From contig NZ_CP026652.1 of NCBI RefSeq assembly GCF_002946835.1, forward strand, positions 3,906,001 to 3,970,000: DNA of 64,000 nucleotides, read 5' to 3'. Positions 1 to 64,000 of this stretch are shown piece by piece. The notes beneath the pieces were generated by a model. The model was given only the letters and a program-made list of their open reading frames with translations, searched no databases and was not told where the DNA came from. A program made the position numbers and the translations under genes. The stretch is from Streptomyces dengpaensis (GTDB lineage Bacteria > Actinomycetota > Actinomycetes > Streptomycetales > Streptomycetaceae). The first letter of the stretch is position 1. Each line of letters starts with the position of its first letter.

Positions 1-19
1 GAGGCACTCGTCAACTTGA

Positions 20-661
20 TTAGCCGCGATCCCCGGGATGCGGGGTCCCGGTCGCGTACGGGTTCTCCTCGCCCTCCTTGAGGACCCCCACGAACGGCTC
101 ACCCTCCCCCGCGAACGTGTAGGCCCCGCTCTCGATCCGGGCGATCAGACCACGCGTCCACTCGGCGTCGGCGTCGGCGGAGTGGACCCACAGGTTCATG
201 ATCTCGCCGATGTGGCCGAGCTGTTGAGGGCCGTCCTCGGGCACGTAGTGCTGGGTGACGGCGCCCCGCCACTCCTCGATCTTCCGGATCCGCTCCTTGA
301 GGAGGGCCACCGCCTCGTCCCTCGGCAGGTCGACGATGAAGCCGATCGCCGCCGACTGGACGTCCATCTTCTGGTCGTACGACGTCAGGGACTCGCGCAG
401 CAGCGCCAGGAACTCCTCGGTGCCCTTGTCCGTGATCTCGTACTCGGTGCGCGGCGGGCCGCCGGCCGTGGACGGTGCGATCTCGTGGGCGTGCAGCAGC
501 CCCTGCTTCGCCATCTGCTTGAGCGCGTGGTAGATCGAGCCGGGCTTGGCGTTGGACCACTCGTGCGCGCCCCAGTACTCCAGGTCGTTGCGCACCTGGT
601 AGCCGTGGGCCCGCCCGTGCTGGCGGACGGCACCCAGCACGAGGAGACGGATCGCTGACAT
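20..661 (-). CDS. PadR-family transcriptional regulator
   Basis: A 213-residue DNA-binding regulator. The first ~85 residues form the PadR winged helix, with the GSIYHALKQMAKQGLL recognition region and the wing stretch RTEYEITDKG; the rest is a helical Vir-like dimerisation region. PadR proteins are small-molecule-responsive repressors, often controlling a neighbouring transporter or detoxification gene. It lies 136 bp downstream of, and on the same strand as, an aldehyde dehydrogenase gene, so the two may be co-transcribed or functionally linked. The ATG start gives the usual MSAIRLLVLGAV beginning. The ligand cannot be told from sequence. Confidence 0.93.
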   Translation of the reverse strand: MSAIRLLVLGAVRQHGRAHGYQVRNDLEYWGAHEWSNAKPGSIYHALKQMAKQGLLHAHEIAPSTAGGPPRTEYEITDKGTEEFLALLRESLTSYDQKMDVQSAAIGFIVDLPRDEAVALLKERIRKIEEWRGAVTQHYVPEDGPQQLGHIGEIMNLWVHSADADAEWTRGLIARIESGAYTFAGEGEPFVGVLKEGEENPYATGTPHPGDRG

Positions 662-796
662 GCGGTCCAGCCTAGAGTGCGGGGGTCAGACCGCCTGCTC
701 CCGGGCCACCACCGCGAAGGCGGTCGCGCTGACACGGCGGACATGCACCCTGTGTGCACCTGGGCGCACGTCCGCCGGGCGACCACGTCCGAAGGC

Positions 797-2257
797 TCAG
801 AACGGGAAGAAGCTCCGCCCGTGCTGGACCGAGATCCACTTCTGGGTGGTGAAGGCGTCGACGGTCGTCTCGCCGTTCAGGCGGCCGATGCCGGAGTGCT
901 TTTCGCCGCCGAAGGGGACCAGGGGCTCGTCGTGGACGGTGCCGTCGTTGACGTGAAACATGCCGGTGTCGATCTGCTTGGCGAAGGAGACGCCGCGCTC
1001 GATGTCGCCCGTGTGGACGGCGCCGCTGAGGCCGTACGGGGTGTCGTTGACGATGCGGACCGCCTCCTCCTCGCCGTCGAAGGGGACGAGGAAGACGACC
1101 GGGCCGAAGACCTCCTGCCGGAGGAGGGACGAGTCGGCGGGAAGGCCCGTCAGCACGGAGGGCTCGACCAGGTTGTCGGTCGTCGCGCCGTGTACGAGGG
1201 CGGTGGCGCCCTCCGCGATGGCCTGTTCGACGGTGCCTGAAATCGCGTCCGCCTGCGAGGAGTTGATGACCGGGCCGATGATGGTCTGCGGGTCGCTCGG
1301 GTCGCCGGCCTTCAGTGTCCTGACCTTGGCGACGAACTTCTCGGTGAACTCGTCGGCGATCGAACGGTCCACGAGGACGCGGTTGGCGGCCATGCAGACC
1401 TGGCCCTGGTGGACGTACCGGCTGAAGACCGCCGCGTCGACCGCGTAGTCGATGTCGGCGTCGTCCAGGACCACCAGCGCGCTGTTGCCGCCGAGTTCGA
1501 GGATCGCGCGCTTGAAGTGCGAGGCGCAGACGGTGGCGACGTGGCGGCCGACCTTGTCGGAGCCGGTGAAGGAGATGAGCTTCGGGACCGGGTGCTCGAG
1601 GAAGGCGTCGCCGATCTCGGCTATGTCGGTGATGACGACGTTCAGCAGGCCCTTCGGCAGGCCCGCGTCCTCGAAGATCTTCGCGATCAGGGAGCCGCCG
1701 ACGACCGGGGTGTTCTGGTGCGGCTTGAGGACCACGCCGTTGCCGAGCGCCAGGGCGGGCGCCACCGACTTCAGCGAGAGCAGGAAGGGGAAGTTGAAGG
1801 GGCTGATGACGCCGACGACGCCTACGGGGACCCTGTAGACGCGGTTCTCCTTGCCGTCGATCGGCGAGGGGAGGATCTTGCCCTCGGGGCGCAGCGCCAG
1901 CTGGATCGACTCGCGCAGGAACTCCTTGGCGAGGTGCAGTTCGAAGCCCGCCTTGAGGTGCGTGCCGCCGAGTTCGGCGATGATCGCCTCGGTGATCTCG
2001 GCCTCGCGCTCCTCGATGAGGCGCAGGGCCTTCTCGAAGACCGCGCGACGGGCGTACGCGTTGGTCGCGGCCCATGCCTTCTGGGCGCGCTCGGCGGCGC
2101 GGTAGGCCTGATCGACCTCGTCCGTCGTGGCTATGGTGATCGACGCCAGCTTCTCGCCGTTGTACGGGTTGAAGTCGATGATGTCCCAGGAACCGGTCCC
2201 TGGGCGCCACTCGCCGTCGATGTACTGCTGGGCCAGGTCGGTGAAGTAGGACGACAT
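797..2257 (-). CDS. NAD(P)-dependent aldehyde dehydrogenase
   Basis: A 486-residue ALDH-superfamily enzyme that oxidises an aldehyde to its carboxylate. Visible are the cofactor-binding region (SPFNFPF and LKPHQNTP), the catalytic base Glu about 254 in ILELGGNS, the nucleophile Cys about 288 in HQGQVCMAANR, and the C-terminal PFGGEKHSGIGR. The aromatic-aldehyde (benzaldehyde/vanillin) branch looks likeliest, but substrate is inference. The ATG at 2257 is preceded by GGGAG; an in-frame TTG at 2269 would lie inside that ribosome binding site and is rejected. A dyad operator candidate lies about 40 bp upstream and a PadR gene follows. Confidence 0.93.
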   Translation of the reverse strand: MSSYFTDLAQQYIDGEWRPGTGSWDIIDFNPYNGEKLASITIATTDEVDQAYRAAERAQKAWAATNAYARRAVFEKALRLIEEREAEITEAIIAELGGTHLKAGFELHLAKEFLRESIQLALRPEGKILPSPIDGKENRVYRVPVGVVGVISPFNFPFLLSLKSVAPALALGNGVVLKPHQNTPVVGGSLIAKIFEDAGLPKGLLNVVITDIAEIGDAFLEHPVPKLISFTGSDKVGRHVATVCASHFKRAILELGGNSALVVLDDADIDYAVDAAVFSRYVHQGQVCMAANRVLVDRSIADEFTEKFVAKVRTLKAGDPSDPQTIIGPVINSSQADAISGTVEQAIAEGATALVHGATTDNLVEPSVLTGLPADSSLLRQEVFGPVVFLVPFDGEEEAVRIVNDTPYGLSGAVHTGDIERGVSFAKQIDTGMFHVNDGTVHDEPLVPFGGEKHSGIGRLNGETTVDAFTTQKWISVQHGRSFFPF

Positions 2258-2296
2258 GTGCTCCCTCAATCCCTCAATCCCTGCGCTGCCGAGGCA

Positions 2297-2325
2297 GACA
2301 TCCGATCAACGCCTGATCGGACGTC
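2297..2325. promoter_or_regulatory. Dyad operator candidate upstream of the aldehyde dehydrogenase
   Basis: GACATCCGATCA, five bases, then TGATCGGACGTC: 11 of 12 arm positions are complementary and the inner eight (TCCGATCA/TGATCGGA) are perfect. It sits 40-68 bp upstream of the ATG of the ALDH gene, the expected place for a repressor site. The downstream PadR regulator is the obvious candidate; this is inference. Confidence 0.5.
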
Positions 2326-2425
2326 ATCGTACTTGTGTTTCAAGGGAGTTGGAGAACATCACGGGAGAGCCTTCGAAGACCCTGTGAAGATCCACAGGAG
2401 GGTCACGCGGCCGGACCGGCGGGCG

Positions 2426-3289
2426 TCAGGAGAGCTGGAGCAGCCCCCTCAGCAGGTCGCGGCTCTCCGACGGACCCGGGCTGTCCTGCTGCAACTGCTT
2501 CAGCGCGCCCTCGTACTGCAGGACGTCCTCACGCTTGTCCAGATAGAGCGCACTGGTGAGCTGTTCCAGATAGACGACGTCCGACAGGTCGGACTCCGGG
2601 AAGCTCAGGATGGTGAACGAGCCGCTCTCGCCGGAGTGCCCGCCGAAGCTGAACGGCATGACCTGAAGGCGTACGTTGGGGCGCTCCGAGACCTCGATCA
2701 GATGCTGGAGCTGTTCGCGCATCACCTCGCGGTCGCCGTACGGGCGGCGCAGCGCGGCCTCGTCGAGGACGATGTGGAACTCCGGGGCGTTCTCGGAGAC
2801 GAGGTACTTCTGGCGCTCCAGGCGCAGCGCCACACGCCGGTCGATGTCGGCGGCGGACGCGCCCTTCATGCCGCGCCGGACGACCGCGCGCGCGTACGCC
2901 TCGGTCTGCAGCAGGCCGTGCACGAACTGCACTTCGTACACCCGGATCAGGTGGGCCGCGCCCTCGAGGCCGACGTAGGTCGGGAACCAGCTGGGCAGGA
3001 CGTCGGAGTAGCTGTGCCACCAGCCGGCGACGTTGGCCTCCTTGGCGAGCGAGACCAGGGACGTGCGTTCCGCCTCGTCCGTGATGCCGTACAGCGTCAA
3101 CAGGTCCTCGACGTCGCGCGTTTTGAAGCTCACCCGTCCCAACTCCATGCGGCTGATCTTCGATTCGGAGGCACGGATCGAATAACCGGCCGCTTCCCGG
3201 GTGATGCCGCGCGCCTCCCGCAGGCGCCGGAGCTGTGACCCCAGCAGCATGCGCCGCACCACCGAGCCGCTCGACTCACCAGCGCTCAC
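2426..3289 (-). CDS. XRE-family HTH regulator with DUF5753 (WhiJ-like)
   Basis: A 287-residue protein with an N-terminal XRE helix-turn-helix (LLGSQLRRLREARGITREAA, then SESKISRMELGR) and a C-terminal DUF5753 domain (about residues 85-280, HGLLQTEAYARAVV and the FSFGGHSGESGSFTIL stretch). This is the WhiJ/AbaA-orfA type, present as many paralogues in Streptomyces and typically paired with DUF397 proteins and RsbW-like ATPases to control development and antibiotic production. The GTG at 3289 (reading VSAGESSGS) is preferred over an upstream GTG at 3334. It is divergent from the ATPase gene at 3588, and a DUF397 gene lies at 4278, completing the usual trio. Confidence 0.92.
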   Translation of the reverse strand: MSAGESSGSVVRRMLLGSQLRRLREARGITREAAGYSIRASESKISRMELGRVSFKTRDVEDLLTLYGITDEAERTSLVSLAKEANVAGWWHSYSDVLPSWFPTYVGLEGAAHLIRVYEVQFVHGLLQTEAYARAVVRRGMKGASAADIDRRVALRLERQKYLVSENAPEFHIVLDEAALRRPYGDREVMREQLQHLIEVSERPNVRLQVMPFSFGGHSGESGSFTILSFPESDLSDVVYLEQLTSALYLDKREDVLQYEGALKQLQQDSPGPSESRDLLRGLLQLS

Positions 3290-3485
3290 GTTCGTCCGCC
3301 TCCCCAACCGTCTTCCGACGCCGAAGTCTGCCACTAAAACACTTCAAGCAGTACTCGTTCGGTTACGGAAACGGAAAGTAGCCAACCGTGCCCTACAGGA
3401 AAAGGTCAGAGGGGCGTCAACAAAGGGGAAGAAGGTGACAGAAGAAATGAGCAATAAGCGGCAGAGGAAGGTCCAATTCGGGCGT

Positions 3486-3514
3486 GTGCACGTGCATCTG
3501 CCCTTGCATCTGCC
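3486..3514 (+). promoter_or_regulatory. Shared upstream element, copy 1 (ATPase gene side)
   Basis: A 29-bp element that begins GTGCACGTGCATCTGCC and contains TGCATCTGCC twice. It recurs in reverse orientation at 4643-4671 with a single mismatch. In both places it lies 74-80 bp upstream of a start codon and reads in the direction of the gene. A -35-like TTGCAT falls inside the element (3504-3509), but the -10 region 17 bp on (AACCAT) is poor. It lies inside the reading frame if translation began at the ATG at 3448, which argues for the 3588 start. Confidence 0.6.
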
Positions 3515-3587
3515 TGTCGCATTCGGAACCATGGTCCCCGCGCCACCGCTGCATCGCAACGACCGCGAACACCCGGGAGTGCCTCGC

Positions 3588-4115
3588 ATGGGGACGAATG
3601 GATCGACCATGCTCGAGCCCTTACGGCAGGGACTTCCGCCGCTCGATCCCGCGGCCGTGTCCAACGCCGCCTGCTGCGCCCTGCCCGCCCGCTTCGAAGC
3701 GGTGCGCGAAGCACGGCAGTTCACCCGAAGAACGCTGGACCAGTGGGACATCGGCGACCGCTTCGACGACGTCGGCCTGGTGGTCTCCGAGCTCGTCACC
3801 AACGCGCTGCGCCACGCACTTCCCTCGGACACACCCCGCCCGGACCAAGGGCCGCCCGTGCGGCTGCACTTGATGTCGTGGACCTCGCGCCTGGTGTGCG
3901 CGGTGCGCGACCCCAGTCACGGCAGCCCGGTCGCGGGCGACTCGGACGACTTCTCCGCGGAGTCGGGGCGCGGCCTCTTCCTGGTCGACTCGTTCGCCGA
4001 CAGCTGGGGCTGGCACCCGCTCGCGGGCACCCTCAGCGGCAAGGTCGTATGGGCGCTGTTCCGGCTGCCACCGTCGGGGCCAAGCGCGCTTGCCGCCGCA
4101 CTTCCGGCCGAATAG
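3588..4115 (+). CDS. RsbW-like ATP-binding protein (HATPase_c_2), TTA-containing
   Basis: A 175-residue histidine-kinase-like ATPase of the anti-sigma-factor type found near WhiJ-like regulators. The N box is seen at VGLVVSELVTNALRHA and the G box near ESGRGLFLVDSFADSWG. It probably phosphorylates or sequesters a protein partner. The ATG at 3588 (MGTNGSTMLEPL) follows a GGGAG-like stretch at 3574; an in-frame ATG at 3448 is possible but would place a repeated regulatory element inside the gene. Codon 12 is TTA, the leucine codon read only by the developmentally timed bldA tRNA, so translation is probably restricted to late growth. A strong hairpin ends the transcript at 4118. Confidence 0.88.
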   Translation: MGTNGSTMLEPLRQGLPPLDPAAVSNAACCALPARFEAVREARQFTRRTLDQWDIGDRFDDVGLVVSELVTNALRHALPSDTPRPDQGPPVRLHLMSWTSRLVCAVRDPSHGSPVAGDSDDFSAESGRGLFLVDSFADSWGWHPLAGTLSGKVVWALFRLPPSGPSALAAALPAE

Positions 4116-4117
4116 CG

Positions 4118-4145
4118 AACCGCGGCGCCTTGTGGCGCCGCGGTT
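4118..4145 (+). terminator. Hairpin terminator after the ATPase gene
   Basis: A perfect 12-bp GC-rich stem AACCGCGGCGCC with loop TTGT begins two bases after the stop codon of the ATPase gene. It has no T-tract, as is common in Streptomyces. It sits between convergent genes and could serve both. Confidence 0.75.
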
Positions 4146-4277
4146 CTACGCGCGTTCACGCAACGTCGCATGACTGTCGCGCTCAGTGGCGGGAGCCTCC
4201 CGGCACCGGTCGCCTGCCGTCGGTCGCCTTCGTCGGTCGTCAGCCGACCGCGTCGGCCGCCTCGTCCGCACCGGCCA

Positions 4278-4562
4278 TCAGCCCGCTATCAGGTGGTCGA
4301 ACTCGCCGTCCTTGATGCCCAGAAGCATCGCCTCGATCTCGGCGCGCGTGTAGACGAGCGCGGGCCCCTCGGGGAACCGCGAATTGCGCACGGCCACGTC
4401 CCCGCCGGGCAGCCGCGCGAACTCCACGCATGAGCCCTGCGAGTTGCTGTGCCGGCTCTTCTGCCAGGCCACCCCGTTCAACTCGGTCGCCGCCATGCCG
4501 TTGTACACGTCGTCAGCCATGCCGTTGTACACGTCATCCACGTCGTACACGTCGTGGTCCAC
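4278..4562 (-). CDS. DUF397 small regulatory protein
   Basis: A 94-residue protein whose last ~65 residues are a typical DUF397 domain: VAWQKSRHSNSQGSCVEFA, then VAVRNSRFPEGPALVYT and a final IEAMLLGIKDGEFDHL. DUF397 proteins partner XRE/DUF5753 regulators, and one lies about 1 kb away. The N-terminus is unusual, with a near-duplicated DDVYNGMA motif encoded by an imperfect DNA repeat (4486-4540), followed by ATELNGV. The GTG at 4562 is preceded by GGGGAGCG. The gene is convergent with the ATPase gene but shares its upstream element, which suggests the two are co-regulated. Confidence 0.85.
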   Translation of the reverse strand: MDHDVYDVDDVYNGMADDVYNGMAATELNGVAWQKSRHSNSQGSCVEFARLPGGDVAVRNSRFPEGPALVYTRAEIEAMLLGIKDGEFDHLIAG

Positions 4563-4624
4563 AGGTCGCTCCCCGGTCGTGCAGTGGCTGAAGTGGCCAT
4601 TGATGCAGTGGTCAACTGACCCGG

Positions 4625-4653
4625 ATCATAACTCTGTTCATGTGCAGATGCAT
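4625..4653 (-). promoter_or_regulatory. Promoter candidate of the DUF397 gene
   Basis: On the minus strand ATGCAT (4648-4653) is followed after 17 bp by TATGAT (4625-4630), a close match to the -10 consensus. The -35 hexamer lies inside the shared 29-bp element, so a protein bound there would directly affect RNA polymerase. Confidence 0.5.
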
Positions 4654-4671
4654 GGGCAGATGCACGTGCAC
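4643..4671 (-). promoter_or_regulatory. Shared upstream element, copy 2 (DUF397 side)
   Basis: Reverse complement of the element at 3486-3514, with one mismatch in 29 bases. It lies 80 bp upstream of the DUF397 start and overlaps its predicted -35 hexamer. Confidence 0.6.
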
Positions 4672-4707
4672 GCGGGGTGGTCCTGCGGTTACAGTTTTTA
4701 CCGGCGT

Positions 4708-4751
4708 TTGACTACCGGCTGTTGCTCGCTTGACTACGGCCTGCTGCTCGC
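4708..4751 (+). repeat. 22-bp direct tandem repeat
   Basis: Two adjacent 22-bp units, both beginning TTGACTAC and ending TGCTCGC, differ at three positions. They lie between the DUF397 promoter and the 3' end of the SRPBCC gene. Function unknown. Confidence 0.7.
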
Positions 4752-4765
4752 CGGGCTGCCTTGGG

Positions 4766-5239
4766 CTACAACCGGTCCAGCGCATTCCCCAGAGCTCGCA
4801 TCACATGCGACCTCCAGCCCCCGTCCATGATCTTCCGCGCCATCATCTGTGCGGGATCGTCCGGATCGAATCCCTCGTGTACTAGAAAGAGACGCGTTCC
4901 GCGCCCTTCAAGTTTCAATGTCCAGGTGATGGTCCAGTCCGCGGGATTGTCCGGATCCGTGTCGGCCCACCGGACGCGCAGCATCCGCTCCGGCTCGTAC
5001 GCGAGAACGCGCACGTCAACGGCGCCGGAGAACTTCGTGTTGGGCCGCGGCACGGACGTCAGCGTGTACTGGTGGCCGACTTCGAGCCGGAAGTCCTCCG
5101 ACCCCTGCATCTGCCACTGCACGAGCAGCTCGGGCTCGGTGAGGGCGCGCCAGACCTTGGCGGGAGGGTGGGGGAAGAACTGATCGACGTGGATCGTGGT
5201 GAGGTCGTCACCGGAACGGGAGTGGTGCGTGGGGCTCAT
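4766..5239 (-). CDS. SRPBCC/AHSA1-domain protein
   Basis: A 157-residue START-like helix-grip protein. Family features are VDQFFPHPPAKVWRALTEPE at the N-terminus and TWTLKLEGRGTRLFLVHEGF near residue 120. AHSA1-like proteins bind hydrophobic ligands or partner proteins and are very often co-transcribed with an ArsR regulator. Here the start overlaps the ArsR stop by four bases (ATGA), indicating translational coupling. It is the last gene of a three-gene operon (VOC, ArsR, SRPBCC). The ligand is unknown. Confidence 0.9.
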   Translation of the reverse strand: MSPTHHSRSGDDLTTIHVDQFFPHPPAKVWRALTEPELLVQWQMQGSEDFRLEVGHQYTLTSVPRPNTKFSGAVDVRVLAYEPERMLRVRWADTDPDNPADWTITWTLKLEGRGTRLFLVHEGFDPDDPAQMMARKIMDGGWRSHVMRALGNALDRL

Positions 5240-5592
5240 GTCACGTCATCGTCCGGCATACGGTCCAGGAGATCGCCCAGACCCCTGAGCCTGTCGCGCC
5301 AGAACCGCTCGTACGGATGGAGCCAGTCCTGCACGTCGGCGAGCGGCGCGGCCTCCAGGCGGTAGATGCGCTGCCGTCCCGCACGCTCCTCCGACACGAG
5401 CCCAGCCTCTCGGAGCACCTTGAGGTGCTCCGAGAGGCTGGGCCGTCGCATGTCGAAGTGGTCGGCCAGGACCTGGACGGGCTGGGGTCCCTGCTCGCGC
5501 AGCAGCCGCAGCACCTCGCGGCGCGTGGCGTTGGCGAGCGCGGCGAAAATCTGGTCCTCGCGAGCCCCGGCCCCGGTCCTGGTCGCAGTCAT
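5236..5592 (-). CDS. ArsR-family winged-helix repressor
   Basis: A 118-residue regulator: an ATRREVLRLL helix, then MRRPSLSEHLKVLREAGLVS as the recognition helix region, and ERAGRQRIYRLEAAPL as the wing. The Cys pairs of metal-sensing ArsR proteins are absent; this belongs to the subgroup paired with AHSA1 proteins. It lies seven bases downstream of the VOC gene and overlaps the SRPBCC gene by four. The large palindrome at 5985-6033 over the operon promoter is its most likely operator, implying autoregulation. Confidence 0.92.
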   Translation of the reverse strand: MTATRTGAGAREDQIFAALANATRREVLRLLREQGPQPVQVLADHFDMRRPSLSEHLKVLREAGLVSEERAGRQRIYRLEAAPLADVQDWLHPYERFWRDRLRGLGDLLDRMPDDDVT

Positions 5593-5599
5593 GGCGCTC

Positions 5600-5974
5600 T
5601 CAGAAGCCTTCCTTCTCCGTGATCAGCATCAGACCGTTGCCGTCCGGGTCGCGGAACGAGGCCATACGGCCCCACGGGAGGTCGTCGGGCCCCTCCACCG
5701 CGACGCCCGCGGCCGTGAGCCGCACACAGTCGGCGTCGACATCGGTCGTGACCAACATGATCCCCCGGGTCTCGCCGGGCCGGAAATCCCCCATGCCCGG
5801 ACCCGAGAGCGTGAAGACGGTCTGCGCCCCCTTGGGCGCGACCTGCAGCCAGCGCCCAGGAGGCATGTCCAGGTCGGCGGTGACCTCGAAGCCCAGCACG
5901 TCCGTGTAGAAGCGCAGAGCCCGCTCCTGGTCGGCGACGGGGAGGGTGACGAATGAGGCGTGAGTGATGTTCAT
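5600..5974 (-). CDS. VOC-family (glyoxalase-fold) protein
   Basis: A 124-residue protein with two beta-alpha-beta-beta-beta modules. It has FVTLPVADQERALRFYTDVL at the start and WGRMASFRDPDGNGLMLIT at the end, the latter typical of glyoxalase/bleomycin-resistance folds. VOC proteins include metal-dependent lyases, dioxygenases and drug-binding proteins; the substrate here cannot be assigned. It is the first gene of the VOC-ArsR-SRPBCC operon and its start lies 11 bp from a 49-bp palindrome that carries the promoter. Confidence 0.9.
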   Translation of the reverse strand: MNITHASFVTLPVADQERALRFYTDVLGFEVTADLDMPPGRWLQVAPKGAQTVFTLSGPGMGDFRPGETRGIMLVTTDVDADCVRLTAAGVAVEGPDDLPWGRMASFRDPDGNGLMLITEKEGF

Positions 5975-5984
5975 GGGGACGACA

Positions 5985-6033
5985 ATAGGTAGGAGATTCC
6001 CTATGCGTCAAGCGTAGGGAATCTCCTACCTAT
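5985..6033 (-). promoter_or_regulatory. Palindromic operator-promoter of the VOC-ArsR-SRPBCC operon
   Basis: A perfect 19-bp inverted repeat (ATAGGTAGGAGATTCCCTA and its complement) is separated by 11 bp. On the minus strand TTGACG (6006-6011) lies in the spacer and TATTGT (5982-5987) at the outer end of the proximal arm, 18 bp apart. A dimer bound to the arms would block a promoter of this geometry. Each arm is itself partly palindromic. Confidence 0.75.
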
Positions 6034-6092
6034 CAATCATCGGTCACCAGTCGTCGGCTGTCCGCCGTAGTCCGTCGGCCGTCAGCCGTTGC

Positions 6093-6479
6093 TCAGCGGC
6101 TGGAGTACGGCAGCAGCGCCATCTCCCATGCGTTCTTGATCGCGCGCGACAGCATGCGTTGCTGCTGCGCGGTCACCCGCGTGACGCGGCGGCTGCGGAT
6201 CTCGCCGCGGTCGGAGATGAACTTCCGCAGCAGATCGGTGTCCTTGTAGTCGATGTACGTGATCCCTGCCTGGTCCAGCGGATTGGGGCGGGACTTGACG
6301 GGCTTACGCCGGCCGTCCTCGACCGATGCCGAACGGGCCGCCGCCCAGGAGGAATTGCGCAGCAGCCGCGCGACGCCAGCGCCACCCGCGTACGCAACCG
6401 CGACAGTGTGGACGGCCGTCCGCGCGGCTATCTGCGCGCCTTCGGCCTCTCCCGGGTGAATCTGCGTGAGCAAGCGCAC
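6093..6479 (-). CDS. rpsR: 30S ribosomal protein S18, cysteine-free paralogue
   Basis: The last ~75 residues are an S18 protein: [20 protein letters not shown], then [20 protein letters not shown], then [20 protein letters not shown]. The CxxC zinc ligands of the main S18 are absent, as in the paralogues induced by zinc starvation. The N-terminus is odd: no ATG, GTG or TTG lies near the expected start (about 6314). The nearest supported one is the GTG at 6479 behind GGAAGGA, which adds about 50 residues unlike S18. Either the protein is extended, a rare start is used, or the 5' end is damaged. I see no convincing Zur box. It is divergent from the lipoprotein gene at 6576. Confidence 0.75.
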
Positions 6480-6575
6480 GCCGGATTCCTTCCCGGGGTG
6501 CGCAAGTCCTCCTGGTAGCTTGCTGCGGTCGTTTTCGGACGACCCCGGCATCATCACCCACCCTTGGGGGCTTCA

Positions 6576-7100
6576 GTGACTTCGGCGACCTTCCCGCGCA
6601 AGCAGGCGCGTACAGCGGTCGCGGCCGCGGGTCTGGCGGCCGCGCTCGCGCTGACCGGTTGTAGCGGCGACGACGGCGACGACTCCAGCTCCGGCTCCGG
6701 CGGCGGCAAGTCCGCAAGCCCCAGCGCTTCTTCGACGGAGACGGCCGGCACGGGCGGCGGCTCGGGGAGCACGTCCGGCGCCAAGGGCGAGCTGGAAGGC
6801 AGCTGGCTGGCCACCACCGACGGCAAGGCCGTCGCGCTGGTGATCACCGGCACGCAGGCCGGGCTCTTCGCGACCGGGGGCACGGTGTGCAGCGGGACCG
6901 CCGCCGAGGAGTCGGGCACGCGGATGATCCGCCTTAAGTGCACGGACGGCAACAAGGACCGTGAGGTCGGCATGGTCGACTCCGTCAGCGGTACGAGCCT
7001 GAAGGTCACCTGGGAGGGCGGGCTCGGCAAGGAGTCGTACACGAAGAGCGAGGGCGGGCAGATACCGACGGGGCTGGCCACGGCGAATCTGGGGTCTTGA
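6576..7100 (+). CDS. Secreted lipoprotein of unknown function
   Basis: A 174-residue exported protein. A basic start (PRKQAR) is followed by a hydrophobic AAAGLAAALALTGC lipobox, so Cys about 31 would be lipidated. A Ser/Gly/Thr-rich linker leads to a small beta domain (ELEGSWLATTDGKAVALVIT, two Cys near 107 and 124). The GTG start at 6576 follows GGGGG. A strong inverted repeat at 7127 ends the unit. No family recognised; an extracytoplasmic role is inferred from the signal. Confidence 0.8.
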   Translation: MTSATFPRKQARTAVAAAGLAAALALTGCSGDDGDDSSSGSGGGKSASPSASSTETAGTGGGSGSTSGAKGELEGSWLATTDGKAVALVITGTQAGLFATGGTVCSGTAAEESGTRMIRLKCTDGNKDREVGMVDSVSGTSLKVTWEGGLGKESYTKSEGGQIPTGLATANLGS

Positions 7101-7126
7101 TCGCGCAGTTGTTCCTGTGCAGGTCG

Positions 7127-7177
7127 TTCTTGGCCGTGGCCGTGGAACCCTTCGTGTTCCACGGCCACGGCCAAGAA
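7127..7177 (+). terminator. Long hairpin terminator
   Basis: A perfect 22-bp inverted repeat with a 7-base loop (CCTTCGT). The arm begins TTCTTGGCCGTGGCC. It starts 26 bp after the lipoprotein stop codon. It is unusually long for a terminator and contains an internal GGCCGT repeat. Confidence 0.7.
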
Positions 7178-7423
7178 GGTGACGGTCATGGGCGGTACTC
7201 GAGGGCCTCGGAGGGGTCCGTGAGGGCGTTCAGGAAAAGGTCGGCGCACGGCGGACGAACGCCTCGGAGCCGTCCGGGTGGACGTCGCCCTCGCGGGGCT
7301 CGGGAAGGACCCGGGAGGGACATGGGAAGGCCTTGGGAGGAGCCAACGGCCGGGGGTGCGTGACGGTCACGGATCCGTTTGCGTCATGATCCGGAAACAC
7401 CGTCACGAACTCCGGGGGAACCC

Positions 7424-7972
7424 ATGCGCGTCCTGCCCATCGCCGTCGCCGTCCTCGCCGGCGCCTTTGCCCTGACCTCCTGCGGCGACAGCGGTGGTGG
7501 CGGCGACGCCCATGCCGCTTCCACCTCCGCTTCCGCCAATGCCTCCGCCTCCACCGACTGCAAGATCGACGAGGTGGGCATCCAGGTCGGGCCCGCCAAC
7601 GCCGCCCAGGCGGCCGGGGACACCGGCAATGTCCCGGTCACGATCACCAACCCTGGGACCCAGTGCACCCTCGAAGGCTTCCCCGGCCTCGAAGTGCGCG
7701 CCGGTGAGACCTCGACGGAGATCCTCCCGGACAAGTCCGCGCAGCCGGTGAAGCTGCCCCTGGCCAAGGACGGCGCCGCGTCGTTCACCATCACCTACGT
7801 ACGGGGCGAGGGCGGCGATGCGAAGACCCTCGACCTGAAGACGCTGAAGATCAGCCTGCCGGGGTCCGACAAGACTCAGGACTTCGCTTGGTCCTTCGGG
7901 CCGGTCGCGGGCAAGGACGGGGCGGGCACGCTGAACGCCTCCACGAGTCCGTTCCAGCACGCGGGCGACTGA
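7424..7972 (+). CDS. Lipoprotein with DUF4232 domain
   Basis: A 182-residue exported protein. MRVLPIAVAVLAGAFALTSC is a lipoprotein signal with Cys about 20; a Ser/Ala-rich linker follows, then a DUF4232 domain from about residue 45 (VGIQVGPANAAQAAGDTGNV, then ITNPGTQCTLEGFPGL). The two conserved Cys of the domain are present. DUF4232 proteins are common, uncharacterised actinobacterial surface proteins. The ATG at 7424 follows GGGGGAA. It sits 250 bp after another lipoprotein gene and just before a large tandem repeat array. Confidence 0.88.
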   Translation: MRVLPIAVAVLAGAFALTSCGDSGGGGDAHAASTSASANASASTDCKIDEVGIQVGPANAAQAAGDTGNVPVTITNPGTQCTLEGFPGLEVRAGETSTEILPDKSAQPVKLPLAKDGAASFTITYVRGEGGDAKTLDLKTLKISLPGSDKTQDFAWSFGPVAGKDGAGTLNASTSPFQHAGD

Positions 7973-8014
7973 CGCCGTGGGTCACGGTAGGGCCGATGGG
8001 GCGGGGGGCTGAGG

Positions 8015-8402
8015 TTGCGGGCCACGGTGGGGCCAAGGTTGCGGGTCGGTGGGGCCAAGGTTGCGGGTCGGTAGGGCCGAGGTTGCGGGTCGGTAGGGCC
8101 GAGGCTGCGGGTCGGTAGGGCCGAGGCTGCGGGTCGGTAGGGCCGAGGCTGCGGGTCGGTAGGGCCGAGGCTGCGGGTCGGTAGGGCCGAGGCTGCGGGT
8201 CGGTAGGGCCGAGGCTGCGGGTCGGTAGGGCCGAGGCTGCGGGTCGGTAGGGCCGAGGCTGCGGGTCACGGGAGGGCCCGAGGTTGCGGGTCGGTAGGGC
8301 CGAGGCTGCGGGTCACGGGAGGGCCCGAGGTTGCGGGTTGCTGGAGGGCTGAGGCTGCGGGTCGCCGGAACGCTGAGGATGCAGGTTGCCGGAGCGCTGA
8401 GG
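8015..8402. repeat. Tandem array, 17 units of 22-25 bp
   Basis: Units read (C/T)TGCGGGTCGGTAGGGCC plus GAGG. Seven consecutive 22-bp copies at 8105-8258 are identical. Flanking units diverge and grow to 24-25 bp at both ends (GTCACGGGAGGGCC variants). There are no unique spacers, so it is not CRISPR. The 22-bp unit is not a multiple of three, so it is unlikely to be coding. It fills the space between the lipoprotein gene and the stop codon of the DUF2786 gene. Confidence 0.95.
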
Positions 8403-8409
8403 ATGCGGC

Positions 8410-9558
8410 TCAGGGGATCGGGCGGCGGCCTTTGACCTGCGCACGGTCCGCCGCCGCGGCTCCCTCCTGCCATCCGGCCGCGTCGCTGACCCCGCGCAGC
8501 CGGGTGGTCACCGTCTCCGGGAACATGCGGTCCATGCGGTCCGCGACCGCCACGTCGCGGGCCGCGAGGACCGGCAGCAACTCCCCCTCCGAGGCCGCCA
8601 CTTGGCCCTCCGCGACGGACGCCAGGCGGTCTCCGATCCGGTGCGCGTACGCGGCGAGGAAGGACTGCCGGAAGGTCTTCGTACGCTTCCGCCCTCCTGC
8701 CCGCTGTGCCGCCTCCGCCTTCGTCATCGCCGCCGTGGCCTGTACGAGCAGCGAGGTGTAGAGGAGCTCGACCGCCTCCAGATCGGGTTCGAAGCCGACG
8801 ACGGTCGAGAAGCCGAGGGCCTCGTTCCACACGGCCCGGCAGCGGTTCGCCCCGGCCACCGCGTCCAGGAGCACCGCCTTGGCCGTCTCGTACGGCGGCT
8901 CGACGCCGACACGGCAGGCGCCGGGCGCGTCCTTCGCGTGCGTCCGCGCAGCGAGCAGCGCCTCGTCGATGCTGTGCCGCGCCATCAGTTCCTGTGCCTT
9001 GGCGCTCAGCGCCTCGGCCTCCTCGGGGAAGCCGGTCGCCTCGGCCTTCGCCAGCAGGGCGCGGATACGGGTGAGCATGCGGGAGTCGTGGGGGGTGGCC
9101 GGGCTCGCTGCGGGGTGGGGCCCCGGTGCGTCCAGTGGTTCGAGGGTGGGGAGGCGGAGGAGGAGGCGGTAGAGCTCCAGTACGGCGGTGGCGTGCGAGA
9201 AGCGGTCGGTGCGGGGGGCTGGCTCCTGCTCCGCTTGGGCGTGCAGTTCTTCGAGCTGGGCGGACCAGCGGGGACCCTGCGGCGCGCGGTTCTCGCTCAG
9301 GATCAATGCCGACACCAGGCGTACGTGTACGTCGTCCAGTTCGCGTCGCACGAACCGTACGACGTCGGCGGGCTGCCAGCCGCGTCGCCAGGCCGCGGCT
9401 ACGAACTCCTCACCTCGGCGGGTGAGTTCGGCATCGGAGGCGGGGTCGGCGGCGAGCAGCGAGGCCCCGGTGTCGAGGGTCGCGTCGGTGTCGGCGTAGA
9501 GGGCCGCCTGGAAGGCCCGCTCCACCGTGCCGGGGCCGGGCGTACTGCTGCTGCTCAT
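8410..9558 (-). CDS. DUF2786-domain protein
   Basis: A 382-residue cytoplasmic protein. The central region (about 155-205) has the DUF2786 signature LTRIRALLAKAEATGFPEEA, followed by EALSAKAQELMARHSIDEAL. The C-terminal half, with RQSFLAAYAHRIGDRLA, resembles the portion that follows DUF2786 in bacterial and phage homologues. No enzymatic motif is seen and function is unknown. The ATG at 9558 gives MSSSSTPGPG. The gene ends 8 bp from the tandem array and starts about 40 bp from a 113-bp nested palindrome. Confidence 0.85.
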   Translation of the reverse strand: MSSSSTPGPGTVERAFQAALYADTDATLDTGASLLAADPASDAELTRRGEEFVAAAWRRGWQPADVVRFVRRELDDVHVRLVSALILSENRAPQGPRWSAQLEELHAQAEQEPAPRTDRFSHATAVLELYRLLLRLPTLEPLDAPGPHPAASPATPHDSRMLTRIRALLAKAEATGFPEEAEALSAKAQELMARHSIDEALLAARTHAKDAPGACRVGVEPPYETAKAVLLDAVAGANRCRAVWNEALGFSTVVGFEPDLEAVELLYTSLLVQATAAMTKAEAAQRAGGRKRTKTFRQSFLAAYAHRIGDRLASVAEGQVAASEGELLPVLAARDVAVADRMDRMFPETVTTRLRGVSDAAGWQEGAAAADRAQVKGRRPIP

Positions 9559-9598
9559 GCGTCGATCGTGTCACGCGCCTCCTGCTGCGTCGGGGGTC

Positions 9599-9711
9599 GG
9601 GGCCGTGCCGGTACATCCGCCCGTCGTGGCCGGTGGATCAGACGTGGGAATACAGGAACCCTCTCCAGATCCGAACGGGGCGACGGGCATGTGATGTACC
9701 GGCACGGCCCC
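9599..9711. repeat. 113-bp nested palindrome (MITE-like or structured RNA)
   Basis: A perfect 19-bp outer inverted repeat (GGGGCCGTGCCGGTACATC and its complement, 9599-9617 and 9693-9711) encloses a second pair, CGCCCGTCG/CGACGGGC. Inside lie a GGATC/GATCC pair and a GGG..CCC pair. No flanking target duplication or transposase is seen. It lies upstream of the DUF2786 gene and could form the leader of its transcript. Confidence 0.75.
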
Positions 9712-9780
9712 TCCCGCGCGCTGGCGACTGCGGGTGCGTGGGGGCGTGCGCCCAGATCTTTCAGCCCGTCCGGCGAAGCC

Positions 9781-9888
9781 TTTTAGCCCGTCCGGCGTTT
9801 GAGGACGAGGCCGTTCAGGCCGATGCGGGGGGCTGGGGGCGGCAGCCCCCAGGTATGGGAATGGGTAGGGGCGGAGGGGGCGAAAAAC
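9781..9888 (+). repeat. Dispersed Streptomyces intergenic repeat, copy 1
   Basis: It begins TTTTAGCCCGTCCGGCGTTT and continues with GAGGACGAG, a GGGGGCTGGGGGC block and GGGTAGGGGCGGAGGGGGCG. The same ordered blocks recur in reverse orientation at 23002-23105. The first block is also partly duplicated immediately upstream (9762-9775). Confidence 0.8.
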
Positions 9889-9949
9889 ATCCCGCCCGCA
9901 GACGGGGGCGACGGGCCTTCGATCGGCTGGCGCACCCCCAGCCCGGGGT

Positions 9950-9966
9950 GTCAACTGTGGGTTGAC
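9950..9966. promoter_or_regulatory. Operator 1, GTCAAC-N5-GTTGAC
   Basis: A 17-bp dyad with spacer TGTGG, 30 bp upstream of the HTH-Clp_N start codon. An identical-arm dyad follows at 9978. A -10-like TAGGAT (9971-9976) lies between the two. Confidence 0.7.
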
Positions 9967-9977
9967 GCCGTAGGATC

Positions 9978-9994
9978 GTCAACCTACGGTTGAC
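9978..9994. promoter_or_regulatory. Operator 2, GTCAAC-N5-GTTGAC
   Basis: A second 17-bp dyad with identical arms and spacer CTACG, ending two bases before the ATG. The centres of the two sites are 28 bp apart. Binding here would overlap the likely transcription start. Confidence 0.7.
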
Positions 9995-9996
9995 GC

Positions 9997-10737
9997 ATGA
10001 CTTCGAAACCACCCGGAACGGCATCCGTACGCCTCGACGACCTCATCGAGGCCATCAAGAAGGTCCACACCGACGCACTCGAACAGCTGCAGGACGCGGT
10101 AATCGCAGCTGATCACCTGGGCGACGTAGCCGACCACCTGATCGGCCACTTCGTGGACCAGGCACGGCGCTCGGGCGCGTCCTGGACAGAGATCGGTAAG
10201 AGCATGGGGGTCACACGGCAGGCCGCGCAGAAGCGGTTCGTGCCGAAGGCCGAGGCCGACCTCGATCCCAACCAGGGCTTCGGCCGCTACACCCCCCGCG
10301 CCCGGCACGTCGTCATGGCCGCGCATGAGGGGGCCAAGGCGTCGCGCAGCACGGAAGGGCTCCCCGAGCACCTGGTCCTTGGTCTACTCGCTGAGCCCGA
10401 GGGCCTTGGTGCGCGGGCGATCGTCGCGCAGGGCGTGTCGTTGGACGCCGTGCGCGAGGCGGCCACGGCCGCCCTGCCGCCCGCCGCCGACGAGGTTCCC
10501 GAGCTCGTTCCGTACGGCCCCGCCGCCAAGAAGACCCTGGAACTCACCTTCCGCGAGGCGCTGCGCCTCGGCCACGACTACGTCGGCACGGAACACATCC
10601 TGCTGGCCCTCCTGGAGTTCGAGAACGGCGAGGGCGTCCTCAGCTCGGTCGGCGTCGACAAGGCGGCGACCGAGGAGTACATCGCGCAGCTGCTCGAAGG
10701 GATCACTCAGCAGGCCCGGGAGCAGGGCGGCAGCTGA
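9997..10737 (+). CDS. HTH regulator fused to two Clp N-terminal repeats
   Basis: A 246-residue protein. An N-terminal helix-turn-helix is seen at about residues 58-85 (RRSGASWTEIGKSMGVTRQA). Two Clp_N repeats follow: RYTPRARHVVMAAHEGAKAS with LPEHLVLGLLAEPEG, and KKTLELTFREALRLGHDYVG with TEHILLALLEFENGEG. Clp_N domains bind substrates or adaptors of ClpC/ClpA unfoldases, so this may be a transcription factor tied to proteolysis; that is inference. No AAA+ domain is present. Two identical-arm dyads immediately upstream suggest autoregulation. No good ribosome binding site precedes the ATG, so the leader may be very short. Confidence 0.88.
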   Translation: MTSKPPGTASVRLDDLIEAIKKVHTDALEQLQDAVIAADHLGDVADHLIGHFVDQARRSGASWTEIGKSMGVTRQAAQKRFVPKAEADLDPNQGFGRYTPRARHVVMAAHEGAKASRSTEGLPEHLVLGLLAEPEGLGARAIVAQGVSLDAVREAATAALPPAADEVPELVPYGPAAKKTLELTFREALRLGHDYVGTEHILLALLEFENGEGVLSSVGVDKAATEEYIAQLLEGITQQAREQGGS

Positions 10738-10776
10738 GCGGCCGGATTGTCAGACCCTCCTGCGAGACTCGTCATC

Positions 10777-12468
10777 ATGACCGAGCGCTGGGCTCTCGCG
10801 CCGGCCGAGGACGGTGGCGCGGAGGTCGCCGCCCTCGGCCCCGACGGGCTGCCCGCGGGACCGGTCCACACGGAGCCCGATCTCGCGGCGGCCGTGCGGA
10901 CCAGGCCGCAGGTGAGCCGGTGGGTCTGGCGGTCCACGGCCGACGTCTATCCGCGTCTGCTCGCCGCGGGGGTGCGAGTGGAGCGGTGTTACGACATCGA
11001 GGCCGCCGAGACCCTGCTGCTCGGACACGAGGGGCGGCTCGGCCTGCCCAGATCGGCGGCCGCCGCGCTGGCCCGGCTGCGCGGCGGCCCCGTACCGCCC
11101 GATCCGCCGCAGCGCTCCGCCGAGCCCGGCGCGCAGTCGTCCCTCTTCGAACCGCGCCCAGTGCATGTGCCGGTGGCGGATCTCCTCGAGGTGTACGCCG
11201 ACCAGCAGCGCCGGCATGACGCCACCGCGCACCCGGCGCGGATGAGGCTGCTCACGGCCGCCGAGTCGGCGGGGATGCTGGTCGCCGCCGAGATGAACCG
11301 GGCAGGGCTGCCATGGAGCGCGGACGTCCACCGGGACGTGCTGCACGAGCTCCTTGGAGAGCGGTACGCAGGCGGGGGTGAGCCACGGCGACTCGCCGAG
11401 CTCACGGATGAGGTCTCGGCCGCCTTCGGGAGGAGGGTCCGACCTGATCTGCCCGCGGATGTCATCCGAGCCTTTGCGCAGGCCGGGATCAAGGTCACGT
11501 CCACGCGGCGGTGGGAGATCGAGTCGATCGACCATCCGGCCGTGAAGCCCCTCGTCGAGTACAAGAAGCTGTACCGGATCTGGGTCGCCCATGGGTGGTC
11601 CTGGCTTCAGGACTGGGTGCGGGACGGGCGGTTCCGGCCCGAGTACCTGCCGGGCGGGACGGTCACCGGGCGCTGGGTGACCAATGGCGGGGGCGCCCTC
11701 CAGATCCCCAAGGTGATCCGGCGTGCCGTCGTCGCCGACCCGGGCTGGCGGCTCGTCGTCGCCGACGCCGATCAGATGGAGCCCCGAGTATTGGCCGCGA
11801 TCTCCCGTGATCCTGGGCTGATGGAGGTCGCCGGGCGCGAGAGTGATCTGTACCAGGCGGTTTCGGACCGGGCGTTCGCCGGTGACCGTGCCCAGGCCAA
11901 GCTCGCCGTGCTCGGCGCGGTGTACGGACAGACCTCGGGTGACGGCCTCAAGAACCTCGCGCTGTTGCGCCGCCGGTTTCCCAAGGCCGTGGCGTACGTG
12001 GACGACGCGGCGCGGGCCGGCGAGGAGGGGCGGCTTGTGCGGACCTGGCTGGGGCGGACCTCTCCGCCCGCGGCGGGTGCGTCGGACGACTTCGCGGAGG
12101 AGGCGGGTATTCCGCAGGACGATCCCTCCGAGGCCCCCGTCGACCAGGGCTGGGTCCCGGGGTACGCCTCCTCCAACTCCCGTGCTCGCGGCCGGTTCGC
12201 CCGTAACTTCGTGGTCCAGGGCAGCGCCGCCGACTGGGCCCTGCTGGTGCTCGCCGCGCTGCGGCGCACCTGCTCGGATCTCGCGGCCGAGCTGGTCTTC
12301 TTCCAGCACGACGAGGTGATCGTGCACTGTCCGGCGGAGGAAGCGGACGCCGTGGTGACCGCGATCCGTGAGGCGGCGGAACTCGCGGGGCGGCTCACGT
12401 TCGGGGAGACGCCGGTTCGGTTTCCGTTCACTACGGCCGTGGTGGAGTGTTATGCCGACGCCAAGTGA
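10777..12468 (+). CDS. Actinobacterial PolA-like DNA polymerase (bifunctional 3'-5' exonuclease/polymerase type)
   Basis: A 563-residue family A polymerase. The C-terminal half has motif A (VVADADQMEPRVLAAISRD), motif B (QAKLAVLGAVYGQTSG) and motif C (FFQHDEVIVHCP). The N-terminal ~190 residues are a diverged, probably inactive or weak exonuclease-like domain. No 5' nuclease domain is present, unlike PolA. This form is annotated across actinobacteria as a bifunctional 3'-5' exonuclease/DNA polymerase; a repair or translesion role is inference. The ATG at 10777 (MTERWALAP) is chosen. The 3' end overlaps a small direct-repeat cluster. Confidence 0.9.
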   Translation: MTERWALAPAEDGGAEVAALGPDGLPAGPVHTEPDLAAAVRTRPQVSRWVWRSTADVYPRLLAAGVRVERCYDIEAAETLLLGHEGRLGLPRSAAAALARLRGGPVPPDPPQRSAEPGAQSSLFEPRPVHVPVADLLEVYADQQRRHDATAHPARMRLLTAAESAGMLVAAEMNRAGLPWSADVHRDVLHELLGERYAGGGEPRRLAELTDEVSAAFGRRVRPDLPADVIRAFAQAGIKVTSTRRWEIESIDHPAVKPLVEYKKLYRIWVAHGWSWLQDWVRDGRFRPEYLPGGTVTGRWVTNGGGALQIPKVIRRAVVADPGWRLVVADADQMEPRVLAAISRDPGLMEVAGRESDLYQAVSDRAFAGDRAQAKLAVLGAVYGQTSGDGLKNLALLRRRFPKAVAYVDDAARAGEEGRLVRTWLGRTSPPAAGASDDFAEEAGIPQDDPSEAPVDQGWVPGYASSNSRARGRFARNFVVQGSAADWALLVLAALRRTCSDLAAELVFFQHDEVIVHCPAEEADAVVTAIREAAELAGRLTFGETPVRFPFTTAVVECYADAK

Positions 12469-12512
12469 GTGTTCCGCCGACAGCACGTGAGTGTCGTATC
12501 GACGGCACGTGA
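12456..12512 (+). repeat. Direct repeats spanning the polymerase stop codon
   Basis: Three imperfect repeats of CGAC(G/A)(C/G)CA(A/C)GTGA(GTGT) occur. The first contains the stop codon of the polymerase gene. Confidence 0.6.
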
Positions 12513-12534
12513 TCGCGCCCGCCCGCTCCGAGGC

Positions 12535-14111
12535 CTACGTCCGCTTCGGTTTCTCTGGCTTTTCCGGCTGTTCCGGCTGTTCCGGCTTGTCGTTCAGGAG
12601 CTCCCGTAGCTCCGCCACCACCGGGCTGTCCGTCTCCTCCAGGGCCTTCAGCGCCGACTCCCATTGTTCGTATGCCGCTTCGGCGTCCCCTCGCGTGCTC
12701 AGGAGCAGCCCTCGCTGGTGGCGGGCGAGTCCTCCGGTGTAACGGTCGGCCCGGCAGTCGGCCCTGCGCAGCAGCAGGTCGCATTCGCACGCGGCGCGCT
12801 CCCACTGGCCCACCCCGCGCAGCGCCCGCACGAGGCCGAGCCGGGTCTGCGACTCGCCGTGCCAGTCGCCGTGGGTGCCAAGGATGCGCAGGCTCTCCTC
12901 GAAGTGCGGTAGGGCCGCGGCCGGTTCGCCGAGGGCGAGGTGGGCGTAGCCGATGTTGCAGTGCGCGGAGTGGCGGATGATGACGTCGTCGAGCGCGACG
13001 CCGATCGTGAGGCTGCGCTTGTGGTGGTCGATGGCGGCCCGGGGATCCGTGTGCTCGTACAGGTTGCCGAGGTGGCTGTAGGTGATGGCCTCCGTGTGCG
13101 GATCGCCCAACTCGCGGGAGAGTTCAAGGCTTTGGAGGAGCGCCTCGCTGGATTCGGCGTGGCGTGGCGCACCAGGACCGGGACGTACGGGGAGGTCGCG
13201 GCGTGGCGTTCCACCAGCGCCACCAGGTTCTCCAGCTCCAGGTCGCCCCAGGCGAAGGCCTCCTTCGCGGAGCGGAACGGGGGTGTGGCCACGACGTCCG
13301 CCGCGTGCGCGTGCGGCTGTGCGGCGGTCGGGCGGCTGCGGTCCTCGCGGTCGAGGCCGGGTTCGAGGATCGCCTCCAGGGAGCGGGCGGCGACACCGGC
13401 GTACTCGATGCCGAGTTCCTCCAGCAGGCGGGCCCGCAGGTCGCGGTGAACGGCGAGGGCTTCGGCCTGGCGGCCCGTGCGGTGCAGTACGAGCATCAGG
13501 AGGCGGTGGAAGGCCTCGCGGAGGGGGTACTCCGCGGTGAGGGCGGCCAGCTCGGGGGCCAGCCGGTCGCGTCGGGCGACTGTGGAAGCGAGCATCAGCT
13601 CGGCCTCGTACCGCCACTCCAGGACCAGCAGCCGGGCCTCCTCCAGACGCTGGACGAAGGCGTGTCCGCCGGTCTCGGGCGGCAGCCCGCTCAGCGGGGT
13701 GCCGCGCCACAGCGCGAGCGCCGCCGTGGCTTCGCGCAGGGCCCGTTCCCAGTCGCGCCCGGCGTGCGCGACGCGCGCGGCCGTGGCGTGGTGCGCGAAG
13801 ACACGGACGTCCAACTCGCCCTCGCCGACCCGCAGGACGTAGCCGGGAGGCACCGCGCGCAGGCGCTCCGGGTCGTCGAGGAGGCGGCGCAGGCGCGTCA
13901 CATGGTTGTGGAGGGAGGCCTGCGCGGACGCCGGGGGCGCTCCGCCCCACAGCGCGTCCTTGAGTACGTCGACCGGGACGACCCGGCCCGGTTCCTGGAG
14001 CAGCGCCGCCAGCAGGGCACGCATCTTAGCGCTGCCGATCGGCCTGAACTCGCCGTCGGCGTCGTACAGGACCGGCGGCCCCAGCAGCCCGAACCGCAGC
14101 TCGTCCCGCAT
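12535..14111 (-). pseudogene. SARP/AfsR-type regulator, frameshifted
   Basis: The first ~330 residues are in one frame: an OmpR-like DNA-binding domain (LRFGLLGPPVLYDADGEFRP, then ALLAALLQEPGRVVPVDVLK) and a BTAD domain (VFAHHATAARVAHAGRDWER to LLEELGIEYAGVAARSLEA). The TPR region (SLELSRELGDPHTEAITYSH, then AALPHFEESLRILGTHGDWH) lies in another frame. The switch falls at 13156-13170, where GGCGT stands twice before GGCGC; removing one 5-bp copy restores a continuous VRHAESSEA reading. Homologous regulators usually carry more TPR sequence between these points, so a larger internal deletion is also possible. A PEQPEKPEKP tail ends the protein. Start chosen at ATG 14111. Confidence 0.8.
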
Positions 14112-14271
14112 CACGCCGCCCCACTGCCTTCCCGACCGAACCGTGTGCCTCATGTTAGCGATCCGTTGGCGTGACCTGATGTGATCAGTTCATCGGATCT
14201 GGCCCGACGGTGCGCGCGTATGAGGCGTAACTCGGGGGAGTGTCGCCGCCGCGGCCGGATCCGGGGTGCCA

Positions 14272-14308
14272 GAGGCCCCGGTCGTCGGAGGTGAACGACC
14301 GGGGCCTC
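14272..14308 (-). terminator. Terminator hairpin after the glycosyltransferase gene
   Basis: A perfect 14-bp stem GAGGCCCCGGTCGT with a 9-base loop. It lies 70 bp downstream of the glycosyltransferase stop and 160 bp upstream of the SARP start. Confidence 0.7.
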
Positions 14309-14326
14309 CGTCTGTCAGCCACCGGA

Positions 14327-14400
14327 GGCGTTCTCGTCGGACGGATCAGATGACAGGCGGGCGTTCCCGTCGGTCGAGTCAGATGACGGGCGGGCGTCCC
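14327..14400 (-). repeat. 32-33-bp tandem repeat over the glycosyltransferase stop codon
   Basis: On the minus strand the final 22 bases of the gene, including the TGA, are repeated 33 bp downstream with two changes, followed by a third partial copy (GAGAACGCC). Confidence 0.75.
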
Positions 14401-15293
14401 AGCCGGGTGAGCCGCCACACCGTGCGCCACCGCATCGGTCGGCGCTCCCCGCCGGGTTGCCGCAGGCCCTCCGCGAACCCGCCGAACCAGGCCTTGAGCC
14501 CGCCGACGGACCGGGTCCGTACGAGCGTGGCGAGGATCCAGATGCCCAGGTGCACGGGGATCAGCGGGAGGGGCAGCCGGCGGCGGGTGAGCCAGACCCG
14601 GTTGCGCGCGGTCACCCGGTAGTAGATGGCGTGCCGGGCGGGCGAGGTCTTCGGGTGCTGGAGCAGCAGCTCGGGCTCGTACCGCACGGTCCACCCGGCG
14701 TCGATGGCACGCCAGGCCATGTCGGTCTCCTCGTGCGCGAAGAAGAACTCGGCGGGCCAGTCACCGATCTCGGCGAGCATGGGCATCGAGAGCGCGTGCC
14801 CACCGCCGAGGAACCCGGTGACCGGCCCTCCCCGCATCGGGTCACTGGCCCCGACGCGGGGAACATGCCGGCGCTGCGTCTCCCCGTTCTCGTCGGCTAT
14901 GCGGAAACCGACGATGCCGAGGCGCGGGTCGGCGGCGTACAGGTCCCGTACCTTCCGCAGCACATCCCCGTCGATCAGCAGCCCGTCGTCGTCGAGTTCG
15001 ACGACGACGTCGACGTCCCCGAACTCCTGCAGGCATCGCAGGCCGACATTGCGGCCGCCCGGACACCCGAGGTTCTCGTCGACCTCGATGGTGGTCACCT
15101 CACCGGGGAGGCCGAGGCGTTCGGCGAACTCGGGCAGCGGGGAGCCGTTGCCCACGATCACGATCCGCGCGGGCGGGACGTCCTGCTTGGCCACGGAGGT
15201 GAGCAGCGCGTCGACCTCGGTGGGCCGGTTCCCCATGGTCACCACGGCAACGGCAAGCCGCGGCCCCTCCTCCGCCTGTGACACGACATCCAC
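14379..15293 (-). CDS. Family 2 glycosyltransferase
   Basis: A 304-residue GT-A fold enzyme. It begins VAVVTMGNRPTEVDALLTSV (nucleotide-sugar binding) and has VDENLGCPGGRNVGL, then VVVELDDDGLL as the metal-binding DxD-type motif. Later GFLGGGHALSMPMLAEIGDW and FFFAHEETDMAWRA are the acceptor and catalytic region typical of rhamnosyl/galactofuranosyl-type GT2 enzymes. No membrane segment is obvious. It probably decorates a cell-envelope polysaccharide; donor and acceptor are unknown. The start is GTG at 15293. The gene stands alone between promoter-sized gaps, and its 3' end is tandemly duplicated. Confidence 0.9.
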   Translation of the reverse strand: MDVVSQAEEGPRLAVAVVTMGNRPTEVDALLTSVAKQDVPPARIVIVGNGSPLPEFAERLGLPGEVTTIEVDENLGCPGGRNVGLRCLQEFGDVDVVVELDDDGLLIDGDVLRKVRDLYAADPRLGIVGFRIADENGETQRRHVPRVGASDPMRGGPVTGFLGGGHALSMPMLAEIGDWPAEFFFAHEETDMAWRAIDAGWTVRYEPELLLQHPKTSPARHAIYYRVTARNRVWLTRRRLPLPLIPVHLGIWILATLVRTRSVGGLKAWFGGFAEGLRQPGGERRPMRWRTVWRLTRLGRPPVI

Positions 15294-15464
15294 CCCATCC
15301 CGGCCGACAACTGTGCCCGCGATGCTAGCCGTTCACCGAAAATATGCTCCACGTACGTCCTTCCGTACGTCCGGACGGCATCGGTCGGGCCGCGTACGCC
15401 CGGCGGAGTTGCGGTGAGTTGTGTGGGTTTGCATGGAGTTGGGTGACAGCGACGGGGGACGGGG

Positions 15465-16055
15465 TCAGTGGGCCACCGGCGGGGCGATGCAGGCCGTCTC
15501 CGGGTAGGGGCCGGTGACCTCGGTCCACACGTGGTCCTCGCTCACCACGCCCGAGATGCACGCGGTCTTGCCGACCCAGATGCCGTACGCGGTGCCCGGC
15601 ACCTTCTCCGAGTGGTCCACGTTCCAACGCGACCACGGGTCCTGGACCCGCATGTCCTCGGCACGGAAGCCGAGGGAGGCGAGCGCGGGGCGTACGTCCT
15701 TGGGGCTGATCTTCCCCTCGCCGCGCAGTTTCTCCAGCAGCGGCTTGACCTGCTTCGCCTTCTCCTCAGCCGCCGCCTCGTCCGCCGGACTCATGTCCTT
15801 CGCCCTGCGGCCGATGTTGTTCTCGGCGTTGTGCGGCGCGCTGTCGCCCCGGTCCGGCTCGGCGTGCGGGCTCGCGCCCGGGGAGACGGAGCCGGAACCC
15901 GACGTCGCGGGCGCGGCCGGCCCCAGGCCCGGCTTCTGGGTGCCACACGCGGCGAGGCACGCGACGGCGGTCACGGCCAGAAGGGCGGAGCGCCGAGCGA
16001 CGCTCGTACGGCTCGTACGGCTCTGGCGGCTCTGGCGGCTCTTCCGGAGAGGCAT
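15465..16055 (-). CDS. Secreted lipoprotein of unknown function
   Basis: A 196-residue exported protein. A basic N-terminus with a repeated SRQSRQSRTSRTS stretch (from short DNA repeats) leads into ALLAVTAVACLAAC, a lipobox with Cys about 37. A Ser/Pro linker follows, then a mature domain with EEKAKQVKPLLEKLRGEGKI, LGFRAEDMRVQDPWSRWNVD and two Cys near the end. I do not recognise the family. The ATG at 16055 was chosen because it gives a proper signal peptide; the longer frame upstream does not. Confidence 0.78.
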   Translation of the reverse strand: MPLRKSRQSRQSRTSRTSVARRSALLAVTAVACLAACGTQKPGLGPAAPATSGSGSVSPGASPHAEPDRGDSAPHNAENNIGRRAKDMSPADEAAAEEKAKQVKPLLEKLRGEGKISPKDVRPALASLGFRAEDMRVQDPWSRWNVDHSEKVPGTAYGIWVGKTACISGVVSEDHVWTEVTGPYPETACIAPPVAH

Positions 16056-16197
16056 GAGGCCAGGCTGACAGAAGAGCCGGCAGGGCACCTGAGTACGGAC
16101 ACTCATCTCGAACAGCCCACCCACCCTGCGGAGTTCGAGGAGATCGCCCGAAGAGCGCCCGGCGCCACCCTGCTGCGCCGGGGCGGCGCCGGGCAGG

Positions 16198-16926
16198 ATG
16201 AGGGACATGCGGAGTGACACGCCTGGTCCCACATCGCGCTACCTGTCCCTGCCCGAGGAATTCATCGTCCTCTCCCACTTGGACTCCGGCAAAGTCCACG
16301 ACACCACTCAAACGGCGTTCGGCTGCGCGGCAGCCGAACTCGCCGAACTCGCCCTGCGCCGCAAGGTATTGGTCCGGCCCCACAAGTCCAGGAAGTTCGG
16401 CGTCGAGGTCTACCGGCACAAAGGCGAGATCGAACTGCTCGACAGGGGCCGCACGGGTCTCGCCTGGGCAGACGAGCTGCTGGCAGACCTGGCAGACATG
16501 ACAGGCCTGGAGACCCACGCCGTATATCGATGGCTCCGCCGACGCCACCGTAAAGCGCTGCCTCTGCACAGGCAGACGCTCACGGAACGCGGCGTGCTGC
16601 ACCACAGGCCCGGGAAACTGCTCGGGAAGGAGCGCTACTACCCCGACCCCGGGGTGCGCAATGCCCTGATCAACGAGGTCCGCACCGCGTACACCAGCCA
16701 GAGCCCGCTCACCGGACACCTGCTGCTCCTCTGCGATCTGCTGGACGGCGCCGAACTCACCAAAGACCTCGGCCTCACGTTGACCCACCGCCAGAGACTG
16801 GACCGCGCCCGCGGCATCGGAGCCGTGGAGCCCCTCCCCGAAGTCCTACGCGACACCAGCACGGTCCTCGGTTTCTCCATACCCAAACGCGACGGCGGAG
16901 GTTTCGGCTTCGGCGACGGGGACTAG
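16198..16926 (+). CDS. GPP34/GOLPH3-like protein
   Basis: A 242-residue cytosolic protein. YLSLPEEFIVLSHLDSGKVH followed by CAAAELAELALRRKVLV matches the start of the GPP34 (Golgi phosphoprotein 3/Vps74) fold. The LTGHLLLLCDLLDGAEL region matches its second conserved helix pair. Eukaryotic members bind PI4P and retain glycosyltransferases in the Golgi; bacterial members are numerous in Streptomyces and uncharacterised. The ATG at 16207, nine bases on and close behind GAGGG, is an alternative start. It is divergent from the lipoprotein gene, with the 5' regions close together. Confidence 0.82.
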   Translation: MRDMRSDTPGPTSRYLSLPEEFIVLSHLDSGKVHDTTQTAFGCAAAELAELALRRKVLVRPHKSRKFGVEVYRHKGEIELLDRGRTGLAWADELLADLADMTGLETHAVYRWLRRRHRKALPLHRQTLTERGVLHHRPGKLLGKERYYPDPGVRNALINEVRTAYTSQSPLTGHLLLLCDLLDGAELTKDLGLTLTHRQRLDRARGIGAVEPLPEVLRDTSTVLGFSIPKRDGGGFGFGDGD

Positions 16927-16992
16927 GACCTGACTGTTGCGAGCCCGGGGCGCGGCGCATCGGAAGGCTGCGGACCCGCATTCGTCGGCCGG

Positions 16993-17697
16993 CTATCTCG
17001 CCTCGGTGAGCGTCGCATAGACCACGATGTTGCCCTGGTACCCGGTCTTCTTGGCGTAACGGCCACCACAAGTGATCACGCGCAGTTGGGGCAGCTCGGA
17101 GCGGCCGTAGACCTTCTTGCTGGGGAACTCCTTCCGGCTGTAGAACTCCACGGCGTCGACGGTGAACAGGGCTGTGCGCCGGTCTTTCCGGCTGATCTCG
17201 ATGACGGAGCCCTTGGCCAGGGCGCCGAGGCCGAAGAAGACGCCGGGGCTGCCGGTGCGTGTGTCCACATGCCCGGTGGTGATAGCCGTCCCGGTCGAGC
17301 CGGGCGCCGTGCCGTCGCCGTACCAGCCGGCGAGGTTGGCTTTGTCGGCAGGCGGAGGCCGCAGCGCCCCCGCCCGGTCGAGGCCCAGCCTCATCATGGG
17401 AGCGTCAACCTTGAGGGCGGGAACACGAATCCGCACCGGATCCGCCGGGGGCAGCGGCTGGACGGCGGGAATGACGGCGGAGGGGGTGCGGCCGGAAGCG
17501 GGGAGTTCAGCGAAGCCCTGAGAGGGGGCGGTGGCAGCGGGAGGTGCGAAGCCCTGGGCAGCGGAGGGCTGCGGTGGCTGCGCGTCATGCACCCCGCCGA
17601 TCACCAGCACGATGCCTGCCGCCGCGGCGCAGGCCAGCACCTTGACCGAAAGGACCGACGAGTAGAGGGAAGCATCGGTCCTGCGCTGGGTTTCCAT
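16993..17697 (-). CDS. Class F sortase
   Basis: A 234-residue membrane-anchored transpeptidase. A single N-terminal TM helix (SVKVLACAAAAGIVLVIGGV) precedes a Pro/Ala-rich linker and the sortase beta-barrel from about residue 85 (VRIRVPALKVDAPMMRLGLD). The catalytic His is in TTGHVDTRTG (about 145), the Cys in LRVITCGGRY (about 210), and a basic residue follows at the GGRYAKKTGY stretch. Class F sortases of actinobacteria attach or process surface proteins with LPxTG-like signals. The upstream gene (17992-18486), on the same strand, encodes a membrane-anchored extracytoplasmic protein that is the natural partner. Confidence 0.92.
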   Translation of the reverse strand: METQRRTDASLYSSVLSVKVLACAAAAGIVLVIGGVHDAQPPQPSAAQGFAPPAATAPSQGFAELPASGRTPSAVIPAVQPLPPADPVRIRVPALKVDAPMMRLGLDRAGALRPPPADKANLAGWYGDGTAPGSTGTAITTGHVDTRTGSPGVFFGLGALAKGSVIEISRKDRRTALFTVDAVEFYSRKEFPSKKVYGRSELPQLRVITCGGRYAKKTGYQGNIVVYATLTEAR

Positions 17698-17991
17698 GAG
17701 GTCGAGCCTGCCTCTCTACGCCTACGTCCCTCTGCCCCCTGTCCCCCGCGCCTCTGCGCTTCTGCCCTCCCTGCGCCCCTGCCCCTCTGCCCCCATGTCT
17801 CTGGTCTCTTGCTCGCAGTGGGGCGAGGTGGGCCTCGCGGACCAGGGACCCGGGATCCCCCGCCCCGGCTCCCGGACCTCGTCTTCGGGCTCCGGACCTC
17901 GGGCCGATGCGCTGACGCCGTTGGCGTATCCGGTCAGCGGCTAGCAGCTGATGCTCTGCCCGAGGGCCGACGTGGTGCGGGAGCCTGGCTG
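17698..17991. other. Intergenic, pyrimidine-rich on the plus strand
   Basis: A stretch of 294 bp without a supportable gene. From 17706 to 17815 it is almost pure C/T with repeated CCTCTGCCC-like words. No hairpin of terminator quality and no clear promoter were seen. Confidence 0.5.
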
Positions 17992-18486
17992 TCACGTACC
18001 TACGCTGTCCGAGCGGTAGCGGCGCCACCGCATCAGACCTCCGGCGGCGGCTCCCGCGAGCAGCACACCGCCCAGAACCAGCGGCTGCGTGTCTCCACTC
18101 CCGGCGTCCCCGAAGCCGGCCCCGACGGCGCCGTGTGGCTGGCCGCCCATCGTGACCTCGTACGTTCCCGTCACTTGGGTCCGCGGCGGACACTTGACGG
18201 TGACTTCGTCGCTGCTCGGATCCATCCCCTCCGGCACCTGGAACTCTCCGGCGAGTACGCCCTCACGATCCCCCTCGAAGAGGTGAAAGGACCCTCCCGC
18301 CTTCGACTCGCCCTTGCCATAGGTCTCCGAACCGCAGGCCGTGGTCTCGACGAAGACCTTGGAGCCCGGGGAGGCGTTCCTCGGGTTGATGTCGATGTCC
18401 GAGTCCCCGGCGACAGCGGCCGGAGCCTGTAGGGCAACGGCGCCGAGAACCAGGCCGATGCCGGCGGCAATGTGTGCGTAACGCAT
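17992..18486 (-). CDS. Sortase-associated membrane-anchored extracytoplasmic protein
   Basis: A 164-residue protein. A Sec signal (MRYAHIAAGIGLVLGAVALQ, then APAAVAG) precedes an Ig-like extracytoplasmic domain (INPRNASPGSKVFVETTACG, then VPEGMDPSSDEVTVKCPPRT) with two Cys that could pair. A C-terminal TM helix (PLVLGGVLLAGAAAGGLM) and the basic tail RWRRYR form the anchor. No LPxTG is present before the TM; GDTQP is at the expected place. The ATG at 18486 follows GGAGGAAG. It is immediately upstream of, and co-directional with, the class F sortase gene, so it is likely its substrate or partner. Confidence 0.85.
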   Translation of the reverse strand: MRYAHIAAGIGLVLGAVALQAPAAVAGDSDIDINPRNASPGSKVFVETTACGSETYGKGESKAGGSFHLFEGDREGVLAGEFQVPEGMDPSSDEVTVKCPPRTQVTGTYEVTMGGQPHGAVGAGFGDAGSGDTQPLVLGGVLLAGAAAGGLMRWRRYRSDSVGT

Positions 18487-18884
18487 GAGCTTCCTCCAAC
18501 GGGGCAGTAACCGGCCTATCCGCAGGGCACGTCTGCTGTGCTCCACCCACGAGGCAACCGACACCCCGTCACCTCCGCAACACGACGCATCGCCATGCGT
18601 GTCCCCCGGGCAGGCGGAGTGCCTGCGCCCGCTCTGCCGTTTGCGCAGGTCATCGAGGCGGACACGGCTGCCGCCGGAGAAATACGAGAAGATGGCGATC
18701 GGGCTAGTGACCCTTCGTCAAGTCCACGGATCACGTCCGCTCGTCGCCCCTGCCACCGGCCATCGCCATCACCCGCCGCAGGCGCCGGACGGAGCGATGC
18801 ACCCCTCGGCACGATGGTGAAGTACCCCCGAGATGCGGCAGAAGGTGACAGCAGGTCAGATGGGACTGCCCGAGGTTGCGGGGG
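18487..18884. other. Intergenic region, no convincing gene
   Basis: About 400 bp between the surface-protein start and the transporter remnant. Open frames exist on both strands but none has a ribosome binding site and recognisable composition. It should hold the promoter of the surface protein-sortase pair; a minus-strand TTGACG at 18717-18722 is the only -35-like hexamer I noticed. Confidence 0.4.
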
Positions 18885-19309
18885 TCAGGCGCTCTTGCCC
18901 GCCGCGACCGCGACCTGGACCTCGACCGGCGGCGTGGGTTCCTCGTTCGCCCGCTGCGGCGGCACGGTGTCCGGCGTGGTGCGGCGGCCGGCAAGCGTGT
19001 GTGCCGCGCCGACCAGGAGAAGACGACAGAACCGACCAGGTTTCCGAGGAGGGAGACGACGATGACGGCCCCCGCGCCGCCGACCGACACCCGTCGGCGA
19101 CAGGCACCTTGCACCATCGTCATCATGTTGCTGGTGTACAGCTCGGCACCGGCGAAGATCACAAGGGTCAGTGCCACGCCGAAGACCATGCCCTGGATCA
19201 GCTTGGTCCACGGGCAGTGCTCCGCGCTGGGCGGGCCGGTCACCATGAGCATCAGCAACGGCGATACGGCCATGGCCACGCCCACCGGTGACCTCGAGGT
19301 GGCGGCCAT
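18885..19309 (-). pseudogene. Remnant of a formate/nitrite transporter (FNT) family gene
   Basis: About 100 residues (19004-19309) match the first half of an FNT channel: TKLIQGMVFGVALTLVIFAG, AELYTSNMMTMVQG, and GAVIVVSLLGNLVGSVVFSW. FNT proteins have about 280 residues and six TM helices. Here the N-terminal ~35 residues are not in frame, the C-terminal half is missing, and a hydrophilic tail (TTPDTVPPQRANEEPTPPVE) continues in another frame to a stop at 18885. It is probably a decayed gene with an internal deletion. It lies about 220 bp downstream of tRNA-Thr. Confidence 0.65.
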
Positions 19310-19491
19310 ACCTCTGGACGTTCCGCTCCCTGGGGCTCGCGGCCCGATACTGCCCGCAGACCGGACGTACCTGCCTATGCGCGTGCATATACGTGTGGCA
19401 CGCACGCCGACACTCTCCGACGTTGTCCGCGAATGTCCGACTCCCGCTGCGCCAGGCTGCCGGCGACAGAGAAAGCGCCCCAGAATAAGAG

Positions 19492-19525
19492 AAAGCCCGA
19501 GTCAGCTGTATCTGACCCGGGCTTT
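19492..19525 (-). terminator. Rho-independent terminator of tRNA-Thr
   Basis: On the minus strand a 14-bp stem (AAAGCCCGGGTCAG, one G-U pair) with loop ATACAG is followed by CTCTTATT. It begins 7 bp after the tRNA 3' end. Confidence 0.88.
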
Positions 19526-19531
19526 CGCTGG

Positions 19532-19605
19532 AGCCGCCTTCGGGATTCGAACCCGAGACCTACGCATTACGAGTGCGTTGCTCTGGCCATCTGAGCTAAG
19601 GCGGC
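19532..19605 (-). tRNA. tRNA-Thr (anticodon CGU)
   Basis: The minus strand folds as a tRNA with a 7-bp acceptor stem (GCCGCCT/AGGCGGC), the D-arm stretch TAGCTCAGATGG, the anticodon stem-loop ACGCA-CTCGTAA-TGCGT with CGT at the anticodon, and a T arm with GGTTCGAATCC. It reads ACG codons. CCA is not encoded. A terminator follows at once. Confidence 0.97.
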
Positions 19606-19712
19606 ACGCTGTCCGCACTATGGTGCGATCAGCAACGTCGGTAAGTCTACACAGTTTCCGGTGGTGCTCCGTACACACCCCGGAGGGGCCCGTTCCGGGG
19701 TGTGGGGCACGG

Positions 19713-21335
19713 CTATGAGCAGCGCTTTTCCTTGGGGGGAGGGGTGCCCTGGAGGAGGTAGCGGTTGATCGTGGAGTCGACGCAGGTGCTGCCGCGGCCG
19801 TAGGCGGTGTGGCCGTCGCCGACGTAGGTGAGGAGGCGGGCTGAGGAGAGCTGGGAGGCGAGGGCCTGGGCCCAGGGGTAGGGGGTCGCCGGGTCGCGGG
19901 TGGTGCCGACCACGAGGATCGGGGCCGCGCCCTTCGCCTCGATGCGGTGGGGTTCGCCGGTCGACCTGACCGGCCAGTAAGCGCAGTTCAGCGAGGCCCA
20001 GGCCAGGCCCGCGCCGAAGACGGGCGACGTCTTTTCGAAGGCGGGGAGGGCCTTCTCCACTTGGTCGGGGGTGGAGAAGGCTGCTGGGAGGTCGAGACAG
20101 TTCACGGCGGCGTTGGCGTACATCAGGTTCGCGTACTTGCCGTTGGCGTCACGCTCGTAGTAGCTGTCGGAGAGGGCGAGCAGGCCTGCGCCGTCCTTCT
20201 CCTTCATCGCCGCGGTGAGCGCCTCGCGCAGCTGCGGCCAGGCCGCCTGGTCGTACATCGCCGCGATCACACCCGTCGTCGCGAGGGCCTCGCCGACCTT
20301 GCGGCCGTCCGCGTCGCCCGCCGGGATGGGCGTCTTGTCGAGCTGCTGGAAGAACGCCTTCAGGTTCTTGCCCACCTGGTCCGGGCTCGCGCCCTCGCCA
20401 CCCAGCGGGCAGTCGCTCTGGCGTACGCAGTCCTTCGCGAACGACTGGAAGGCCGTCTCGAACCCCGCCGTCTGGTCCTGGTTCAGCTTGCGCGCGGGCA
20501 GGGACGGGTCGATCGCTCCGTCCAGGACCATGCGGCCCGCCCGGTCCGGGAAGAGGCCGGCGTACGTCGCCCCGAGGAACGTCCCGTACGACGCCCCGGC
20601 GTACGTCAGCTTCTGGTCGCCCAGCGTGGCACGCAGGATGTCCATGTCCCGCGCCGCCTCCACCGTGGAGACGTGCCGCAGGAGGTCCGGCGAGCGCTGT
20701 CCGCAGCCCTCGGCGAACTTCTTGTACGCGTCGACCAGTTGCCCCGTCTCCTTCTTGTCGTCGGGAGTGGTGTCCGTCTGCGTGTACGTGTCCATCTCGC
20801 GGCCGGTGAGGCACTCGACCGGCTCACTGCGGGCCACGCCGCGCGGGTCGACCGCGACCATGTCATAGCGGGCGCGGACCTCCGGCGGATAGCCGATGCC
20901 GGCGTACGACTGCAGATAGTTGACCGCCGAGCCGCCCGGCCCTCCCGGGTTGACCAGAAGCGAACCCAGGCGCTCGCCCGGACCCGTCGCCTTCTTGCGG
21001 GCGACCGCCAGTTTGATGTCACCCGAGGCCGGCTTCGCGTAGTCGAGCGGCGCCTTCATCGTGGCGCACTCGAAGCCGGGGACCCCGCAGGTGCGCCAGG
21101 TCAGCTTCTGTTCGTAGTACGGCGACAGTGTCGACGGCGTGGAGCGCGGCAGCGCGGCCAGCGCGGCGCCCGCCGTCGACGTCGTCGCCGTCGAGGAACT
21201 CCCGGAGGAGCAGGCGGAGATGAGCAGCGCTGCTGCCGCCAGCAGCACGCCGCTCGCGCGGAAAGACGAAGACGGCCAGGGGGAACGGCTCGGCCGGCGG
21301 GACCGGTTCGGCCGAAGGGTGCGCCTGATGTACAT
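19713..21335 (-). CDS. Secreted alpha/beta-hydrolase, tripeptidyl aminopeptidase (TAP) type
   Basis: A 540-residue exported serine peptidase. After a basic Arg-rich start, GVLLAAAALLISAC is a lipoprotein signal. The hydrolase has the oxyanion region LLVNPGGPGGSAVNYLQ, the nucleophile elbow YAGASYGTFLG (Ser about 230), and a C-terminal TAP-like domain with VVGTTRDPATPYPWA (Asp) and GDGHTAYGRGS (His). This matches Streptomyces Tap/SlpD/SlpE peptidases that remove N-terminal peptides from secreted proteins; many paralogues exist. The start is placed at ATG 21335 (MYIRRTLRP). A short tandem repeat lies upstream. Confidence 0.92.
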   Translation of the reverse strand: MYIRRTLRPNRSRRPSRSPWPSSSFRASGVLLAAAALLISACSSGSSSTATTSTAGAALAALPRSTPSTLSPYYEQKLTWRTCGVPGFECATMKAPLDYAKPASGDIKLAVARKKATGPGERLGSLLVNPGGPGGSAVNYLQSYAGIGYPPEVRARYDMVAVDPRGVARSEPVECLTGREMDTYTQTDTTPDDKKETGQLVDAYKKFAEGCGQRSPDLLRHVSTVEAARDMDILRATLGDQKLTYAGASYGTFLGATYAGLFPDRAGRMVLDGAIDPSLPARKLNQDQTAGFETAFQSFAKDCVRQSDCPLGGEGASPDQVGKNLKAFFQQLDKTPIPAGDADGRKVGEALATTGVIAAMYDQAAWPQLREALTAAMKEKDGAGLLALSDSYYERDANGKYANLMYANAAVNCLDLPAAFSTPDQVEKALPAFEKTSPVFGAGLAWASLNCAYWPVRSTGEPHRIEAKGAAPILVVGTTRDPATPYPWAQALASQLSSARLLTYVGDGHTAYGRGSTCVDSTINRYLLQGTPPPKEKRCS

Positions 21336-21410
21336 CCCGCGAGCGTAACCTTGCGCGATCAATTGATCACCTTCAGTCGCCTGCGTGCCTCGTACGAGTT
21401 ATTCGGTCAA

Positions 21411-21503
21411 CCCGTCGTGCACCTCGCCGTGGGCCCGTCGTGCGCCTCGCCGTGCGTACGTCGTGTACCCGTCGTGCGCCTCGCCGCTAGCCCGTCGTGC
21501 ACC
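21411..21503. repeat. Imperfect tandem repeat between holB and the peptidase gene
   Basis: Four copies of CCCGTCGTGC(A/G)CCTCGCCG-like units, about 23-31 bp apart, with partial CGTCGTG copies between. It lies upstream of the peptidase gene. Role unknown. Confidence 0.7.
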
Positions 21504-21579
21504 TTCATAGTGGGCCTTGTCCTGCCGGTCACGCCCGGTGCTCCGGGCGCGGCGAGCGGTTGAGGCGCTCCGGGCGGCT

Positions 21580-22785
21580 TCAGCCCGCCCGCAGCGCCAT
21601 CGTCATCGCCTCCACCGCGAGCAGCGGAGCCACGTTGCGGTCGAGGGCCTCGCGGCACGCCGCGATCGCGTCGATGCGGCGCAGGGTCGCCTCCGCCGAG
21701 CTGCCGCGGGCCAGGCGCTCCAGCGTGTCCTCGGCCTCCGTGTTGCCGAGGGCCACACGGGAACCGAGCTGGAGAGCGAGGACGTCGCGGTAGAACCCGG
21801 TGAGGTCGATCAGGGCCAGGTCCAGGCTGTCGCGCTGCGTACGCGTTCTTCGACGCTTCTGCCGGTCCTCCAACTCCTTCATGATGCCCGCGGTGCCGCG
21901 CGGCATACGGCCGCCCTTCTCCGCGCCGAGGGCCGTCTTCAGGTCCTCGGTCTCCTTCACGTCGACTTCCTCGGCGAGCTGCTTGGCGTCCTCCGAAGCC
22001 GTGTCGATCAGCTCCTGGGCCGCCTTGAGGCAGCCCCCGACGTCGTCGATCCGGAGCGGGAGCTTGAGGACGGCGGCCCTGCGCTCACGCGCGCGCGGGT
22101 CCGTGGCCAGGCGGCGGGCCCGGCCGATGTGGCCCTGCGTCGCGCGGGCGGCGGCCGCCGCGACGTCGGGCTCGATGCCGTCACGACGTACGAGGATGTC
22201 GGCTACTGCGTCCATCGGAGGCGTGCGGAGCGTGAGGAGGCGGCAGCGGGAGCGGATGGTGGGCAGGACGTCCTCGATGGACGGGGCGCACAGAAGCCAG
22301 ACCGTGCGCGGCGCCGGTTCCTCCACGGCCTTCAGCAGGACGTTGCCCGCGCCCTCCGTGAGGCGGTCCGCGTCCTCCAGGACGATGACCTGCCAGCGAC
22401 CGCCGGCGGGCGACATCTGGGCGCGGCGGACCAGGTCACGGGTCTCCTTCACACCGATGGACAGGAGGTCGGTGCGGACGATCTCCACGTCGGCGTGGGT
22501 GCCCACCAGGCTCGTATGACAGCCGTCGCAGAAGCCACAGCCGGGGACGCCGCCGAGCGCGCGGTCGGGGCTCACGCACTGGAGCGCGGCGGCGAAAGCC
22601 CGCGCCGCGGTGGAACGGCCCGAGCCGGGCGGGCCGGTGAACAGCCAGGCGTGCGTCATCTTGGACGCCTCGGGGGGCGGGGCGTCCGCGGCGACCGCCG
22701 TGACGAGGGCGTCGGCGTCCCGGGCAGCGGCGGCGAGCTGCCCGCTCACCTTCTCCTGGCCCACCAGGTCGTCCCACACGGGCAT
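21580..22785 (-). CDS. holB: DNA polymerase III subunit delta'
   Basis: A 401-residue clamp-loader AAA+ protein. It opens VWDDLVGQEKVSGQLAAAA, then has Walker A FTGPPGSGRSTAARAFAAAL, a zinc module CGFCDGCH with an upstream Cys, Walker B VIVLEDADRLTEGAGN and the sensor TIRSRCRLLTLR. It loads the sliding clamp at replication forks. The ATG at 22785 (MPVWDDLVG) is preferred over upstream in-frame starts because it matches the family N-terminus. It is downstream of tmk on the same strand, as is common in actinobacteria. Confidence 0.95.
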   Translation of the reverse strand: MPVWDDLVGQEKVSGQLAAAARDADALVTAVAADAPPPEASKMTHAWLFTGPPGSGRSTAARAFAAALQCVSPDRALGGVPGCGFCDGCHTSLVGTHADVEIVRTDLLSIGVKETRDLVRRAQMSPAGGRWQVIVLEDADRLTEGAGNVLLKAVEEPAPRTVWLLCAPSIEDVLPTIRSRCRLLTLRTPPMDAVADILVRRDGIEPDVAAAAARATQGHIGRARRLATDPRARERRAAVLKLPLRIDDVGGCLKAAQELIDTASEDAKQLAEEVDVKETEDLKTALGAEKGGRMPRGTAGIMKELEDRQKRRRTRTQRDSLDLALIDLTGFYRDVLALQLGSRVALGNTEAEDTLERLARGSSAEATLRRIDAIAACREALDRNVAPLLAVEAMTMALRAG

Positions 22786-23001
22786 GGGGAACCGCCCTTT
22801 CGTCGCACTTTGCCTTGCCGCGTCCATTGTGCGGGTCGCCACTGACAATCGGTCCCGGCCGGTGGCGGCGGGCCGCCGTGGCCGCGTCAGCGGGCCGCCG
22901 TGGTCGCTCCCCCACCGCGGAGCCTCGCCCGGCTCCAGCCGCGCGAGCCCCGGTGAACGCGAGCCCCGGTGAACCCTACGGTGCCAGCGCAGACCAGCGG
23001 G

Positions 23002-23105
23002 TTCTCGCCCCCTCCGCCCCTACCCGTCCCTTACCTGGAGGCTCCGTCCCCAGACCCCCTGTCGCGCTTCGCGCTCGTCCTCAAACGCCGGACGGGGCTG
23101 AAAAA
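23002..23105 (-). repeat. Dispersed Streptomyces intergenic repeat, copy 2
   Basis: Reverse-orientation relative of 9781-9888: on the minus strand TTTTTCAGCCCCGTCCGGCG, TTTGAGGACGAG, a GC-rich block and GGGTAGGGGCGGAGGGGGCG occur in the same order. It lies directly after the tmk stop codon. The rest of the 320-bp holB-tmk gap (22786-23001) shows nothing else. Confidence 0.8.
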
Positions 23106-26100
23106 TCAGCGGCGGCCGTCCGGCCCCCGACCCGGCTCCTCATCCCATTCGTCGTCCTCGCGCGGGCCCAGCAGTTCGTCCGCCAGGGTCGGGAGGTCGT
23201 CCAGCGGAGTCTCCTCGGCCCAGTCGGGGCGGGGCCGACGGCGCGGGGCACCCGCGTCGTCGACCTGGGGCAGCTCGCGCGTACGGTCGCCGAAATCGCC
23301 CGGCTGCGGCGCCTGCTGCTCGTCCCGGAAGAATCCGGGCGGGACCCGGCCCGCCGGATCGCCGGCGGAAGCACCCGCCGTGGGTGCAGCCGGCGCAGCA
23401 CCCGCGCCCCCGTCCCGTACGGGAGGAAGCACCGCGGTCTCATCGGCCGCACCCGGAGCAACAGGTGGCAGCACAGCGGTTTCGTCCGTCGCCCCCTCGG
23501 GCGCCGGCGGCCGCGGCAGCTTCGCCGTCTCCTCCCCGTCGGAGCGGGCGCCGGGACGAGAACCGGCACGGCCCTCGTCCGCCCGCACCGGCGGCAGCAC
23601 AGCCGTCTCGTCCGCCGGCCCACCCGGCGCGTTCGACGGCGTCACAACCGGCGTAGGCACCGTCGTGTCACTGTCGGACGCGGAAGTGCCAGCCGCGTCC
23701 GAACCCGCACCCGAACCGGAACCGGAACCCAAGCCCGACGCCTCAGCCGCGGCCGAGGGCTCCGCCGCCACCCGTCGAGCCTCCTCCGCCCGGAGCAACG
23801 CCTCCTCGGCCCTCCGCTGCTTCTCCAGACGGCGCGCCTCCGCCTCGGCCCGCAGTCGGGCTTCCTCGTCGGCCTGCTTGCGCCGACGCTCCTGCTCGGC
23901 CGCCCGGGCCTGTTCCTCGGCCAGCCGGCGCACCCGCTCCTCGTCGGCCCGGAGGCGGGCCTCCTCGGCGCGCTGCCGGGCCTCCTCCGCCTGGCGCTCG
24001 GCCTCGCGCCGCTGGGCCTCCTCCAGCTCGCGCTGCTTGCGCTCCTCTTCCTCCGCGCGCAACCGGGCGAGCTGCGCCTGGCGCTCGCGCTGGAGCCGCT
24101 CCTCCTCGGCCTTGCGCGCGGCCTCTTCCTCCGCCTGGCGCCGGGCCTCCTCATCGGCGGCCTTGCGGGCCTCCTCCTGGGCCTTCTCCTCGGCCTCGGA
24201 GAGGGGCAGCATCACGTCGAGCCGGTGGCGGATGAGGGTGGTGACCGCCTCGGGCTCCTGCGCGGCGTCGACGACCAGGTAGCGGCCCGGGTCGGCGGCG
24301 GCGAGCGTCAGGAAACCGGACCGCACGCGCGTGTGGAACTCGGCGGGCTCCGACTCCAGCCGGTCCGGCGCCTCCGTGAACCGTTCGCGGGCCGCCTCGG
24401 GCGACACGTCCAGCAAAACCGTCAGATGCGGTACGAGCCCATCCGTCGCCCACCGGTTAATGCGAGCGATTTCCGTCGGGGACAGATCACGTCCGGCGCC
24501 CTGGTAGGCCACGGAGGAGTCGATGTAGCGGTCGGAGATGACGACGGCACCCCGTTCCAGCGCGGGCCGCACCACCGTGTCGACGTGCTCCGCGCGGTCG
24601 GCGGCGTACAGCAGCGCCTCCGCACGGTGCGAGAGCCCCGCCGAGGACACGTCCAGCAGGATCGACCGCAGCCGCTTGCCGACCGGCGTGGCGCCCGGCT
24701 CCCGGGTCACCACGACCTCGTGGCCCTTGGCGCGGATCCACTCGGCGAGCGCCGCGGCCTGGGTGGACTTGCCGGCCCCGTCACCGCCCTCCAAGGCGAT
24801 GAAGAAGCCGCTCGCGGCGGGTGCCTGCGCCGGGTCGTCGCCGCCGCGCAGCGCGTCGCGCAGGTCGTGCCGCAGCGGCACTCCGGAACGGTCGTCGACC
24901 TTGGCGAGCACCACCGCGGCGACGGGCAGCAGCAGCGCGCCGACCAGCATCAGCGTGAAGGCGGCGCCCCCGTGCGCGAACACGAACTTGCCGTTCTCCA
25001 GGCGGTGCGGACCGATCGCGGCGGCCACCACGGGCGCCACCAGCGCGCCGAGCGCCACGGAGACCCGTACGACCGCGTGCAGATGTTCGGTCGTACGCCC
25101 CCGGCGGAATTCCTCGGCCTCCTGGTCGAGCAGCGCGTGCCCGGTGTTCGCGGCCGTGCCCGCGCCGATGCCGGCGAAGGCGGCGATCAGCAGCACGGTG
25201 GTGGCGTCCGGGACCAGCCCGGCGGCCAGCAGCGCGACCCCGGTGAAGGCGATCGCCAGCGCGAGCAGCCTGCGCCGTGACAGCGACGGCAGCAGGGAAG
25301 GGGCCGTACGGATGCCGATGACGACACCCCCGGTCAGGGCCAGCACCAGCAGCCCGTACGTCACCGGTCCGCCGCCCAGGTCCTTGGCGTGCAGCACGGA
25401 GACGGCGACGGCCGCCGCGATGGCCCCGGCGACAGCCGCGCAGGCGAGGACCAGCAGCGGAATCGCACCGGTGCGGCCCTTGTCGACACCGGTGCCCGTC
25501 TTGGGGCGGCGCAGTCCCTCGAGCGGCGACCGCGCGCGCGGGGTGCGCGCGTCGGGCAGTTCGAGGAACACGAGTACCGAGAGCGAGGCGGCGAACAGTC
25601 CGGCCGCGACGTACGAGGCGAGCGCCACCTGGTGCTGGTCGAACCACTCGATACCGGCACCCAGCAGATTGTTGAGCAGCGACACCACGACGAGTGCGGC
25701 GGCCGCGAGCGGCACCGCCAGGAATCCCGTACGCAGCGACAGGCGCCGCAGCGCGTCCATGTGGTCCGGCAGCGGCCGCACCGCGGCGCCCTCCGGCGGC
25801 GGCGCGGGCAGCAGCGCGGGCGCCGCGCTCTCCCGGCACACCGTCCAGAACCTGTCGGCGACACCGGTCACGAACGCGATGACAAGGAGGATGGCCAGCG
25901 CGTCGTCCGGCGTCCAGTCGATCCACAGGGGCGCGACGATGAGGAGCGCGGCCCGCAGGCCGTCGGCTCCGGCCATGGTCCAGCGCCGGTCGAGCGGCCC
26001 CTCGGGGGACGTCAGTGACGTGAGCGGACCGAGGAGTACGGCTCCGAAGAGCAGCGTCGCGAGGACGCGTACCCCGAAGACGGCCGCCACGGCGAGGGCC

Positions 26101-26333
26101 ACTCCGCGGTAGCCACCGCCGAAGGAACCCTCGTAGATCGCCGCCTGGAGGGCCAGGACGACCAGCACGAGGAGGGCCAGCGCGTCGGCGACCCCTCCTA
26201 CGAGCTGTGCGCTCCACAGCCGCTTCAGCTGCGGCTGGCGCAGCAGCGCGCGGACGGCGCGCTCGCGGGAATCCGCGACCAGGGCGTCGTCGGGGGCCGG
26301 GGTGTGGGCCGTTGGCTGCTCGGCTCGCGTCAT
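23106..26333 (-). CDS. tmk: dTMP kinase fused to an MFS-like membrane domain, with coiled-coil tail
   Basis: A 1075-residue fusion. Residues ~30-480 are a 10-12 TM MFS-like domain (LWSAQLVGGVADALALLVLV to TLMLVGALLLPVAAVVLAKV). Residues ~515-715 are thymidylate kinase: P-loop FIALEGGDGAGKSTQAAAL, DR(Y) motif VVISDRYIDSSVAYQGAGRD, and DVSPEAARERF. A long Glu/Arg/Ala coiled coil (~725-870) and a Pro/Asp-rich tail with three DETAVLPPV copies follow. TMPK alone has about 210 residues and makes dTDP for DNA synthesis. The fusion is known from actinobacteria; what the membrane part does is unknown. It lies between topA and holB. Confidence 0.93.
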   Translation of the reverse strand: MTRAEQPTAHTPAPDDALVADSRERAVRALLRQPQLKRLWSAQLVGGVADALALLVLVVLALQAAIYEGSFGGGYRGVALAVAAVFGVRVLATLLFGAVLLGPLTSLTSPEGPLDRRWTMAGADGLRAALLIVAPLWIDWTPDDALAILLVIAFVTGVADRFWTVCRESAAPALLPAPPPEGAAVRPLPDHMDALRRLSLRTGFLAVPLAAAALVVVSLLNNLLGAGIEWFDQHQVALASYVAAGLFAASLSVLVFLELPDARTPRARSPLEGLRRPKTGTGVDKGRTGAIPLLVLACAAVAGAIAAAVAVSVLHAKDLGGGPVTYGLLVLALTGGVVIGIRTAPSLLPSLSRRRLLALAIAFTGVALLAAGLVPDATTVLLIAAFAGIGAGTAANTGHALLDQEAEEFRRGRTTEHLHAVVRVSVALGALVAPVVAAAIGPHRLENGKFVFAHGGAAFTLMLVGALLLPVAAVVLAKVDDRSGVPLRHDLRDALRGGDDPAQAPAASGFFIALEGGDGAGKSTQAAALAEWIRAKGHEVVVTREPGATPVGKRLRSILLDVSSAGLSHRAEALLYAADRAEHVDTVVRPALERGAVVISDRYIDSSVAYQGAGRDLSPTEIARINRWATDGLVPHLTVLLDVSPEAARERFTEAPDRLESEPAEFHTRVRSGFLTLAAADPGRYLVVDAAQEPEAVTTLIRHRLDVMLPLSEAEEKAQEEARKAADEEARRQAEEEAARKAEEERLQRERQAQLARLRAEEEERKQRELEEAQRREAERQAEEARQRAEEARLRADEERVRRLAEEQARAAEQERRRKQADEEARLRAEAEARRLEKQRRAEEALLRAEEARRVAAEPSAAAEASGLGSGSGSGAGSDAAGTSASDSDTTVPTPVVTPSNAPGGPADETAVLPPVRADEGRAGSRPGARSDGEETAKLPRPPAPEGATDETAVLPPVAPGAADETAVLPPVRDGGAGAAPAAPTAGASAGDPAGRVPPGFFRDEQQAPQPGDFGDRTRELPQVDDAGAPRRRPRPDWAEETPLDDLPTLADELLGPREDDEWDEEPGRGPDGRR

Positions 26334-26387
26334 CCTGCAAGCCTATCCGGACCCACTGACTCCCCGAAGGGGTGTCCGAACATACGG

Positions 26388-26417
26388 GCGCCCCCACACC
26401 GGATGGTGTAGGGGCGC
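26388..26417 (-). terminator. Terminator hairpin after topA
   Basis: GCGCCCC and ACACC pair with GGTGT and GGGGCGC around a GGAT loop, with one mismatch. It lies 50 bp after the topA stop codon. Confidence 0.65.
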
Positions 26418-26466
26418 ACGCGCATCCGAAGCCGACATCAGGCACCGACATCAGGCACCGAAGGGA

Positions 26467-29286
26467 TCAGCCCTCCGAAGCAGCCGTCTTCTTGGCGGCG
26501 GCCTTCTTCGCAGGCGCCTTCTTGGCGGCCGTCTTCGAAGTCGTCGTCTTCTTTGCGGCCGTTTTCTTGGCAGGTGCCTTCTTGGCAGCCGTCTTCTTCG
26601 CGGCGGTCTTCTTCGCGGCCGTCTTCTTGGCGGGGCCCTTGGCGCGCTTCTCGGCGAGCAGCTCGTAGCCGCGCTCGGCGGTGATGTCCTCGACGCTGTC
26701 GCCGGAGCGCAGGGTCGCGTTGGTCTCGCCGTCGGTCACGTACGGCCCGAAGCGGCCGTCCTTGACGACGACGGGCTTCCCGCTGACCGGATCCTCGCCC
26801 AGCTCCTTCAGCGGCGGCTTGGCGGCCGCGCGGCCCCGCTGCTTGGGCTGCGAGTAGATCTCCAGCGCCTCTTCGAGGGTGATGGTGAAGAGCTGGTCCT
26901 CGGACTGCAGGGAGCGCGAGTCCGTGCCCTTCTTCAGGTAGGGCCCGTAGCGCCCGTTCTGCGCGGTGATCTCCACGCCCTCGGCGTCCGTGCCGACGAT
27001 GCGCGGCAGGGACATCAGCTTGAGGGCGTCCTCGAGAGTCACCGTGTCGAGTGACATCGACTTGAACAGCGACGCCGTACGCGGCTTGACGGCGTTCTTG
27101 CCCGTCTTCGGGGTGCCCTCGGGGAGCACCTCGGTGACGTACGGGCCATAGCGGCCGTCCTTGGCGACGATCTGGTGGCCCGTCGCCGGGTCGGCGCCCA
27201 GCTCGAAGTCGCCGCTCGGCTTGGCGAGCAGCTCCTCCGCGAGCTCGACGGACAGCTCGTCGGGTGCCAGGTCCTCGGGGATGTCGGCGCGCTGGTGGTT
27301 CTCCGCGTCCTTCTCGCCGCGCTCGATGTACGGGCCGTAGCGGCCGACGCGCAGCACGATGTCGTTGCCGACCGGGAAGGACGACACCTCGCGGGCGTCG
27401 ATGGCGCCCAGGTCGGTGACGAGCTCCTTGAGGCCGCCGAGGTGGTCCCCGTCGCCGTTTCCGGCGTCCGCGGCGCCGCCGTCGCCGACGCCTTCGCCGA
27501 AGTAGAACCGCTTCAGCCACGGCACGGACTGGGCCTCACCGCGCGCGATGCGGTCGAGGTCGTCCTCCATCTTGGCCGTGAAGTCGTAGTCGACGAGCCG
27601 CCCGAAGTGCTTCTCCAGGAGGTTGACCACGGCGAAGGACAGGAAGGACGGCACAAGGGCCGTGCCCTTCTTGAACACGTATCCGCGGTCGAGGATCGTG
27701 CCGATGATCGACGCGTACGTCGACGGGCGGCCGATCTCGCGCTCTTCGAGCTCCTTGACCAGGCTGGCCTCGGTGTAGCGGGCCGGGGGCTTGGTGGCGT
27801 GCCCGTCGACCGTGATCTCCTCGGCGGACAGCGGGTCGCCCTCGTTGACCTGGGGCAGCCGGCGCTCGCGGTCGTCGAGCTCGGCGTTCGGGTCGTCCGC
27901 GCCCTCGACGTACGCCTTGAGGAAGCCGTGGAAGGTGATCGTCTTGCCGGACGCGGTGAACTCGACGTCGCGGCCGTCGGCGGCCGTGCCACCGATCTTG
28001 ACCGTCACGCTGTTCCCGGTCGCGTCCTTCATCTGGGAGGCGACGGTCCGCTTCCAGATCAGTTCGTACAGCTTGAACTGGTCGCCGGTCAGACCCGTCT
28101 CGGCCGGGGTGCGGAAACGATCACCCGAGGGACGGATCGCCTCGTGCGCCTCCTGCGCGTTCTTGACCTTCCCGGCGTACGTACGCGGCTGGGCCGGCAG
28201 GTAGCCGGCGCCGTACAGCTGCGTGACCTGGGCACGGGCGGCGGCGACCGCGGTGTCCGAGAGGGTCGTGGAGTCCGTACGCATGTAGGTGATGAAGCCG
28301 TTCTCGTACAGCTTCTGGGCCACCTGCATGGTCGCCTTGGCGCCGAAGCCGAGCTTGCGCGAGGCCTCCTGCTGAAGCGTCGTCGTACGGAACGGCGCGT
28401 ACGGCGAGCGGCGGTACGGCTTGGACTCGACCGAGCGGACGGCGAAGTCGGTGTTCTCCAGGGCGGCGGCGAGCGCGCGGGCGTTCGCCTCGTCCAGGTG
28501 CAGCGTGTTCGCGCTCTTCAGCCGGCCCAGCGAGTCGAAGTCGCGGCCCTGGGCGACGCGCCGGCCGTCGACCGACGCCAGGCGGGCGACCAGCGAGGAC
28601 GGGTCGCTGTTGTCGCCGACGCGGCCGGTGCCGAAGGTGCCGGTCAGGTCCCAGTACTCGGCGGAGCGGAACGCGATGCGCTCGCGCTCGCGCTCGACGA
28701 CGAGGCGGGTCGCCACGGACTGGACACGGCCCGCCGACAGACGGGGCATGACCTTCTTCCACAGGACCGGCGAGACCTCGTAGCCGTAGAGGCGGTCGAG
28801 GATGCGGCGGGTCTCCTGGGCGTCGACCATGCGCTTGTTCAGGTCGCGCGGGTTGGCCACGGCCTCGCGGATCGCGTCCTTGGTGATCTCGTGGAACACC
28901 ATCCGCTTGACCGGGACCTTGGGCTTCAGGACCTCCAGGAGGTGCCACGCGATGGCTTCGCCCTCGCGGTCCTCATCGGTGGCGAGGAAGAGTTCGTCGG
29001 AATCCTTCAGCAGGTCCTTGAGCTTCTTGACCTGGGCTCTCTTGTCAGCGTTGACCACGTAGATCGGCTGGAAGTCATGCTCGACGTCGACGCCGAGGCG
29101 GCGCACCTCGCCGGTGTACTTCTCCGGCACCTCCGCGGCGCCGTTCGGGAGGTCGCGGATGTGCCCGACGCTCGCTTCGACGACATAGCCGGGGCCGAGG
29201 TAGCCCTTGATCGTCTTCGCCTTGGCAGGCGACTCGACGATGACGAGTCGGCGGCCGCCGTGTGCGGTGTCGCTGGTCGGGGACAA
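26467..29286 (-). CDS. topA: DNA topoisomerase I
   Basis: A 939-residue type IA topoisomerase that relaxes negative supercoils. The TOPRIM domain begins RRLVIVESPAKAKTIKGYLG and has TDEDREGEAIAWHLLE. The active-site Tyr is in FITYMRTDSTTLS (about 332), and DRLYGYEVSPVLWKKV marks the gate domain. The C-terminus carries the repeated topo-C modules seen in actinobacteria (GRYGPYV/GRFGPYV repeats) instead of zinc fingers. A Lys/Ala tail of about 50 residues (AAKKTAAKKAPAKKTAAKK) ends the protein and is known in relatives to aid DNA binding and processivity. The start is TTG at 29286. Confidence 0.97.
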   Translation of the reverse strand: MSPTSDTAHGGRRLVIVESPAKAKTIKGYLGPGYVVEASVGHIRDLPNGAAEVPEKYTGEVRRLGVDVEHDFQPIYVVNADKRAQVKKLKDLLKDSDELFLATDEDREGEAIAWHLLEVLKPKVPVKRMVFHEITKDAIREAVANPRDLNKRMVDAQETRRILDRLYGYEVSPVLWKKVMPRLSAGRVQSVATRLVVERERERIAFRSAEYWDLTGTFGTGRVGDNSDPSSLVARLASVDGRRVAQGRDFDSLGRLKSANTLHLDEANARALAAALENTDFAVRSVESKPYRRSPYAPFRTTTLQQEASRKLGFGAKATMQVAQKLYENGFITYMRTDSTTLSDTAVAAARAQVTQLYGAGYLPAQPRTYAGKVKNAQEAHEAIRPSGDRFRTPAETGLTGDQFKLYELIWKRTVASQMKDATGNSVTVKIGGTAADGRDVEFTASGKTITFHGFLKAYVEGADDPNAELDDRERRLPQVNEGDPLSAEEITVDGHATKPPARYTEASLVKELEEREIGRPSTYASIIGTILDRGYVFKKGTALVPSFLSFAVVNLLEKHFGRLVDYDFTAKMEDDLDRIARGEAQSVPWLKRFYFGEGVGDGGAADAGNGDGDHLGGLKELVTDLGAIDAREVSSFPVGNDIVLRVGRYGPYIERGEKDAENHQRADIPEDLAPDELSVELAEELLAKPSGDFELGADPATGHQIVAKDGRYGPYVTEVLPEGTPKTGKNAVKPRTASLFKSMSLDTVTLEDALKLMSLPRIVGTDAEGVEITAQNGRYGPYLKKGTDSRSLQSEDQLFTITLEEALEIYSQPKQRGRAAAKPPLKELGEDPVSGKPVVVKDGRFGPYVTDGETNATLRSGDSVEDITAERGYELLAEKRAKGPAKKTAAKKTAAKKTAAKKAPAKKTAAKKTTTSKTAAKKAPAKKAAAKKTAASEG

Positions 29287-29521
29287 CTTCGCTCTTCTCT
29301 CCGGTCGACGAGGGGGGCTCCCCAGGTCTTGCTCCCGGGGGTCGGGTCATGCTGACGCTGCGGAGTGTGACGGTACATCCCGTCCCCGTGTCAAACGGGA
29401 AAAGCCCGCAACGGCCACTCGAACGGTAACCCGACTACCGCCATTCCTGCCGCCCAGAGTGTCGACCAGCACTTTCGGGCCTATCCGGAGCGTGACCTCC
29501 CAGTTACCGGATTGCCGGTCC

Positions 29522-29719
29522 TCACGCGCGCGTCAAGCACCACATCCCGACCACCAGCGCAGCGGTTCCGACGACACTCGCGAGCGTCACCGATGCGACG
29601 CGGTTCACACCGAGGGCGACCGGCTCGCCCTGCCGCAGCCGGACCGCGGTCCAGGCCAGCAGTCCGCCTCCGAACAGGGCGAACACCGTCCCCGCGAAGA
29701 TCGCCGGTCCGCTTTCCAT
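29522..29719 (-). CDS. Small membrane protein of unknown function
   Basis: A 65-residue protein with two TM helices: AIFAGTVFALFGGGLLAWTA and VASVTLASVVGTAALVVGMW, linked by VRLRQGEPVALGVN. The ATG at 29719 follows GGAAGGA, and codon composition looks coding. It is co-directional with topA, about 235 bp upstream of it. No family recognised. Confidence 0.7.
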   Translation of the reverse strand: MESGPAIFAGTVFALFGGGLLAWTAVRLRQGEPVALGVNRVASVTLASVVGTAALVVGMWCLTRA

Positions 29720-30299
29720 GGGTGTGTCCTTCCGCCCCGAATCCTCAGAGTCGGGAGGCTGGCACGCCCCGGAAACCGACGGGCGAACCTGCCGTGAACG
29801 CCGGGCAACCGGCATCCCATGGGGTGCTCAGACCGTACCCGGCGCCGGTATCTTCCCGGTCGTCTTTTTTCTTTTCTTTCTTTTCGGCGAGGCCCACCGC
29901 GATCACGACTGTGGCGAATCTGTCGTTCCGGTCTTCCCTGTCTTCCTTGTCGCTCAGCCGACCGTGGCCGCGACTCCGATCCGGGCGCCCAACTCGACTC
30001 GAACTCGTCGACCCGGTCGGTGCGCGGCTTGGCACTGTCGGTCACCAGGGACTGAAGCGCGCCGGCCGGTCCCCGCGTAAGTCCGGACCGCTCGCATAGG
30101 GGGCGGACGACGTACGCACTGTGCGGTGCCACTGAACTCCACGAGGCGTACGGCGACGGGTACCGGCGACCGGTCCGCGTGGGCCACCCGGCGTGGCGTG
30201 ACCGCCCGGTCCGGCCGCGCCGGGTCCGGCCGCGGCGCCCGCCCCCGGCGCAGCCGGCCCCTGCGAGGCACACGGCAGCCCCGCTACCCAGCAGCCCCG
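29720..30299. other. 580-bp gap with a polypyrimidine/polypurine tract
   Basis: No supportable gene. A run of T and C on the plus strand at 29867-29884 (CTTTTTTCTTTTCTTTCT), in strong contrast to the 72% GC surroundings, is the main feature. Repeated AGCCCCGCTACCC(A/G)GC words lie at 30272-30307, next to the methyltransferase stop codon. Long frames here have shadow-type composition. Confidence 0.5.
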
Positions 30300-31820
30300 C
30301 TACCCGGCAGGCTCGAGGAACCCCTGCTCCACCAGCAGCCGGATCTGTGCGGGCGTCCGGTCGCGCAGCAACACCGGGTCCTCGCCGACCAGTTGAGCGA
30401 TGGCGTCGAGGATGCGGCCCGCGCTCAGCGTGCCGTCGCACACGCCCGCGAAGCCCGCGCCGACCGTGTCCACCTTGGTGGCCCGGCGCATCCCGCGTTG
30501 CTGACGCAGCACCACGTGCTCCGGGTCCTCGGCGCCGGGCAGCCCGACCTGCTCCTGGACGACCTCCTCCACGAGCTTGAAGTGCCCGGCGAGCAGGGCC
30601 GCGTCGTCGTTCGCCCGCAGATAGTCGACGCGGTCGAAGTGCGCGCGCACGGTGTCACCGAGCGGCTGCTCGACGGGGTGCGGCCACTCCTCGACCGTGA
30701 TCGAGGGCCCCTCAGCCGCCGTCTTGCGCAGCGTGATCCAGCCGAAGCCGACCGCCTTGACCTTGCGCGCCTCGAACTCGTCCAGCCACGCGTCGTACCG
30801 CGCCTCGTACGCGGCCGGGTCGCTGCGGTGGTCGCCCGCGTCCCGCAGCCACAACTCGGCGTACTGCGTGATGTCCTGGACCTCGCGCTGCACGATCCAC
30901 GCGTCGCACCCGCGCGGCACCCAGGAGCGCAGACGGTCCTGCCAGTCCTCGCCCTCCACGTGCTGCCAGTTGGCCAGAAACTGCGCGTACCCCCCTTCGT
31001 TGAGACGGTCCCCCGCCTGCTGAACGAGCGTGCGGCACAGATCGTCCCCGCCCATCCCGCCGTCGCGGTAGGTGAGCCGGGCGCCGGGGGAGATCACGAA
31101 GGGCGGGTTCGAGACGATCAGGTCGTACGTCTCGTCGTCGGCGACCGGCTCGAAGAGCGAGCCCTCGCGCAGATCGGCCGCCGGGGCGCCGGAGAGCGCG
31201 AGGGTGAGCGCGGTGATGTGCAGCGCGCGGGGGTTGAGGTCGGTCGCGGTCACGCGCGTGGCGTGCTGCGCGGCGTGCAGGGCCTGGATGCCGGAGCCGG
31301 TGCCGAGGTCGAGCGCGGAGGCGACGGGCGTACGGACGGTGATGCCGGCGAGGGTCGTGGAGGCCCCACCCACCCCGAGGACGACGCCTTGCTCCCTGCT
31401 GCCGATCCCGCCCGCGCCGCCGACGGCGCACCCCAGGTCGGACACGATGAACCAGTCCTCGCCGCCGGGCCCGCCGTACGGCCGGACGTCCACCGTCGCG
31501 GCGACCTCGTCCCCGTCCACCCGGGTCAGCCAGCCGCTCTCCAGACAGTCCTCGACCGGCAGGAGGTCCGCCACGCGCGCGTGCGGCACGGGCTGCTGCA
31601 GCAGGAAGAGCCGTACGAGTGTCTCCAGCGGCGTGTCCCCACGGGTCGCCCGGAGCGCGGGCACGGTCTCGCTGCGCGCCAGCGCCGCGTACGCGGGGGC
31701 GCCGAGCAGCTCGAGCAGTCCGTCGGCGGTGAAGGAGGCGCCCAGCAGGGCGTCCCGCAGCCGAGCGGCGACGTCGAGACGATCGGACGAGGGCAACGGT
31801 GACAGGCTGGTATGACTCAC
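30300..31820 (-). CDS. Class I SAM-dependent methyltransferase (HemK/N6-type), DUF7059-like
   Basis: A 506-residue protein. An all-helical N-terminal region (DVAARLRDALLGASFTADGL, about residues 10-110) precedes a Rossmann methyltransferase: motif I ALDLGTGSGIQALHAAQHA (about 195), ATDLNPRALHIT, and motif IV DLIVSNPPFVISPG, whose NPPF marks amino-group methylation of nucleic acid or protein glutamine. The C-terminal ~150 residues are an extra domain. The target is unknown; rRNA or a release-factor-like protein are possibilities. The GTG at 31820 follows GGGGG. It is a conserved neighbour of topA and hppA in Streptomyces. Confidence 0.85.
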   Translation of the reverse strand: MSHTSLSPLPSSDRLDVAARLRDALLGASFTADGLLELLGAPAYAALARSETVPALRATRGDTPLETLVRLFLLQQPVPHARVADLLPVEDCLESGWLTRVDGDEVAATVDVRPYGGPGGEDWFIVSDLGCAVGGAGGIGSREQGVVLGVGGASTTLAGITVRTPVASALDLGTGSGIQALHAAQHATRVTATDLNPRALHITALTLALSGAPAADLREGSLFEPVADDETYDLIVSNPPFVISPGARLTYRDGGMGGDDLCRTLVQQAGDRLNEGGYAQFLANWQHVEGEDWQDRLRSWVPRGCDAWIVQREVQDITQYAELWLRDAGDHRSDPAAYEARYDAWLDEFEARKVKAVGFGWITLRKTAAEGPSITVEEWPHPVEQPLGDTVRAHFDRVDYLRANDDAALLAGHFKLVEEVVQEQVGLPGAEDPEHVVLRQQRGMRRATKVDTVGAGFAGVCDGTLSAGRILDAIAQLVGEDPVLLRDRTPAQIRLLVEQGFLEPAG

Positions 31821-31888
31821 GCCCCCATTGTGACCCTCAACCCCGCGGCGCCGCTGTGGGCAGTCGTTCCGCGGGGCCATGGGGCCGG

Positions 31889-31929
31889 CCCCGGCGCCGT
31901 AGAGGCGCAATCAGCGCCCGGCGCCGGGG
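31889..31929 (-). terminator. Terminator hairpin after the secreted-lipoprotein gene
   Basis: A perfect 10-bp stem CCCCGGCGCC/GGCGCCGGGG around a 21-base loop, 17-57 bp after the stop codon at 31946. Confidence 0.6.
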
Positions 31930-31945
31930 ACCTCGTAGCCGAAGC

Positions 31946-32518
31946 TCAGCTCTTGGTGCCCGCCGGGGAAGCGGACGCGCTCTTGCAGCTCTCCTGCTGC
32001 GCCATCGCCTTGCCGACGTCCCCCTCCTCGAGCGTCTTCAGGGCGTCGTTCCCGCTCTGGCTCAGCTTGTCGAGCTGGGTCGCGATGTCCTTGAGGCCGT
32101 CCGCGAACTTGGCCTGGTCCTTGGTGTCGAGCTCGTCGACCTGCTTCTTCAGGTCGGCGTACGACGTGGAGATGCCGTTGAGCTCCTTGACCGCGTTGGT
32201 CTGCTTCGTCTCGCCGTTGTCGACGTTCGGCGCTCCCGCCTTGTCGACGGCGGCGCCGATGGCCTTGTAGGCGTCGGACATGTCCTGGAAGGCCTTCGCG
32301 TCCGTCTTCTGGACGTTCTCCGGCTTGCTGTTGTCCGAGGTCTCCTTCTGGATCGCGGCGTTGGCGGCCTCGATCTTCGTTGCCTGCGGCTGCACCGCGT
32401 CGCAGACCTGCTTGGCCCAGGAATTCAGCTTGTCGTTGTTGTTGTCGCTGCCGCATCCGGACAGCGCCAGTACCAGTACCGCACCGCCGGACAGTGCGGC
32501 CGCGAGCTTCTTGTTCAC
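31946..32518 (-). CDS. Small secreted lipoprotein, helical
   Basis: A 190-residue exported protein. VNKKLAAALSGGAVLVLALS ending in GC is a lipoprotein signal (Cys about 22). The mature part is helical, with heptad-like stretches (VKELNGISTSYADLKKQVDE, then LKDIATQLDKLSQSGNDALK) and two Cys (CDAVQP, ESCKSA) that could pair. No family beyond small secreted protein. The GTG at 32518 follows GAAGGGACC; an ATG at 32536 is possible but dilutes the signal. It lies between hppA and the methyltransferase. Confidence 0.82.
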   Translation of the reverse strand: MNKKLAAALSGGAVLVLALSGCGSDNNNDKLNSWAKQVCDAVQPQATKIEAANAAIQKETSDNSKPENVQKTDAKAFQDMSDAYKAIGAAVDKAGAPNVDNGETKQTNAVKELNGISTSYADLKKQVDELDTKDQAKFADGLKDIATQLDKLSQSGNDALKTLEEGDVGKAMAQQESCKSASASPAGTKS

Positions 32519-32764
32519 CGGATTGGTCCCTTCCATGGCCTTCGGCCCCGGAAGATACACGCCATGTGGGCCACAACGGCATGTCGAACGTCCGAAAAAA
32601 CCCATATTTAGCCATTTACTCCAAGCGAGAGAAGGCTCACGGAGAAGGCGTGAACGCACACAGGGCGGGCGGGCAGCGCGCCAATGCGTGCCGCCCGCCC
32701 GCCCGTTGACCGGTACCTGACCAGGCACAAGAGTCCGTACCCGGCCAGGTGTGGGACCTGTGAG

Positions 32765-35170
32765 CTACGAAACCACCGCAGGGTCAGGTGACTTGGACAC
32801 CCTTTCCGCGTCGTCTTCGTCACCTACGGCGATCCCGCGCCGCTTGGAGATGTACACCGCGCCCACGATCACGAGGATCGCGAGGACGGCGATGAGCACC
32901 CGTACAGCCACGCTCTTGTCCTCGCCGAACGAGAATTTGACGACCGCCGGGGCGATCAGCAGCGACACCAGGTTCATCACCTTCAGCAGCGGGTTGATCG
33001 CGGGGCCCGCGGTGTCCTTGAACGGGTCGCCGACGGTGTCGCCGATCACCGTCGCGGCATGGGCCTCACTGCCCTTGCCGCCGTGGTGGCCGTCCTCGAC
33101 GAGTTTCTTCGCGTTGTCCCACGCGCCACCGGAGTTGGCGAGGAAGACCGCCATCAGCGTGCCGGTGCCGATCGCGCCCGCGAGGAACGAACCGAGCGCG
33201 CCGACCCCGAGCGTGAACCCGATCGCGATCGGCGTGAGGACGGCGAGCAGGCCGGGCGTAGCGAGCTCGCGCAGCGCGTCCTTGGTGCAGATGTCGACGA
33301 CGCGCCCGTACTCGGGCTTCTCGGTGTAGTCCATGATCCCGGGGTGATCACGGAACTGCCGCCGCACCTCGTAGACCACGGCCCCGGCGGACCGCGAGAC
33401 CGCGTTGATCGCAAGCCCCGAGAAGAGGAAGACGACCGCGGCGCCCGCGATGAGACCCACCAGGTTGTTGGGCTGCGAGATGTCCATCATCAGGTTCATC
33501 GGCGCGCCGGCGCCGGAGACCTTCTCGCCCACCTCGTTCGCGGCCGAGACGATCGCGTCCCGGTACGAGCCGAAGAGCGCCGCGGCCGCGAGGACGGCAG
33601 TGGCGATGGCGATGCCCTTGGTGATGGCCTTGGTGGTGTTGCCCACGGCGTCCAGGTCGGTGAGCACCTGGGCGCCGGCGCCGGTGACATCGCCGGACAT
33701 CTCGGCGATGCCCTGCGCGTTGTCGGAGACCGGGCCGAAGGTGTCCATGGCGACGATGACGCCGACCGTGGTGAGCAGTCCGGTTCCGGCGAGGGCCACC
33801 GCGAAGAGCGCCAGCATGATCGACGTACCGCCGAGCAGAAATGCCCCGTACACGCCGAGGCCGATCAACAGGGCGGTGTAGACGGCCGATTCGAGACCCA
33901 CGGAGATACCGGCGAGGACGACGGTGGCCGCGCCGGTGAGCGAGGTCTTGCCGATGTCCCGTACGGGACGGCGGGTGGTCTCGGTGAAGTAGCCGGTCAG
34001 CTGCTGGATCAGCGCGGCCAGCACGATGCCGATCGCGACGGCGACGATCGCGAGAATCCGCGGATCGCCGTCCTTGGCCTTGATCACCGCGTCCGTGACA
34101 CCGTCCAGATCGGCGTACTTCGCCGGGAGATAGATGTAGACGGCCGCGGCCACCAGCACCAGCGAGATCACCGCGGAGATGAAGAAGCCGCGGTTGATCG
34201 CGGACATGCCACTGCGGTCGGAGCGCCGTGGCGCCACCGCGAAGATGCCGATCATCGCGGTGAGTACGCCGATCGCGGGCACGATCAGCGGGAACGCGAG
34301 CCCGGAGTCGCCGAACGCCGCCTTGCCGAGGATCAGCGCGGCGACGAGTGTGACGGCGTACGACTCGAAGAGGTCGGCGGCCATTCCCGCGCAGTCGCCG
34401 ACGTTGTCGCCCACGTTGTCGGCGATGGTCGCGGCATTGCGCGGATCGTCCTCCGGAATGCCCTTCTCGACCTTGCCGACCAGGTCGGCGCCGACGTCGG
34501 CGGCCTTGGTGAAGATGCCGCCGCCGACACGCATGAACATGGCGATCAGCGCGGCCCCGAGGCCGAAGCCCTCCAGGACCTTCGGCGCCTCGGCGGCGTA
34601 CACGAGCACCACACAAGAGGCGCCCAGCAGACCGAGCCCCACCGTGAACATGCCGACGACGCCGCCCGTGCGGAAAGCGATCTTCATGGCTTTGTGCGAG
34701 ACGGCGGTGAGATCCTTTTCGGGCTCACCCTCCGCCGGGGTCGCTTCCCTTGCCGCGGCGGCCACGCGGACATTGCTCCGTACGGCGAGCCACATACCGA
34801 TATAGCCGGTGGTCGCCGAGAACGCCGCGCCGATCAAGAAGAAGATCGATCGGCCCGCGCGCTGATTCCAGTCGTCCGCGGGCAGCAGCATGAGCAGGAA
34901 GAACACCACGACGGCGAATACCGCGAGGGTGCGCATCTGGCGCCCCAGGTAGGCATTCGCACCTTCCTGGACCGCCGCCGCGATCTTCTTCATGCTGTCG
35001 GTGCCCTCGCCCGCCGCGAGCACCTGGCGCACCAGGATCCCGGCGACTACGAGCGCCGTCAGCGCGACGGCTCCGATGACCATCACGATGAGACGGTTGT
35101 CGTCGGTCAGTACTGCGGCTGCGAAGGTTGTGGGTTGGTCAAACTGATGAGGGGTAAAAAGCCCCGCCAT
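32765..35170 (-). CDS. hppA: Membrane-bound proton-pumping pyrophosphatase, K+-independent type
   Basis: An 801-residue, about 16-TM pump that hydrolyses pyrophosphate to export H+. Signature stretches are GGGIFTKAADVGADLVGKVE with IPEDDPRNAATIADNVGDNV, and the C-terminal GDTVGDPFKDTAGPAINPLL. In GNTTKAITKG a Lys stands where K+-dependent enzymes have Ala, so the pump should be potassium-independent. An AAGGAGGA ribosome binding site precedes the ATG. On the minus strand a -10-like TAGAAT lies at 35213-35218. Confidence 0.97.
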   Translation of the reverse strand: MAGLFTPHQFDQPTTFAAAVLTDDNRLIVMVIGAVALTALVVAGILVRQVLAAGEGTDSMKKIAAAVQEGANAYLGRQMRTLAVFAVVVFFLLMLLPADDWNQRAGRSIFFLIGAAFSATTGYIGMWLAVRSNVRVAAAAREATPAEGEPEKDLTAVSHKAMKIAFRTGGVVGMFTVGLGLLGASCVVLVYAAEAPKVLEGFGLGAALIAMFMRVGGGIFTKAADVGADLVGKVEKGIPEDDPRNAATIADNVGDNVGDCAGMAADLFESYAVTLVAALILGKAAFGDSGLAFPLIVPAIGVLTAMIGIFAVAPRRSDRSGMSAINRGFFISAVISLVLVAAAVYIYLPAKYADLDGVTDAVIKAKDGDPRILAIVAVAIGIVLAALIQQLTGYFTETTRRPVRDIGKTSLTGAATVVLAGISVGLESAVYTALLIGLGVYGAFLLGGTSIMLALFAVALAGTGLLTTVGVIVAMDTFGPVSDNAQGIAEMSGDVTGAGAQVLTDLDAVGNTTKAITKGIAIATAVLAAAALFGSYRDAIVSAANEVGEKVSGAGAPMNLMMDISQPNNLVGLIAGAAVVFLFSGLAINAVSRSAGAVVYEVRRQFRDHPGIMDYTEKPEYGRVVDICTKDALRELATPGLLAVLTPIAIGFTLGVGALGSFLAGAIGTGTLMAVFLANSGGAWDNAKKLVEDGHHGGKGSEAHAATVIGDTVGDPFKDTAGPAINPLLKVMNLVSLLIAPAVVKFSFGEDKSVAVRVLIAVLAILVIVGAVYISKRRGIAVGDEDDAERVSKSPDPAVVS

Positions 35171-35512
35171 TCGTCCTCCTTGACGCCTGTGCTGAGCTCA
35201 AGATGTGGACGGATTCTAGGTACCGGAACCTGATCAAAACAGTGGGCGGCAAACAGAATTGCCCTTCACATGCCCTTCAGCGAATGATCGCAGTCCATCC
35301 ATGGAACCCAAAAGAGGTAATGCCCCAAAAGCGTTGACGCTTGATCAAATGATCGCGTGATTGATCGTGAATGAATTCACGAAAAGGCGGAGCGCGGCCC
35401 GGACATGCGAAAAGGGCCCTGCTGAGCAGGGCCCTTCGGGTTTGTTGCGAGGAGACGGGATCGACCACGAGGTCAGGGTCGAGGCCTAGGCCGGGGTCGG
35501 GGATGCGGCCGG
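35171..35512. other. hppA promoter region and terminator of the bldG pair
   Basis: Relatively AT-rich for this genome. It contains several TGATCA/GATC-rich words and the palindrome GTGAATGAATTCAC (35366-35379), besides the -10-like TAGAAT of hppA and the terminator at 35412. No gene is supported. Confidence 0.5.
35412..35436 (-). terminator. Terminator after the RsbW-like gene
   Basis: A 25-bp palindrome (AAGGGCCCTGCT, G, AGCAGGGCCCTT), followed on the minus strand by TTTT. It ends the bldG-kinase transcript. Confidence 0.85.
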
Positions 35513-35950
35513 TCAGGGAAGGAGCGTGGCCGGCGGCGTGGTGGGCCAGCTCATCCTGATCAGTCCGCCGTTCTCCCCGGCGGTGACCTCCACGTCGTCG
35601 ACAAGGCCGCTGATGACCGCGAGGCCCATGTCGTCCTCCTCGGTCTCCGCGTCCGCGTCACCTGGGGAGGCGCCGGGCACCGACTCACCGGGCGCCGTAC
35701 GCGGTGCCTCGTCGCCGACCTCGATGGAGAACTGCTTCTCGTCCTCGATCAGCGACACGCGCACCGGCTCTGAGATCCCGCTGCTCTGGTGAAGCCCGAC
35801 GGCACGGCTGCAGGCCTCACCTACGGCGAGCCTGACCTCGTCGAGTACGGCCTCGTCCACTCCGGCCCTGCGCGCCACCGCTGCCGCCACCAGTCGGGCG
35901 GTCCTGACGTGCTCGGGCAGCGCGCTGAAGCGGAGTTCAACGGTGGCCAT
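35513..35950 (-). CDS. RsbW-like anti-sigma factor/kinase, BldG partner
   Basis: A 145-residue GHKL ATPase. It has LPEHVRTARLVAAAVARRAG, the N box VRLAVGEACSRAVGLH and the G-box region DDMGLAVISGLVDDVEV. An acidic Pro/Gly insert (GESVPGASPGDADAETEED) lies between the boxes. It is 102 bp downstream of bldG on the same strand, the arrangement known in S. coelicolor, where the two are co-transcribed and the kinase antagonises sigma factors. It likely phosphorylates BldG. A strong terminator follows. Confidence 0.93.
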   Translation of the reverse strand: MATVELRFSALPEHVRTARLVAAAVARRAGVDEAVLDEVRLAVGEACSRAVGLHQSSGISEPVRVSLIEDEKQFSIEVGDEAPRTAPGESVPGASPGDADAETEEDDMGLAVISGLVDDVEVTAGENGGLIRMSWPTTPPATLLP

Positions 35951-36052
35951 GCATCCCCCTCTGAACTACGGGCGTGCTGTCAGGGGGCCGGGCCGCCGGC
36001 CCGGACCCCCACCTGCTGCGAACCCGGGCCCACGGCCCGGGAAGACCAGTGG

Positions 36053-36406
36053 TCAGTCGGTGGCGTTGACCGCCTCCTCCACCGAGGTGTGGATCGGGAA
36101 CACCTTGGTGAGACCAGTAATACGGAAGATCTTGAGAATGCGCTCCTGGTTGCAGACCAGCCGCAGCGAGCCCTCATGGGCCCGTACGCGCTTCAGGCCG
36201 CCCACCAGCACGCCGAGCCCAGTGGAGTCGAGGAAGTCCACGCCCTCCATGTCGACGACAAGGTGGAAACTGCCGTCGTTCACCAGCTCGACCAGCTGCT
36301 CCCGCAGCTTGGGCGCGGTATATACATCGATTTCGCCGCCGACCTCGACGACCGTACGGTCGCCGTTAGGGCCGGGCACATTGCGAGTCGACAAGGACAG
36401 GTCCAC
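36053..36406 (-). CDS. bldG: Anti-anti-sigma factor BldG
   Basis: A 117-residue STAS-domain protein needed for aerial mycelium and antibiotic production in Streptomyces. Typical stretches are [40 protein letters not shown] (Ser about 61 is the phosphorylation site) and [19 protein letters not shown]. Compared with the 113-residue S. coelicolor form, an extra four residues appear near the start ([11 protein letters not shown]). It is divergent from a helicase gene across 80 bp, which must contain both promoters. Confidence 0.97.
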
Positions 36407-36486
36407 GGATCCTCCAGCACCTTGCTATCGAGCGGTCGCCCCATGGGACACCTCGGCAGAGCCCCCTGAACGGTTCGCCAGCCGTG

Positions 36487-38940
36487 ATGGCATTCAATCA
36501 CTTACCGGCAGGCGCGCACGACGCCTTGGACCCATTGTCCGTCACGCCAGTGACACACTCGATGCCGATGGCCAAGAATCTCCGATCCGGTCGACCCTCG
36601 ACGGACACCGCTTCCCGCCCCTCGCCAGGCACAATCCTGGACCGGCTCGCCTCGGGACCGAGCCGGGCTTCGCGCATCACTCATACGGAGCACTTGCCCC
36701 CGCGCGAGGGTCGCCATGCCGTCTGGCCCGACCGGATCCGCTCCGAGGTCATCGCAGCGGTGCAGGCCGCGGGCATCGAACACCCCTGGGCCCACCAGGC
36801 ACGCGCCGCCGAGCACGCCCTGGACGGCGAGTCGGTGGTCGTCGCCACGGGCACGGCCTCGGGCAAGTCCCTGGCCTATCTCGTCCCGGTCCTGACCGCC
36901 CTCCTGGACGGCTCCGCTGCCCCGAACGGGCGCGGCGCCACCGCCCTGTACCTGGCCCCGACGAAGGCCCTCGCCGCCGACCAGTGGCGTTCCGTGAAGG
37001 AACTTTCACAAACTTTGGGCAATGCCATTCGCCCAGCCGTGTACGACGGGGACACTCCGGTCGAAGGACGCGAATGGGTACGTCAGTACGCCAACTACGT
37101 CCTGACCAACCCCGACATGCTGCACCGGGGGATATTGCCCTCCCACCCCCGCTGGTCCTCCTTCCTCCGTGCCCTGAAGTACGTCGTCATCGACGAGTGC
37201 CACACCTACCGCGGCGTTTTCGGCTCGCATGTCGCCCAGGTGCTGCGCCGTCTGCGCCGCCTGTGCGCCCGCTACGGCGCGTCGCCCGTCTTCCTGCTGG
37301 CCTCCGCGACCGCCGCCGAGCCGTCGGTCGCGGCGCGCCGCCTGACCGGGCTCCCCGTGGTCGAGGTCGCCGACGACGCCTCCCCACGCGGGGAACTGGT
37401 GTTCGCCCTCTGGGAGCCCCCGCTTACCGAACTGCACGGCGAGAAGGGTGCACCCGTTCGGCGTACCGCGATCGCCGAGACGGCCGACCTGCTGACCGAC
37501 CTCACCGTCCAGGGTGAACGCTCGATCGCCTTCGTACGGTCCCGGCGCGGCGCCGAGCTGATCTCGGTGATCGCCCAGGAACGCCTCGGCGAGGTCGACC
37601 GCGCGCTGGCCCGGCGCGTGGCCGCCTACCGCGGCGGCTACCTCCCCGAGGAACGCCGCGCCCTCGAGCGCGCCCTGCACTCCGGCGAACTCCTCGGCCT
37701 CGCCGCCACCACCGCCCTCGAACTCGGCGTCGACGTCTCCGGCCTCGATGCCGTCGTCATCGCCGGCTATCCGGGCACCCGCGCCTCCCTGTGGCAGCAG
37801 GCGGGGCGCGCGGGCCGCTCCGGGCAGGGCGCGCTGGCGATCCTCGTCGCCCGCGACGACCCGCTGGACACGTTCCTCGTCCACCACCCCGAGGCCCTGT
37901 TCGACCAGCCCGTGGAGTCCACGGTCCTCGACCCCGACAACCCGTACGTCCTCGCCCCGCACCTGTGCGCCGCCGCCGCCGAAATACCCCTCACGGACGA
38001 CGACCTGGAGCTGTTCGGCCCGGCCACCGCCGACCTGCTGCCGCAGCTGGAGGCCGCGAAACTGCTGCGCCGCCGGACCAAGGCCTGGCACTGGACGCGC
38101 CGGGAGCGGGCCGCCGACCTGACCGACATCCGCGGGGGAGGCGGCAACCCGGTGCAGGTCGTCGAGGCCGGGACCGGGCGGCTGCTCGGCACGGTCGACG
38201 AGGACGCGGCGCACACGGCGGTCCACGAGGGCGCGGTCCATCTGCACCAGGGCCGTACGTACCTGGTGCGCAAGCTGGACCTGGAGGACTCCGTCGCGCT
38301 GGTCGAGGAGGCCAACCCGCCGTATTCGACGGTCGCCCGCGACACGACGTCCATCTCCGTCCTGGAGACCGACATCGAAGTCCCCTGGGGCGAGGGCCGG
38401 TTGTGTTATGGCTCCGTCGAGGTCACCAACCAAGTCGTCTCCTTCCTGCGTCGACGTGTCATCACCGGTGAGGTCCTGGGCGAGGGGAAACTCGACCTCC
38501 CTCCTCGTACGCTCCGCACGCGCGCCGTCTGGTGGACGGTCACCGAGGACCAGTTGGACGCGGCCCGGATCAACCCGGAGATCCTCGGCGGCGCCCTGCA
38601 CGCCGCCGAGCACGCGTCGATCGGCATGCTGCCGCTCTTCGCCACGTGCGACCGCTGGGACATCGGCGGCGTCTCCATCCCCCTCCACCCGGACACGCTC
38701 CTGCCCACCGTCTTCGTGTACGACGGCCACCCGGGCGGCGCCGGCTTCGCGGAGCGTGCCTTCCACACGGCCCGTGACTGGCTCACCGCCACCCGTCAGG
38801 CCATCGCATCCTGCGAGTGCGACGCCGGCTGCCCGTCCTGCATCCAGTCCCCCAAGTGCGGCAACGGGAACGATCCGTTGCACAAGAGGGGGGCTGTACG
38901 CCTGCTTACGGAGTTGCTGCGAGCGGCGCCGGAGGACTGA
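36487..38940 (+). CDS. Hrq1/YprA-type DEAD/DEAH helicase with DUF1998, TTA-containing
   Basis: An 817-residue SF2 helicase. It has Walker A VVATGTASGKSLAYLVP, APTKALAADQWRSVKELS, the box II motif VIDECHTYRG, LLASATAAEPSVAARRLTG, and motif VI LWQQAGRAGRSGQGALAI. The C-terminal DUF1998 zinc-binding module has four Cys (CECDAGCPSCIQSPKC). Relatives act in DNA repair (Hrq1/MrfA, crosslink repair). Codon 6 is TTA (MAFNHL), so expression should depend on the bldA tRNA. The ATG at 36487 is used; GTG at 36484 abuts it. It is divergent from bldG and its 3' end overlaps the last tad gene by 35 bp. Confidence 0.94.
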   Translation: MAFNHLPAGAHDALDPLSVTPVTHSMPMAKNLRSGRPSTDTASRPSPGTILDRLASGPSRASRITHTEHLPPREGRHAVWPDRIRSEVIAAVQAAGIEHPWAHQARAAEHALDGESVVVATGTASGKSLAYLVPVLTALLDGSAAPNGRGATALYLAPTKALAADQWRSVKELSQTLGNAIRPAVYDGDTPVEGREWVRQYANYVLTNPDMLHRGILPSHPRWSSFLRALKYVVIDECHTYRGVFGSHVAQVLRRLRRLCARYGASPVFLLASATAAEPSVAARRLTGLPVVEVADDASPRGELVFALWEPPLTELHGEKGAPVRRTAIAETADLLTDLTVQGERSIAFVRSRRGAELISVIAQERLGEVDRALARRVAAYRGGYLPEERRALERALHSGELLGLAATTALELGVDVSGLDAVVIAGYPGTRASLWQQAGRAGRSGQGALAILVARDDPLDTFLVHHPEALFDQPVESTVLDPDNPYVLAPHLCAAAAEIPLTDDDLELFGPATADLLPQLEAAKLLRRRTKAWHWTRRERAADLTDIRGGGGNPVQVVEAGTGRLLGTVDEDAAHTAVHEGAVHLHQGRTYLVRKLDLEDSVALVEEANPPYSTVARDTTSISVLETDIEVPWGEGRLCYGSVEVTNQVVSFLRRRVITGEVLGEGKLDLPPRTLRTRAVWWTVTEDQLDAARINPEILGGALHAAEHASIGMLPLFATCDRWDIGGVSIPLHPDTLLPTVFVYDGHPGGAGFAERAFHTARDWLTATRQAIASCECDAGCPSCIQSPKCGNGNDPLHKRGAVRLLTELLRAAPED

Positions 38941-39613
38941 GCGCCGGTGCCGACTCCGGATCCGCCCGGGTGGATTGACCGACGGCGGCTCTGGCGGCGC
39001 CCCAGGTTGCGCCGACCGACGGTGACTCCGGATCCGCCCGGGTGGTCCGGCGGGCGGTGGCTCTGGGGCCGCCCCAGGTCGGGCCGGCAGGCGGTGACTC
39101 CGGATCCGCCCGGAGCGCTCGCGCAGGCGGGCGAGGATCGACCGGCCCCGCAGGTCCCGCCCTGGACCTGACCTCCGCAGCGAACGGCCCCTTCCCCGAC
39201 GCCGCCGTCACGTCCGAGATCTCGCCCTCGACCGCGCACCGGACGAGTCGTGCGCGCTGCGTCCGTGCCACCCGGTCCGCCTGGGCGCAGGCCGCCGTAC
39301 TTCCATTCATCCAGTGGTCCGCCGCCGCGAGTGCCGCCAAGTCGGCCGCCCCCGCCGCACGGTGGCGAACCACGACGGCCTGCCCCATGGCCAGAACCGC
39401 CCCGAACACGACACACAGCACGGCGATCGCCCCGACGGTCCAGACGGTCGCCGATCCTCTGTCTGAGGGCGCCGGTCCGCCGTCGGCGAAGGCGGCCCGT
39501 GCCTCCCCAAGGGTCCGCCCGGCCCGGGGGACCCACACGGCCCGGAGGACCCGTACGGCCCAGGGAACCCGCCCCGCTCGGCGGACCCGCCCGACCCAAC
39601 CACCTCCCGTCAT
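38906..39613 (-). CDS. Rv3654c-like TadE-family pseudopilin with C-terminal repeats
   Basis: A 235-residue protein, last gene of the tad operon. Its core is DRGSATVWTVGAIAVLCVVF with GQAVVVRHRAAGAADLAALA, the Rv3654c/TadE-like N-terminal helix. The residue five after the Gly cleavage site is Trp, not the Glu needed by type IV pilins. A C-terminal tail has 2.4 copies of a 24-residue repeat (RADPESPPAGPTWGGPR...), encoded by a 72-bp DNA repeat. The ATG overlaps the TadE stop (ATGA). The tail runs into the convergent helicase gene. Confidence 0.78.
   Translation of the reverse strand: MTGGGWVGRVRRAGRVPWAVRVLRAVWVPRAGRTLGEARAAFADGGPAPSDRGSATVWTVGAIAVLCVVFGAVLAMGQAVVVRHRAAGAADLAALAAADHWMNGSTAACAQADRVARTQRARLVRCAVEGEISDVTAASGKGPFAAEVRSRAGPAGPVDPRPPARALRADPESPPAGPTWGGPRATARRTTRADPESPSVGATWGAARAAVGQSTRADPESAPALSPPAPLAATP
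38941..39116 (-). repeat. 72-bp in-frame tandem repeat in the 3' end of the pseudopilin gene
   Basis: CGACTCCGGATCCGCCCGG or GTGACTCCGGATCCGCCCGG recurs at 38952, 39024 and 39096, spaced exactly 72 bp (24 codons). The copy nearest the stop codon is truncated. Confidence 0.85.
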
Positions 39614-39999
39614 CCCCCCACCACCCCCACCGTCTCCTCCGCCAGAGCCACCGCTTCGTGGCTCAGCTCCACGGACAGCGCATCGGGACCCGGCGCGCTC
39701 GCGGTGACAGTCACCCGGACCAGGCCGTCCTCCCGGTTCACCGTGATCTTCGCGCCGCGCGGTGCGGCGCGGCGGGCCGTCGCCAGGACCACGTCGGGCG
39801 GGTCCTGGCGCGCCGCCGCCCGGGCGCCCGCCCTCGCCGCGTCCACACACTGGATCTGCGCGGACGCGGCGAGCAGGGCCCAGACCAGCGCCATGCCGAC
39901 GAGCACCAGCGAGGGCAGCACCACAGCGGCCTCGGCGGTCACGAATCCACGGTCCCGATACCGAGCCGGGCCGCCGGGCGCCCGTTCACATCTGGACAT
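39610..39999 (-). CDS. TadE-like pseudopilin
   Basis: A 129-residue membrane protein. RDRGFVTAEAAVVLPSLVLV is a TadE-type prepilin signal, with cleavage after Gly and Glu at +5, running into a TM helix (VGMALVWALLAASAQ). VDAARAGARAAARQDPPD is the conserved post-TM motif. The rest is a small extracytoplasmic beta domain. It overlaps the Flp-like gene by 14 bp and the next gene by 4 bp. It is probably a minor pilin of the Tad/Flp apparatus. Confidence 0.9.
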   Translation of the reverse strand: MSRCERAPGGPARYRDRGFVTAEAAVVLPSLVLVGMALVWALLAASAQIQCVDAARAGARAAARQDPPDVVLATARRAAPRGAKITVNREDGLVRVTVTASAPGPDALSVELSHEAVALAEETVGVVGG

Positions 40000-40210
40000 T
40001 CAGCGCCCGCCCCACGATGCCCTGCAGCTCCTCGCCGACCTGCCCGCTCGTCACCACCTTGTAGAGCGCTGCCGCGAAGGCCACCGCGGCAATGACCCCC
40101 ACCGCGTACTCGGAGGTAACCATTCCCGCGTCTCCGCGCACCCGGCGGAGCAGCCATGCCCGCACCACCTGTGCACGTCCTCGTACCAGACCTCGTACCG
40201 TCTTGCGCAT
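39986..40210 (-). CDS. Flp-like pilin (DUF4244)
   Basis: A 74-residue pilin. A basic leader (RKTVRGLVRGRAQVVRAWLL, then RRVRGDAG) precedes MVTSEYAVGVIAAVAFAAAL. This gives the G/xxxxEY cleavage site with Glu at +5, as in Flp pilins, and a hydrophobic helix. Its relative is Rv3656c of mycobacteria. The ATG at 40210 follows GGGGG. It heads the second half of the tad operon after a 122-bp gap from tadC. No prepilin peptidase gene is present in the window, so that function must lie elsewhere. Confidence 0.9.
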   Translation of the reverse strand: MRKTVRGLVRGRAQVVRAWLLRRVRGDAGMVTSEYAVGVIAAVAFAAALYKVVTSGQVGEELQGIVGRALNVQM

Positions 40211-40332
40211 TTCAACCCCCGTAAGGTTCAGCCCTGTTGGCCACTTGTCACGTGCTGTCGGTCACTTGCAGTTGGTCAGTCGCTGTCGATCACTTGTCGT
40301 TCACCGCATGCCGTCGCGGTCACCGTCGCCCG

Positions 40333-41118
40333 TCATCCACCACCTCCTCCCAACAGCCCGTCGGCCAGCCCGATCACCACGGGCAGCACACCGATCGCGA
40401 TGAAGGCGGGCAGAAAACACAGGCCCACAGGAGCGGTGACCATGACGGCCGCCCGGCGTGCGCGCGCCGTCGCGGTACGCCCCCACTCGGCGCGGGCCTC
40501 CGCCGCGAGACGCCCGACCGGCACGGCCGCCGGTACGCCCGACTCGCCCGCCCTCTCCAGCAGCCGCGCCAACGCCCGGGCCCCCGGTATCGATGCCAAC
40601 CTCCGCCACGCCTCGGCCGGTTCGCCGCCGAGCCGCACCTCCGCCGCGCCCCGCGCCAGCCGCTCCCCGACGGGCCCACCGAGGGCCTCGCCCACGGCCT
40701 GGGCCGCCACTACGGGGCCCGCACCGGCTGCGATGCAGGCCGCCACCAGGTCGGCCGCGAGCGGGAGTTGCCGGGCGGACCATGCCGAGTCGTACTCCTC
40801 CGCCGGCGCGGATCGACGCCGTCGGCGCCACCGCCAGACCCCGAACCCGGCCGCCAGCCCCACCAGAACCCCGGCAAGACCGCCGACCAGCACCCAGCCG
40901 GCGCATACGACACCCGCCACCGGCAACCACCGCCGCGTCCCGTCCCGTACCGCGAACCTCCGCCGCGCCGCAGGCGCCCGCTCCAGGGCCAGTAACTCCG
41001 CCAACCTGCCGCGCGCCCGCCGCTCGCGGCGCGCCGCCCCGAGCGACTGGACGAGCCACCCGAGCGCCAGCGCCCCGCACACCACCGCCCCCAGCCTGTG
41101 GACAACTTCCGCACTCAT
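40333..41118 (-). CDS. tadC: TadC-like type II/IV secretion F-domain protein
   Basis: A 261-residue inner-membrane platform protein. Two N-terminal TM helices (AVVCGALALGWLVQSL; VAGVVCAGWVLVGGLAGVLV), a T2SF domain (LPLAADLVAACIAAGAGPVV, then GGEPAEAWRRLASIPGARAL) and C-terminal TM segments (VMVTAPVGLCFLPAFIAIGV) are visible. The ATG overlaps the TadB stop codon (ATGA). With TadB it forms the assembly platform driven by TadA. Confidence 0.9.
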   Translation of the reverse strand: MSAEVVHRLGAVVCGALALGWLVQSLGAARRERRARGRLAELLALERAPAARRRFAVRDGTRRWLPVAGVVCAGWVLVGGLAGVLVGLAAGFGVWRWRRRRRSAPAEEYDSAWSARQLPLAADLVAACIAAGAGPVVAAQAVGEALGGPVGERLARGAAEVRLGGEPAEAWRRLASIPGARALARLLERAGESGVPAAVPVGRLAAEARAEWGRTATARARRAAVMVTAPVGLCFLPAFIAIGVLPVVIGLADGLLGGGGG

Positions 41119-41984
41119 GCCGTCTCCGCTCCCCTCACGATGCGCAGCGCCCACCACAGCCCCACGCCCTCCAACACCCCTCCGGCCAGCAGGCAGCCCA
41201 GTCCGGGGCCGGTGTGCAGCAGCACGTGCAGCGGATCGGCGCCCAGCGCTGTGCCGAGGAGGAGTCCCAGGACCGGCAGTCCCGCGAGCATCACCGCCGT
41301 CGACCGTGATCCCGCCAATTGGGCGCGTAGATCGGCTCGTTGGTCCCGCTCCGCACGCAGTGCACCCTCCAAGCGGTCCAGCCCCGCCGCCAGGCCCGCT
41401 CCCCGGTCCACCGCCACGCGCCAGCACGCGGCGAGCCCCACCAGCCCGTCGGCCCCCGGCTGACGTGCCGCATCGGTGAGCGAGCCCGGCACATCCCCGC
41501 CGAACCTCGCCGCCGCCAGCACGAACGCCTGCGCCTCGCCGAGCCCGCCCGAGTCGCGTGCGGCCCGCAGCAGCGCCTCGCCCGGCTGCCGCCCGGCCCG
41601 CACCTCCCCAGCGAGGGCCCCGCACAGGGCGATCACCGCATCGCCCCGGCGCTCCCGCTCGCGCCGCGCCTCCCCGGCCCGCCGTACTCGCCTGAGCAGC
41701 GGCACTCCCGCCGCCCCGAGGAGCAGAGGCACCACGGACGCGCCCAGCAGTGCGATCACCAACCCGGCAGCCACCGACCACCCTTCGGCCCGCAGCCGCC
41801 CCCGCACCCGCCGCCATGCTGCGAGCGCCTTCTCCCACGGCGGCGGACCGGGCGCCACGACTCCGCCGCCCGCGCACAGCGACCGCGCCCTGCGCGCCCC
41901 CGAGTCCCAGCCGCCCATCAACCAGGCCGCCGCCCCGGCGCACGCCATGGCCGCCCCCACCGACATCCCGCCGATCTCCGTCAC
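41115..41984 (-). CDS. tadB: TadB-like type II/IV secretion F-domain protein
   Basis: A 289-residue membrane protein. TM segments include AAGLVIALLGASVVPLLLGA and AVMLAGLPVLGLLLGTALG. The T2SF core is GDAVIALCGALAGEVRAGRQ with PGEALLRAARDSGGLGEAQA and GGDVPGSLTDAARQPGADGL. The GTG start at 41984 overlaps the TadA stop (GTGA), and the stop overlaps the TadC start, so translation of the three is coupled. It forms the pilus platform with TadC. Confidence 0.9.
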   Translation of the reverse strand: MTEIGGMSVGAAMACAGAAAWLMGGWDSGARRARSLCAGGGVVAPGPPPWEKALAAWRRVRGRLRAEGWSVAAGLVIALLGASVVPLLLGAAGVPLLRRVRRAGEARRERERRGDAVIALCGALAGEVRAGRQPGEALLRAARDSGGLGEAQAFVLAAARFGGDVPGSLTDAARQPGADGLVGLAACWRVAVDRGAGLAAGLDRLEGALRAERDQRADLRAQLAGSRSTAVMLAGLPVLGLLLGTALGADPLHVLLHTGPGLGCLLAGGVLEGVGLWWALRIVRGAETA

Positions 41985-43231
41985 GCCAGACCACTCCCCT
42001 CGGCCCCGTCCCGAAGCAGCCCCCGCAGCCGCTCCCACCCCCGCTCGTACGCGAACGCCTCCGCGCCCCACCGCAGCGCTGGGACCGTCACCACCAGCCC
42101 GGACGGATCGCGCTCCAGCACATGCACCTCGGCGATCCGCCGCCGCCCGGCCCGATCGCGTACGAGATGCAGGACCACGGACAACGCCGCCGCCAACTGG
42201 CTGTGCAGAGCGGCCCTGTCGAGCCCGGCGGCGGTGCCCAGTGCCTCCAGGCGGGCCGGGACCTGCGCCGCCGCGTTCGCGTGCACGGTGCCGCAGCCGC
42301 CCTCGTGGCCGGTGTTGAGCGCGGCCAGCAGGGAGACGACCTCCGGTCCGCGCACCTCTCCGACGACCAGCCGGTCCGGTCTCATGCGCAGGGCCTGACG
42401 GACCAGGTCCTGGAGCGCGACGAGCCCGACACCCTCCTGATTGGCGGGCCGCCCCTCCAGGCGCACCACATGGGGATGGTCGGGCCGCAGTTCCGCCGAG
42501 TCCTCGGCGAGCACGATCCGCTCCCCGGGGCCGACCAGCCCCAGCAGCGCACTCAACAGCGTCGTCTTCCCGGAACCGGTGCCTCCGCTGATCAGGAAGG
42601 ACAGCCGGGCCTCCAGCAGGGCTCTGAGCACCCGGTCCCCGCCGGGCGGCACCGTCCCCGCCGCCACCAACTCGTCGAGCGTGAACGCACGCGGCCGTAC
42701 GACCCGCAGGGACAGGCAGGTGGAGCCGACGGCGACCGGTGGCAGCACCGCGTGCAGGCGGGTCCCGTCCGGCAGCCGCGCGTCCACCCAGGGGCGTGCG
42801 TCGTCCAGCCGTCGTCCGGCCACGGCCGCGAGGCGCTGCGCTAGGCGTCGTACGGCCGCCGCGTCCGGAAAGGAGACGGCCGTCAGCTCCAGGCCGCCGC
42901 CCCGGTCCACCCACACCCGGTCCGGCGCGGACACCAGGACATCGGTCACCGACGGGTCCGCGAGCAACGGTTCCAGTGGACCGCTGCCGACCAGCTCGGA
43001 GCGCAACCGCTCAGCCGCGCCGAGGACTTCGGCGTCCCCGAGCACCCGCCCCTGCTCGCGCAGCGCCTGCGCCACGCGCGCGGGTGTCGGCTCGGAGCCG
43101 CTCTCGGCGAGCCATTGCCGTACGCCGTCCAGCAGGCCCGTACGCCCGTACGGCCCTCCGGCGCCCTCCGTCGCCGTACGTCCCTGCAGGCCCGCCCCGC
43201 AGTCCATCCCCGTGGCGGCGTCCCAGCTCAT
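41981..43231 (-). CDS. tadA: TadA/CpaF-type secretion ATPase
   Basis: A 416-residue hexameric motor. It has the N-terminal CpaF region (LEPLLADPSVTDVLVSAPDR), Walker A LISGGTGSGKTTLLSALLGL, the Asp box IVLAEDSAELRPDHPHVVRL, Walker B RPDRLVVGEVRGPEV and the His box LNTGHEGGCGTVHAN. It drives Flp pilus assembly. It overlaps the ssd stop codon by four bases. The start at 43231 gives MSWDAATGMD. Confidence 0.95.
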   Translation of the reverse strand: MSWDAATGMDCGAGLQGRTATEGAGGPYGRTGLLDGVRQWLAESGSEPTPARVAQALREQGRVLGDAEVLGAAERLRSELVGSGPLEPLLADPSVTDVLVSAPDRVWVDRGGGLELTAVSFPDAAAVRRLAQRLAAVAGRRLDDARPWVDARLPDGTRLHAVLPPVAVGSTCLSLRVVRPRAFTLDELVAAGTVPPGGDRVLRALLEARLSFLISGGTGSGKTTLLSALLGLVGPGERIVLAEDSAELRPDHPHVVRLEGRPANQEGVGLVALQDLVRQALRMRPDRLVVGEVRGPEVVSLLAALNTGHEGGCGTVHANAAAQVPARLEALGTAAGLDRAALHSQLAAALSVVLHLVRDRAGRRRIAEVHVLERDPSGLVVTVPALRWGAEAFAYERGWERLRGLLRDGAEGSGLA

Positions 43232-44322
43232 ACGCCCCCGCCTTCCACCGGAACCCGCTTCCAGAAGGCGGCGCAGAACCGGGCCAGCGGCCCTCGCGCC
43301 ACTCCGCCGGGCGGCGGCCCCCCGTCCAACGGCGAGGATTCGGCGGGCACTTCGCCGACCAGGGGCAGTCCGAGCAGCCGGGCCACCTCGCGGTCGTCGA
43401 GGCCCGGCGCGTAGGGACCGCGCACGGCGACCCGTAGATCGCGCAGGACCATGCCGACCGCGGACGCCACCCGTCCGGCCGCCGCGATCGAACGCAGGTC
43501 GGCCGGGACCACCAGGACTCCCAGGTCGAGCTGGGCGAGTGCCTCGGCGACACCCTCGTCGATCCGGCGGGGCAGGTCGACGACCACCGCGCCGCCGCGT
43601 CGTCTGGCGGCGGCCAGCACCGCTCGTACGGCTTGCGGCGGAATGGTGACGGAGTCACCGCGATCCCAGCTCAGGAACCGCAGCCCGTGCAGTTCGGGCA
43701 GCGACTCCTCCAGCGCGCCGCCGCCGACCCGGCCGCGGGACGCGGCGAACGCCGGCCAGCGCAGACCTTCGGCCGCCTCGCCGCCCAGGAGTACGTCGAG
43801 TCCGCCGCCCAGCGGATCGGCGTCCACGAGCAGGGTGCGCCGCCCCTCGCGCGCCGAGGTGATGGCGAGCGCGCAGGCCAGCGTGGAGGCTCCGGCCCCG
43901 CCACGGCCGCCGAGCACGCCGACCGTGAGGGCGGGCCTGCCGACGCCTTCGGCCACGTCGGCGATGCGGTCGACCAGCCACTGCTCGCCATCGGGCAGCA
44001 CCAGGACATGGTCGGCACCGATCTCGACGGCCCGCTGCCAGACGCCCGAGTCGTCCTGGTCCCGACCGACCAGCACCACTCCGCGTCTGCGCGATGCCCC
44101 GCGCACGCGCCGCGCGGCATCGTCGCCGACGAGGACGAGAGGTGCCGCCTCCCAGCCGCCTCTGCGCTCCGGAACCCCGTGGTGGACCTCCGGCCTGGCG
44201 CCCGCCGCCGCGCACAGGCGCAACAGGTCGTCAAGGAGTTCCGCGTCTTCAGTAACGATCAACGGTCCGCCCTGCCGCCCCTCGGCGGCGGGCGGCCGGT
44301 CATGTGTGATGGCTCCCGCCAC
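43228..44322 (-). CDS. ssd: Septum site-determining protein Ssd (CpaE/TadZ-like)
   Basis: A 364-residue protein with an N-terminal receiver-like pseudo-domain (GPLIVTEDAELLDDLLRLCA; VVLVGRDQDDSGVWQRAVE) and a ParA/MinD-type ATPase: deviant Walker A GVLGGRGGAGASTLACALAI (Lys replaced by Ala) and LLVDADPLGGGLDVLLGG. TadZ/CpaE proteins place the pilus machinery; the mycobacterial relative is linked to septum placement. The GTG at 44322 (VAGAITHDRP) follows GAAGGGGGCTGGAG and is preferred over longer frames starting to 44460. It is the first gene of the tad operon. Confidence 0.92.
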   Translation of the reverse strand: MAGAITHDRPPAAEGRQGGPLIVTEDAELLDDLLRLCAAAGARPEVHHGVPERRGGWEAAPLVLVGDDAARRVRGASRRRGVVLVGRDQDDSGVWQRAVEIGADHVLVLPDGEQWLVDRIADVAEGVGRPALTVGVLGGRGGAGASTLACALAITSAREGRRTLLVDADPLGGGLDVLLGGEAAEGLRWPAFAASRGRVGGGALEESLPELHGLRFLSWDRGDSVTIPPQAVRAVLAAARRRGGAVVVDLPRRIDEGVAEALAQLDLGVLVVPADLRSIAAAGRVASAVGMVLRDLRVAVRGPYAPGLDDREVARLLGLPLVGEVPAESSPLDGGPPPGGVARGPLARFCAAFWKRVPVEGGGV

Positions 44323-44917
44323 GATCTCCAGCCCCCTTCGCTGCTTCCGCTGCTTCCTGCGCGGGGCCCTCTGCGACCCCGCGATTCCCGCTCGTCCGAA
44401 GAACCGGCAAGCGGCCTCCATATGAACGGCCGATACGAACCGGCCAAACGCGCCCGGCAAACGGAACCGGCCATGTACTTGCCGCGAGGAACTCGCCGCG
44501 AGCGGAGCGCGCAGGAATCACGGTGCAGCGATCCCGGAAATCGTGTGGATCTTGGTCGATAAGCGTGGACAACTCAGTGGATGTGAATATCGCCTTCACC
44601 CATACCGGTGACCCTCGCGCAACTTCCGCAGAGCAGCCCCACGGATACACACAGTGACGGATCATGAGCGTGCGAAGAGAGCGGCCACAGCGGTGACGAG
44701 ACGGGTCCGAGGCCGCGCAAGAGAGGGGAAAACCCATCCGGACATGCGACGACCCCCGCCGGGGGGGAGAGCGGGGGTCGTCCCCACGGCCGACTCGGGG
44801 GGGGAGGAGTCGGACCGGGTTAGCACGGTCGCGAACGATCCGTGACTTCCATGGTGTACCCGAGAGCCCTCTCAGGCAAACCCACGCGCCTCACCTTACG
44901 CCGAATGGTGGGCCCCT
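44323..44917. other. 595-bp divergent intergenic region
   Basis: It holds the promoters of the tad operon (minus) and the HAD gene (plus). Around 44543-44583 several 9-mers resemble DnaA boxes, the best being TTGTCCACG on the minus strand (44564-44572). A hairpin is at 44749. Reading frames in the region have weak coding character. Confidence 0.45.
44749..44781 (+). terminator. Hairpin upstream of the HAD gene
   Basis: An 11-bp perfect stem ACGACCCCCGC with loop CGGGGGGGAGA. It is 137 bp upstream of the HAD start; it could end an unrecognised short transcript or act as attenuator. Confidence 0.5.
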
Positions 44918-45751
44918 ATGCTCAAGCTCGTGGAAAACCACTCCTTGCCTCGCACAGCAGCCTTCTTTGACCTGGACAAGACGGTCATTGCGAAGTCGAG
45001 CACGCTCACGTTCAGCAAGTCGTTCTACCAAGGCGGCCTGATCAACCGCAGGGCCGCGTTGCGTACCGCATATGCCCAGTTCGTGTTCCTGGCTGGCGGC
45101 GCCGACCACGACCAGATGGAGCGGATGCGCAAGTACCTGTCCGCGATGTGCCGCGGCTGGAACGTCCAGCAGGTCAAGGAGATCGTCGCCGAGACGCTGC
45201 ACGACCTGATCGACCCGATCATCTACGACGAGGCCGCGTCCCTCATCGAGGAGCACCACACCGCCGGGCGCGACGTGGTGATCGTGTCCACGTCCGGAGC
45301 AGAGGTGGTCGAGCCGATCGGCGAACTGCTCGGCGCCGACCGCGTGGTGGCGACCCGCATGGTCGTGGGCGAGGACGGCTGCTTCACCGGCGAAGTGGAG
45401 TATTACGCGTACGGGCCGACGAAGGCCGAGGCGGTCAAGGAGCTGGCCGTGTCCGAGGGGTACGACCTCGCACGCTGCTACGCCTACAGCGATTCGGTCA
45501 CCGACCTGCCGATGCTGGAGTCCGTCGGCCATCCGCACGCGGTGAATCCGGACCGCGCGCTGCGCCGCGCCGCACTCGCCCGTTCGTGGCCGATTCTGGA
45601 CTTCCACCGTCCGGTGCGCCTGAAGCAGCGGCTGCCCGCACTGTCCGTACCGCCCCGACCGGCACTCGTCGCCGTGGCCGCCATAGGCGCGGCGGCGGCC
45701 ACCGCGGGGCTCGTCTGGTACGCCAGCCGACGACGCGGGATGGCGATGTGA
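44918..45751 (+). CDS. HAD-IB family phosphatase, membrane-anchored
   Basis: A 277-residue SerB-like phosphatase. Motif I is AAFFDLDKTVIAKSS (the second Asp of the usual DxDxT replaced by a DLDKT layout), motif II VIVSTSGAEVVEPIG, then a Lys in GPTKAEAVKELA and motif III YAYSDSVTDLPMLESVGHPH. A C-terminal TM helix (ALVAVAAIGAAAATAGLVWY) ends in SRRRG. The homologue next to ssd is conserved from mycobacteria (Rv3661) to Streptomyces, where it is linked to morphological differentiation. The substrate is unknown. The gene directly precedes the Ms1 RNA. Confidence 0.92.
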   Translation: MLKLVENHSLPRTAAFFDLDKTVIAKSSTLTFSKSFYQGGLINRRAALRTAYAQFVFLAGGADHDQMERMRKYLSAMCRGWNVQQVKEIVAETLHDLIDPIIYDEAASLIEEHHTAGRDVVIVSTSGAEVVEPIGELLGADRVVATRMVVGEDGCFTGEVEYYAYGPTKAEAVKELAVSEGYDLARCYAYSDSVTDLPMLESVGHPHAVNPDRALRRAALARSWPILDFHRPVRLKQRLPALSVPPRPALVAVAAIGAAAATAGLVWYASRRRGMAM

Positions 45752-45859
45752 GCACGTCACAGCTGCACCGACAGCACATTCACGCCCGGTTCGCACCCGT
45801 TTGAACCTAAAAGTAAAGAAGTGCAGCCAGGACTTCCGCTTCCTCAGGGCCTGGAGTAC

Positions 45860-46142
45860 AAAGGGTTTAACGGCCCGCGAGACCAAGGACATCCGAGAGG
45901 ATCACCTTTAACCGCAACCAATGGCCCCACGGACCGAGCATGAACATCGAGCACCCACGCGACGTCGACCCGTCGATTACGGGCCAGCCGCACCAGGTGA
46001 CGGGCGGAGTTCCCGACCTGATGGGCAATATATCGAGGACGCTTGGTAACCCGGTGAACGTGCCAGCGGCGGTACGGAAACTCGTACCGCCGCAACCCTG
46101 TCCAGAGAGTTTTCGCCCTCTTCGTAGAGGGCGATTTTGTTG
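45860..46142 (+). ncRNA. Ms1 (6S-like) RNA polymerase-binding RNA candidate
   Basis: A structured, non-coding stretch between the HAD gene and the convergent Fic-like gene, ending in an intrinsic terminator. A strong 11-bp hairpin (46066-46093, GCGGCGGTACG arms) lies before the terminator. Complementary pieces near the ends (GGACA at 45886-45890 and TGTCC at 46099-46103) could close a long rod as in 6S/Ms1. The synteny (ssd, HAD, then RNA) is that of mycobacterial MTS2823/Ms1 and of scr3559 in S. coelicolor, shown to bind core RNA polymerase. A weak -10, TACAAA at 45857-45862, suggests a start near 45869. The 5' boundary is approximate. Confidence 0.8.
46114..46142 (+). terminator. Intrinsic terminator of the Ms1 RNA
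   Basis: An 8-bp stem CGCCCTCT/AGAGGGCG with a TCGT tetraloop is followed by ATTTTGTTG, one of the few T-rich terminators in the window. Confidence 0.92.
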
Positions 46143-46174
46143 TGGAGGCGCTTTTCGGGCCTCCTTGAGTTCCC

Positions 46175-46999
46175 TTACGCCGCCCCGCGCTGAAGCGCCT
46201 CGCAGACCGCCGTCGACTCCCTGACGCCCAGCTCAACCGCCTTGCCGCAGTGAGCGATCCAGGCCGCCATGCCCTCCGGGGTGCCGGAGACATAGCCGTC
46301 GAGAGCCGCCAGATAGGCCGCGCGACCGAGTTCGGCGTGACCGACCTCCGCTGGGCAGATCGACTTCGGGTCGAGACCGCTGCCGACCAGGACGATGCGC
46401 TCGGCCGCGCGCGCGACCAGGCCGTTGTGGGAACCGAAGGGGCGCAGGGCGAGCAGTTCGCCGTGGACGACCGCCGCCGTCACCAGGGCGGGGGCCGAAC
46501 CTCCCGCGATGATCAGCTGCGAGAGCCCTTCGAGACGCCCGGCCACCTCGTCCGCATCCGGCAGTGGCAGCTCGACGAGGGGCTCGTCGACCGGTTCGCC
46601 GTTCTGCCGTGGCCGGCCGACCTCGTCACGCTTGTCCGCGGCCGCCACCAGGTGCAGCCGGGCCAGTACCCGAAGGGGCGACTGCCGCCAGATGGACAGG
46701 AGCTGGCCCGCCTCGGCGGTCAGTCTGAGGGCCGCGCCCACTGTGCGGGCCTCGTAGTCCGCGCTGAAATCGGTGCGGCGGCGCACCTCTTCGAGCGCCC
46801 AGTCGGCACCGGACAGCGCCGCGGAACCGCGTGCGCCGCGCAGCGCCGCCTCGGACGTGATCTCGTTGCTGCGGCGCCGCATGATCCGGTGGCCGTAGAC
46901 CCGGTCCACGGCCTTGCGGACGGACTCCACGGACTCGGCCACTCCGGGAAGCGAGCCCAAGGCCGCGAGCGGATCGGCGGTCGCACCTGTCGTACCCAT
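46175..46999 (-). CDS. Degenerate Fic-fold protein (Rv3662c-like)
   Basis: A 274-residue cytosolic protein conserved beside ssd/HAD. HGELLALRPFGSHNGLVARA resembles the Fic active-site loop (HPFxxGNGRxxR). Here Leu-Arg stands for the catalytic His position and the loop reads GSHNG, so AMP-transferase activity is doubtful. RIMRRRSNEITSEAALRGAR near residue 40 could form the inhibitory-helix region. The Fic assignment is inference from this motif. The ATG at 46999 (MGTTGATADPL) is chosen over the longer upstream frame. Convergent with Ms1. Confidence 0.75.
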   Translation of the reverse strand: MGTTGATADPLAALGSLPGVAESVESVRKAVDRVYGHRIMRRRSNEITSEAALRGARGSAALSGADWALEEVRRRTDFSADYEARTVGAALRLTAEAGQLLSIWRQSPLRVLARLHLVAAADKRDEVGRPRQNGEPVDEPLVELPLPDADEVAGRLEGLSQLIIAGGSAPALVTAAVVHGELLALRPFGSHNGLVARAAERIVLVGSGLDPKSICPAEVGHAELGRAAYLAALDGYVSGTPEGMAAWIAHCGKAVELGVRESTAVCEALQRGAA

Positions 47000-47148
47000 G
47001 AGTACGACAGTACGCGCCCGCCCCGTCACCCGACTGCCACCCCTCGTAGATCCGCGCACCCCTTCTGTTCGGAAACACCCCACGAAGGAGTGGTTTTCTT
47101 CCCGCACGCGATGCACTCAGAGCAATGACTCCACTACCCTTGGTGAAC

Positions 47149-48129
47149 ATGAAAATTGCTTTCGTTGGGAAGGGCGGCAGCGGCAAGACCACCTTGTCCT
47201 CGCTCTTCGTGCGCCACCTCGCGGCCTCCGGCCTGCCGGTCGTCGCGGTGGACGCCGACATCAACCAGCACCTGGGGGTCGCGCTCGGCCTCGCCGAGGC
47301 GGAGTCAGCCGGACTGCCCGCGATGGGCCAGCGACTGCCGCTGATCAAGGACTACCTGCGCGGCTCCAACCCCCGCATCGCATCCGCTGACACGATGATC
47401 AAGACGACCCCGCCCGGCGAGGGGTCGCGACTGCTGCGGGTGCGCGAGGACAATGCGGTGTACGACGCCTGCGCGCGGCCGGTGGAACTCGACGGCGGCG
47501 CCGTCCGTTTGATGGTCACCGGCCCGTTCACCGAGGCCGATCTGGGAGTGGCGTGCTACCACTCCAAGATCGGTGCAGTGGAGCTCTGCCTGAACCATCT
47601 CGTCGACGGCCAGAGCGAGTACGTCGTCGTCGACATGACGGCGGGCTCCGACTCCTTCGCGTCCGGCTTGTTCACCCGCTTCGACATCACGTTCCTCGTC
47701 GCCGAGCCGACCCGGAAGGGGGTCTCCGTCTATCGCCAGTACAAGGAGTATGCCCGCGACTTCGGGGTCACCCTGAAGGTCGTCGGCAACAAGGTGCAGG
47801 GCCAGGACGACATCGACTTCCTCCGCGCCGAAGTCGGTGACGACCTCCTGGTCACGGTCGGGCACTCGAACTGGGTGCGCGACATGGAGAAGGGCCGCCC
47901 GCCCAGGTTCGAGCACCTGGAGGAGGCCAACTGCCACGCCCTGCAGACCTTGCACTCCGCCGCCGACGCCACGTACGAGCTGCGCGACTGGGAGCGCTAC
48001 ATGCGCCAGATGGTGCACTTCCACCTGAAGAACGCGAGCAGTTGGGGCAACGAGAAAACCGGGGCGGACCTGGCGGCCCAGGTCGACCCCGGATTCGTAC
48101 TCGGCGAGGGCCTGGTGGCCACGGCTTGA
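47149..48129 (+). CDS. CooC/ParA-like P-loop ATPase
   Basis: A 326-residue SIMIBI ATPase. The N-terminal MKIAFVGKGGSGKTTLSSLF is a deviant Walker A (KGGxGKTT) with the signature Lys; VVAVDADINQHLGVALGL is switch I and YVVVDMTAGSDSFASGL is Walker B. KVVGNKVQGQDDIDFLR is the base-specificity region. CooC-type relatives insert metals or act as maturation and partitioning ATPases; the partner here is unknown. The ATG at 47149 is chosen because it begins the P-loop strand; two upstream codons are weaker. It is divergent from the Fic-like gene. Confidence 0.88.
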   Translation: MKIAFVGKGGSGKTTLSSLFVRHLAASGLPVVAVDADINQHLGVALGLAEAESAGLPAMGQRLPLIKDYLRGSNPRIASADTMIKTTPPGEGSRLLRVREDNAVYDACARPVELDGGAVRLMVTGPFTEADLGVACYHSKIGAVELCLNHLVDGQSEYVVVDMTAGSDSFASGLFTRFDITFLVAEPTRKGVSVYRQYKEYARDFGVTLKVVGNKVQGQDDIDFLRAEVGDDLLVTVGHSNWVRDMEKGRPPRFEHLEEANCHALQTLHSAADATYELRDWERYMRQMVHFHLKNASSWGNEKTGADLAAQVDPGFVLGEGLVATA

Positions 48130-48167
48130 GCAGTCGGCCCGCGGGGAGCCGCCGCGGGATGGAGCCA

Positions 48168-48184
48168 CAGCCCCCAAGGGGCTG
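48168..48184. terminator. Short hairpin between convergent genes
   Basis: CAGCCCC, CAA, GGGGCTG: a 7-bp stem in the 55-bp gap between the ATPase and lipoprotein stop codons, possibly a shared bidirectional terminator. Confidence 0.55.
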
Positions 48185-49435
48185 CTAGGGCTTGACCGCG
48201 GGCGCCCCGGGGACGCCCCTCGGGGCAGGGGCCGGGCGCCCCGAGAGGAAGGACGCCCAGCCCTGCTTCGGGGCCTCGCCCACCTTGAGGCCGCGGAGCT
48301 TGTCGAGGGTCGCCGGGTCCTGGACGTCGAGCCAGTCCGCGAGTTGCCGGAAGGAGACGCAGCGCACCTCGGGCTTGGTGCAGACATGCTCGATGACCTC
48401 GTCGACGGCACGCATGTAGGTGCCGCCGTTCCAGGACTCGAAGTGGTTGCCGATGACCAGCGGCGCGCGGTTGCCGTCGTAGGCGCGGTAGAAACCCCTG
48501 ACCAGGCCATCACGCATCTGGTTGCCCCACTCCGCGTACTTGGCGGGGTCTCCCTGGGTCTGCGTGCCCGACTGGTTCACCATGAAGTTGTAGTCCATGG
48601 TGAGCTGCTCGTAGGTGTGCCCGGGGAAGGGCACGAGCTGCATCGACAGGTCCCACAGGCCCTCCTTCTTCTCGGGCCAGACCTGGTCGTTGACGCCGCT
48701 GGTGTCGTAGCGGAAGCCCAGTTGGCGGGCCGCCTTCCTGAAGTTCTCCTGGCCCTCCAGGCACGGCGTGCGGGCCCCGATGAGCTCCTTGTCGTAGTCG
48801 AAGGGCAGCGGGGACGACTCCCTCATGCCCGTGTTGGTCTTCCAGGACTTCACGAACCACTTCGCCTGGGCGATCTCGCTCTTCCACTCCGCGACCGACC
48901 ACTCGCCGACCCCGCCTCCGCTGCCGCAGAAGTGGCCGTTGAAGTGCGTACCGATCTCGTTGCCCTCCAGCCACGCGCCGCGCAACTGCTTCACGGTGTC
49001 CTCGATGCCCTGCTCGTCGTTGAAGCCGATCTCGGAGCTGCCGGGCGAGTGCTGCGGCGGCCTGTACAGGTCGCTCTTGTCCTCCGGCAGCATGTACACG
49101 CCGCTCAGGAAGTACGTCATCGTCGCGTTGTTGGCCTTGGCGATCTTCCGGAAGTGTGAGAAGAGCTTCTGGCTGTCCTCGCCGGCACCGTCCCATGAGA
49201 AGACCACGAACTGCGGGGGCTTCTCCCCGGGCTTCAGCCGCACGGGCCTGGGCAGATACGGCTGCGCACCGGTGTACGCGGTGGAGCCGTCGCCGATCGG
49301 GCGTACCGCGCTCTTGGGCGCCGGGGCCCCCGCCCCCTTCTTCGCGCCTTCCTGGGCACCTACGCAGCCGGCGAGCGCCGTGGCACAGGCCGCGGCGAGT
49401 GCTGCGCCCGCAGCGATCCTCTGGGTGGCGGCCAT
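48185..49435 (-). CDS. Secreted lipoprotein, polysaccharide deacetylase-like
   Basis: A 416-residue exported protein. RIAAGAALAAACATALAGC is a lipoprotein signal (Cys about 24). The mature part has a NodB-like barrel: FVVFSWDGAGEDSQKLFSHF (metal-Asp region), ATMTYFLSGVYMLPEDKSDL, GNEIGTHFNGHFCGSGGGVG (His ligands) and RTPCLEGQENFRKAARQLGF. These stretches fit carbohydrate esterase 4-like folds, though catalytic competence is not certain. The ATG at 49435 follows GGAGGG. It probably acts on a wall polysaccharide. Confidence 0.82.
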   Translation of the reverse strand: MAATQRIAAGAALAAACATALAGCVGAQEGAKKGAGAPAPKSAVRPIGDGSTAYTGAQPYLPRPVRLKPGEKPPQFVVFSWDGAGEDSQKLFSHFRKIAKANNATMTYFLSGVYMLPEDKSDLYRPPQHSPGSSEIGFNDEQGIEDTVKQLRGAWLEGNEIGTHFNGHFCGSGGGVGEWSVAEWKSEIAQAKWFVKSWKTNTGMRESSPLPFDYDKELIGARTPCLEGQENFRKAARQLGFRYDTSGVNDQVWPEKKEGLWDLSMQLVPFPGHTYEQLTMDYNFMVNQSGTQTQGDPAKYAEWGNQMRDGLVRGFYRAYDGNRAPLVIGNHFESWNGGTYMRAVDEVIEHVCTKPEVRCVSFRQLADWLDVQDPATLDKLRGLKVGEAPKQGWASFLSGRPAPAPRGVPGAPAVKP

Positions 49436-49775
49436 CTTCCGCCCTCCTTCTTCCTTCGGTCAGGGCAACGCTGAAAGGGCGTTATGGGCTGTTATGCAGT
49501 GGTTTCGCCGACAGCGTCGCCAAGGTCGCACGGGACCGAGAAGGAATAAATGCGACAAGCCGATCAAATGCCCGGTTCACCCTAGAGAGTGAATTAGTGC
49601 CCCATTTGACCTGATTTTTCGCACCAGACCTTTACTCTCCATTACGATCCGTTTACCGAGTGTTGAGAATCCCGCCGCTGTACGCCGTGACCCACGGCCG
49701 CGATCCGCCTCCCGCCGCTTCGGGCGGGGGCACCACCTGTTCCGCGACCGCGCTGCCCCGGAGGAGACGGGAACC

Positions 49776-52205
49776 ATGTCCGCCAGCATCCCCACCCACC
49801 CCCAAGCCCCCGACTTCGTCAGAGCGGGGACCCCCATCACCGGCTCGACTCGATCGAAGCGCAGCCACCGGCCCCACAGTCCCCCGCCGGCCCCGCCCCG
49901 CCGATTCCGTATCGCGGGCGCCGATCTGTCGGCCTCGATCGCGGTCTTCCTGATCGCCCTGCCGCTGTCCCTCGGCATCGCCCTCGCCACCGGCGCGCCG
50001 CTCCAGGCCGGCCTCGTCGCAGCCGCCGTGGGCGGACTCGTCGCCGGACGGCTCGGTGGCACCCCGCTCCAGGTGAGCGGACCCGCCGCCGGGCTCACGG
50101 TCGTCACCGCCGAGCTCATCCACCGCTACGGATGGCGTACGACCTGCGCCATCACCGTTCTCGCCGGACTTACCCAACTGGGCCTGGGCTGCCTGCGCGT
50201 GGCTCGTACGGCACTGGCCGTCAGCCCCGCGATCGTCCACGGCATGCTCGCCGGCATCGGCGTGACCATCGCCGTCGCCCAGCTGCACATCGTGCTGGGC
50301 GGCAACCCGCAGAGTTCCGTCCTCGACAACCTCCGTGCACTGCCGGACCAGTTGGCGCACACCCACCCCGCCGCGCTGTCGATGAGCTCGCTGACACTGG
50401 TGCTCCTCCTCGCCTGGCCGCGGATTCCCGGGCGGGTCGGGCACGTACTGCGCAAGGTCCCCGCCGCGCTCGTCGCCGTCGCCGGGGCCACCGCGACCGC
50501 CTCCCTCGCCGGGCTGACCCTGCCCAAGGTCGATCTGCCGTCCTGGAGCAGCCATGCGCTGGCCGGGCTGCCCGAGGGGCCGGTGCCCGGGATCGCCGCC
50601 GCCGTCCTCACCGTGACGCTGGTGTGCAGCGTGGAGTCGCTGCTCGGCTCCGTCGCCGTGGACAGGCTCGCGGCCGCACGTCCGACGCCGCCGCCCCCTC
50701 GCTCCGACCTCGACCGGGAGCTGTTCGGGCAGGGCGCCGCCAATGTCGTCTCCGGCACGCTCGGCGGACTGCCGGTCACCGGGGTCGCCGTACGAAGTGC
50801 CGCGAATGTGCACGCCGGTGCCGTGAGCCGGAACTCCACGATGCTGCACGGCGTTTTCGTAGTAGTTGCCGCGCTGCTGATGGTCCCGATCCTGGAGCTG
50901 ATCCCCCTCGCATCGCTCGCCGCCCTGGTGATGGCCGTCGGCATCAAGATGGTGTCCCTGCACCACATCCGCACGGTCACCCGCCACCGTGAGGTGCTGG
51001 TGTACGCCGCCACCACGCTCGGCGTCGTGTTCCTCGGAGTTCTCGAGGGCGTGGCGCTGGGGGTCTCCGTGGCCATCGGCGTCGCCCTGCACCGCCTCAC
51101 CCGCACCCGTATCACGCACCACGAAAAGGGAGGAGTCCATTACGTACGCGTACGAGGGCAGTTGACGTTTCTCGCGGTGCCACGGCTCAGCCGCTCCCTG
51201 CACCTGGTGCCTCACGATGCCGACGTCGTCGTGGAGCTGGACGGCTCGTTCATGGACCACGCGGCGTACGAGTCCCTGCACGACTGGCAGAGCGCTCACA
51301 TCGCGGCAGGCGGCACGGCCGAGTTCTCGGGGCGTGTCGGAACCCGGATCGCCGAGCCCGCGAACACTGCCCACTGCCGCTGCCGGCCCTGGACACCCTG
51401 GCGCAACCACCACTGCGCGGCCTCCGCGATCCCGCAGTCCGTATCTGCCGACGGCCCGCCGGACGGGGCCGGTGAGGCGGCCGACGCCTCCGGGGCGAGC
51501 GGGGGTGGCGGGCAGAGCGACCAGAGCGGGCATCAACTGGTGCGCGGGATCAGCGCGTTCCAGCACAACACCGCGCCGCTGGTTCGGGGTGAGCTGGCGC
51601 GGCTGGCGCGGGAAGGGCAGCAGCCGTCCCAGCTGTTCCTGACCTGCGCCGACTCGCGGCTCGTCACATCGATGATCACCTCCAGTGGTCCGGGTGACCT
51701 CTTCGTCGTACGGAATGTGGGCAACCTCGTGCCGTTGCCCGGGGAGGAGCATGGGGACGACTCGGTGGCCGCGGCGATCGAGTACGCGGTGGACGTGCTG
51801 AAGGTGCGGTCCATCACGGTGTGCGGGCACTCCGGGTGCGGGGCGATGCAGGCCCTGCTGGCCTCGGAGCCCGGAGGGACGCCGCTCACTCCGCTCAGAC
51901 GGTGGCTGCGGCACGGGCAGCCGAGCCTTGAGCGGATGGCCGCCAAGGACCGGCCGTGGGCGCGGCTCGACGGGCGGGCGCCGGCCGACGCGGTGGAGCA
52001 GCTCTGCCTGACCAACGTGGTGCAGCAGTTGGAGCACCTGCGGGCGCATGAGTCCGTGGCGCGGGCCCTGCGGGAGGGCGTACTCGAACTGCACGGGATG
52101 TACTTCCACGTAGGGGAGGCGCAGGCGTATCTGCTGGCCGACGGCGACGGGGACGAGCTGTTCGATCACGTGGGGGCGGCGGAGGATCTGCGCCGTCCCG
52201 CGTGA
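49776..52205 (+). CDS. SulP transporter-STAS-carbonic anhydrase fusion
   Basis: An 809-residue fusion. Residues ~50-440 are a SulP-family anion transporter (SASIAVFLIALPLSLGIALA, then TPLQVSGPAAGLTVVTAELI and the FGQGAANVVSGTLGGLPVTG motif). Residues ~445-520 are a STAS domain. A Cys/His-rich linker (TAHCRCRPWTPWRNHHCA) leads into a beta-carbonic anhydrase (~580-800) with the zinc ligands and Asp-Arg dyad in LTCADSRL and CGHSGCGAM. It probably couples bicarbonate transport to CO2 hydration, as proposed for the mycobacterial homologue Rv3273. The ATG follows GGAGGAG. A hairpin lies downstream. Confidence 0.93.
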   Translation: MSASIPTHPQAPDFVRAGTPITGSTRSKRSHRPHSPPPAPPRRFRIAGADLSASIAVFLIALPLSLGIALATGAPLQAGLVAAAVGGLVAGRLGGTPLQVSGPAAGLTVVTAELIHRYGWRTTCAITVLAGLTQLGLGCLRVARTALAVSPAIVHGMLAGIGVTIAVAQLHIVLGGNPQSSVLDNLRALPDQLAHTHPAALSMSSLTLVLLLAWPRIPGRVGHVLRKVPAALVAVAGATATASLAGLTLPKVDLPSWSSHALAGLPEGPVPGIAAAVLTVTLVCSVESLLGSVAVDRLAAARPTPPPPRSDLDRELFGQGAANVVSGTLGGLPVTGVAVRSAANVHAGAVSRNSTMLHGVFVVVAALLMVPILELIPLASLAALVMAVGIKMVSLHHIRTVTRHREVLVYAATTLGVVFLGVLEGVALGVSVAIGVALHRLTRTRITHHEKGGVHYVRVRGQLTFLAVPRLSRSLHLVPHDADVVVELDGSFMDHAAYESLHDWQSAHIAAGGTAEFSGRVGTRIAEPANTAHCRCRPWTPWRNHHCAASAIPQSVSADGPPDGAGEAADASGASGGGGQSDQSGHQLVRGISAFQHNTAPLVRGELARLAREGQQPSQLFLTCADSRLVTSMITSSGPGDLFVVRNVGNLVPLPGEEHGDDSVAAAIEYAVDVLKVRSITVCGHSGCGAMQALLASEPGGTPLTPLRRWLRHGQPSLERMAAKDRPWARLDGRAPADAVEQLCLTNVVQQLEHLRAHESVARALREGVLELHGMYFHVGEAQAYLLADGDGDELFDHVGAAEDLRRPA

Positions 52206-52292
52206 CCTGGCCGTGGTGCGCGGCCCCAGTCGACGGGGGCGCGGACCATGTGCCGGAGATCGCGGTACCAGGGACCGGATCGCCCGGGGGTC

Positions 52293-52310
52293 CCTCCCGT
52301 TCGAGGGAGG
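52293..52310 (+). terminator. Hairpin after the SulP-carbonic anhydrase gene
   Basis: A 6-bp stem CCTCCC/GGGAGG with loop GTTCGA, 90 bp after the stop. Moderate strength. Confidence 0.45.
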
Positions 52311-52423
52311 TCGAGGGGCCGAGGGTGGTGAACCCGACGGCCGGTCCGTACGTGCCTCAGAGTGCGTCCCCTGGGGACTCGCACGGACCCGCAGCCCGCA
52401 GACCACCCGAAGACCTCGCCAAT

Positions 52424-52435
52424 AGGTCTAAACCA
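52424..52435. promoter_or_regulatory. DasR-like (dre) operator candidate upstream of acs
   Basis: AGGTCTAAACCA matches the palindromic DasR core TGGTCTAGACCA at 10 of 12 positions, 88 bp upstream of the acs start. DasR controls N-acetylglucosamine use, which releases acetate that Acs would activate. Assignment is inference. Confidence 0.4.
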
Positions 52436-52522
52436 ATTTTCGGTCGACCCTTGTCATCGAGCCCCTCGGTCTGATGAGCTGTGGCCTGGGACACAACGGA
52501 CACCCTGGGAAAGGGAGATGTC

Positions 52523-54481
52523 GTGAGCAACGAAAGCCTGGCCAACCTCTTGAAAGAGGAGCGACGCTTCGCGCCGCCCGCTGACCTGGCCGCTAACGCC
52601 AACGTCACGGCAGAGGCGTACGAACAGGCCAAGGCTGACAGGCTCGGCTTCTGGGCCGAGCAGGCCCGCCGGCTGACCTGGGCCACCGAGCCGACCGAGA
52701 CGCTGGACTGGTCGAACCCGCCGTTCGCCAAGTGGTTCAAGGACGGCAAGCTCAACGTCGCGTACAACTGCGTGGACCGGCATGTCGAGGCGGGCCATGG
52801 CGACCGCGTCGCCATCCACTTCGAGGGCGAGCCGGGCGACAGCCGGGCCATCACCTACGCCGAGCTCAAGGACGAGGTCAGCAGGGCCGCACATGCCCTG
52901 ACCGAGCTGGGTGTCGGCAAGGGTGACCGAGTCGCCGTATACCTGCCGATGATTCCCGAGGCCGTCGTCGCGATGCTGGCCTGTGCCCGTATCGGCGCCA
53001 CGCACTCGGTCGTCTTCGGCGGGTTCTCCGCGGACGCGATCGCCACCCGTATCGAGGACGCCGACGCCAAGGTCGTCATCACGGCGGACGGCGGTTACCG
53101 GCGCGGCAAGCCCGCCGCGCTCAAGCCCGCCGTCGACGACGCCATCAACCGGGTGGACCGCGTCGAGCACGTCCTCGTCGTACGCCGTACCGGGCAGGAC
53201 GTCGCCTGGACCGAGGGCCGCGACGTGTGGTGGCACGAGATCGTCGTGCGGCAGTCCACCGAGCACGCGCCGGAGGCGTTCGACGCCGAGCACCCGCTGT
53301 TCATTCTCTACACCTCCGGGACGACGGGGAAGCCGAAGGGCATCCTGCACACCTCGGGCGGCTACCTCACGCAGGCCTCGTACACGCACCACGCCGTCTT
53401 CGACCTCAAGCCGGAGACCGATGTGTACTGGTGCACGGCCGACATCGGCTGGGTCACCGGGCACTCGTACATCACGTACGGACCGCTGGCGAACGGCGCG
53501 ACGCAGGTGATGTACGAGGGCACGCCGGACACGCCGCACCAGGGGCGGTTCTGGGAGATCGTGCAGAAGTACGGGGTGACGATCCTGTACACGGCGCCCA
53601 CGGCCATTCGTACGTTCATGAAGTGGGGGGACGACATCCCCGCGAAGTTCGACCTCAGCAGCCTGCGGGTGCTGGGGTCCGTGGGTGAGCCGATCAACCC
53701 CGAGGCCTGGATCTGGTACCGCAAGCACATTGGCGGCGACCGCACGCCGATCGTGGACACCTGGTGGCAGACCGAGACCGGCGCGATGATGATCTCGCCG
53801 CTGCCGGGCGTGACGGAGACCAAGCCGGGGTCCGCGCAGCGTCCGCTGCCCGGCATCTCCGCGACCGTCGTCGACGACGAGGCGCAGGAAGTGCCGAACG
53901 GCGGGGGCGGTTACCTCGTCCTCACCGAGCCGTGGCCGTCGATGCTGCGGACGATCTGGGGGGACGACCAGCGGTTCATCGACACGTACTGGTCGCGGTT
54001 CGAGGGGAAGTACTTCGCCGGGGACGGTGCCAAGAAGGACGAGGACGGGGACATCTGGCTGCTCGGCCGGGTCGACGACGTGATGCTCGTGTCCGGGCAC
54101 AACATCTCGACGACCGAGGTCGAGTCGGCGCTCGTCTCGCACCCGTCGGTCGCCGAAGCAGCGGTCGTGGGCGCGGCGGACGAGACGACCGGCCAGGCCA
54201 TCGTCGCGTTCGTGATCCTGCGGGGGACGGCTTCCGCCGACGACGACGGGCTCGTGGCCGACCTGCGCAAGCACGTGGGAACCACACTGGGGCCCATCGC
54301 CAAGCCGAAGCGGGTCCTGCCGGTGGCCGAGCTGCCGAAGACGCGGTCCGGGAAGATCATGCGGCGGCTGCTGCGTGATATTGCCGAGAACCGTGAGCTC
54401 GGGGACGTCACCACGCTCACGGACTCCACGGTGATGGACCTGATCCAGGCGAAGTTGCCGGCGGCGCCCAGCGAGGACTGA
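52523..54481 (+). CDS. acs: Acetyl-CoA synthetase
   Basis: A 652-residue ANL-superfamily enzyme making acetyl-CoA from acetate, ATP and CoA. P-loop A3 is [18 protein letters not shown]5 is [19 protein letters not shown]8 is [20 protein letters not shown]. The C-terminal catalytic Lys lies in [20 protein letters not shown] and is the usual site of inhibitory acetylation. The GTG at 52523 ([10 protein letters not shown]) follows AAAGGGAG. A DasR-like site lies upstream; the nhaA gene follows after a terminator. Confidence 0.97.
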
Positions 54482-54498
54482 GCGGGGCCTTCTCCACC

Positions 54499-54521
54499 GG
54501 GGGGCACCTTGCGTGCCCCCC
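54499..54521 (+). terminator. acs terminator
   Basis: A 9-bp stem GGGGGGCAC/GTGCCCCCC with loop CTTGC, 18 bp after the acs stop codon. Confidence 0.75.
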
Positions 54522-54802
54522 ACACCCCCGGGCGACGCTGGGCTTCGCCCCGGAATCCCGAATCCCGGAGTCACGGAACTCCGGCATCCCGGAACCCCTG
54601 CGCACCTGTGCCTCTGCGCCCCGGGGGGCGACCTATGCCCGCCTATAACCTGCAGGCCCGTGGGGGCTCTGATCGCGCGGTTCCCCGCGCCCCTGACGGG
54701 GCGCTCCTCTCGGCGTCCCTGATAAGGCCTCCCCCTCCCCGCGCAACGCGCATAAATCCCCCTCCGCGCTTAATGTGAAGATCACCGCGTAAACCCGGCC
54801 AC

Positions 54803-54822
54803 ATCCTAGGTAAGCTAAGGAT
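54803..54822. promoter_or_regulatory. Dyad upstream of nhaA
   Basis: ATCCTAGGTAAGCTAAGGAT: ATCCTAG and CTAAGGAT pair with one bulge. It is AT-rich in context. TAAGGAT could be a -10, and AGGTAAGCTAA weakly recalls an iron box. It lies 94 bp before the chosen nhaA start. Confidence 0.35.
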
Positions 54823-54915
54823 CACGTAAACAACACGTCAAGAAGTGCCCAAGGTGTGCCGGGAAGTCTGGTCGGCAAGCGCTCTGTCCTGCCTACCCGA
54901 CCGGAGGTCGTCCCC

Positions 54916-56319
54916 GTGGCCGCGCCCCGCACCACCACATCCCCCCGCAAGTTGCTCGGACGACTGTCGCTGCCCGAGCGGAACTTCGTCGCGGACGCGC
55001 TGCGTACCGAGACCGTGGGTGGCGTGCTGCTGCTGGTCGCCGCGATCGCCGCGCTGATCTGGGCGAACACCCCGCTGCGGGACAGCTACGCGAGCATCGC
55101 TCACTTCCACATCGGGCCCGCTTCCCTCGGGCTCGATCTGTCGGTCGAGCACTGGGCGGCCGACGGGCTGCTCGCCGTGTTCTTCTTCGTCGCCGGGATC
55201 GAGCTCAAGCGCGAGCTGGTCGCCGGGGACCTCAGGGACCCGAAGGCCGCGCTGTTGCCGGTGGTCGCCGCGATCTGCGGCATGGCCGCACCCGCGCTGG
55301 TCTACACCCTCACCAATGTCCTCGGCGGAGGCACCCTCGACGGGTGGGCCATCCCCACCGCCACCGACATCGCCTTCGCGCTCGCCGTGCTCGCCGTCAT
55401 CGGGACGTCACTGCCGTCCGCCCTGCGCGCCTTCCTGCTCACGCTCGCCGTCGTCGACGATCTGTTCGCGATCCTGATCATCGCCGTCTTCTTCACCGAG
55501 AAGATCAACTTCGTGGCGCTCGGCGGGGCGGTCATCGGGCTCGGGGTGTTCTGGCTGCTGCTGCGCAAGGGCGTACGCGGCTGGTACCTGTACGTCCCGC
55601 TCGCCCTCGTCATCTGGGGGCTGATGTACAACAGCGGCATCCACGCCACCATCGCCGGTGTCGCGATGGGCCTGATGCTGCGCTGCCACCGGCACGAGGA
55701 CGAGGAGCACTCCCCCGGTGAGCACATCGAGCATCTCGTACGGCCGCTGTCGGCCGGGCTTGCCGTGCCGCTGTTCGCGCTGTTCAGCGCGGGGGTCACG
55801 GTCTCCGGAGGAGCGCTGGGGGATGTGTTCACACGACCCGAGACGCTCGGGATCGTTCTCGGGCTCGTCGTCGGCAAGGCGGTCGGCATCTTCGGCGGTA
55901 CGTGGCTGACGGCGCGTTTCACCAGGGTGTCACTCAGCGAGGACCTGGCCTGGCCGGATGTCTTCGCCGTCGCGAGCCTCGCCGGCATCGGCTTCACCGT
56001 CTCGCTGCTCATCGACGAGCTCGCTTTCGGCGACGACCCGGTACTCGCCGACGAGGGCAAGGCAGCCGTCCTCATCGGCTCGCTCATCGCGGCCGTCATC
56101 GCCACGACGCTGCTGAAGATACGTAACGCCAAGTACCGCGCGCTGTGCGAGGCGGAGGAGCGCGACGAGGACCTCGACGGCATCCCCGATATCTACGAGC
56201 AGGGCCAACCGGCATACCACCTGCGGATGGCGGAGATCTACGAGCGGAAGGCCGCCGAACATCGCAGGCTTGCCCAAGTGGCGGGCGGGGCAAGCGAGGG
56301 AGACGACAGTCCGGCATGA
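54916..56319 (+). CDS. nhaA: Na+/H+ antiporter NhaA
   Basis: A 467-residue, about 12-TM antiporter exporting Na+ in exchange for H+. Family stretches are VGGVLLLVAAIAALIWANTP, WAADGLLAVFFFVAGIELKR, GWAIPTATDIAFALAVLAVI (first key Asp) and LTLAVVDDLFAILIIAVFFT (the ion-binding Asp pair). The hydrophilic C-terminal tail (~60 residues, rich in Glu/Asp) is longer than in E. coli. The GTG at 54916 follows GGAGG by 10 bases; GTG 54856 is an alternative. The downstream membrane protein gene starts 55 bp later and is probably co-transcribed. Confidence 0.95.
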   Translation: MAAPRTTTSPRKLLGRLSLPERNFVADALRTETVGGVLLLVAAIAALIWANTPLRDSYASIAHFHIGPASLGLDLSVEHWAADGLLAVFFFVAGIELKRELVAGDLRDPKAALLPVVAAICGMAAPALVYTLTNVLGGGTLDGWAIPTATDIAFALAVLAVIGTSLPSALRAFLLTLAVVDDLFAILIIAVFFTEKINFVALGGAVIGLGVFWLLLRKGVRGWYLYVPLALVIWGLMYNSGIHATIAGVAMGLMLRCHRHEDEEHSPGEHIEHLVRPLSAGLAVPLFALFSAGVTVSGGALGDVFTRPETLGIVLGLVVGKAVGIFGGTWLTARFTRVSLSEDLAWPDVFAVASLAGIGFTVSLLIDELAFGDDPVLADEGKAAVLIGSLIAAVIATTLLKIRNAKYRALCEAEERDEDLDGIPDIYEQGQPAYHLRMAEIYERKAAEHRRLAQVAGGASEGDDSPA

Positions 56320-56374
56320 TCTGAGACGACAAAACAATCCAAGAGAGACCAGCACCCGAAAAAGGGAGTCCGCG

Positions 56375-56848
56375 ATGAGCGCACCTGACGGCAGCCCGGT
56401 CGGCGCCGAACGCAGCATTGGCCAGCTGTTCGCCTCGGCGACGACCGAGATGTCCGCGCTGGTGCACGACGAGATCGCGCTCGCGAAGGCCCAGCTCAAG
56501 CGGGATGTCAAGCGCGGCGCGGTCAGCGGCGGCGCGTTCGCGGTGGCCGCGGCGGTGCTGGTCTTCTCGCTGCCGATGCTGAACTTCGCCCTGGCGTACG
56601 GCATCCGGACCTGGAGCGGCTGGAACCTCGCGATCTGCTTCCTGCTGTCGTTCGCCGCGAACGTGCTGGTCGCCGTCGTGCTCGCACTGATCGGCCTGGT
56701 CTTCGCGAAGAAGGCCAAGAAGAGCCAGGCCCCGCAGAAGGTCGCCGCCTCGATGAAGCAGACGGCGGGCGTCCTGCAGACCGCCAAGCCGCACCCCCGG
56801 CAGCGGGTCGAGGGCACCGCCAGGCCTGTGGCACGCTCGTCGTCATGA
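56375..56848 (+). CDS. Actinobacterial phage-holin-fold (DUF1469) membrane protein
   Basis: A 157-residue protein. A helical N-terminus, IGQLFASATTEMSALVHDEI, then ALAKAQLKRDVKRGA, is typical of the DUF1469/Phage_holin_3_6 family. Two TM helices follow (GAFAVAAAVLVFSLPMLNFA; LAICFLLSFAANVLVAVVLA), then a basic tail. The family is host-encoded despite its name and is usually found beside nhaA/acs in actinobacteria. The ATG at 56375 follows AAAGGGAG. The stop overlaps the next start by four bases. Confidence 0.9.
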   Translation: MSAPDGSPVGAERSIGQLFASATTEMSALVHDEIALAKAQLKRDVKRGAVSGGAFAVAAAVLVFSLPMLNFALAYGIRTWSGWNLAICFLLSFAANVLVAVVLALIGLVFAKKAKKSQAPQKVAASMKQTAGVLQTAKPHPRQRVEGTARPVARSSS

Positions 56849-57783
56849 CGGACCCCGCCACACCTCCGGCCCAACCCACTTCGGGCGTACGGCTCGACGG
56901 ACCCTGGACGCACAGGGACGTCGCCGCCAACGGCGCACGCTTCCACATCGCCGAGATGGGCGACGGGCCGCTCGTCCTGCTGCTGCACGGCTTCCCGCAG
57001 TTCTGGTGGACCTGGCGCCATCAGCTGGTGGCGCTCGCCGACGCGGGCTTCCGGGCCGTGGCCATGGATCTGCGGGGCGTCGGCGGCAGCGACCGCACCC
57101 CGCGCGGCTACGACCCCGCCAACCTCGCGCTCGACATCACCGGGGTCGTACGGTCCCTCGGCGAGCCCGACGCCGCGCTGGTCGGGCACGACCTGGGCGG
57201 CTATCTGGCGTGGACGGCGGCCGTCATGCGCCCCAAGCTCGTACGCCGTCTCGCGGTGTCGTCGATGCCCCATCCCCGGCGCTGGCGTTCGGCCATGCTC
57301 TCCGACGTCAAGCAGACGTCCGCGAGTTCATACATTTGGGGGTTCCAGCGCCCCTGGATTCCCGAGCGGCAGCTGACCGCCGACAACGGCGCGTTGGTGG
57401 GTCGTCTGGTACGGGACTGGTCGGGGCCGCGGCTGCCGGACGACGAGGCCGTGGAGACGTACCGCCGCGCCATGTGCATCCCGTCGACGGCGCATTGCTC
57501 GCTCGAGCCCTACCGGTGGATGGTGCGGTCCATGGCCCGCCCGGACGGCATCCAGTTCAACCGTCGTATGAAGCGGCCGGTGCGGGTGCCGACGCTGCAT
57601 CTGCACGGCTCGCTCGACCCGGTGATGCGGACGCGGAGCGCGGCCGGATCCGGGGAGTACGTCGAAGCGCCGTACCGCTGGCGGCTGTTCGACGGTCTCG
57701 GGCACTTCCCGCAGGAGGAGGACCCGGTCGCGTTCTCGACGGAACTGGTCAACTGGCTGAAGGATCCGGAACCCGATCGGTGA
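56845..57783 (+). CDS. Alpha/beta-hydrolase, epoxide hydrolase EphE-like
   Basis: A 312-residue hydrolase. The oxyanion motif is LVLLLHGFPQFWWTWRHQL, with LRGVGGSDRTPRGYD. The nucleophile elbow is ALVGHDLGGYLAW, with Asp rather than Ser, as in epoxide hydrolases and haloalkane dehalogenases. LHLHGSLDPVM supplies the acid and DGLGHFPQEEDP the catalytic His. Tyr residues in the cap (SSYIWGFQRPWIPERQ) could donate protons. Position after acs and the DUF1469 gene matches mycobacterial ephE. ATGA overlap with the upstream gene indicates coupling. Confidence 0.9.
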   Translation: MTDPATPPAQPTSGVRLDGPWTHRDVAANGARFHIAEMGDGPLVLLLHGFPQFWWTWRHQLVALADAGFRAVAMDLRGVGGSDRTPRGYDPANLALDITGVVRSLGEPDAALVGHDLGGYLAWTAAVMRPKLVRRLAVSSMPHPRRWRSAMLSDVKQTSASSYIWGFQRPWIPERQLTADNGALVGRLVRDWSGPRLPDDEAVETYRRAMCIPSTAHCSLEPYRWMVRSMARPDGIQFNRRMKRPVRVPTLHLHGSLDPVMRTRSAAGSGEYVEAPYRWRLFDGLGHFPQEEDPVAFSTELVNWLKDPEPDR

Positions 57784-57865
57784 CGTCCTCACCCGGTCGT
57801 GACCACCCGGACGAGCCCGATCCGTGACGTCCGACCCGGTCGGTGACCACCCGCCCGGACGCGCC
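57774..57865 (+). repeat. 44-48-bp tandem duplication over the EphE-like stop codon
   Basis: Two units begin CGATC(G/C)GTGACGTCC and continue through ACCCGGTCG, GTGACCACCCG and GGACG. The stop codon TGA lies in the first unit. Confidence 0.8.
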
Positions 57866-57977
57866 CGGCACGCGAACGGGAACGCCTGTCCTGCGAACGG
57901 CCAATTGCCTGGCGCATAGGCCAATTGGGGGGCCGAGGCGTGGTTATCGACCTTGGGGCAGGGGCAGACGTCGGGGT

Positions 57978-58157
57978 ATGGGCTGGACGCACGACTACAG
58001 TGACGCAGCACGCAACCGCCGCTCGGCCACGGGCCTGAGCTCCCATCAGAGGGGCACCCCGCAGTTGCCGGGCACGGACCTCCGAGTGGGGATCCCGCGC
58101 ATTCTGCGCCGCCGGGCCCGCTGGGTCTCGGTACGGCTGCGCCATCCGCGCGGCTGA
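57978..58157 (+). CDS. Small basic protein, 59 residues, unknown function
   Basis: MGWTHDYSDAARNRRSATGL opens the protein and it ends in RARWVSVRLRHPRG, strongly basic. A GGGGT stretch lies just before the ATG. The composition is coding-like and differs from neighbouring shadow frames. No domain recognised. It lies between the EphE-like gene and the convergent protease gene. Confidence 0.55.
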   Translation: MGWTHDYSDAARNRRSATGLSSHQRGTPQLPGTDLRVGIPRILRRRARWVSVRLRHPRG

Positions 58158-58184
58158 GCCCACCGGGCCGTTCCGCCCGCCGGA

Positions 58185-59384
58185 TTACAGCGCGCAGCTG
58201 TCGCTGTCCACCTGCTGGTTCGCGGTACGACCCTGGGCGATGTCCTCCTGGACCTCGTCCGCGGTGAGCGCGTACCCGGTGTTGGTGTCGTCGAGCGACT
58301 TCGCGAAGACCACGCCGTACACCTTGCCGTCGGGTGTGAGCAGCGGGCCGCCGGAGTTGCCCTGGCGGACGTTCGCGTAGAGCGAGTAGACGTCGCGGTG
58401 CACCGTCTTGCGGTGGTAGATGTCCGGGCCGTTGGCCGTGATACGGCCGCGCACCCGCGCCGGCTGGACGTTGTACGCCCCGTTCTGCGGGAACCCGGCG
58501 ACGATCGCGCTGTTGCCTCGGGTCGCGTCCTGGGTGGTGAACCGCAGCGCGGGCGCGTTCAGATTCGGGACGTCGAGTACGGCGATGTCGCGCTCCCAGT
58601 CGTACAGGACGACCGTGGCGTCGTACTTCCGGCCCTCGCCGCCGATCTGGACGGTGGGTTCGTCGACGCCGCCGACCACGTGCGCGTTGGTCATCACCCG
58701 GCGGTCGCTGAAGACGAAGCCGGTGCCTTCGAGGACCTTGCCGCAACTCTGGGCGGTGCCCGTGACCTTGACGATGGACTTCTGGGCGCGGATGGCGACG
58801 GCGCTGCGGGCGAGCGCGGGGTCGGGGGGCTGGACCTCGTTGATGGGCTCGTTGGCGAAGGGGCTGAAGACCTGCGGGAAGCCGTTCTGCGCGAGGACGG
58901 AGGAGAAGTCGGCGAACCAGGTGTTGGCCTGCGCGGGCAGGGCGCGGGACACGCCGAGCAGCACCTTGGAGTTGCGGACCTCCTTGCCGAGCGTCGGCAG
59001 GGTCGTACCGGCGAGGGCCGAGCCGATCAGCCAGGCGACGAGCAGCATCGCCACGACGTTGACGAGGGCGCCGCCCGTCGCGTCCAGAGCGCGGGCCGGG
59101 GACCAGGTGATGTACCGGCGCAGCTTGTTGCCGAGGTGGGTGGTGAGGGCCTGGCCCACGGAGGCGCAGACGATCACGATGATCACCGCGACGACGGCGG
59201 CGGACGTACTCACCTCGCTGTCGTCGGTCAGCCAGTCCCAGAGGACGGGGAGCACGTAGACGGCGATGAGGCCACCGCCCAGGAAGCCGATCACCGACAG
59301 GATGCCGACGACGAAGCCCTGGCGATAGCCCACGATCGCGAACCACACGGCGGCGACCAGCAACAGGATGTCCAGCACGTTCAC
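58185..59384 (-). CDS. MarP-like membrane serine protease (CvpA-trypsin)
   Basis: A 399-residue protein. Four N-terminal TM helices form a CvpA/colicin V domain (ILLLVAAVWFAIVGYRQGFV, then GILSVIGFLGGGLIAVYVLP and VVAVIIVIVCASVG). An extracytoplasmic trypsin-like domain follows, with the triad His in VMTNAHVVGG, Asp in WERDIAVLDVP and Ser in VRQGNSGGPLLTPDG. The mycobacterial MarP (Rv3671c) needed for acid resistance has this architecture and the same neighbours. The GTG at 59384 (VNVLDILLL) is preferred; longer frames add an unlikely Arg/Pro start. Confidence 0.93.
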   Translation of the reverse strand: MNVLDILLLVAAVWFAIVGYRQGFVVGILSVIGFLGGGLIAVYVLPVLWDWLTDDSEVSTSAAVVAVIIVIVCASVGQALTTHLGNKLRRYITWSPARALDATGGALVNVVAMLLVAWLIGSALAGTTLPTLGKEVRNSKVLLGVSRALPAQANTWFADFSSVLAQNGFPQVFSPFANEPINEVQPPDPALARSAVAIRAQKSIVKVTGTAQSCGKVLEGTGFVFSDRRVMTNAHVVGGVDEPTVQIGGEGRKYDATVVLYDWERDIAVLDVPNLNAPALRFTTQDATRGNSAIVAGFPQNGAYNVQPARVRGRITANGPDIYHRKTVHRDVYSLYANVRQGNSGGPLLTPDGKVYGVVFAKSLDDTNTGYALTADEVQEDIAQGRTANQQVDSDSCAL

Positions 59385-59504
59385 CGCTTCAAGCCTCGCC
59401 TCATCACTTTCCGGTCGCGATCGTCCGGCCGGGGGACCGGCCCGCCGCACAGCGGCAAGGGGATACCGCGTCCACCGGGAAAACACAGCACGGAGGTCAC
59501 CTTG

Positions 59505-60200
59505 TCATGAGCGCCAGTCGAGTGGGACCTGCTTGGCGCGGTCCCAGGGGCGCTCCCAGCCGGCGTAGTGCAGGATCCGGTCGATGATTCCGGCGGTGAA
59601 CCCCCAGACCAAGGCCGACTCGACCAGAAATGCCGGACCCTGGTGGCCGCTGGGGTGAACGGTGGTGGCACGGTTGGCGGGGTCCGTGAGATCCGCCACG
59701 GGGACGGTGAACACGCGGGCCGTCTCGTTCGGGTCGACCACGCCGACCGGGGTCGGGCGGCGCCACCAGCCGAGGACCGGGGTGACCACGAAGCCGCTCA
59801 CCGGGATGTAGAGCGCGGGCAGCACGCCGAAGAGCTGGACGCCGCTCGGTTCGAGCCCGGTCTCCTCCTCGGCCTCTCGCAAAGCGGCCCGCAGCGGCCC
59901 GTCGGCCTTCGGGTCGCCGTCCTCGGGGTCGAGGGCTCCACCGGGGAAGGAGGGCTGCCCGGCGTGCGATCTCAGGGAGCCGGCGCGCTCCATGAGCAGC
60001 AGCTCGGGGCCGCGGTCGCCCTCGCCGAACAGGATGAGGACGGCGGACTGCCGCCCCGCGCCGTTCGCCGGGGGCAGGAAACGGCTCAGCTGCAGCGGTT
60101 CGACCGTCTCGGCGGCGCGCACCACCGGAGCCAGCCACTCGGGCAGACCTTCCTTGCTGAGCGTCACCGGCCCGCCCTGTGTGTTGCTCGCGTGCGTCAT
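59505..60200 (-). CDS. NUDIX CoA pyrophosphatase-like hydrolase
   Basis: A 231-residue NUDIX protein. LLMERAGSLRSHAGQPSFPG is the CoAse UPF0035 motif. The NUDIX box is GGALDPEDGDPKADGPLRAA then LREAEEETGLE, with a longer loop than the canonical GX5E spacing, as in this subgroup. It probably cleaves CoA derivatives to 3',5'-ADP and phosphopantetheine. The ATG at 60200 is used; GTG 60206 abuts it. It lies between nth and the MarP gene, the order seen in mycobacteria (Rv3672c). Confidence 0.9.
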   Translation of the reverse strand: MTHASNTQGGPVTLSKEGLPEWLAPVVRAAETVEPLQLSRFLPPANGAGRQSAVLILFGEGDRGPELLLMERAGSLRSHAGQPSFPGGALDPEDGDPKADGPLRAALREAEEETGLEPSGVQLFGVLPALYIPVSGFVVTPVLGWWRRPTPVGVVDPNETARVFTVPVADLTDPANRATTVHPSGHQGPAFLVESALVWGFTAGIIDRILHYAGWERPWDRAKQVPLDWRS

Positions 60201-60252
60201 CGCCACCCCCGTTCTGCTCTTCCCAACGCCTGCCGCTGCCCTGTTCGTTCCG

Positions 60253-61380
60253 TCATCCGGCGCCCAGTGGAGGTGCGGGGATGCCGCCCGCGTCCAGGTA
60301 GGACTGCGGGGGCTTGAGTCGCTGGCCGGGGAAGCCGCCCTTCTCGTACTTGAGGAGCTTCTTCGCCTTCTCCGGGTCGGTCTCGCCCTCCCCGTACGCC
60401 GGGCAGAGCGGGGCGATGGGGCAGGCGCCGCAGGCGGGCTTGCGGGCGTGGCAGATACGGCGGCCGTGGAAGATCACGTGGTGGGACAGCATCGTCCACT
60501 CGCTCTTCGGGAAGAGCGCGCCGACGGCCGCCTCGATCTTGTCCGGGTCGGTCTCGTCGGTCCACTGCCAACGGCGTACGAGCCGCTGGAAATGGGTGTC
60601 CACGGTGAGCCCCGGCCGCCCGAAGGCGTTGCCGAGCACGACGAAGGCGGTCTTGCGCCCTACGCCGGGGAGCTTGACCAGATCCTCGAGACGGCCGGGA
60701 ACCTCGCCGCCGAAGTCGTCCCGCAACGCCTTCGAGAGCCCCATCACCGACTTGGTCTTGGCCCGGAAGAACCCGGTGGGGCGGAGGATTTCCTCGACCT
60801 CCTCCGGGTTGGCGGCAGCCAGGTCCTCGGGGGTCGGGTACTTGGCGAAGAGCGCCGGGGTCGTCTGATTCACCCGCAGGTCGGTCGTCTGGGCGGACAG
60901 GACCGTGGCGATGATCAGCTGGAAGGGGTTCTCGAAGTCCAGCTCCGGGTGGGCGTACGGGTACACCTCGGCGAGCTCGCGATTGATACGGCGGGCGCGG
61001 CGGACGAGGGCGGTGTGCGACTCGTTCTTGGGCGGTCTGGCAGGCACGGCGGCCTTCTTGGCCGTGGCTACGGCTTTCTTGGCCGCCGTGGCTCCCTTGG
61101 CCGTGGCTGCGGCCTTCTTCGCGGGCGCCGCTTTCTTGGCCGGGCCTGTCGACTTCTTGACCGAGCCTGTCGCCTTTTTGGCGGTCTTGTTCGAGATCTT
61201 CTTCGCCGTTGCCGTCTTCGCCGCCTCCGCCGCCTTCACCGGCACTTTTGCCGGCGTCGATTTTGTCGCTTTTGTCGGTTTCTTCGCCTCGTCGAGGGCT
61301 TGTTCGCCCACGGCGGAATCGCGACGTACAACCACCCGCCCTGCCCCCTTACCCTGCGCTCTCACCGGCGATTTGGACAC
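60253..61380 (-). CDS. nth: Endonuclease III with Lys/Ala-rich N-terminal extension
   Basis: A 375-residue bifunctional DNA glycosylase/AP lyase for oxidised pyrimidines. The HhH motif [20 protein letters not shown] has the catalytic Lys, and [11 protein letters not shown] the catalytic Asp. Four Cys in [18 protein letters not shown] bind a 4Fe-4S cluster. The family has about 215-250 residues; here about 110 N-terminal residues are an unstructured AKK/TAKK-rich tail ([20 protein letters not shown]) resembling histone H1-like tails. The start at 61380 is the only one that keeps the frame to MSKSPVRAQ; the tail might be shorter if an internal start is used. Confidence 0.94.
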
Positions 61381-61447
61381 CCGGCCAGCCTAAAGCCCGG
61401 CACCGACATCCGCCTCGGACCCAGGAGATCGGCCCCCAATTGGCCCC

Positions 61448-61479
61448 CTGCCGCACTGGATGGGACGTCAGTGCGGCAG
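61448..61479. promoter_or_regulatory. Hairpin/dyad in the nth-crp divergent region
   Basis: A perfect 11-bp inverted repeat CTGCCGCACTG with a 10-base spacer. It sits between divergent starts, so a regulatory role is likelier than termination. The Crp-like palindrome begins four bases later. Confidence 0.5.
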
Positions 61480-61482
61480 ACT

Positions 61483-61496
61483 TGTGACTGATCACA
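61483..61496. promoter_or_regulatory. Crp-type palindrome upstream of crp
   Basis: TGTGACTGATCACA: perfect TGTGA/TCACA arms with a 4-bp spacer, also fitting GTG-N6-CAC. It lies 90-104 bp upstream of the crp start. The classical spacing is TGTGA-N6-TCACA; autoregulation is expected for this family. Confidence 0.6.
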
Positions 61497-61586
61497 CTGT
61501 TTGGACCGTCCAGCAAGATGGGGAACACGGTCCCCTGGTACACGGGGGAGCAAGATCCCCTGAGCAGGTCGACAAGGAGAGAACTC

Positions 61587-62261
61587 GTGGACGACGTTCT
61601 GCGGCGCGCCCCGCTCTTCGCGGCGCTCGATGACGAGCAGGCCGCGGAGCTCCGCGCCTCCATGAGTGAGGTGACCCTCGCACGCGGTGACGCTCTCTTC
61701 CATGAGGGCGACCCCGGGGACCGCCTCTACGTGGTCACCGAGGGCAAGGTGAAGCTCCATCGCACCTCCCCCGACGGCCGCGAGAACATGCTCGCTGTCC
61801 TCGGCCCCGGTGAGCTGATCGGCGAGCTGTCGCTGTTCGACCCGGGCCCGCGCACGGCGACCGCCACCGCGCTGACCGAGGTCAAGCTGCTGGGCCTCGG
61901 CCACGGCGACCTCCAGCCCTGGCTGAACGCGCGGCCCGAGGTGGCCGCCGCGCTGCTGCGCGCCGTCGCCCGGCGCCTGCGCAAGACCAACGACCAGATG
62001 TCCGACCTCGTCTTCTCGGACGTTCCGGGCCGTGTCGCCCGTGCGCTCCTGGACCTCTCGCGCAGATTCGGCGTGCAGTCCGAGGAGGGCATCCACGTCG
62101 TGCACGACCTCACGCAGGAGGAGCTGGCCCAGCTGGTCGGTGCGTCTCGCGAGACGGTCAACAAGGCGCTCGCGGACTTCGCGGGTCGCGGCTGGCTCCG
62201 CCTGGAAGCCCGCGCCGTGATCCTCCTGGACGTGGAGCGCCTCGCGAAGCGCTCACGCTGA
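61587..62261 (+). CDS. crp: Crp/Fnr-family global regulator
   Basis: A 224-residue cAMP-receptor-like protein. The cyclic nucleotide fold is at ~20-120, with the phosphate-binding cassette GPGELIGELSLFDPGPRTAT. The dimerisation helix (PEVAAALLRAVARRLRKTND) precedes the HTH (TQEELAQLVGASRETVNKAL). It matches Streptomyces Crp, which controls germination, secondary metabolism and carbon precursor supply. The GTG at 61587 (VDDVLRRAPLF) follows AAGGAGAG. A Crp-like palindrome lies upstream and a strong terminator downstream. It is divergent from nth. Confidence 0.97.
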   Translation: MDDVLRRAPLFAALDDEQAAELRASMSEVTLARGDALFHEGDPGDRLYVVTEGKVKLHRTSPDGRENMLAVLGPGELIGELSLFDPGPRTATATALTEVKLLGLGHGDLQPWLNARPEVAAALLRAVARRLRKTNDQMSDLVFSDVPGRVARALLDLSRRFGVQSEEGIHVVHDLTQEELAQLVGASRETVNKALADFAGRGWLRLEARAVILLDVERLAKRSR

Positions 62262-62281
62262 CGCTGTTTCTCCGCTGTACG

Positions 62282-62322
62282 ACGACGGGGTCCCGCCTTC
62301 TTGGGAGGCGGGACCCCGTCGT
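62282..62322 (+). terminator. crp terminator
   Basis: A perfect 17-bp stem (ACGACGGGGTCCCGCCT arm) with loop TCTTGGG, starting 21 bp after the crp stop codon. Confidence 0.88.
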
Positions 62323-62400
62323 GCTTGAGGGCTTTGGGGCCACCCCACGCTCAGCCGAAAATGGCCTGCCCCGCCGCCCCCACCACGGCACAGTGGGCGC

Positions 62401-63222
62401 ATGGCCGAAAGCGCGCGCCGCAGGGGACTCGACGCCCAGGGGTACATCGAGCGGGAGGGGGCACTCGGGCGGATCCCGAGGGCGTTTCGGCCCGTTGTCG
62501 CCACGGCCCGCGACCGACTTCCCGATGTCTTCGGGGACCGGCTCACCAGCGCATACCTCTACGGATCCATCCCGCGCGGCACTGCCCGCGTGGGCGCAAG
62601 CGACCTCGATCTGCTGCTCGCCCTGCGCGGGGAGCCCACCGAGGCGGACCGGGCGGACGCCGACGCACTGGGCGAGGCGCTCGACAAGGAGTTCGCGCAG
62701 ATCGACGGCGTCGGCACGCTGCTGTTCAGCCGCACGCGGCTCCTGAGCGACCTGGAGACGTACGACCTGGGCTGGTTCGTCGCCTGCCTCTGTACGCCGC
62801 TCCTGGGCGAGGACCTGGCCGAGTACCTGCCCCGCTACCGCCTGGACTCCCGCCTTGCCCGCGAGACGAACGGCGACCTGGCCCTCCTCCTGCCGCGCTG
62901 GCGCGAGCGGATCGGCGAAACCCCCGACACCGACGAGGCTCGGCGCCCGCTCATCCGCTTCATGTCACGCCATCTCGTCCGTACCGGCTTCACGTTGGTC
63001 ATGCCCCGCTGGAACGGCTGGACCAGCGACCTGAAGGAGATGGCGGAGTTGTTCGGCGCGTACTACCCGGAGCGCGCCGCCCAGATGTTGAGGGTGGCCG
63101 TCCTCGGCTACGAGCCGAACGCCGGCGATCTCGCCATCCTCCGTTCGTACGTCGACGACCTCGGCCCCTGGCTCGCCGAGGAGTACGCGCGCGTGCATGG
63201 CGTTAAGGCACCACGCCCGTAA
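62401..63222 (+). CDS. Nucleotidyltransferase-domain protein
   Basis: A 273-residue protein. AYLYGSIPRGTARVGASDLD, followed by LLLAL, is the Pol-beta-like NT signature (GSxxxGTAxxxSDxD). A third carboxylate may be in FAQIDGVGTLLFS. The C-terminal ~130 residues are helical (RPLIRFMSRHLVRTGFTLVM). Aminoglycoside adenylyltransferases, MNT toxin-antitoxin enzymes and GlnE-like proteins share this core; I cannot assign the substrate. No HEPN partner gene is adjacent. The ATG at 62401 gives MAESARRRGL. Confidence 0.82.
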   Translation: MAESARRRGLDAQGYIEREGALGRIPRAFRPVVATARDRLPDVFGDRLTSAYLYGSIPRGTARVGASDLDLLLALRGEPTEADRADADALGEALDKEFAQIDGVGTLLFSRTRLLSDLETYDLGWFVACLCTPLLGEDLAEYLPRYRLDSRLARETNGDLALLLPRWRERIGETPDTDEARRPLIRFMSRHLVRTGFTLVMPRWNGWTSDLKEMAELFGAYYPERAAQMLRVAVLGYEPNAGDLAILRSYVDDLGPWLAEEYARVHGVKAPRP

Positions 63223-63289
63223 AACACGCCCCTAGGGGCCTCAACAAGCACCTCGGCGCCCAGGCGATCCAGATGAGGCTGCGCTCGCG

Positions 63290-64000
63290 CTAGATGAGGC
63301 CGTGCTCGCGCAAGTAGTCCAGCTGCGCCCGTACCGACAGCTCGGCCGCGGGCCACAGCGAACGGTCCACATCCGCGTAGACATGCGCGACGACCGCATC
63401 CGGCGACCGGTAGCCGTTCTCGACCGCCGTCTCGACCTGGGCGAGTCGGTGGGCGCGATGGGCGAGGTAGAACTCGACGGCGCCCTGGGCGTCCTCGAGG
63501 ACGGGGCCGTGGCCCGGCAGGACGGTGTTGACGCCGTCGTCGACCGTGAGGGAGCGGAGCCGGCGCAGGGAGTCGAGATAGTCGCCCAGACGGCCGTCAG
63601 GGTGGGCCACCACGGTCGTGCCGCGGCCCAGGATGGTGTCACCCGTCAAGACGGCCCGGTCGGCCGGGAGATGGAAGCACAGCGAGTCGGCCGTGTGCCC
63701 GGGCGTGGGCACGACGCGCAGCTCGAGCCCGCCGACGGTGATGACGTCCCCCGCGCCCAGCCCTTCGTCCCCGAGCCGCAGCGCCGAATCCAGGGCCCGC
63801 ACCTTGGTTCCCGTCAACTCGGCGAACCGCGCCGCACCCTCGGCATGATCCGGATGCCCATGTGTGAGCAGCGTCAGCGCGACCCGTTTCCCGGCCTTCT
63901 CGGCCGTATCCACCACACTCCGGAGGTGTACGTCGTCCAGGGGACCCGGGTCGATCGCCACCGCGAGGTCGGAGTCCGGCTCGGAGACGATCCAGGTGTT
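63290..64000 (-). CDS. Metallo-beta-lactamase-fold hydrolase, partial (5' end beyond the window)
   Basis: At least 236 residues; the frame continues past base 64000 (NTWIVSEPDSDLAVAIDPGP reads through), so the true start lies outside. The metal motif LLTHGHPDHAEGAARF (HxHxDH) is complete. PTPGHTADSLCFHLPADRAV supplies the next His, VLTGDTILGRG the bridging Asp, and TVLPGHGPVLEDA the last His. The C-terminal helical region (AQVETAVENGYRSPDAVVAH) fits RNase Z/LACTB2-like hydrolases. The gene next to crp in mycobacteria (Rv3677c) is the same family. Confidence 0.92.
   Translation of the reverse strand, partial: NTWIVSEPDSDLAVAIDPGPLDDVHLRSVVDTAEKAGKRVALTLLTHGHPDHAEGAARFAELTGTKVRALDSALRLGDEGLGAGDVITVGGLELRVVPTPGHTADSLCFHLPADRAVLTGDTILGRGTTVVAHPDGRLGDYLDSLRRLRSLTVDDGVNTVLPGHGPVLEDAQGAVEFYLAHRAHRLAQVETAVENGYRSPDAVVAHVYADVDRSLWPAAELSVRAQLDYLREHGLI

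What the first reader, a model, noticed from the sequence alone, without database searches (positions are those of the whole stretch)
3486..4671. The same 29-bp element precedes two convergent genes (ATPase and DUF397)
Copies at 3486-3514 (+) and 4643-4671 (-) differ at one base. Each points towards its gene and lies 74-80 bp from the start codon, and each contains a double TGCATCTGCC. Copy 2 overlaps a good -35/-10 pair. The XRE/DUF5753 regulator next door is the obvious candidate binder. This would give a self-contained regulon of regulator, DUF397 partner and kinase-like ATPase, with a defined operator that could be searched genome-wide.
Basis: partly seen in the sequence, partly recalled or inferred. 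Interest (0 to 1): 0.75.

Follow-up and report, generated by a model that had tools for sequence, protein, structure and literature searches.

The report
Twin operators of a WhiJ-type regulator
Two near-identical stretches of DNA in front of an ATPase gene and a small DUF397 gene look like the docking site of the neighbouring DNA-binding regulator, and the same pair recurs across the soil bacterium genus Streptomyces and beyond, so that a poorly understood family of developmental switches becomes directly testable.

Summary
The repeat is real and very probably an operator. The Streptomyces locus is a WhiJ (XRE/HTH_31+DUF5753) - AbaA (HATPase) - BldB (DUF397) type module. The two copies are the genome's only exact core matches. 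Both sites occur in 80 of 80 orthologous loci; the pattern is in 392 of 392 sampled Streptomyces genomes, mostly one forward plus one reverse match. In both promoters the second repeat unit lies 17 bp from a conserved -10 hexamer (78/80 and 70/80), at the -35 position.

The site follows the regulator's recognition helix: 72 of 75 loci with KISRxELG and an ATPase/DUF397 neighbour have TGCACGTG upstream of a neighbour; 0 of 43 others do. It stays with these target genes when gene order changes, also in other families of the class.

Best reading: the XRE protein binds and most likely activates the ATPase gene and its own DUF397 antagonist. Binding and sign are not shown. Nearest precedent: WhiJ9-iosA (PMC10294661). 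Other WhiJ clades show other motifs, suggesting a helix-operator code. A genome-wide regulon and self-regulation of the XRE gene are not supported.

The parts
3486..3513 (+). Operator copy 1: GTGCACGTGCATCTGCCCTTGCATCTGC; TGC every 6 bp, two full 12-bp units
   Evidence: best conserved of 272 intergenic 28-mers (mean identity 0.990 against 0.774) in window + 80 orthologs
3504..3509 (+). TTGCAT: second unit of copy 1 = putative -35 of the ATPase promoter; the first T is the base that differs from copy 2
   Evidence: TTGCAT in 80/80 orthologs at site 1, in 0/80 at site 2
3527..3532 (+). AACCAT: putative -10 of the ATPase promoter, 17 bp from TTGCAT
   Evidence: [AG]ACCAT at exactly 17 bp in 78/80 orthologs
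3588..4115 (+). HATPase_c_2 protein, 175 aa, AbaA-like (anti-sigma/RsbW-type); TTA codon at 3621-3623
   Evidence: Pfam PF13581 E 7.5e-13; TTA among the first 30 codons in 75 of 80 orthologs, those whose start was not matched counted as without
4644..4671 (-). Operator copy 2: GTGCACGTGCATCTGCCCATGCATCTGC
   Evidence: site in 80/80 orthologs
4648..4653 (-). ATGCAT: second unit of copy 2, at the -35 position of the DUF397 promoter
   Evidence: second unit 17 bp from TATGAT in 70/80, 29 bp (17+12) in 6/80, 18 in 2, 19 in 2; the unit itself is ATGCAT in 47/80
4625..4630 (-). TATGAT: -10 of the DUF397 promoter
   Evidence: present in 80/80 orthologs
4278..4562 (-). DUF397 protein, 94 aa, BldB-like; no TTA codon
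   Evidence: Pfam PF04149 E 3.6e-18
2426..3289 (-). XRE regulator, HTH_31 + DUF5753, 287 aa, WhiJ-like; recognition helix SESKISRMELG; proposed binder
   Evidence: Pfam PF13560 and PF19054; helix conserved

Best explanation
The two elements are twin operators of the neighbouring WhiJ-type regulator. The XRE/HTH_31 domain reads TGCACGTGCAT plus a second TGCAT-like unit 12 bp further on. The second unit sits at the -35 position, 17 bp from the -10 of each promoter, so the bound protein would touch or replace RNA polymerase at -35. By analogy with WhiJ9 it most likely activates the ATPase (AbaA-like) and DUF397 (BldB-like) genes. DUF397 then antagonises the XRE protein, giving negative feedback, while the ATPase is the output, whose TTA codon makes translation depend on the bldA tRNA. 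Shown: the elements, their conservation, the promoter spacing, and the tracking of helix and target genes. Inferred: binding, activation, feedback and the bldA dependence.
For: Both sites in 80/80 orthologous loci (the 80 best of 546); element 1 is the top of 272 intergenic 28-mers. Pattern with up to 2 mismatches in 392/392 sampled Streptomyces genomes, about 315 (counted by eye) with exactly one forward and one reverse match; XRE ortholog in 389/392. Not coding: the element's frame relative to the ATPase start is 52/16/10 over 78 of 81 sequences. Natural variants insert whole 12-bp units and keep a unit at the -35 position (6 of 80). All 27 family orthologs outside Streptomyces have TGCACGTG near the XRE gene, as do 26 of 34 loci from other families of the class. 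Helix KISRxELG with neighbour: 72/75 with site; others: 0/43. Dropping 13 loci fetched because of site hits leaves 59/62. Sites stay upstream of DUF397 and/or ATPase when the order is rearranged. Four near-paralog XREs with the core helix but no neighbours (L231, L236, L237, L238) have no site within 1.7 kb. Precedent: WhiJ9 binds direct repeats and is needed for iosA activation; abaA paralogs rise in a bldB mutant (PMC10294661).
Against: No binding or expression data. Three loci with the helix and neighbours lack TGCACGTG upstream of them (L229, L240, L305). The loci are related, so the Fisher value is not a true probability. Of 12 core-helix loci with no neighbour recognised, 6 do hold a TGCACGTG somewhere in the stretch fetched; whether an undetected target lies there was not checked. 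In 3 of the 43 contrast loci the helix was wholly or partly unaligned (L153, L154, L173), and 9 of the 43 have a TGCACGTG elsewhere in the stretch. WhiJ9's site lies 113 bp upstream of the TSS, not at -35. A site over -35 fits a repressor equally well, and WhiJ itself was proposed to repress development (PMC4255298). Per gene, 62 of 65 ATPase genes but only 51 of 69 DUF397 genes have the site.
Confidence: 0.8

Rival explanations
1. Same binder and sites, but the XRE protein is a repressor: bound over -35 it blocks both promoters, and DUF397 relieves it (derepression loop).
For: The sites cover the -35 position of both promoters. The DUF397 promoter has a perfect -10. A repressive role with relief by DUF397 was proposed for WhiJ (PMC4255298).
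Against: Neither promoter has good hexamers at both positions (TTGCAT/AACCAT; ATGCAT/TATGAT), as expected of activated promoters. WhiJ9 is needed for iosA activation and its overexpression raises iosA (PMC10294661, abstract and section headings).
Confidence: 0.27
2. The sites are bound by another, global regulator, and the neighbouring XRE is incidental.
For: Binding was not tested. Sigma-E target sites have been reported for sco3424 and SCO3423, presumed orthologs (PMC6767563, PMC10771440, passages).
Against: Two sites in most genomes. Site presence follows the XRE helix class, 72/75 against 0/43.
Confidence: 0.07
3. Element 1 is coding sequence, the N-terminus of a longer ATPase, and the likeness to copy 2 is secondary.
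For: In the window the frame is open through the element (VHVHLPLHLP).
Against: Across 78 sequences the element is in all three frames relative to the ATPase start (52/16/10), while its DNA is kept.
Confidence: 0.02
4. The copies are a mobile or interspersed repeat, or a recent local duplication.
For: Near identity in the window.
Against: No further exact copies in the genome, flanks unlike, both sites kept at the same places across the genus with a fixed site-specific difference: TTGCAT in 80/80 at site 1, 0/80 at site 2.
Confidence: 0.01

Closest known systems
WhiJ9 - iosA - BldB9 of Streptomyces venezuelae (PMC10294661: abstract, introduction, discussion and passages seen)
   Same: WhiJ-type XRE with a DUF397 partner; direct repeats upstream of the neighbouring target gene; the authors speculate that abaA paralogs are controlled likewise by their adjacent WhiJ
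   Different: WhiJ9 site: three repeats of CGXXCTCAAC, 113 bp upstream of the iosA TSS, in one intergenic region. Here: TGCACGTGCATCTG-type units 12 bp apart, at the -35 position of two separate promoters, one of them that of DUF397
SCO3421 / SCO3423 / SCO3424 locus of S. coelicolor (PMC4255298, passages; sco3424 in PMC6767563, passage)
   Same: [quoted passage not shown] adjacent AbaA-like gene nearly always with a TTA codon, as here
   Different: No operator was given in the passages seen; orthology of the window rests on the description, not on the named sequences
whiJ (SCO4543) / SCO4542 / SCO4544 (described in PMC4255298, passages; Ainsa 2010 itself not seen)
   Same: Three-gene module; the SCO4542 mutant phenotype is suppressed by deletion of whiJ
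   Different: A different, narrowly distributed paralog; the review (2013) states that there was no information about WhiJ targets
Scr1/Scr2 (SCO4441/SCO4442; PMC6262351, passages) and 14 XRE-DUF397 pairs (PMC10364602, abstract and passages)
   Same: XRE/DUF397 pairs; in PMC10364602 none of the fourteen studied behaved as a toxin-antitoxin system
   Different: The words searched ('motif', 'binding site' and others) gave no operator in either paper

Membership tests
WhiJ/AbaA/BldB module | Regulator with N-terminal XRE-type HTH and DUF5753 | tested here: met
   PF13560 and PF19054
WhiJ/AbaA/BldB module | Adjacent HATPase_c (anti-sigma-like) gene | tested here: met
   PF13581 E 7.5e-13, 3588-4115
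WhiJ/AbaA/BldB module | Nearby small DUF397 gene | tested here: met
   PF04149; separated from the XRE gene by the ATPase and convergent to the ATPase, unlike the own-genome paralogs, where it mostly follows the XRE gene
SCO3421 orthogroup | Near-universal in Streptomyces; TTA codon in the ATPase gene | tested here: met
   389/392 sampled genomes; TTA in 75 of 80
SCO3421 orthogroup | Reciprocal best match to the named S. coelicolor protein | not tested
   S. coelicolor protein not fetched; S. violaceoruber L134 is an ortholog
WhiJ9-type operator | Short direct repeats upstream of the neighbouring target gene | tested here: met
WhiJ9-type operator | CGXXCTCAAC, three copies, about 113 bp upstream of the TSS | tested here: not met
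   Different sequence, two full units, at the -35 position
WhiJ9-type operator | Binding by the purified XRE protein | not testable with these tools
   Needs SPR/EMSA
Type II toxin-antitoxin | DUF397 toxic, XRE antitoxin | not tested
   Literature against: none of 14 pairs behaved so (PMC10364602 abstract)

The most novel reading that the evidence does not exclude
The 20-odd WhiJ-type modules of a streptomycete are insulated by a protein-DNA code: each clade of recognition helices has its own private operator at its ATPase/DUF397 promoters (KISRxELG with TGCACGTGCATCTG; THATIRRMEKA with TCTGTAAATTACAGA; the L160 clade with TGTACGGG, mostly at 11-bp spacing; the L166 clade with CGTGCTAC...AACGGGT; WhiJ9 with CGXXCTCAAC). 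Cross-talk would then run only through mixed DUF397 oligomers. The window's operator would be an ancient member of this code, kept across families of the class.
Probability: 0.6. Interest if true: 0.75.

Novelty: new variant of a known kind. Interest (0 to 1): 0.62.

Why it matters
WhiJ/AbaA/BldB-type genes form large paralogous sets in streptomycetes and affect sporulation and antibiotic production (PMC10294661, PMC10364602), yet my searches turned up one experimentally mapped WhiJ-type operator (WhiJ9). Here is a predicted operator for a near-universal paralog: two sites in most Streptomyces genomes sampled, a fixed relation to promoters, and matching helix residues. It yields direct tests: SPR with 28-mers, helix swaps, promoter reporters. 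It also suggests how DUF397 itself is under the control of its XRE partner (a feedback loop) and how many paralogous modules could avoid DNA-level cross-talk. The ATPase's TTA codon ties the output to bldA.

Tried and rejected
Coding element: rejected by the frame tally. Repeat or mobile element: rejected. Wider regulon in the genome: rejected (the nearest further site, L003, lies in an ORF). General direct-repeat scan of 26 regions upstream of XRE genes in the own genome: p of at most 0.05 (40 shuffles each) in the window and in L150, L155, L160, L163, L165, L166 and L168, not in the other 18; single genomes were too weak, so clades were compared instead. The three-mismatch pattern at family level (150 of 150 genomes) is uninformative as a tally, because the reversed control is about as frequent; only its close matches were used as leads. 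PDB sequence searches for the XRE and DUF397 proteins found nothing. The published sigma-E site string of sco3424 was looked for in L134 and not found. The pattern for the second-clade operator found nothing in own-genome loci L149, L150, L152 and L156, so that operator was not shown in this genome. No structure prediction and no protein-database search was run.

The motifs of the other clades were picked from the same loci, so their on-diagonal counts are partly by construction; the clade-166 count used only the 15 of 30 loci with at least 65% identity. The printed output was cut, and clade 166 was read from its tail.

Full report
WHAT IS THERE. The window lies in an 8.71-Mb genome whose nearest named relatives are Streptomyces. 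The locus holds an XRE regulator (HTH_31 + DUF5753, 2426-3289 -), an ATPase (HATPase_c_2, 3588-4115 +) and a DUF397 gene (4278-4562 -). A 28-bp element occurs at 3486-3513 (+) and 4644-4671 (-), identical but for one base; over 29 bp there are two differences. It is built of TGC every 6 bp, with two full 12-bp units; TGCACGTGCA in it is a palindrome. Exact copies of the core occur nowhere else in the genome, and inexact ones are no commoner than for the reversed pattern (17 against 21).

CONSERVATION. One scan gave orthologous loci in named genomes, nearly all labelled Streptomyces; the best 80 of 546 were kept, so these are close relatives (XRE 90-97% identical). Both sites are in 80 of 80 (in L087, L095, L101 and L120 site 1 carries a one-base insertion and was missed by the ungapped scan). 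Element 1 is the best conserved of 272 intergenic 28-mers in the alignment of 81 sequences (0.990 against a mean of 0.774); the leader between it and the ATPase start is nearly as well conserved (0.97 from 3539 on). Genus-wide, in 392 sampled genomes, all match the pattern with up to 2 mismatches; by my count by eye about 315 have exactly one forward and one reverse match and 28 lack one of the two orientations; the reversed control is mostly 0 but gives scattered matches, up to 12 in one genome. The match list of that call was capped, so that the paired matches lie close together was seen only for the genomes listed. The XRE ortholog is in 389 of 392 at E 1e-80. Of the three others G001 and G375 are incomplete (79 and 55%); G329, on inspection, has all three genes and both sites (L182).

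NOT CODING. In the window an open frame runs through element 1 in phase with the ATPase. In the 78 sequences (window and 77 orthologs; 3 of 81 skipped) where the start could be matched, the element stands in all three phases (52, 16, 10), at 98-114 bp from the ATG. The DNA is kept, the frame is not. An in-frame stop between element and start was seen in only 2 of the 78.

PROMOTER ANATOMY. At site 1 the second unit reads TTGCAT in 80 of 80, and exactly 17 bp on lies [AG]ACCAT in 78 of 80. At site 2 the second unit is ATGCAT in 47 of 80, otherwise variable, and TTGCAT in 0 of 80; it lies 17 bp from TATGAT in 70 of 80; in 6 the distance is 29 bp, one extra 12-bp unit; in 2 it is 18 and in 2 it is 19. 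So the one base that differs between the copies is a fixed, promoter-specific difference, and a repeat unit sits at -35 in both. No TSS was measured.

THE SITE FOLLOWS THE REGULATOR. In 27 orthologs from other genera of the family (62-69% identical) all have at least two TGCACGTG matches (overlapping matches on the two strands counted apart) within 1.7 kb of the XRE start. Near paralogs (54-61%): 13 of 20; of the 7 without, 4 have no ATPase or DUF397 neighbour recognised. Far paralogs (43-50%): 20 of 22 have none. Own-genome paralogs: 23 of 25 have none (4 further loci gave no XRE match). In a table over 139 loci, 118 with a neighbour: recognition helix KISRxELG 72 with a site in the 350 bp upstream of a neighbour, 3 without (L229, L240, L305); others 0 of 43. 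Thirteen of the 72 (L182-L191, L222-L224) had been fetched because of a site; without them it is 59 of 62. In 3 of the 43 the helix was wholly or partly unaligned, and 9 of the 43 have a TGCACGTG elsewhere in the stretch. Of 12 core-helix loci without a recognised neighbour, 6 hold a TGCACGTG somewhere in the stretch fetched. These loci are related by descent, so the Fisher value is not a probability.

THE SITE FOLLOWS THE TARGETS. Gene order varies: XRE-ATPase divergent with DUF397 convergent to the ATPase (window), DUF397-ATPase divergent with the site between them (L222 and others), XRE and DUF397 convergent with the ATPase beyond (L204, L205, L207), DUF397 then XRE in one direction (L293), ATPase-XRE divergent followed by DUF397 (L281, L287). 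In these examples the site is upstream of DUF397 or the ATPase; per gene 62 of 65 ATPases and 51 of 69 DUF397s of core-helix loci have it. In L204, L205 and L207 the XRE gene has none in the 450 bp upstream of it, so autoregulation is not a constant feature. Of 34 loci from other families of the class (L277-L310), 26 have TGCACGTG somewhere in the stretch held; only 56 of 197 genomes drawn from the class, 16 of them Streptomyces, had an XRE match at E 1e-60 at all.

MECHANISM. Most likely: the XRE protein binds both operators and, as WhiJ9 does for iosA, activates; DUF397 acts back on the XRE protein; the ATPase is the output, with a TTA codon (3621; among the first 30 codons in 75 of 80) tying it to bldA. 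The precedent is PMC10294661 (abstract, introduction, discussion and passages seen): loss of BldB raises the abaA paralogs, BldB gave no sign of DNA binding, and WhiJ9 is needed for activation of iosA and binds direct repeats. Repression is the main rival, since the unit covers -35.

OTHER CLADES. In another XRE clade (helix mostly THATIRRMEKA) the region upstream of XRE holds TCTG[TC]AA[AT]TT[AG]CA in 12 of 13; in the L160 clade TGTACGGG in 17 of 22 (with a looser pattern: three copies in 5 loci, two in 6, one in 7, none in 4; 12 of 16 spacings are 11 bp); in the L166 clade a CGTGCTAC/AACGGGT-type motif in 11 of 15. Off-diagonal hits are 0 for TGCACGTG, TGTACGGG and the TCTG motif, and 0-2 for the looser L166 motif. 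The motifs other than TGCACGTG were chosen from these same loci. This suggests, but does not prove, a helix-operator code that keeps the modules apart.

LITERATURE. Seven searches, open-licence papers only, turned up one mapped WhiJ-type operator (WhiJ9); a search for the 10-mer TGCACGTGCA with Streptomyces found no paper. [quoted passage not shown] the window fits that description, but the S. coelicolor sequence itself was not compared. PMC6767563 and PMC10771440 (passages) list sco3424 and SCO3423 among sigma-E targets. Supplements were not read.

VERDICT. A real operator pair, ancient and specific; binder strongly supported by covariation, sign of regulation open.

Noticed in passing
window 8000-8400: Minisatellite-like array of about 22-bp units (gggtcggtagggccgaggctgc) between two ORFs.
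   Followed up: no
window 4497-4545 (-): In-frame duplication in the DUF397 N-terminus (DDVYNGMA twice) that fewer than a tenth of the 78 aligned sequences share.
   Followed up: no
window 3528-3535: ACCATGGT, a palindrome overlapping the putative -10, conserved in the Streptomyces set and present in other genera (L202, L213, L217), there running into another TGCACGTGCA.
   Followed up: partly
window 3441-3485: Block upstream of element 1 (consensus GGAAAAAATGGCCAACAAGCGGTACGGGAGGGTCCAATTCGG) is also well conserved in the 81 sequences; role unknown.
   Followed up: no
window 3325-3380: Conserved block in front of the XRE gene (CTGCCACTAAAACACTTC...), perhaps its own promoter, separate from the operator.
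   Followed up: no
L231, L236, L237, L238: Near-paralog XREs with the same recognition-helix core but no recognised ATPase/DUF397 neighbour and no site within 1.7 kb: orphan regulators that might act on the module's sites elsewhere.
   Followed up: partly
L291, L306, L307, L309: XREs with KMSR in place of KISR lack TGCACGTG in the stretch held, a possible single-residue change of specificity.
   Followed up: partly
L160, L311-L332: Another WhiJ clade with TGTACGGG direct repeats, mostly at 11-bp spacing, upstream of the XRE gene.
   Followed up: partly
L242-L244, L246-L251, L253, L255, L258, L260: Another WhiJ clade with a near-palindromic TCTGTAAATTACAGA upstream of XRE, towards the ATPase.
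   Followed up: partly
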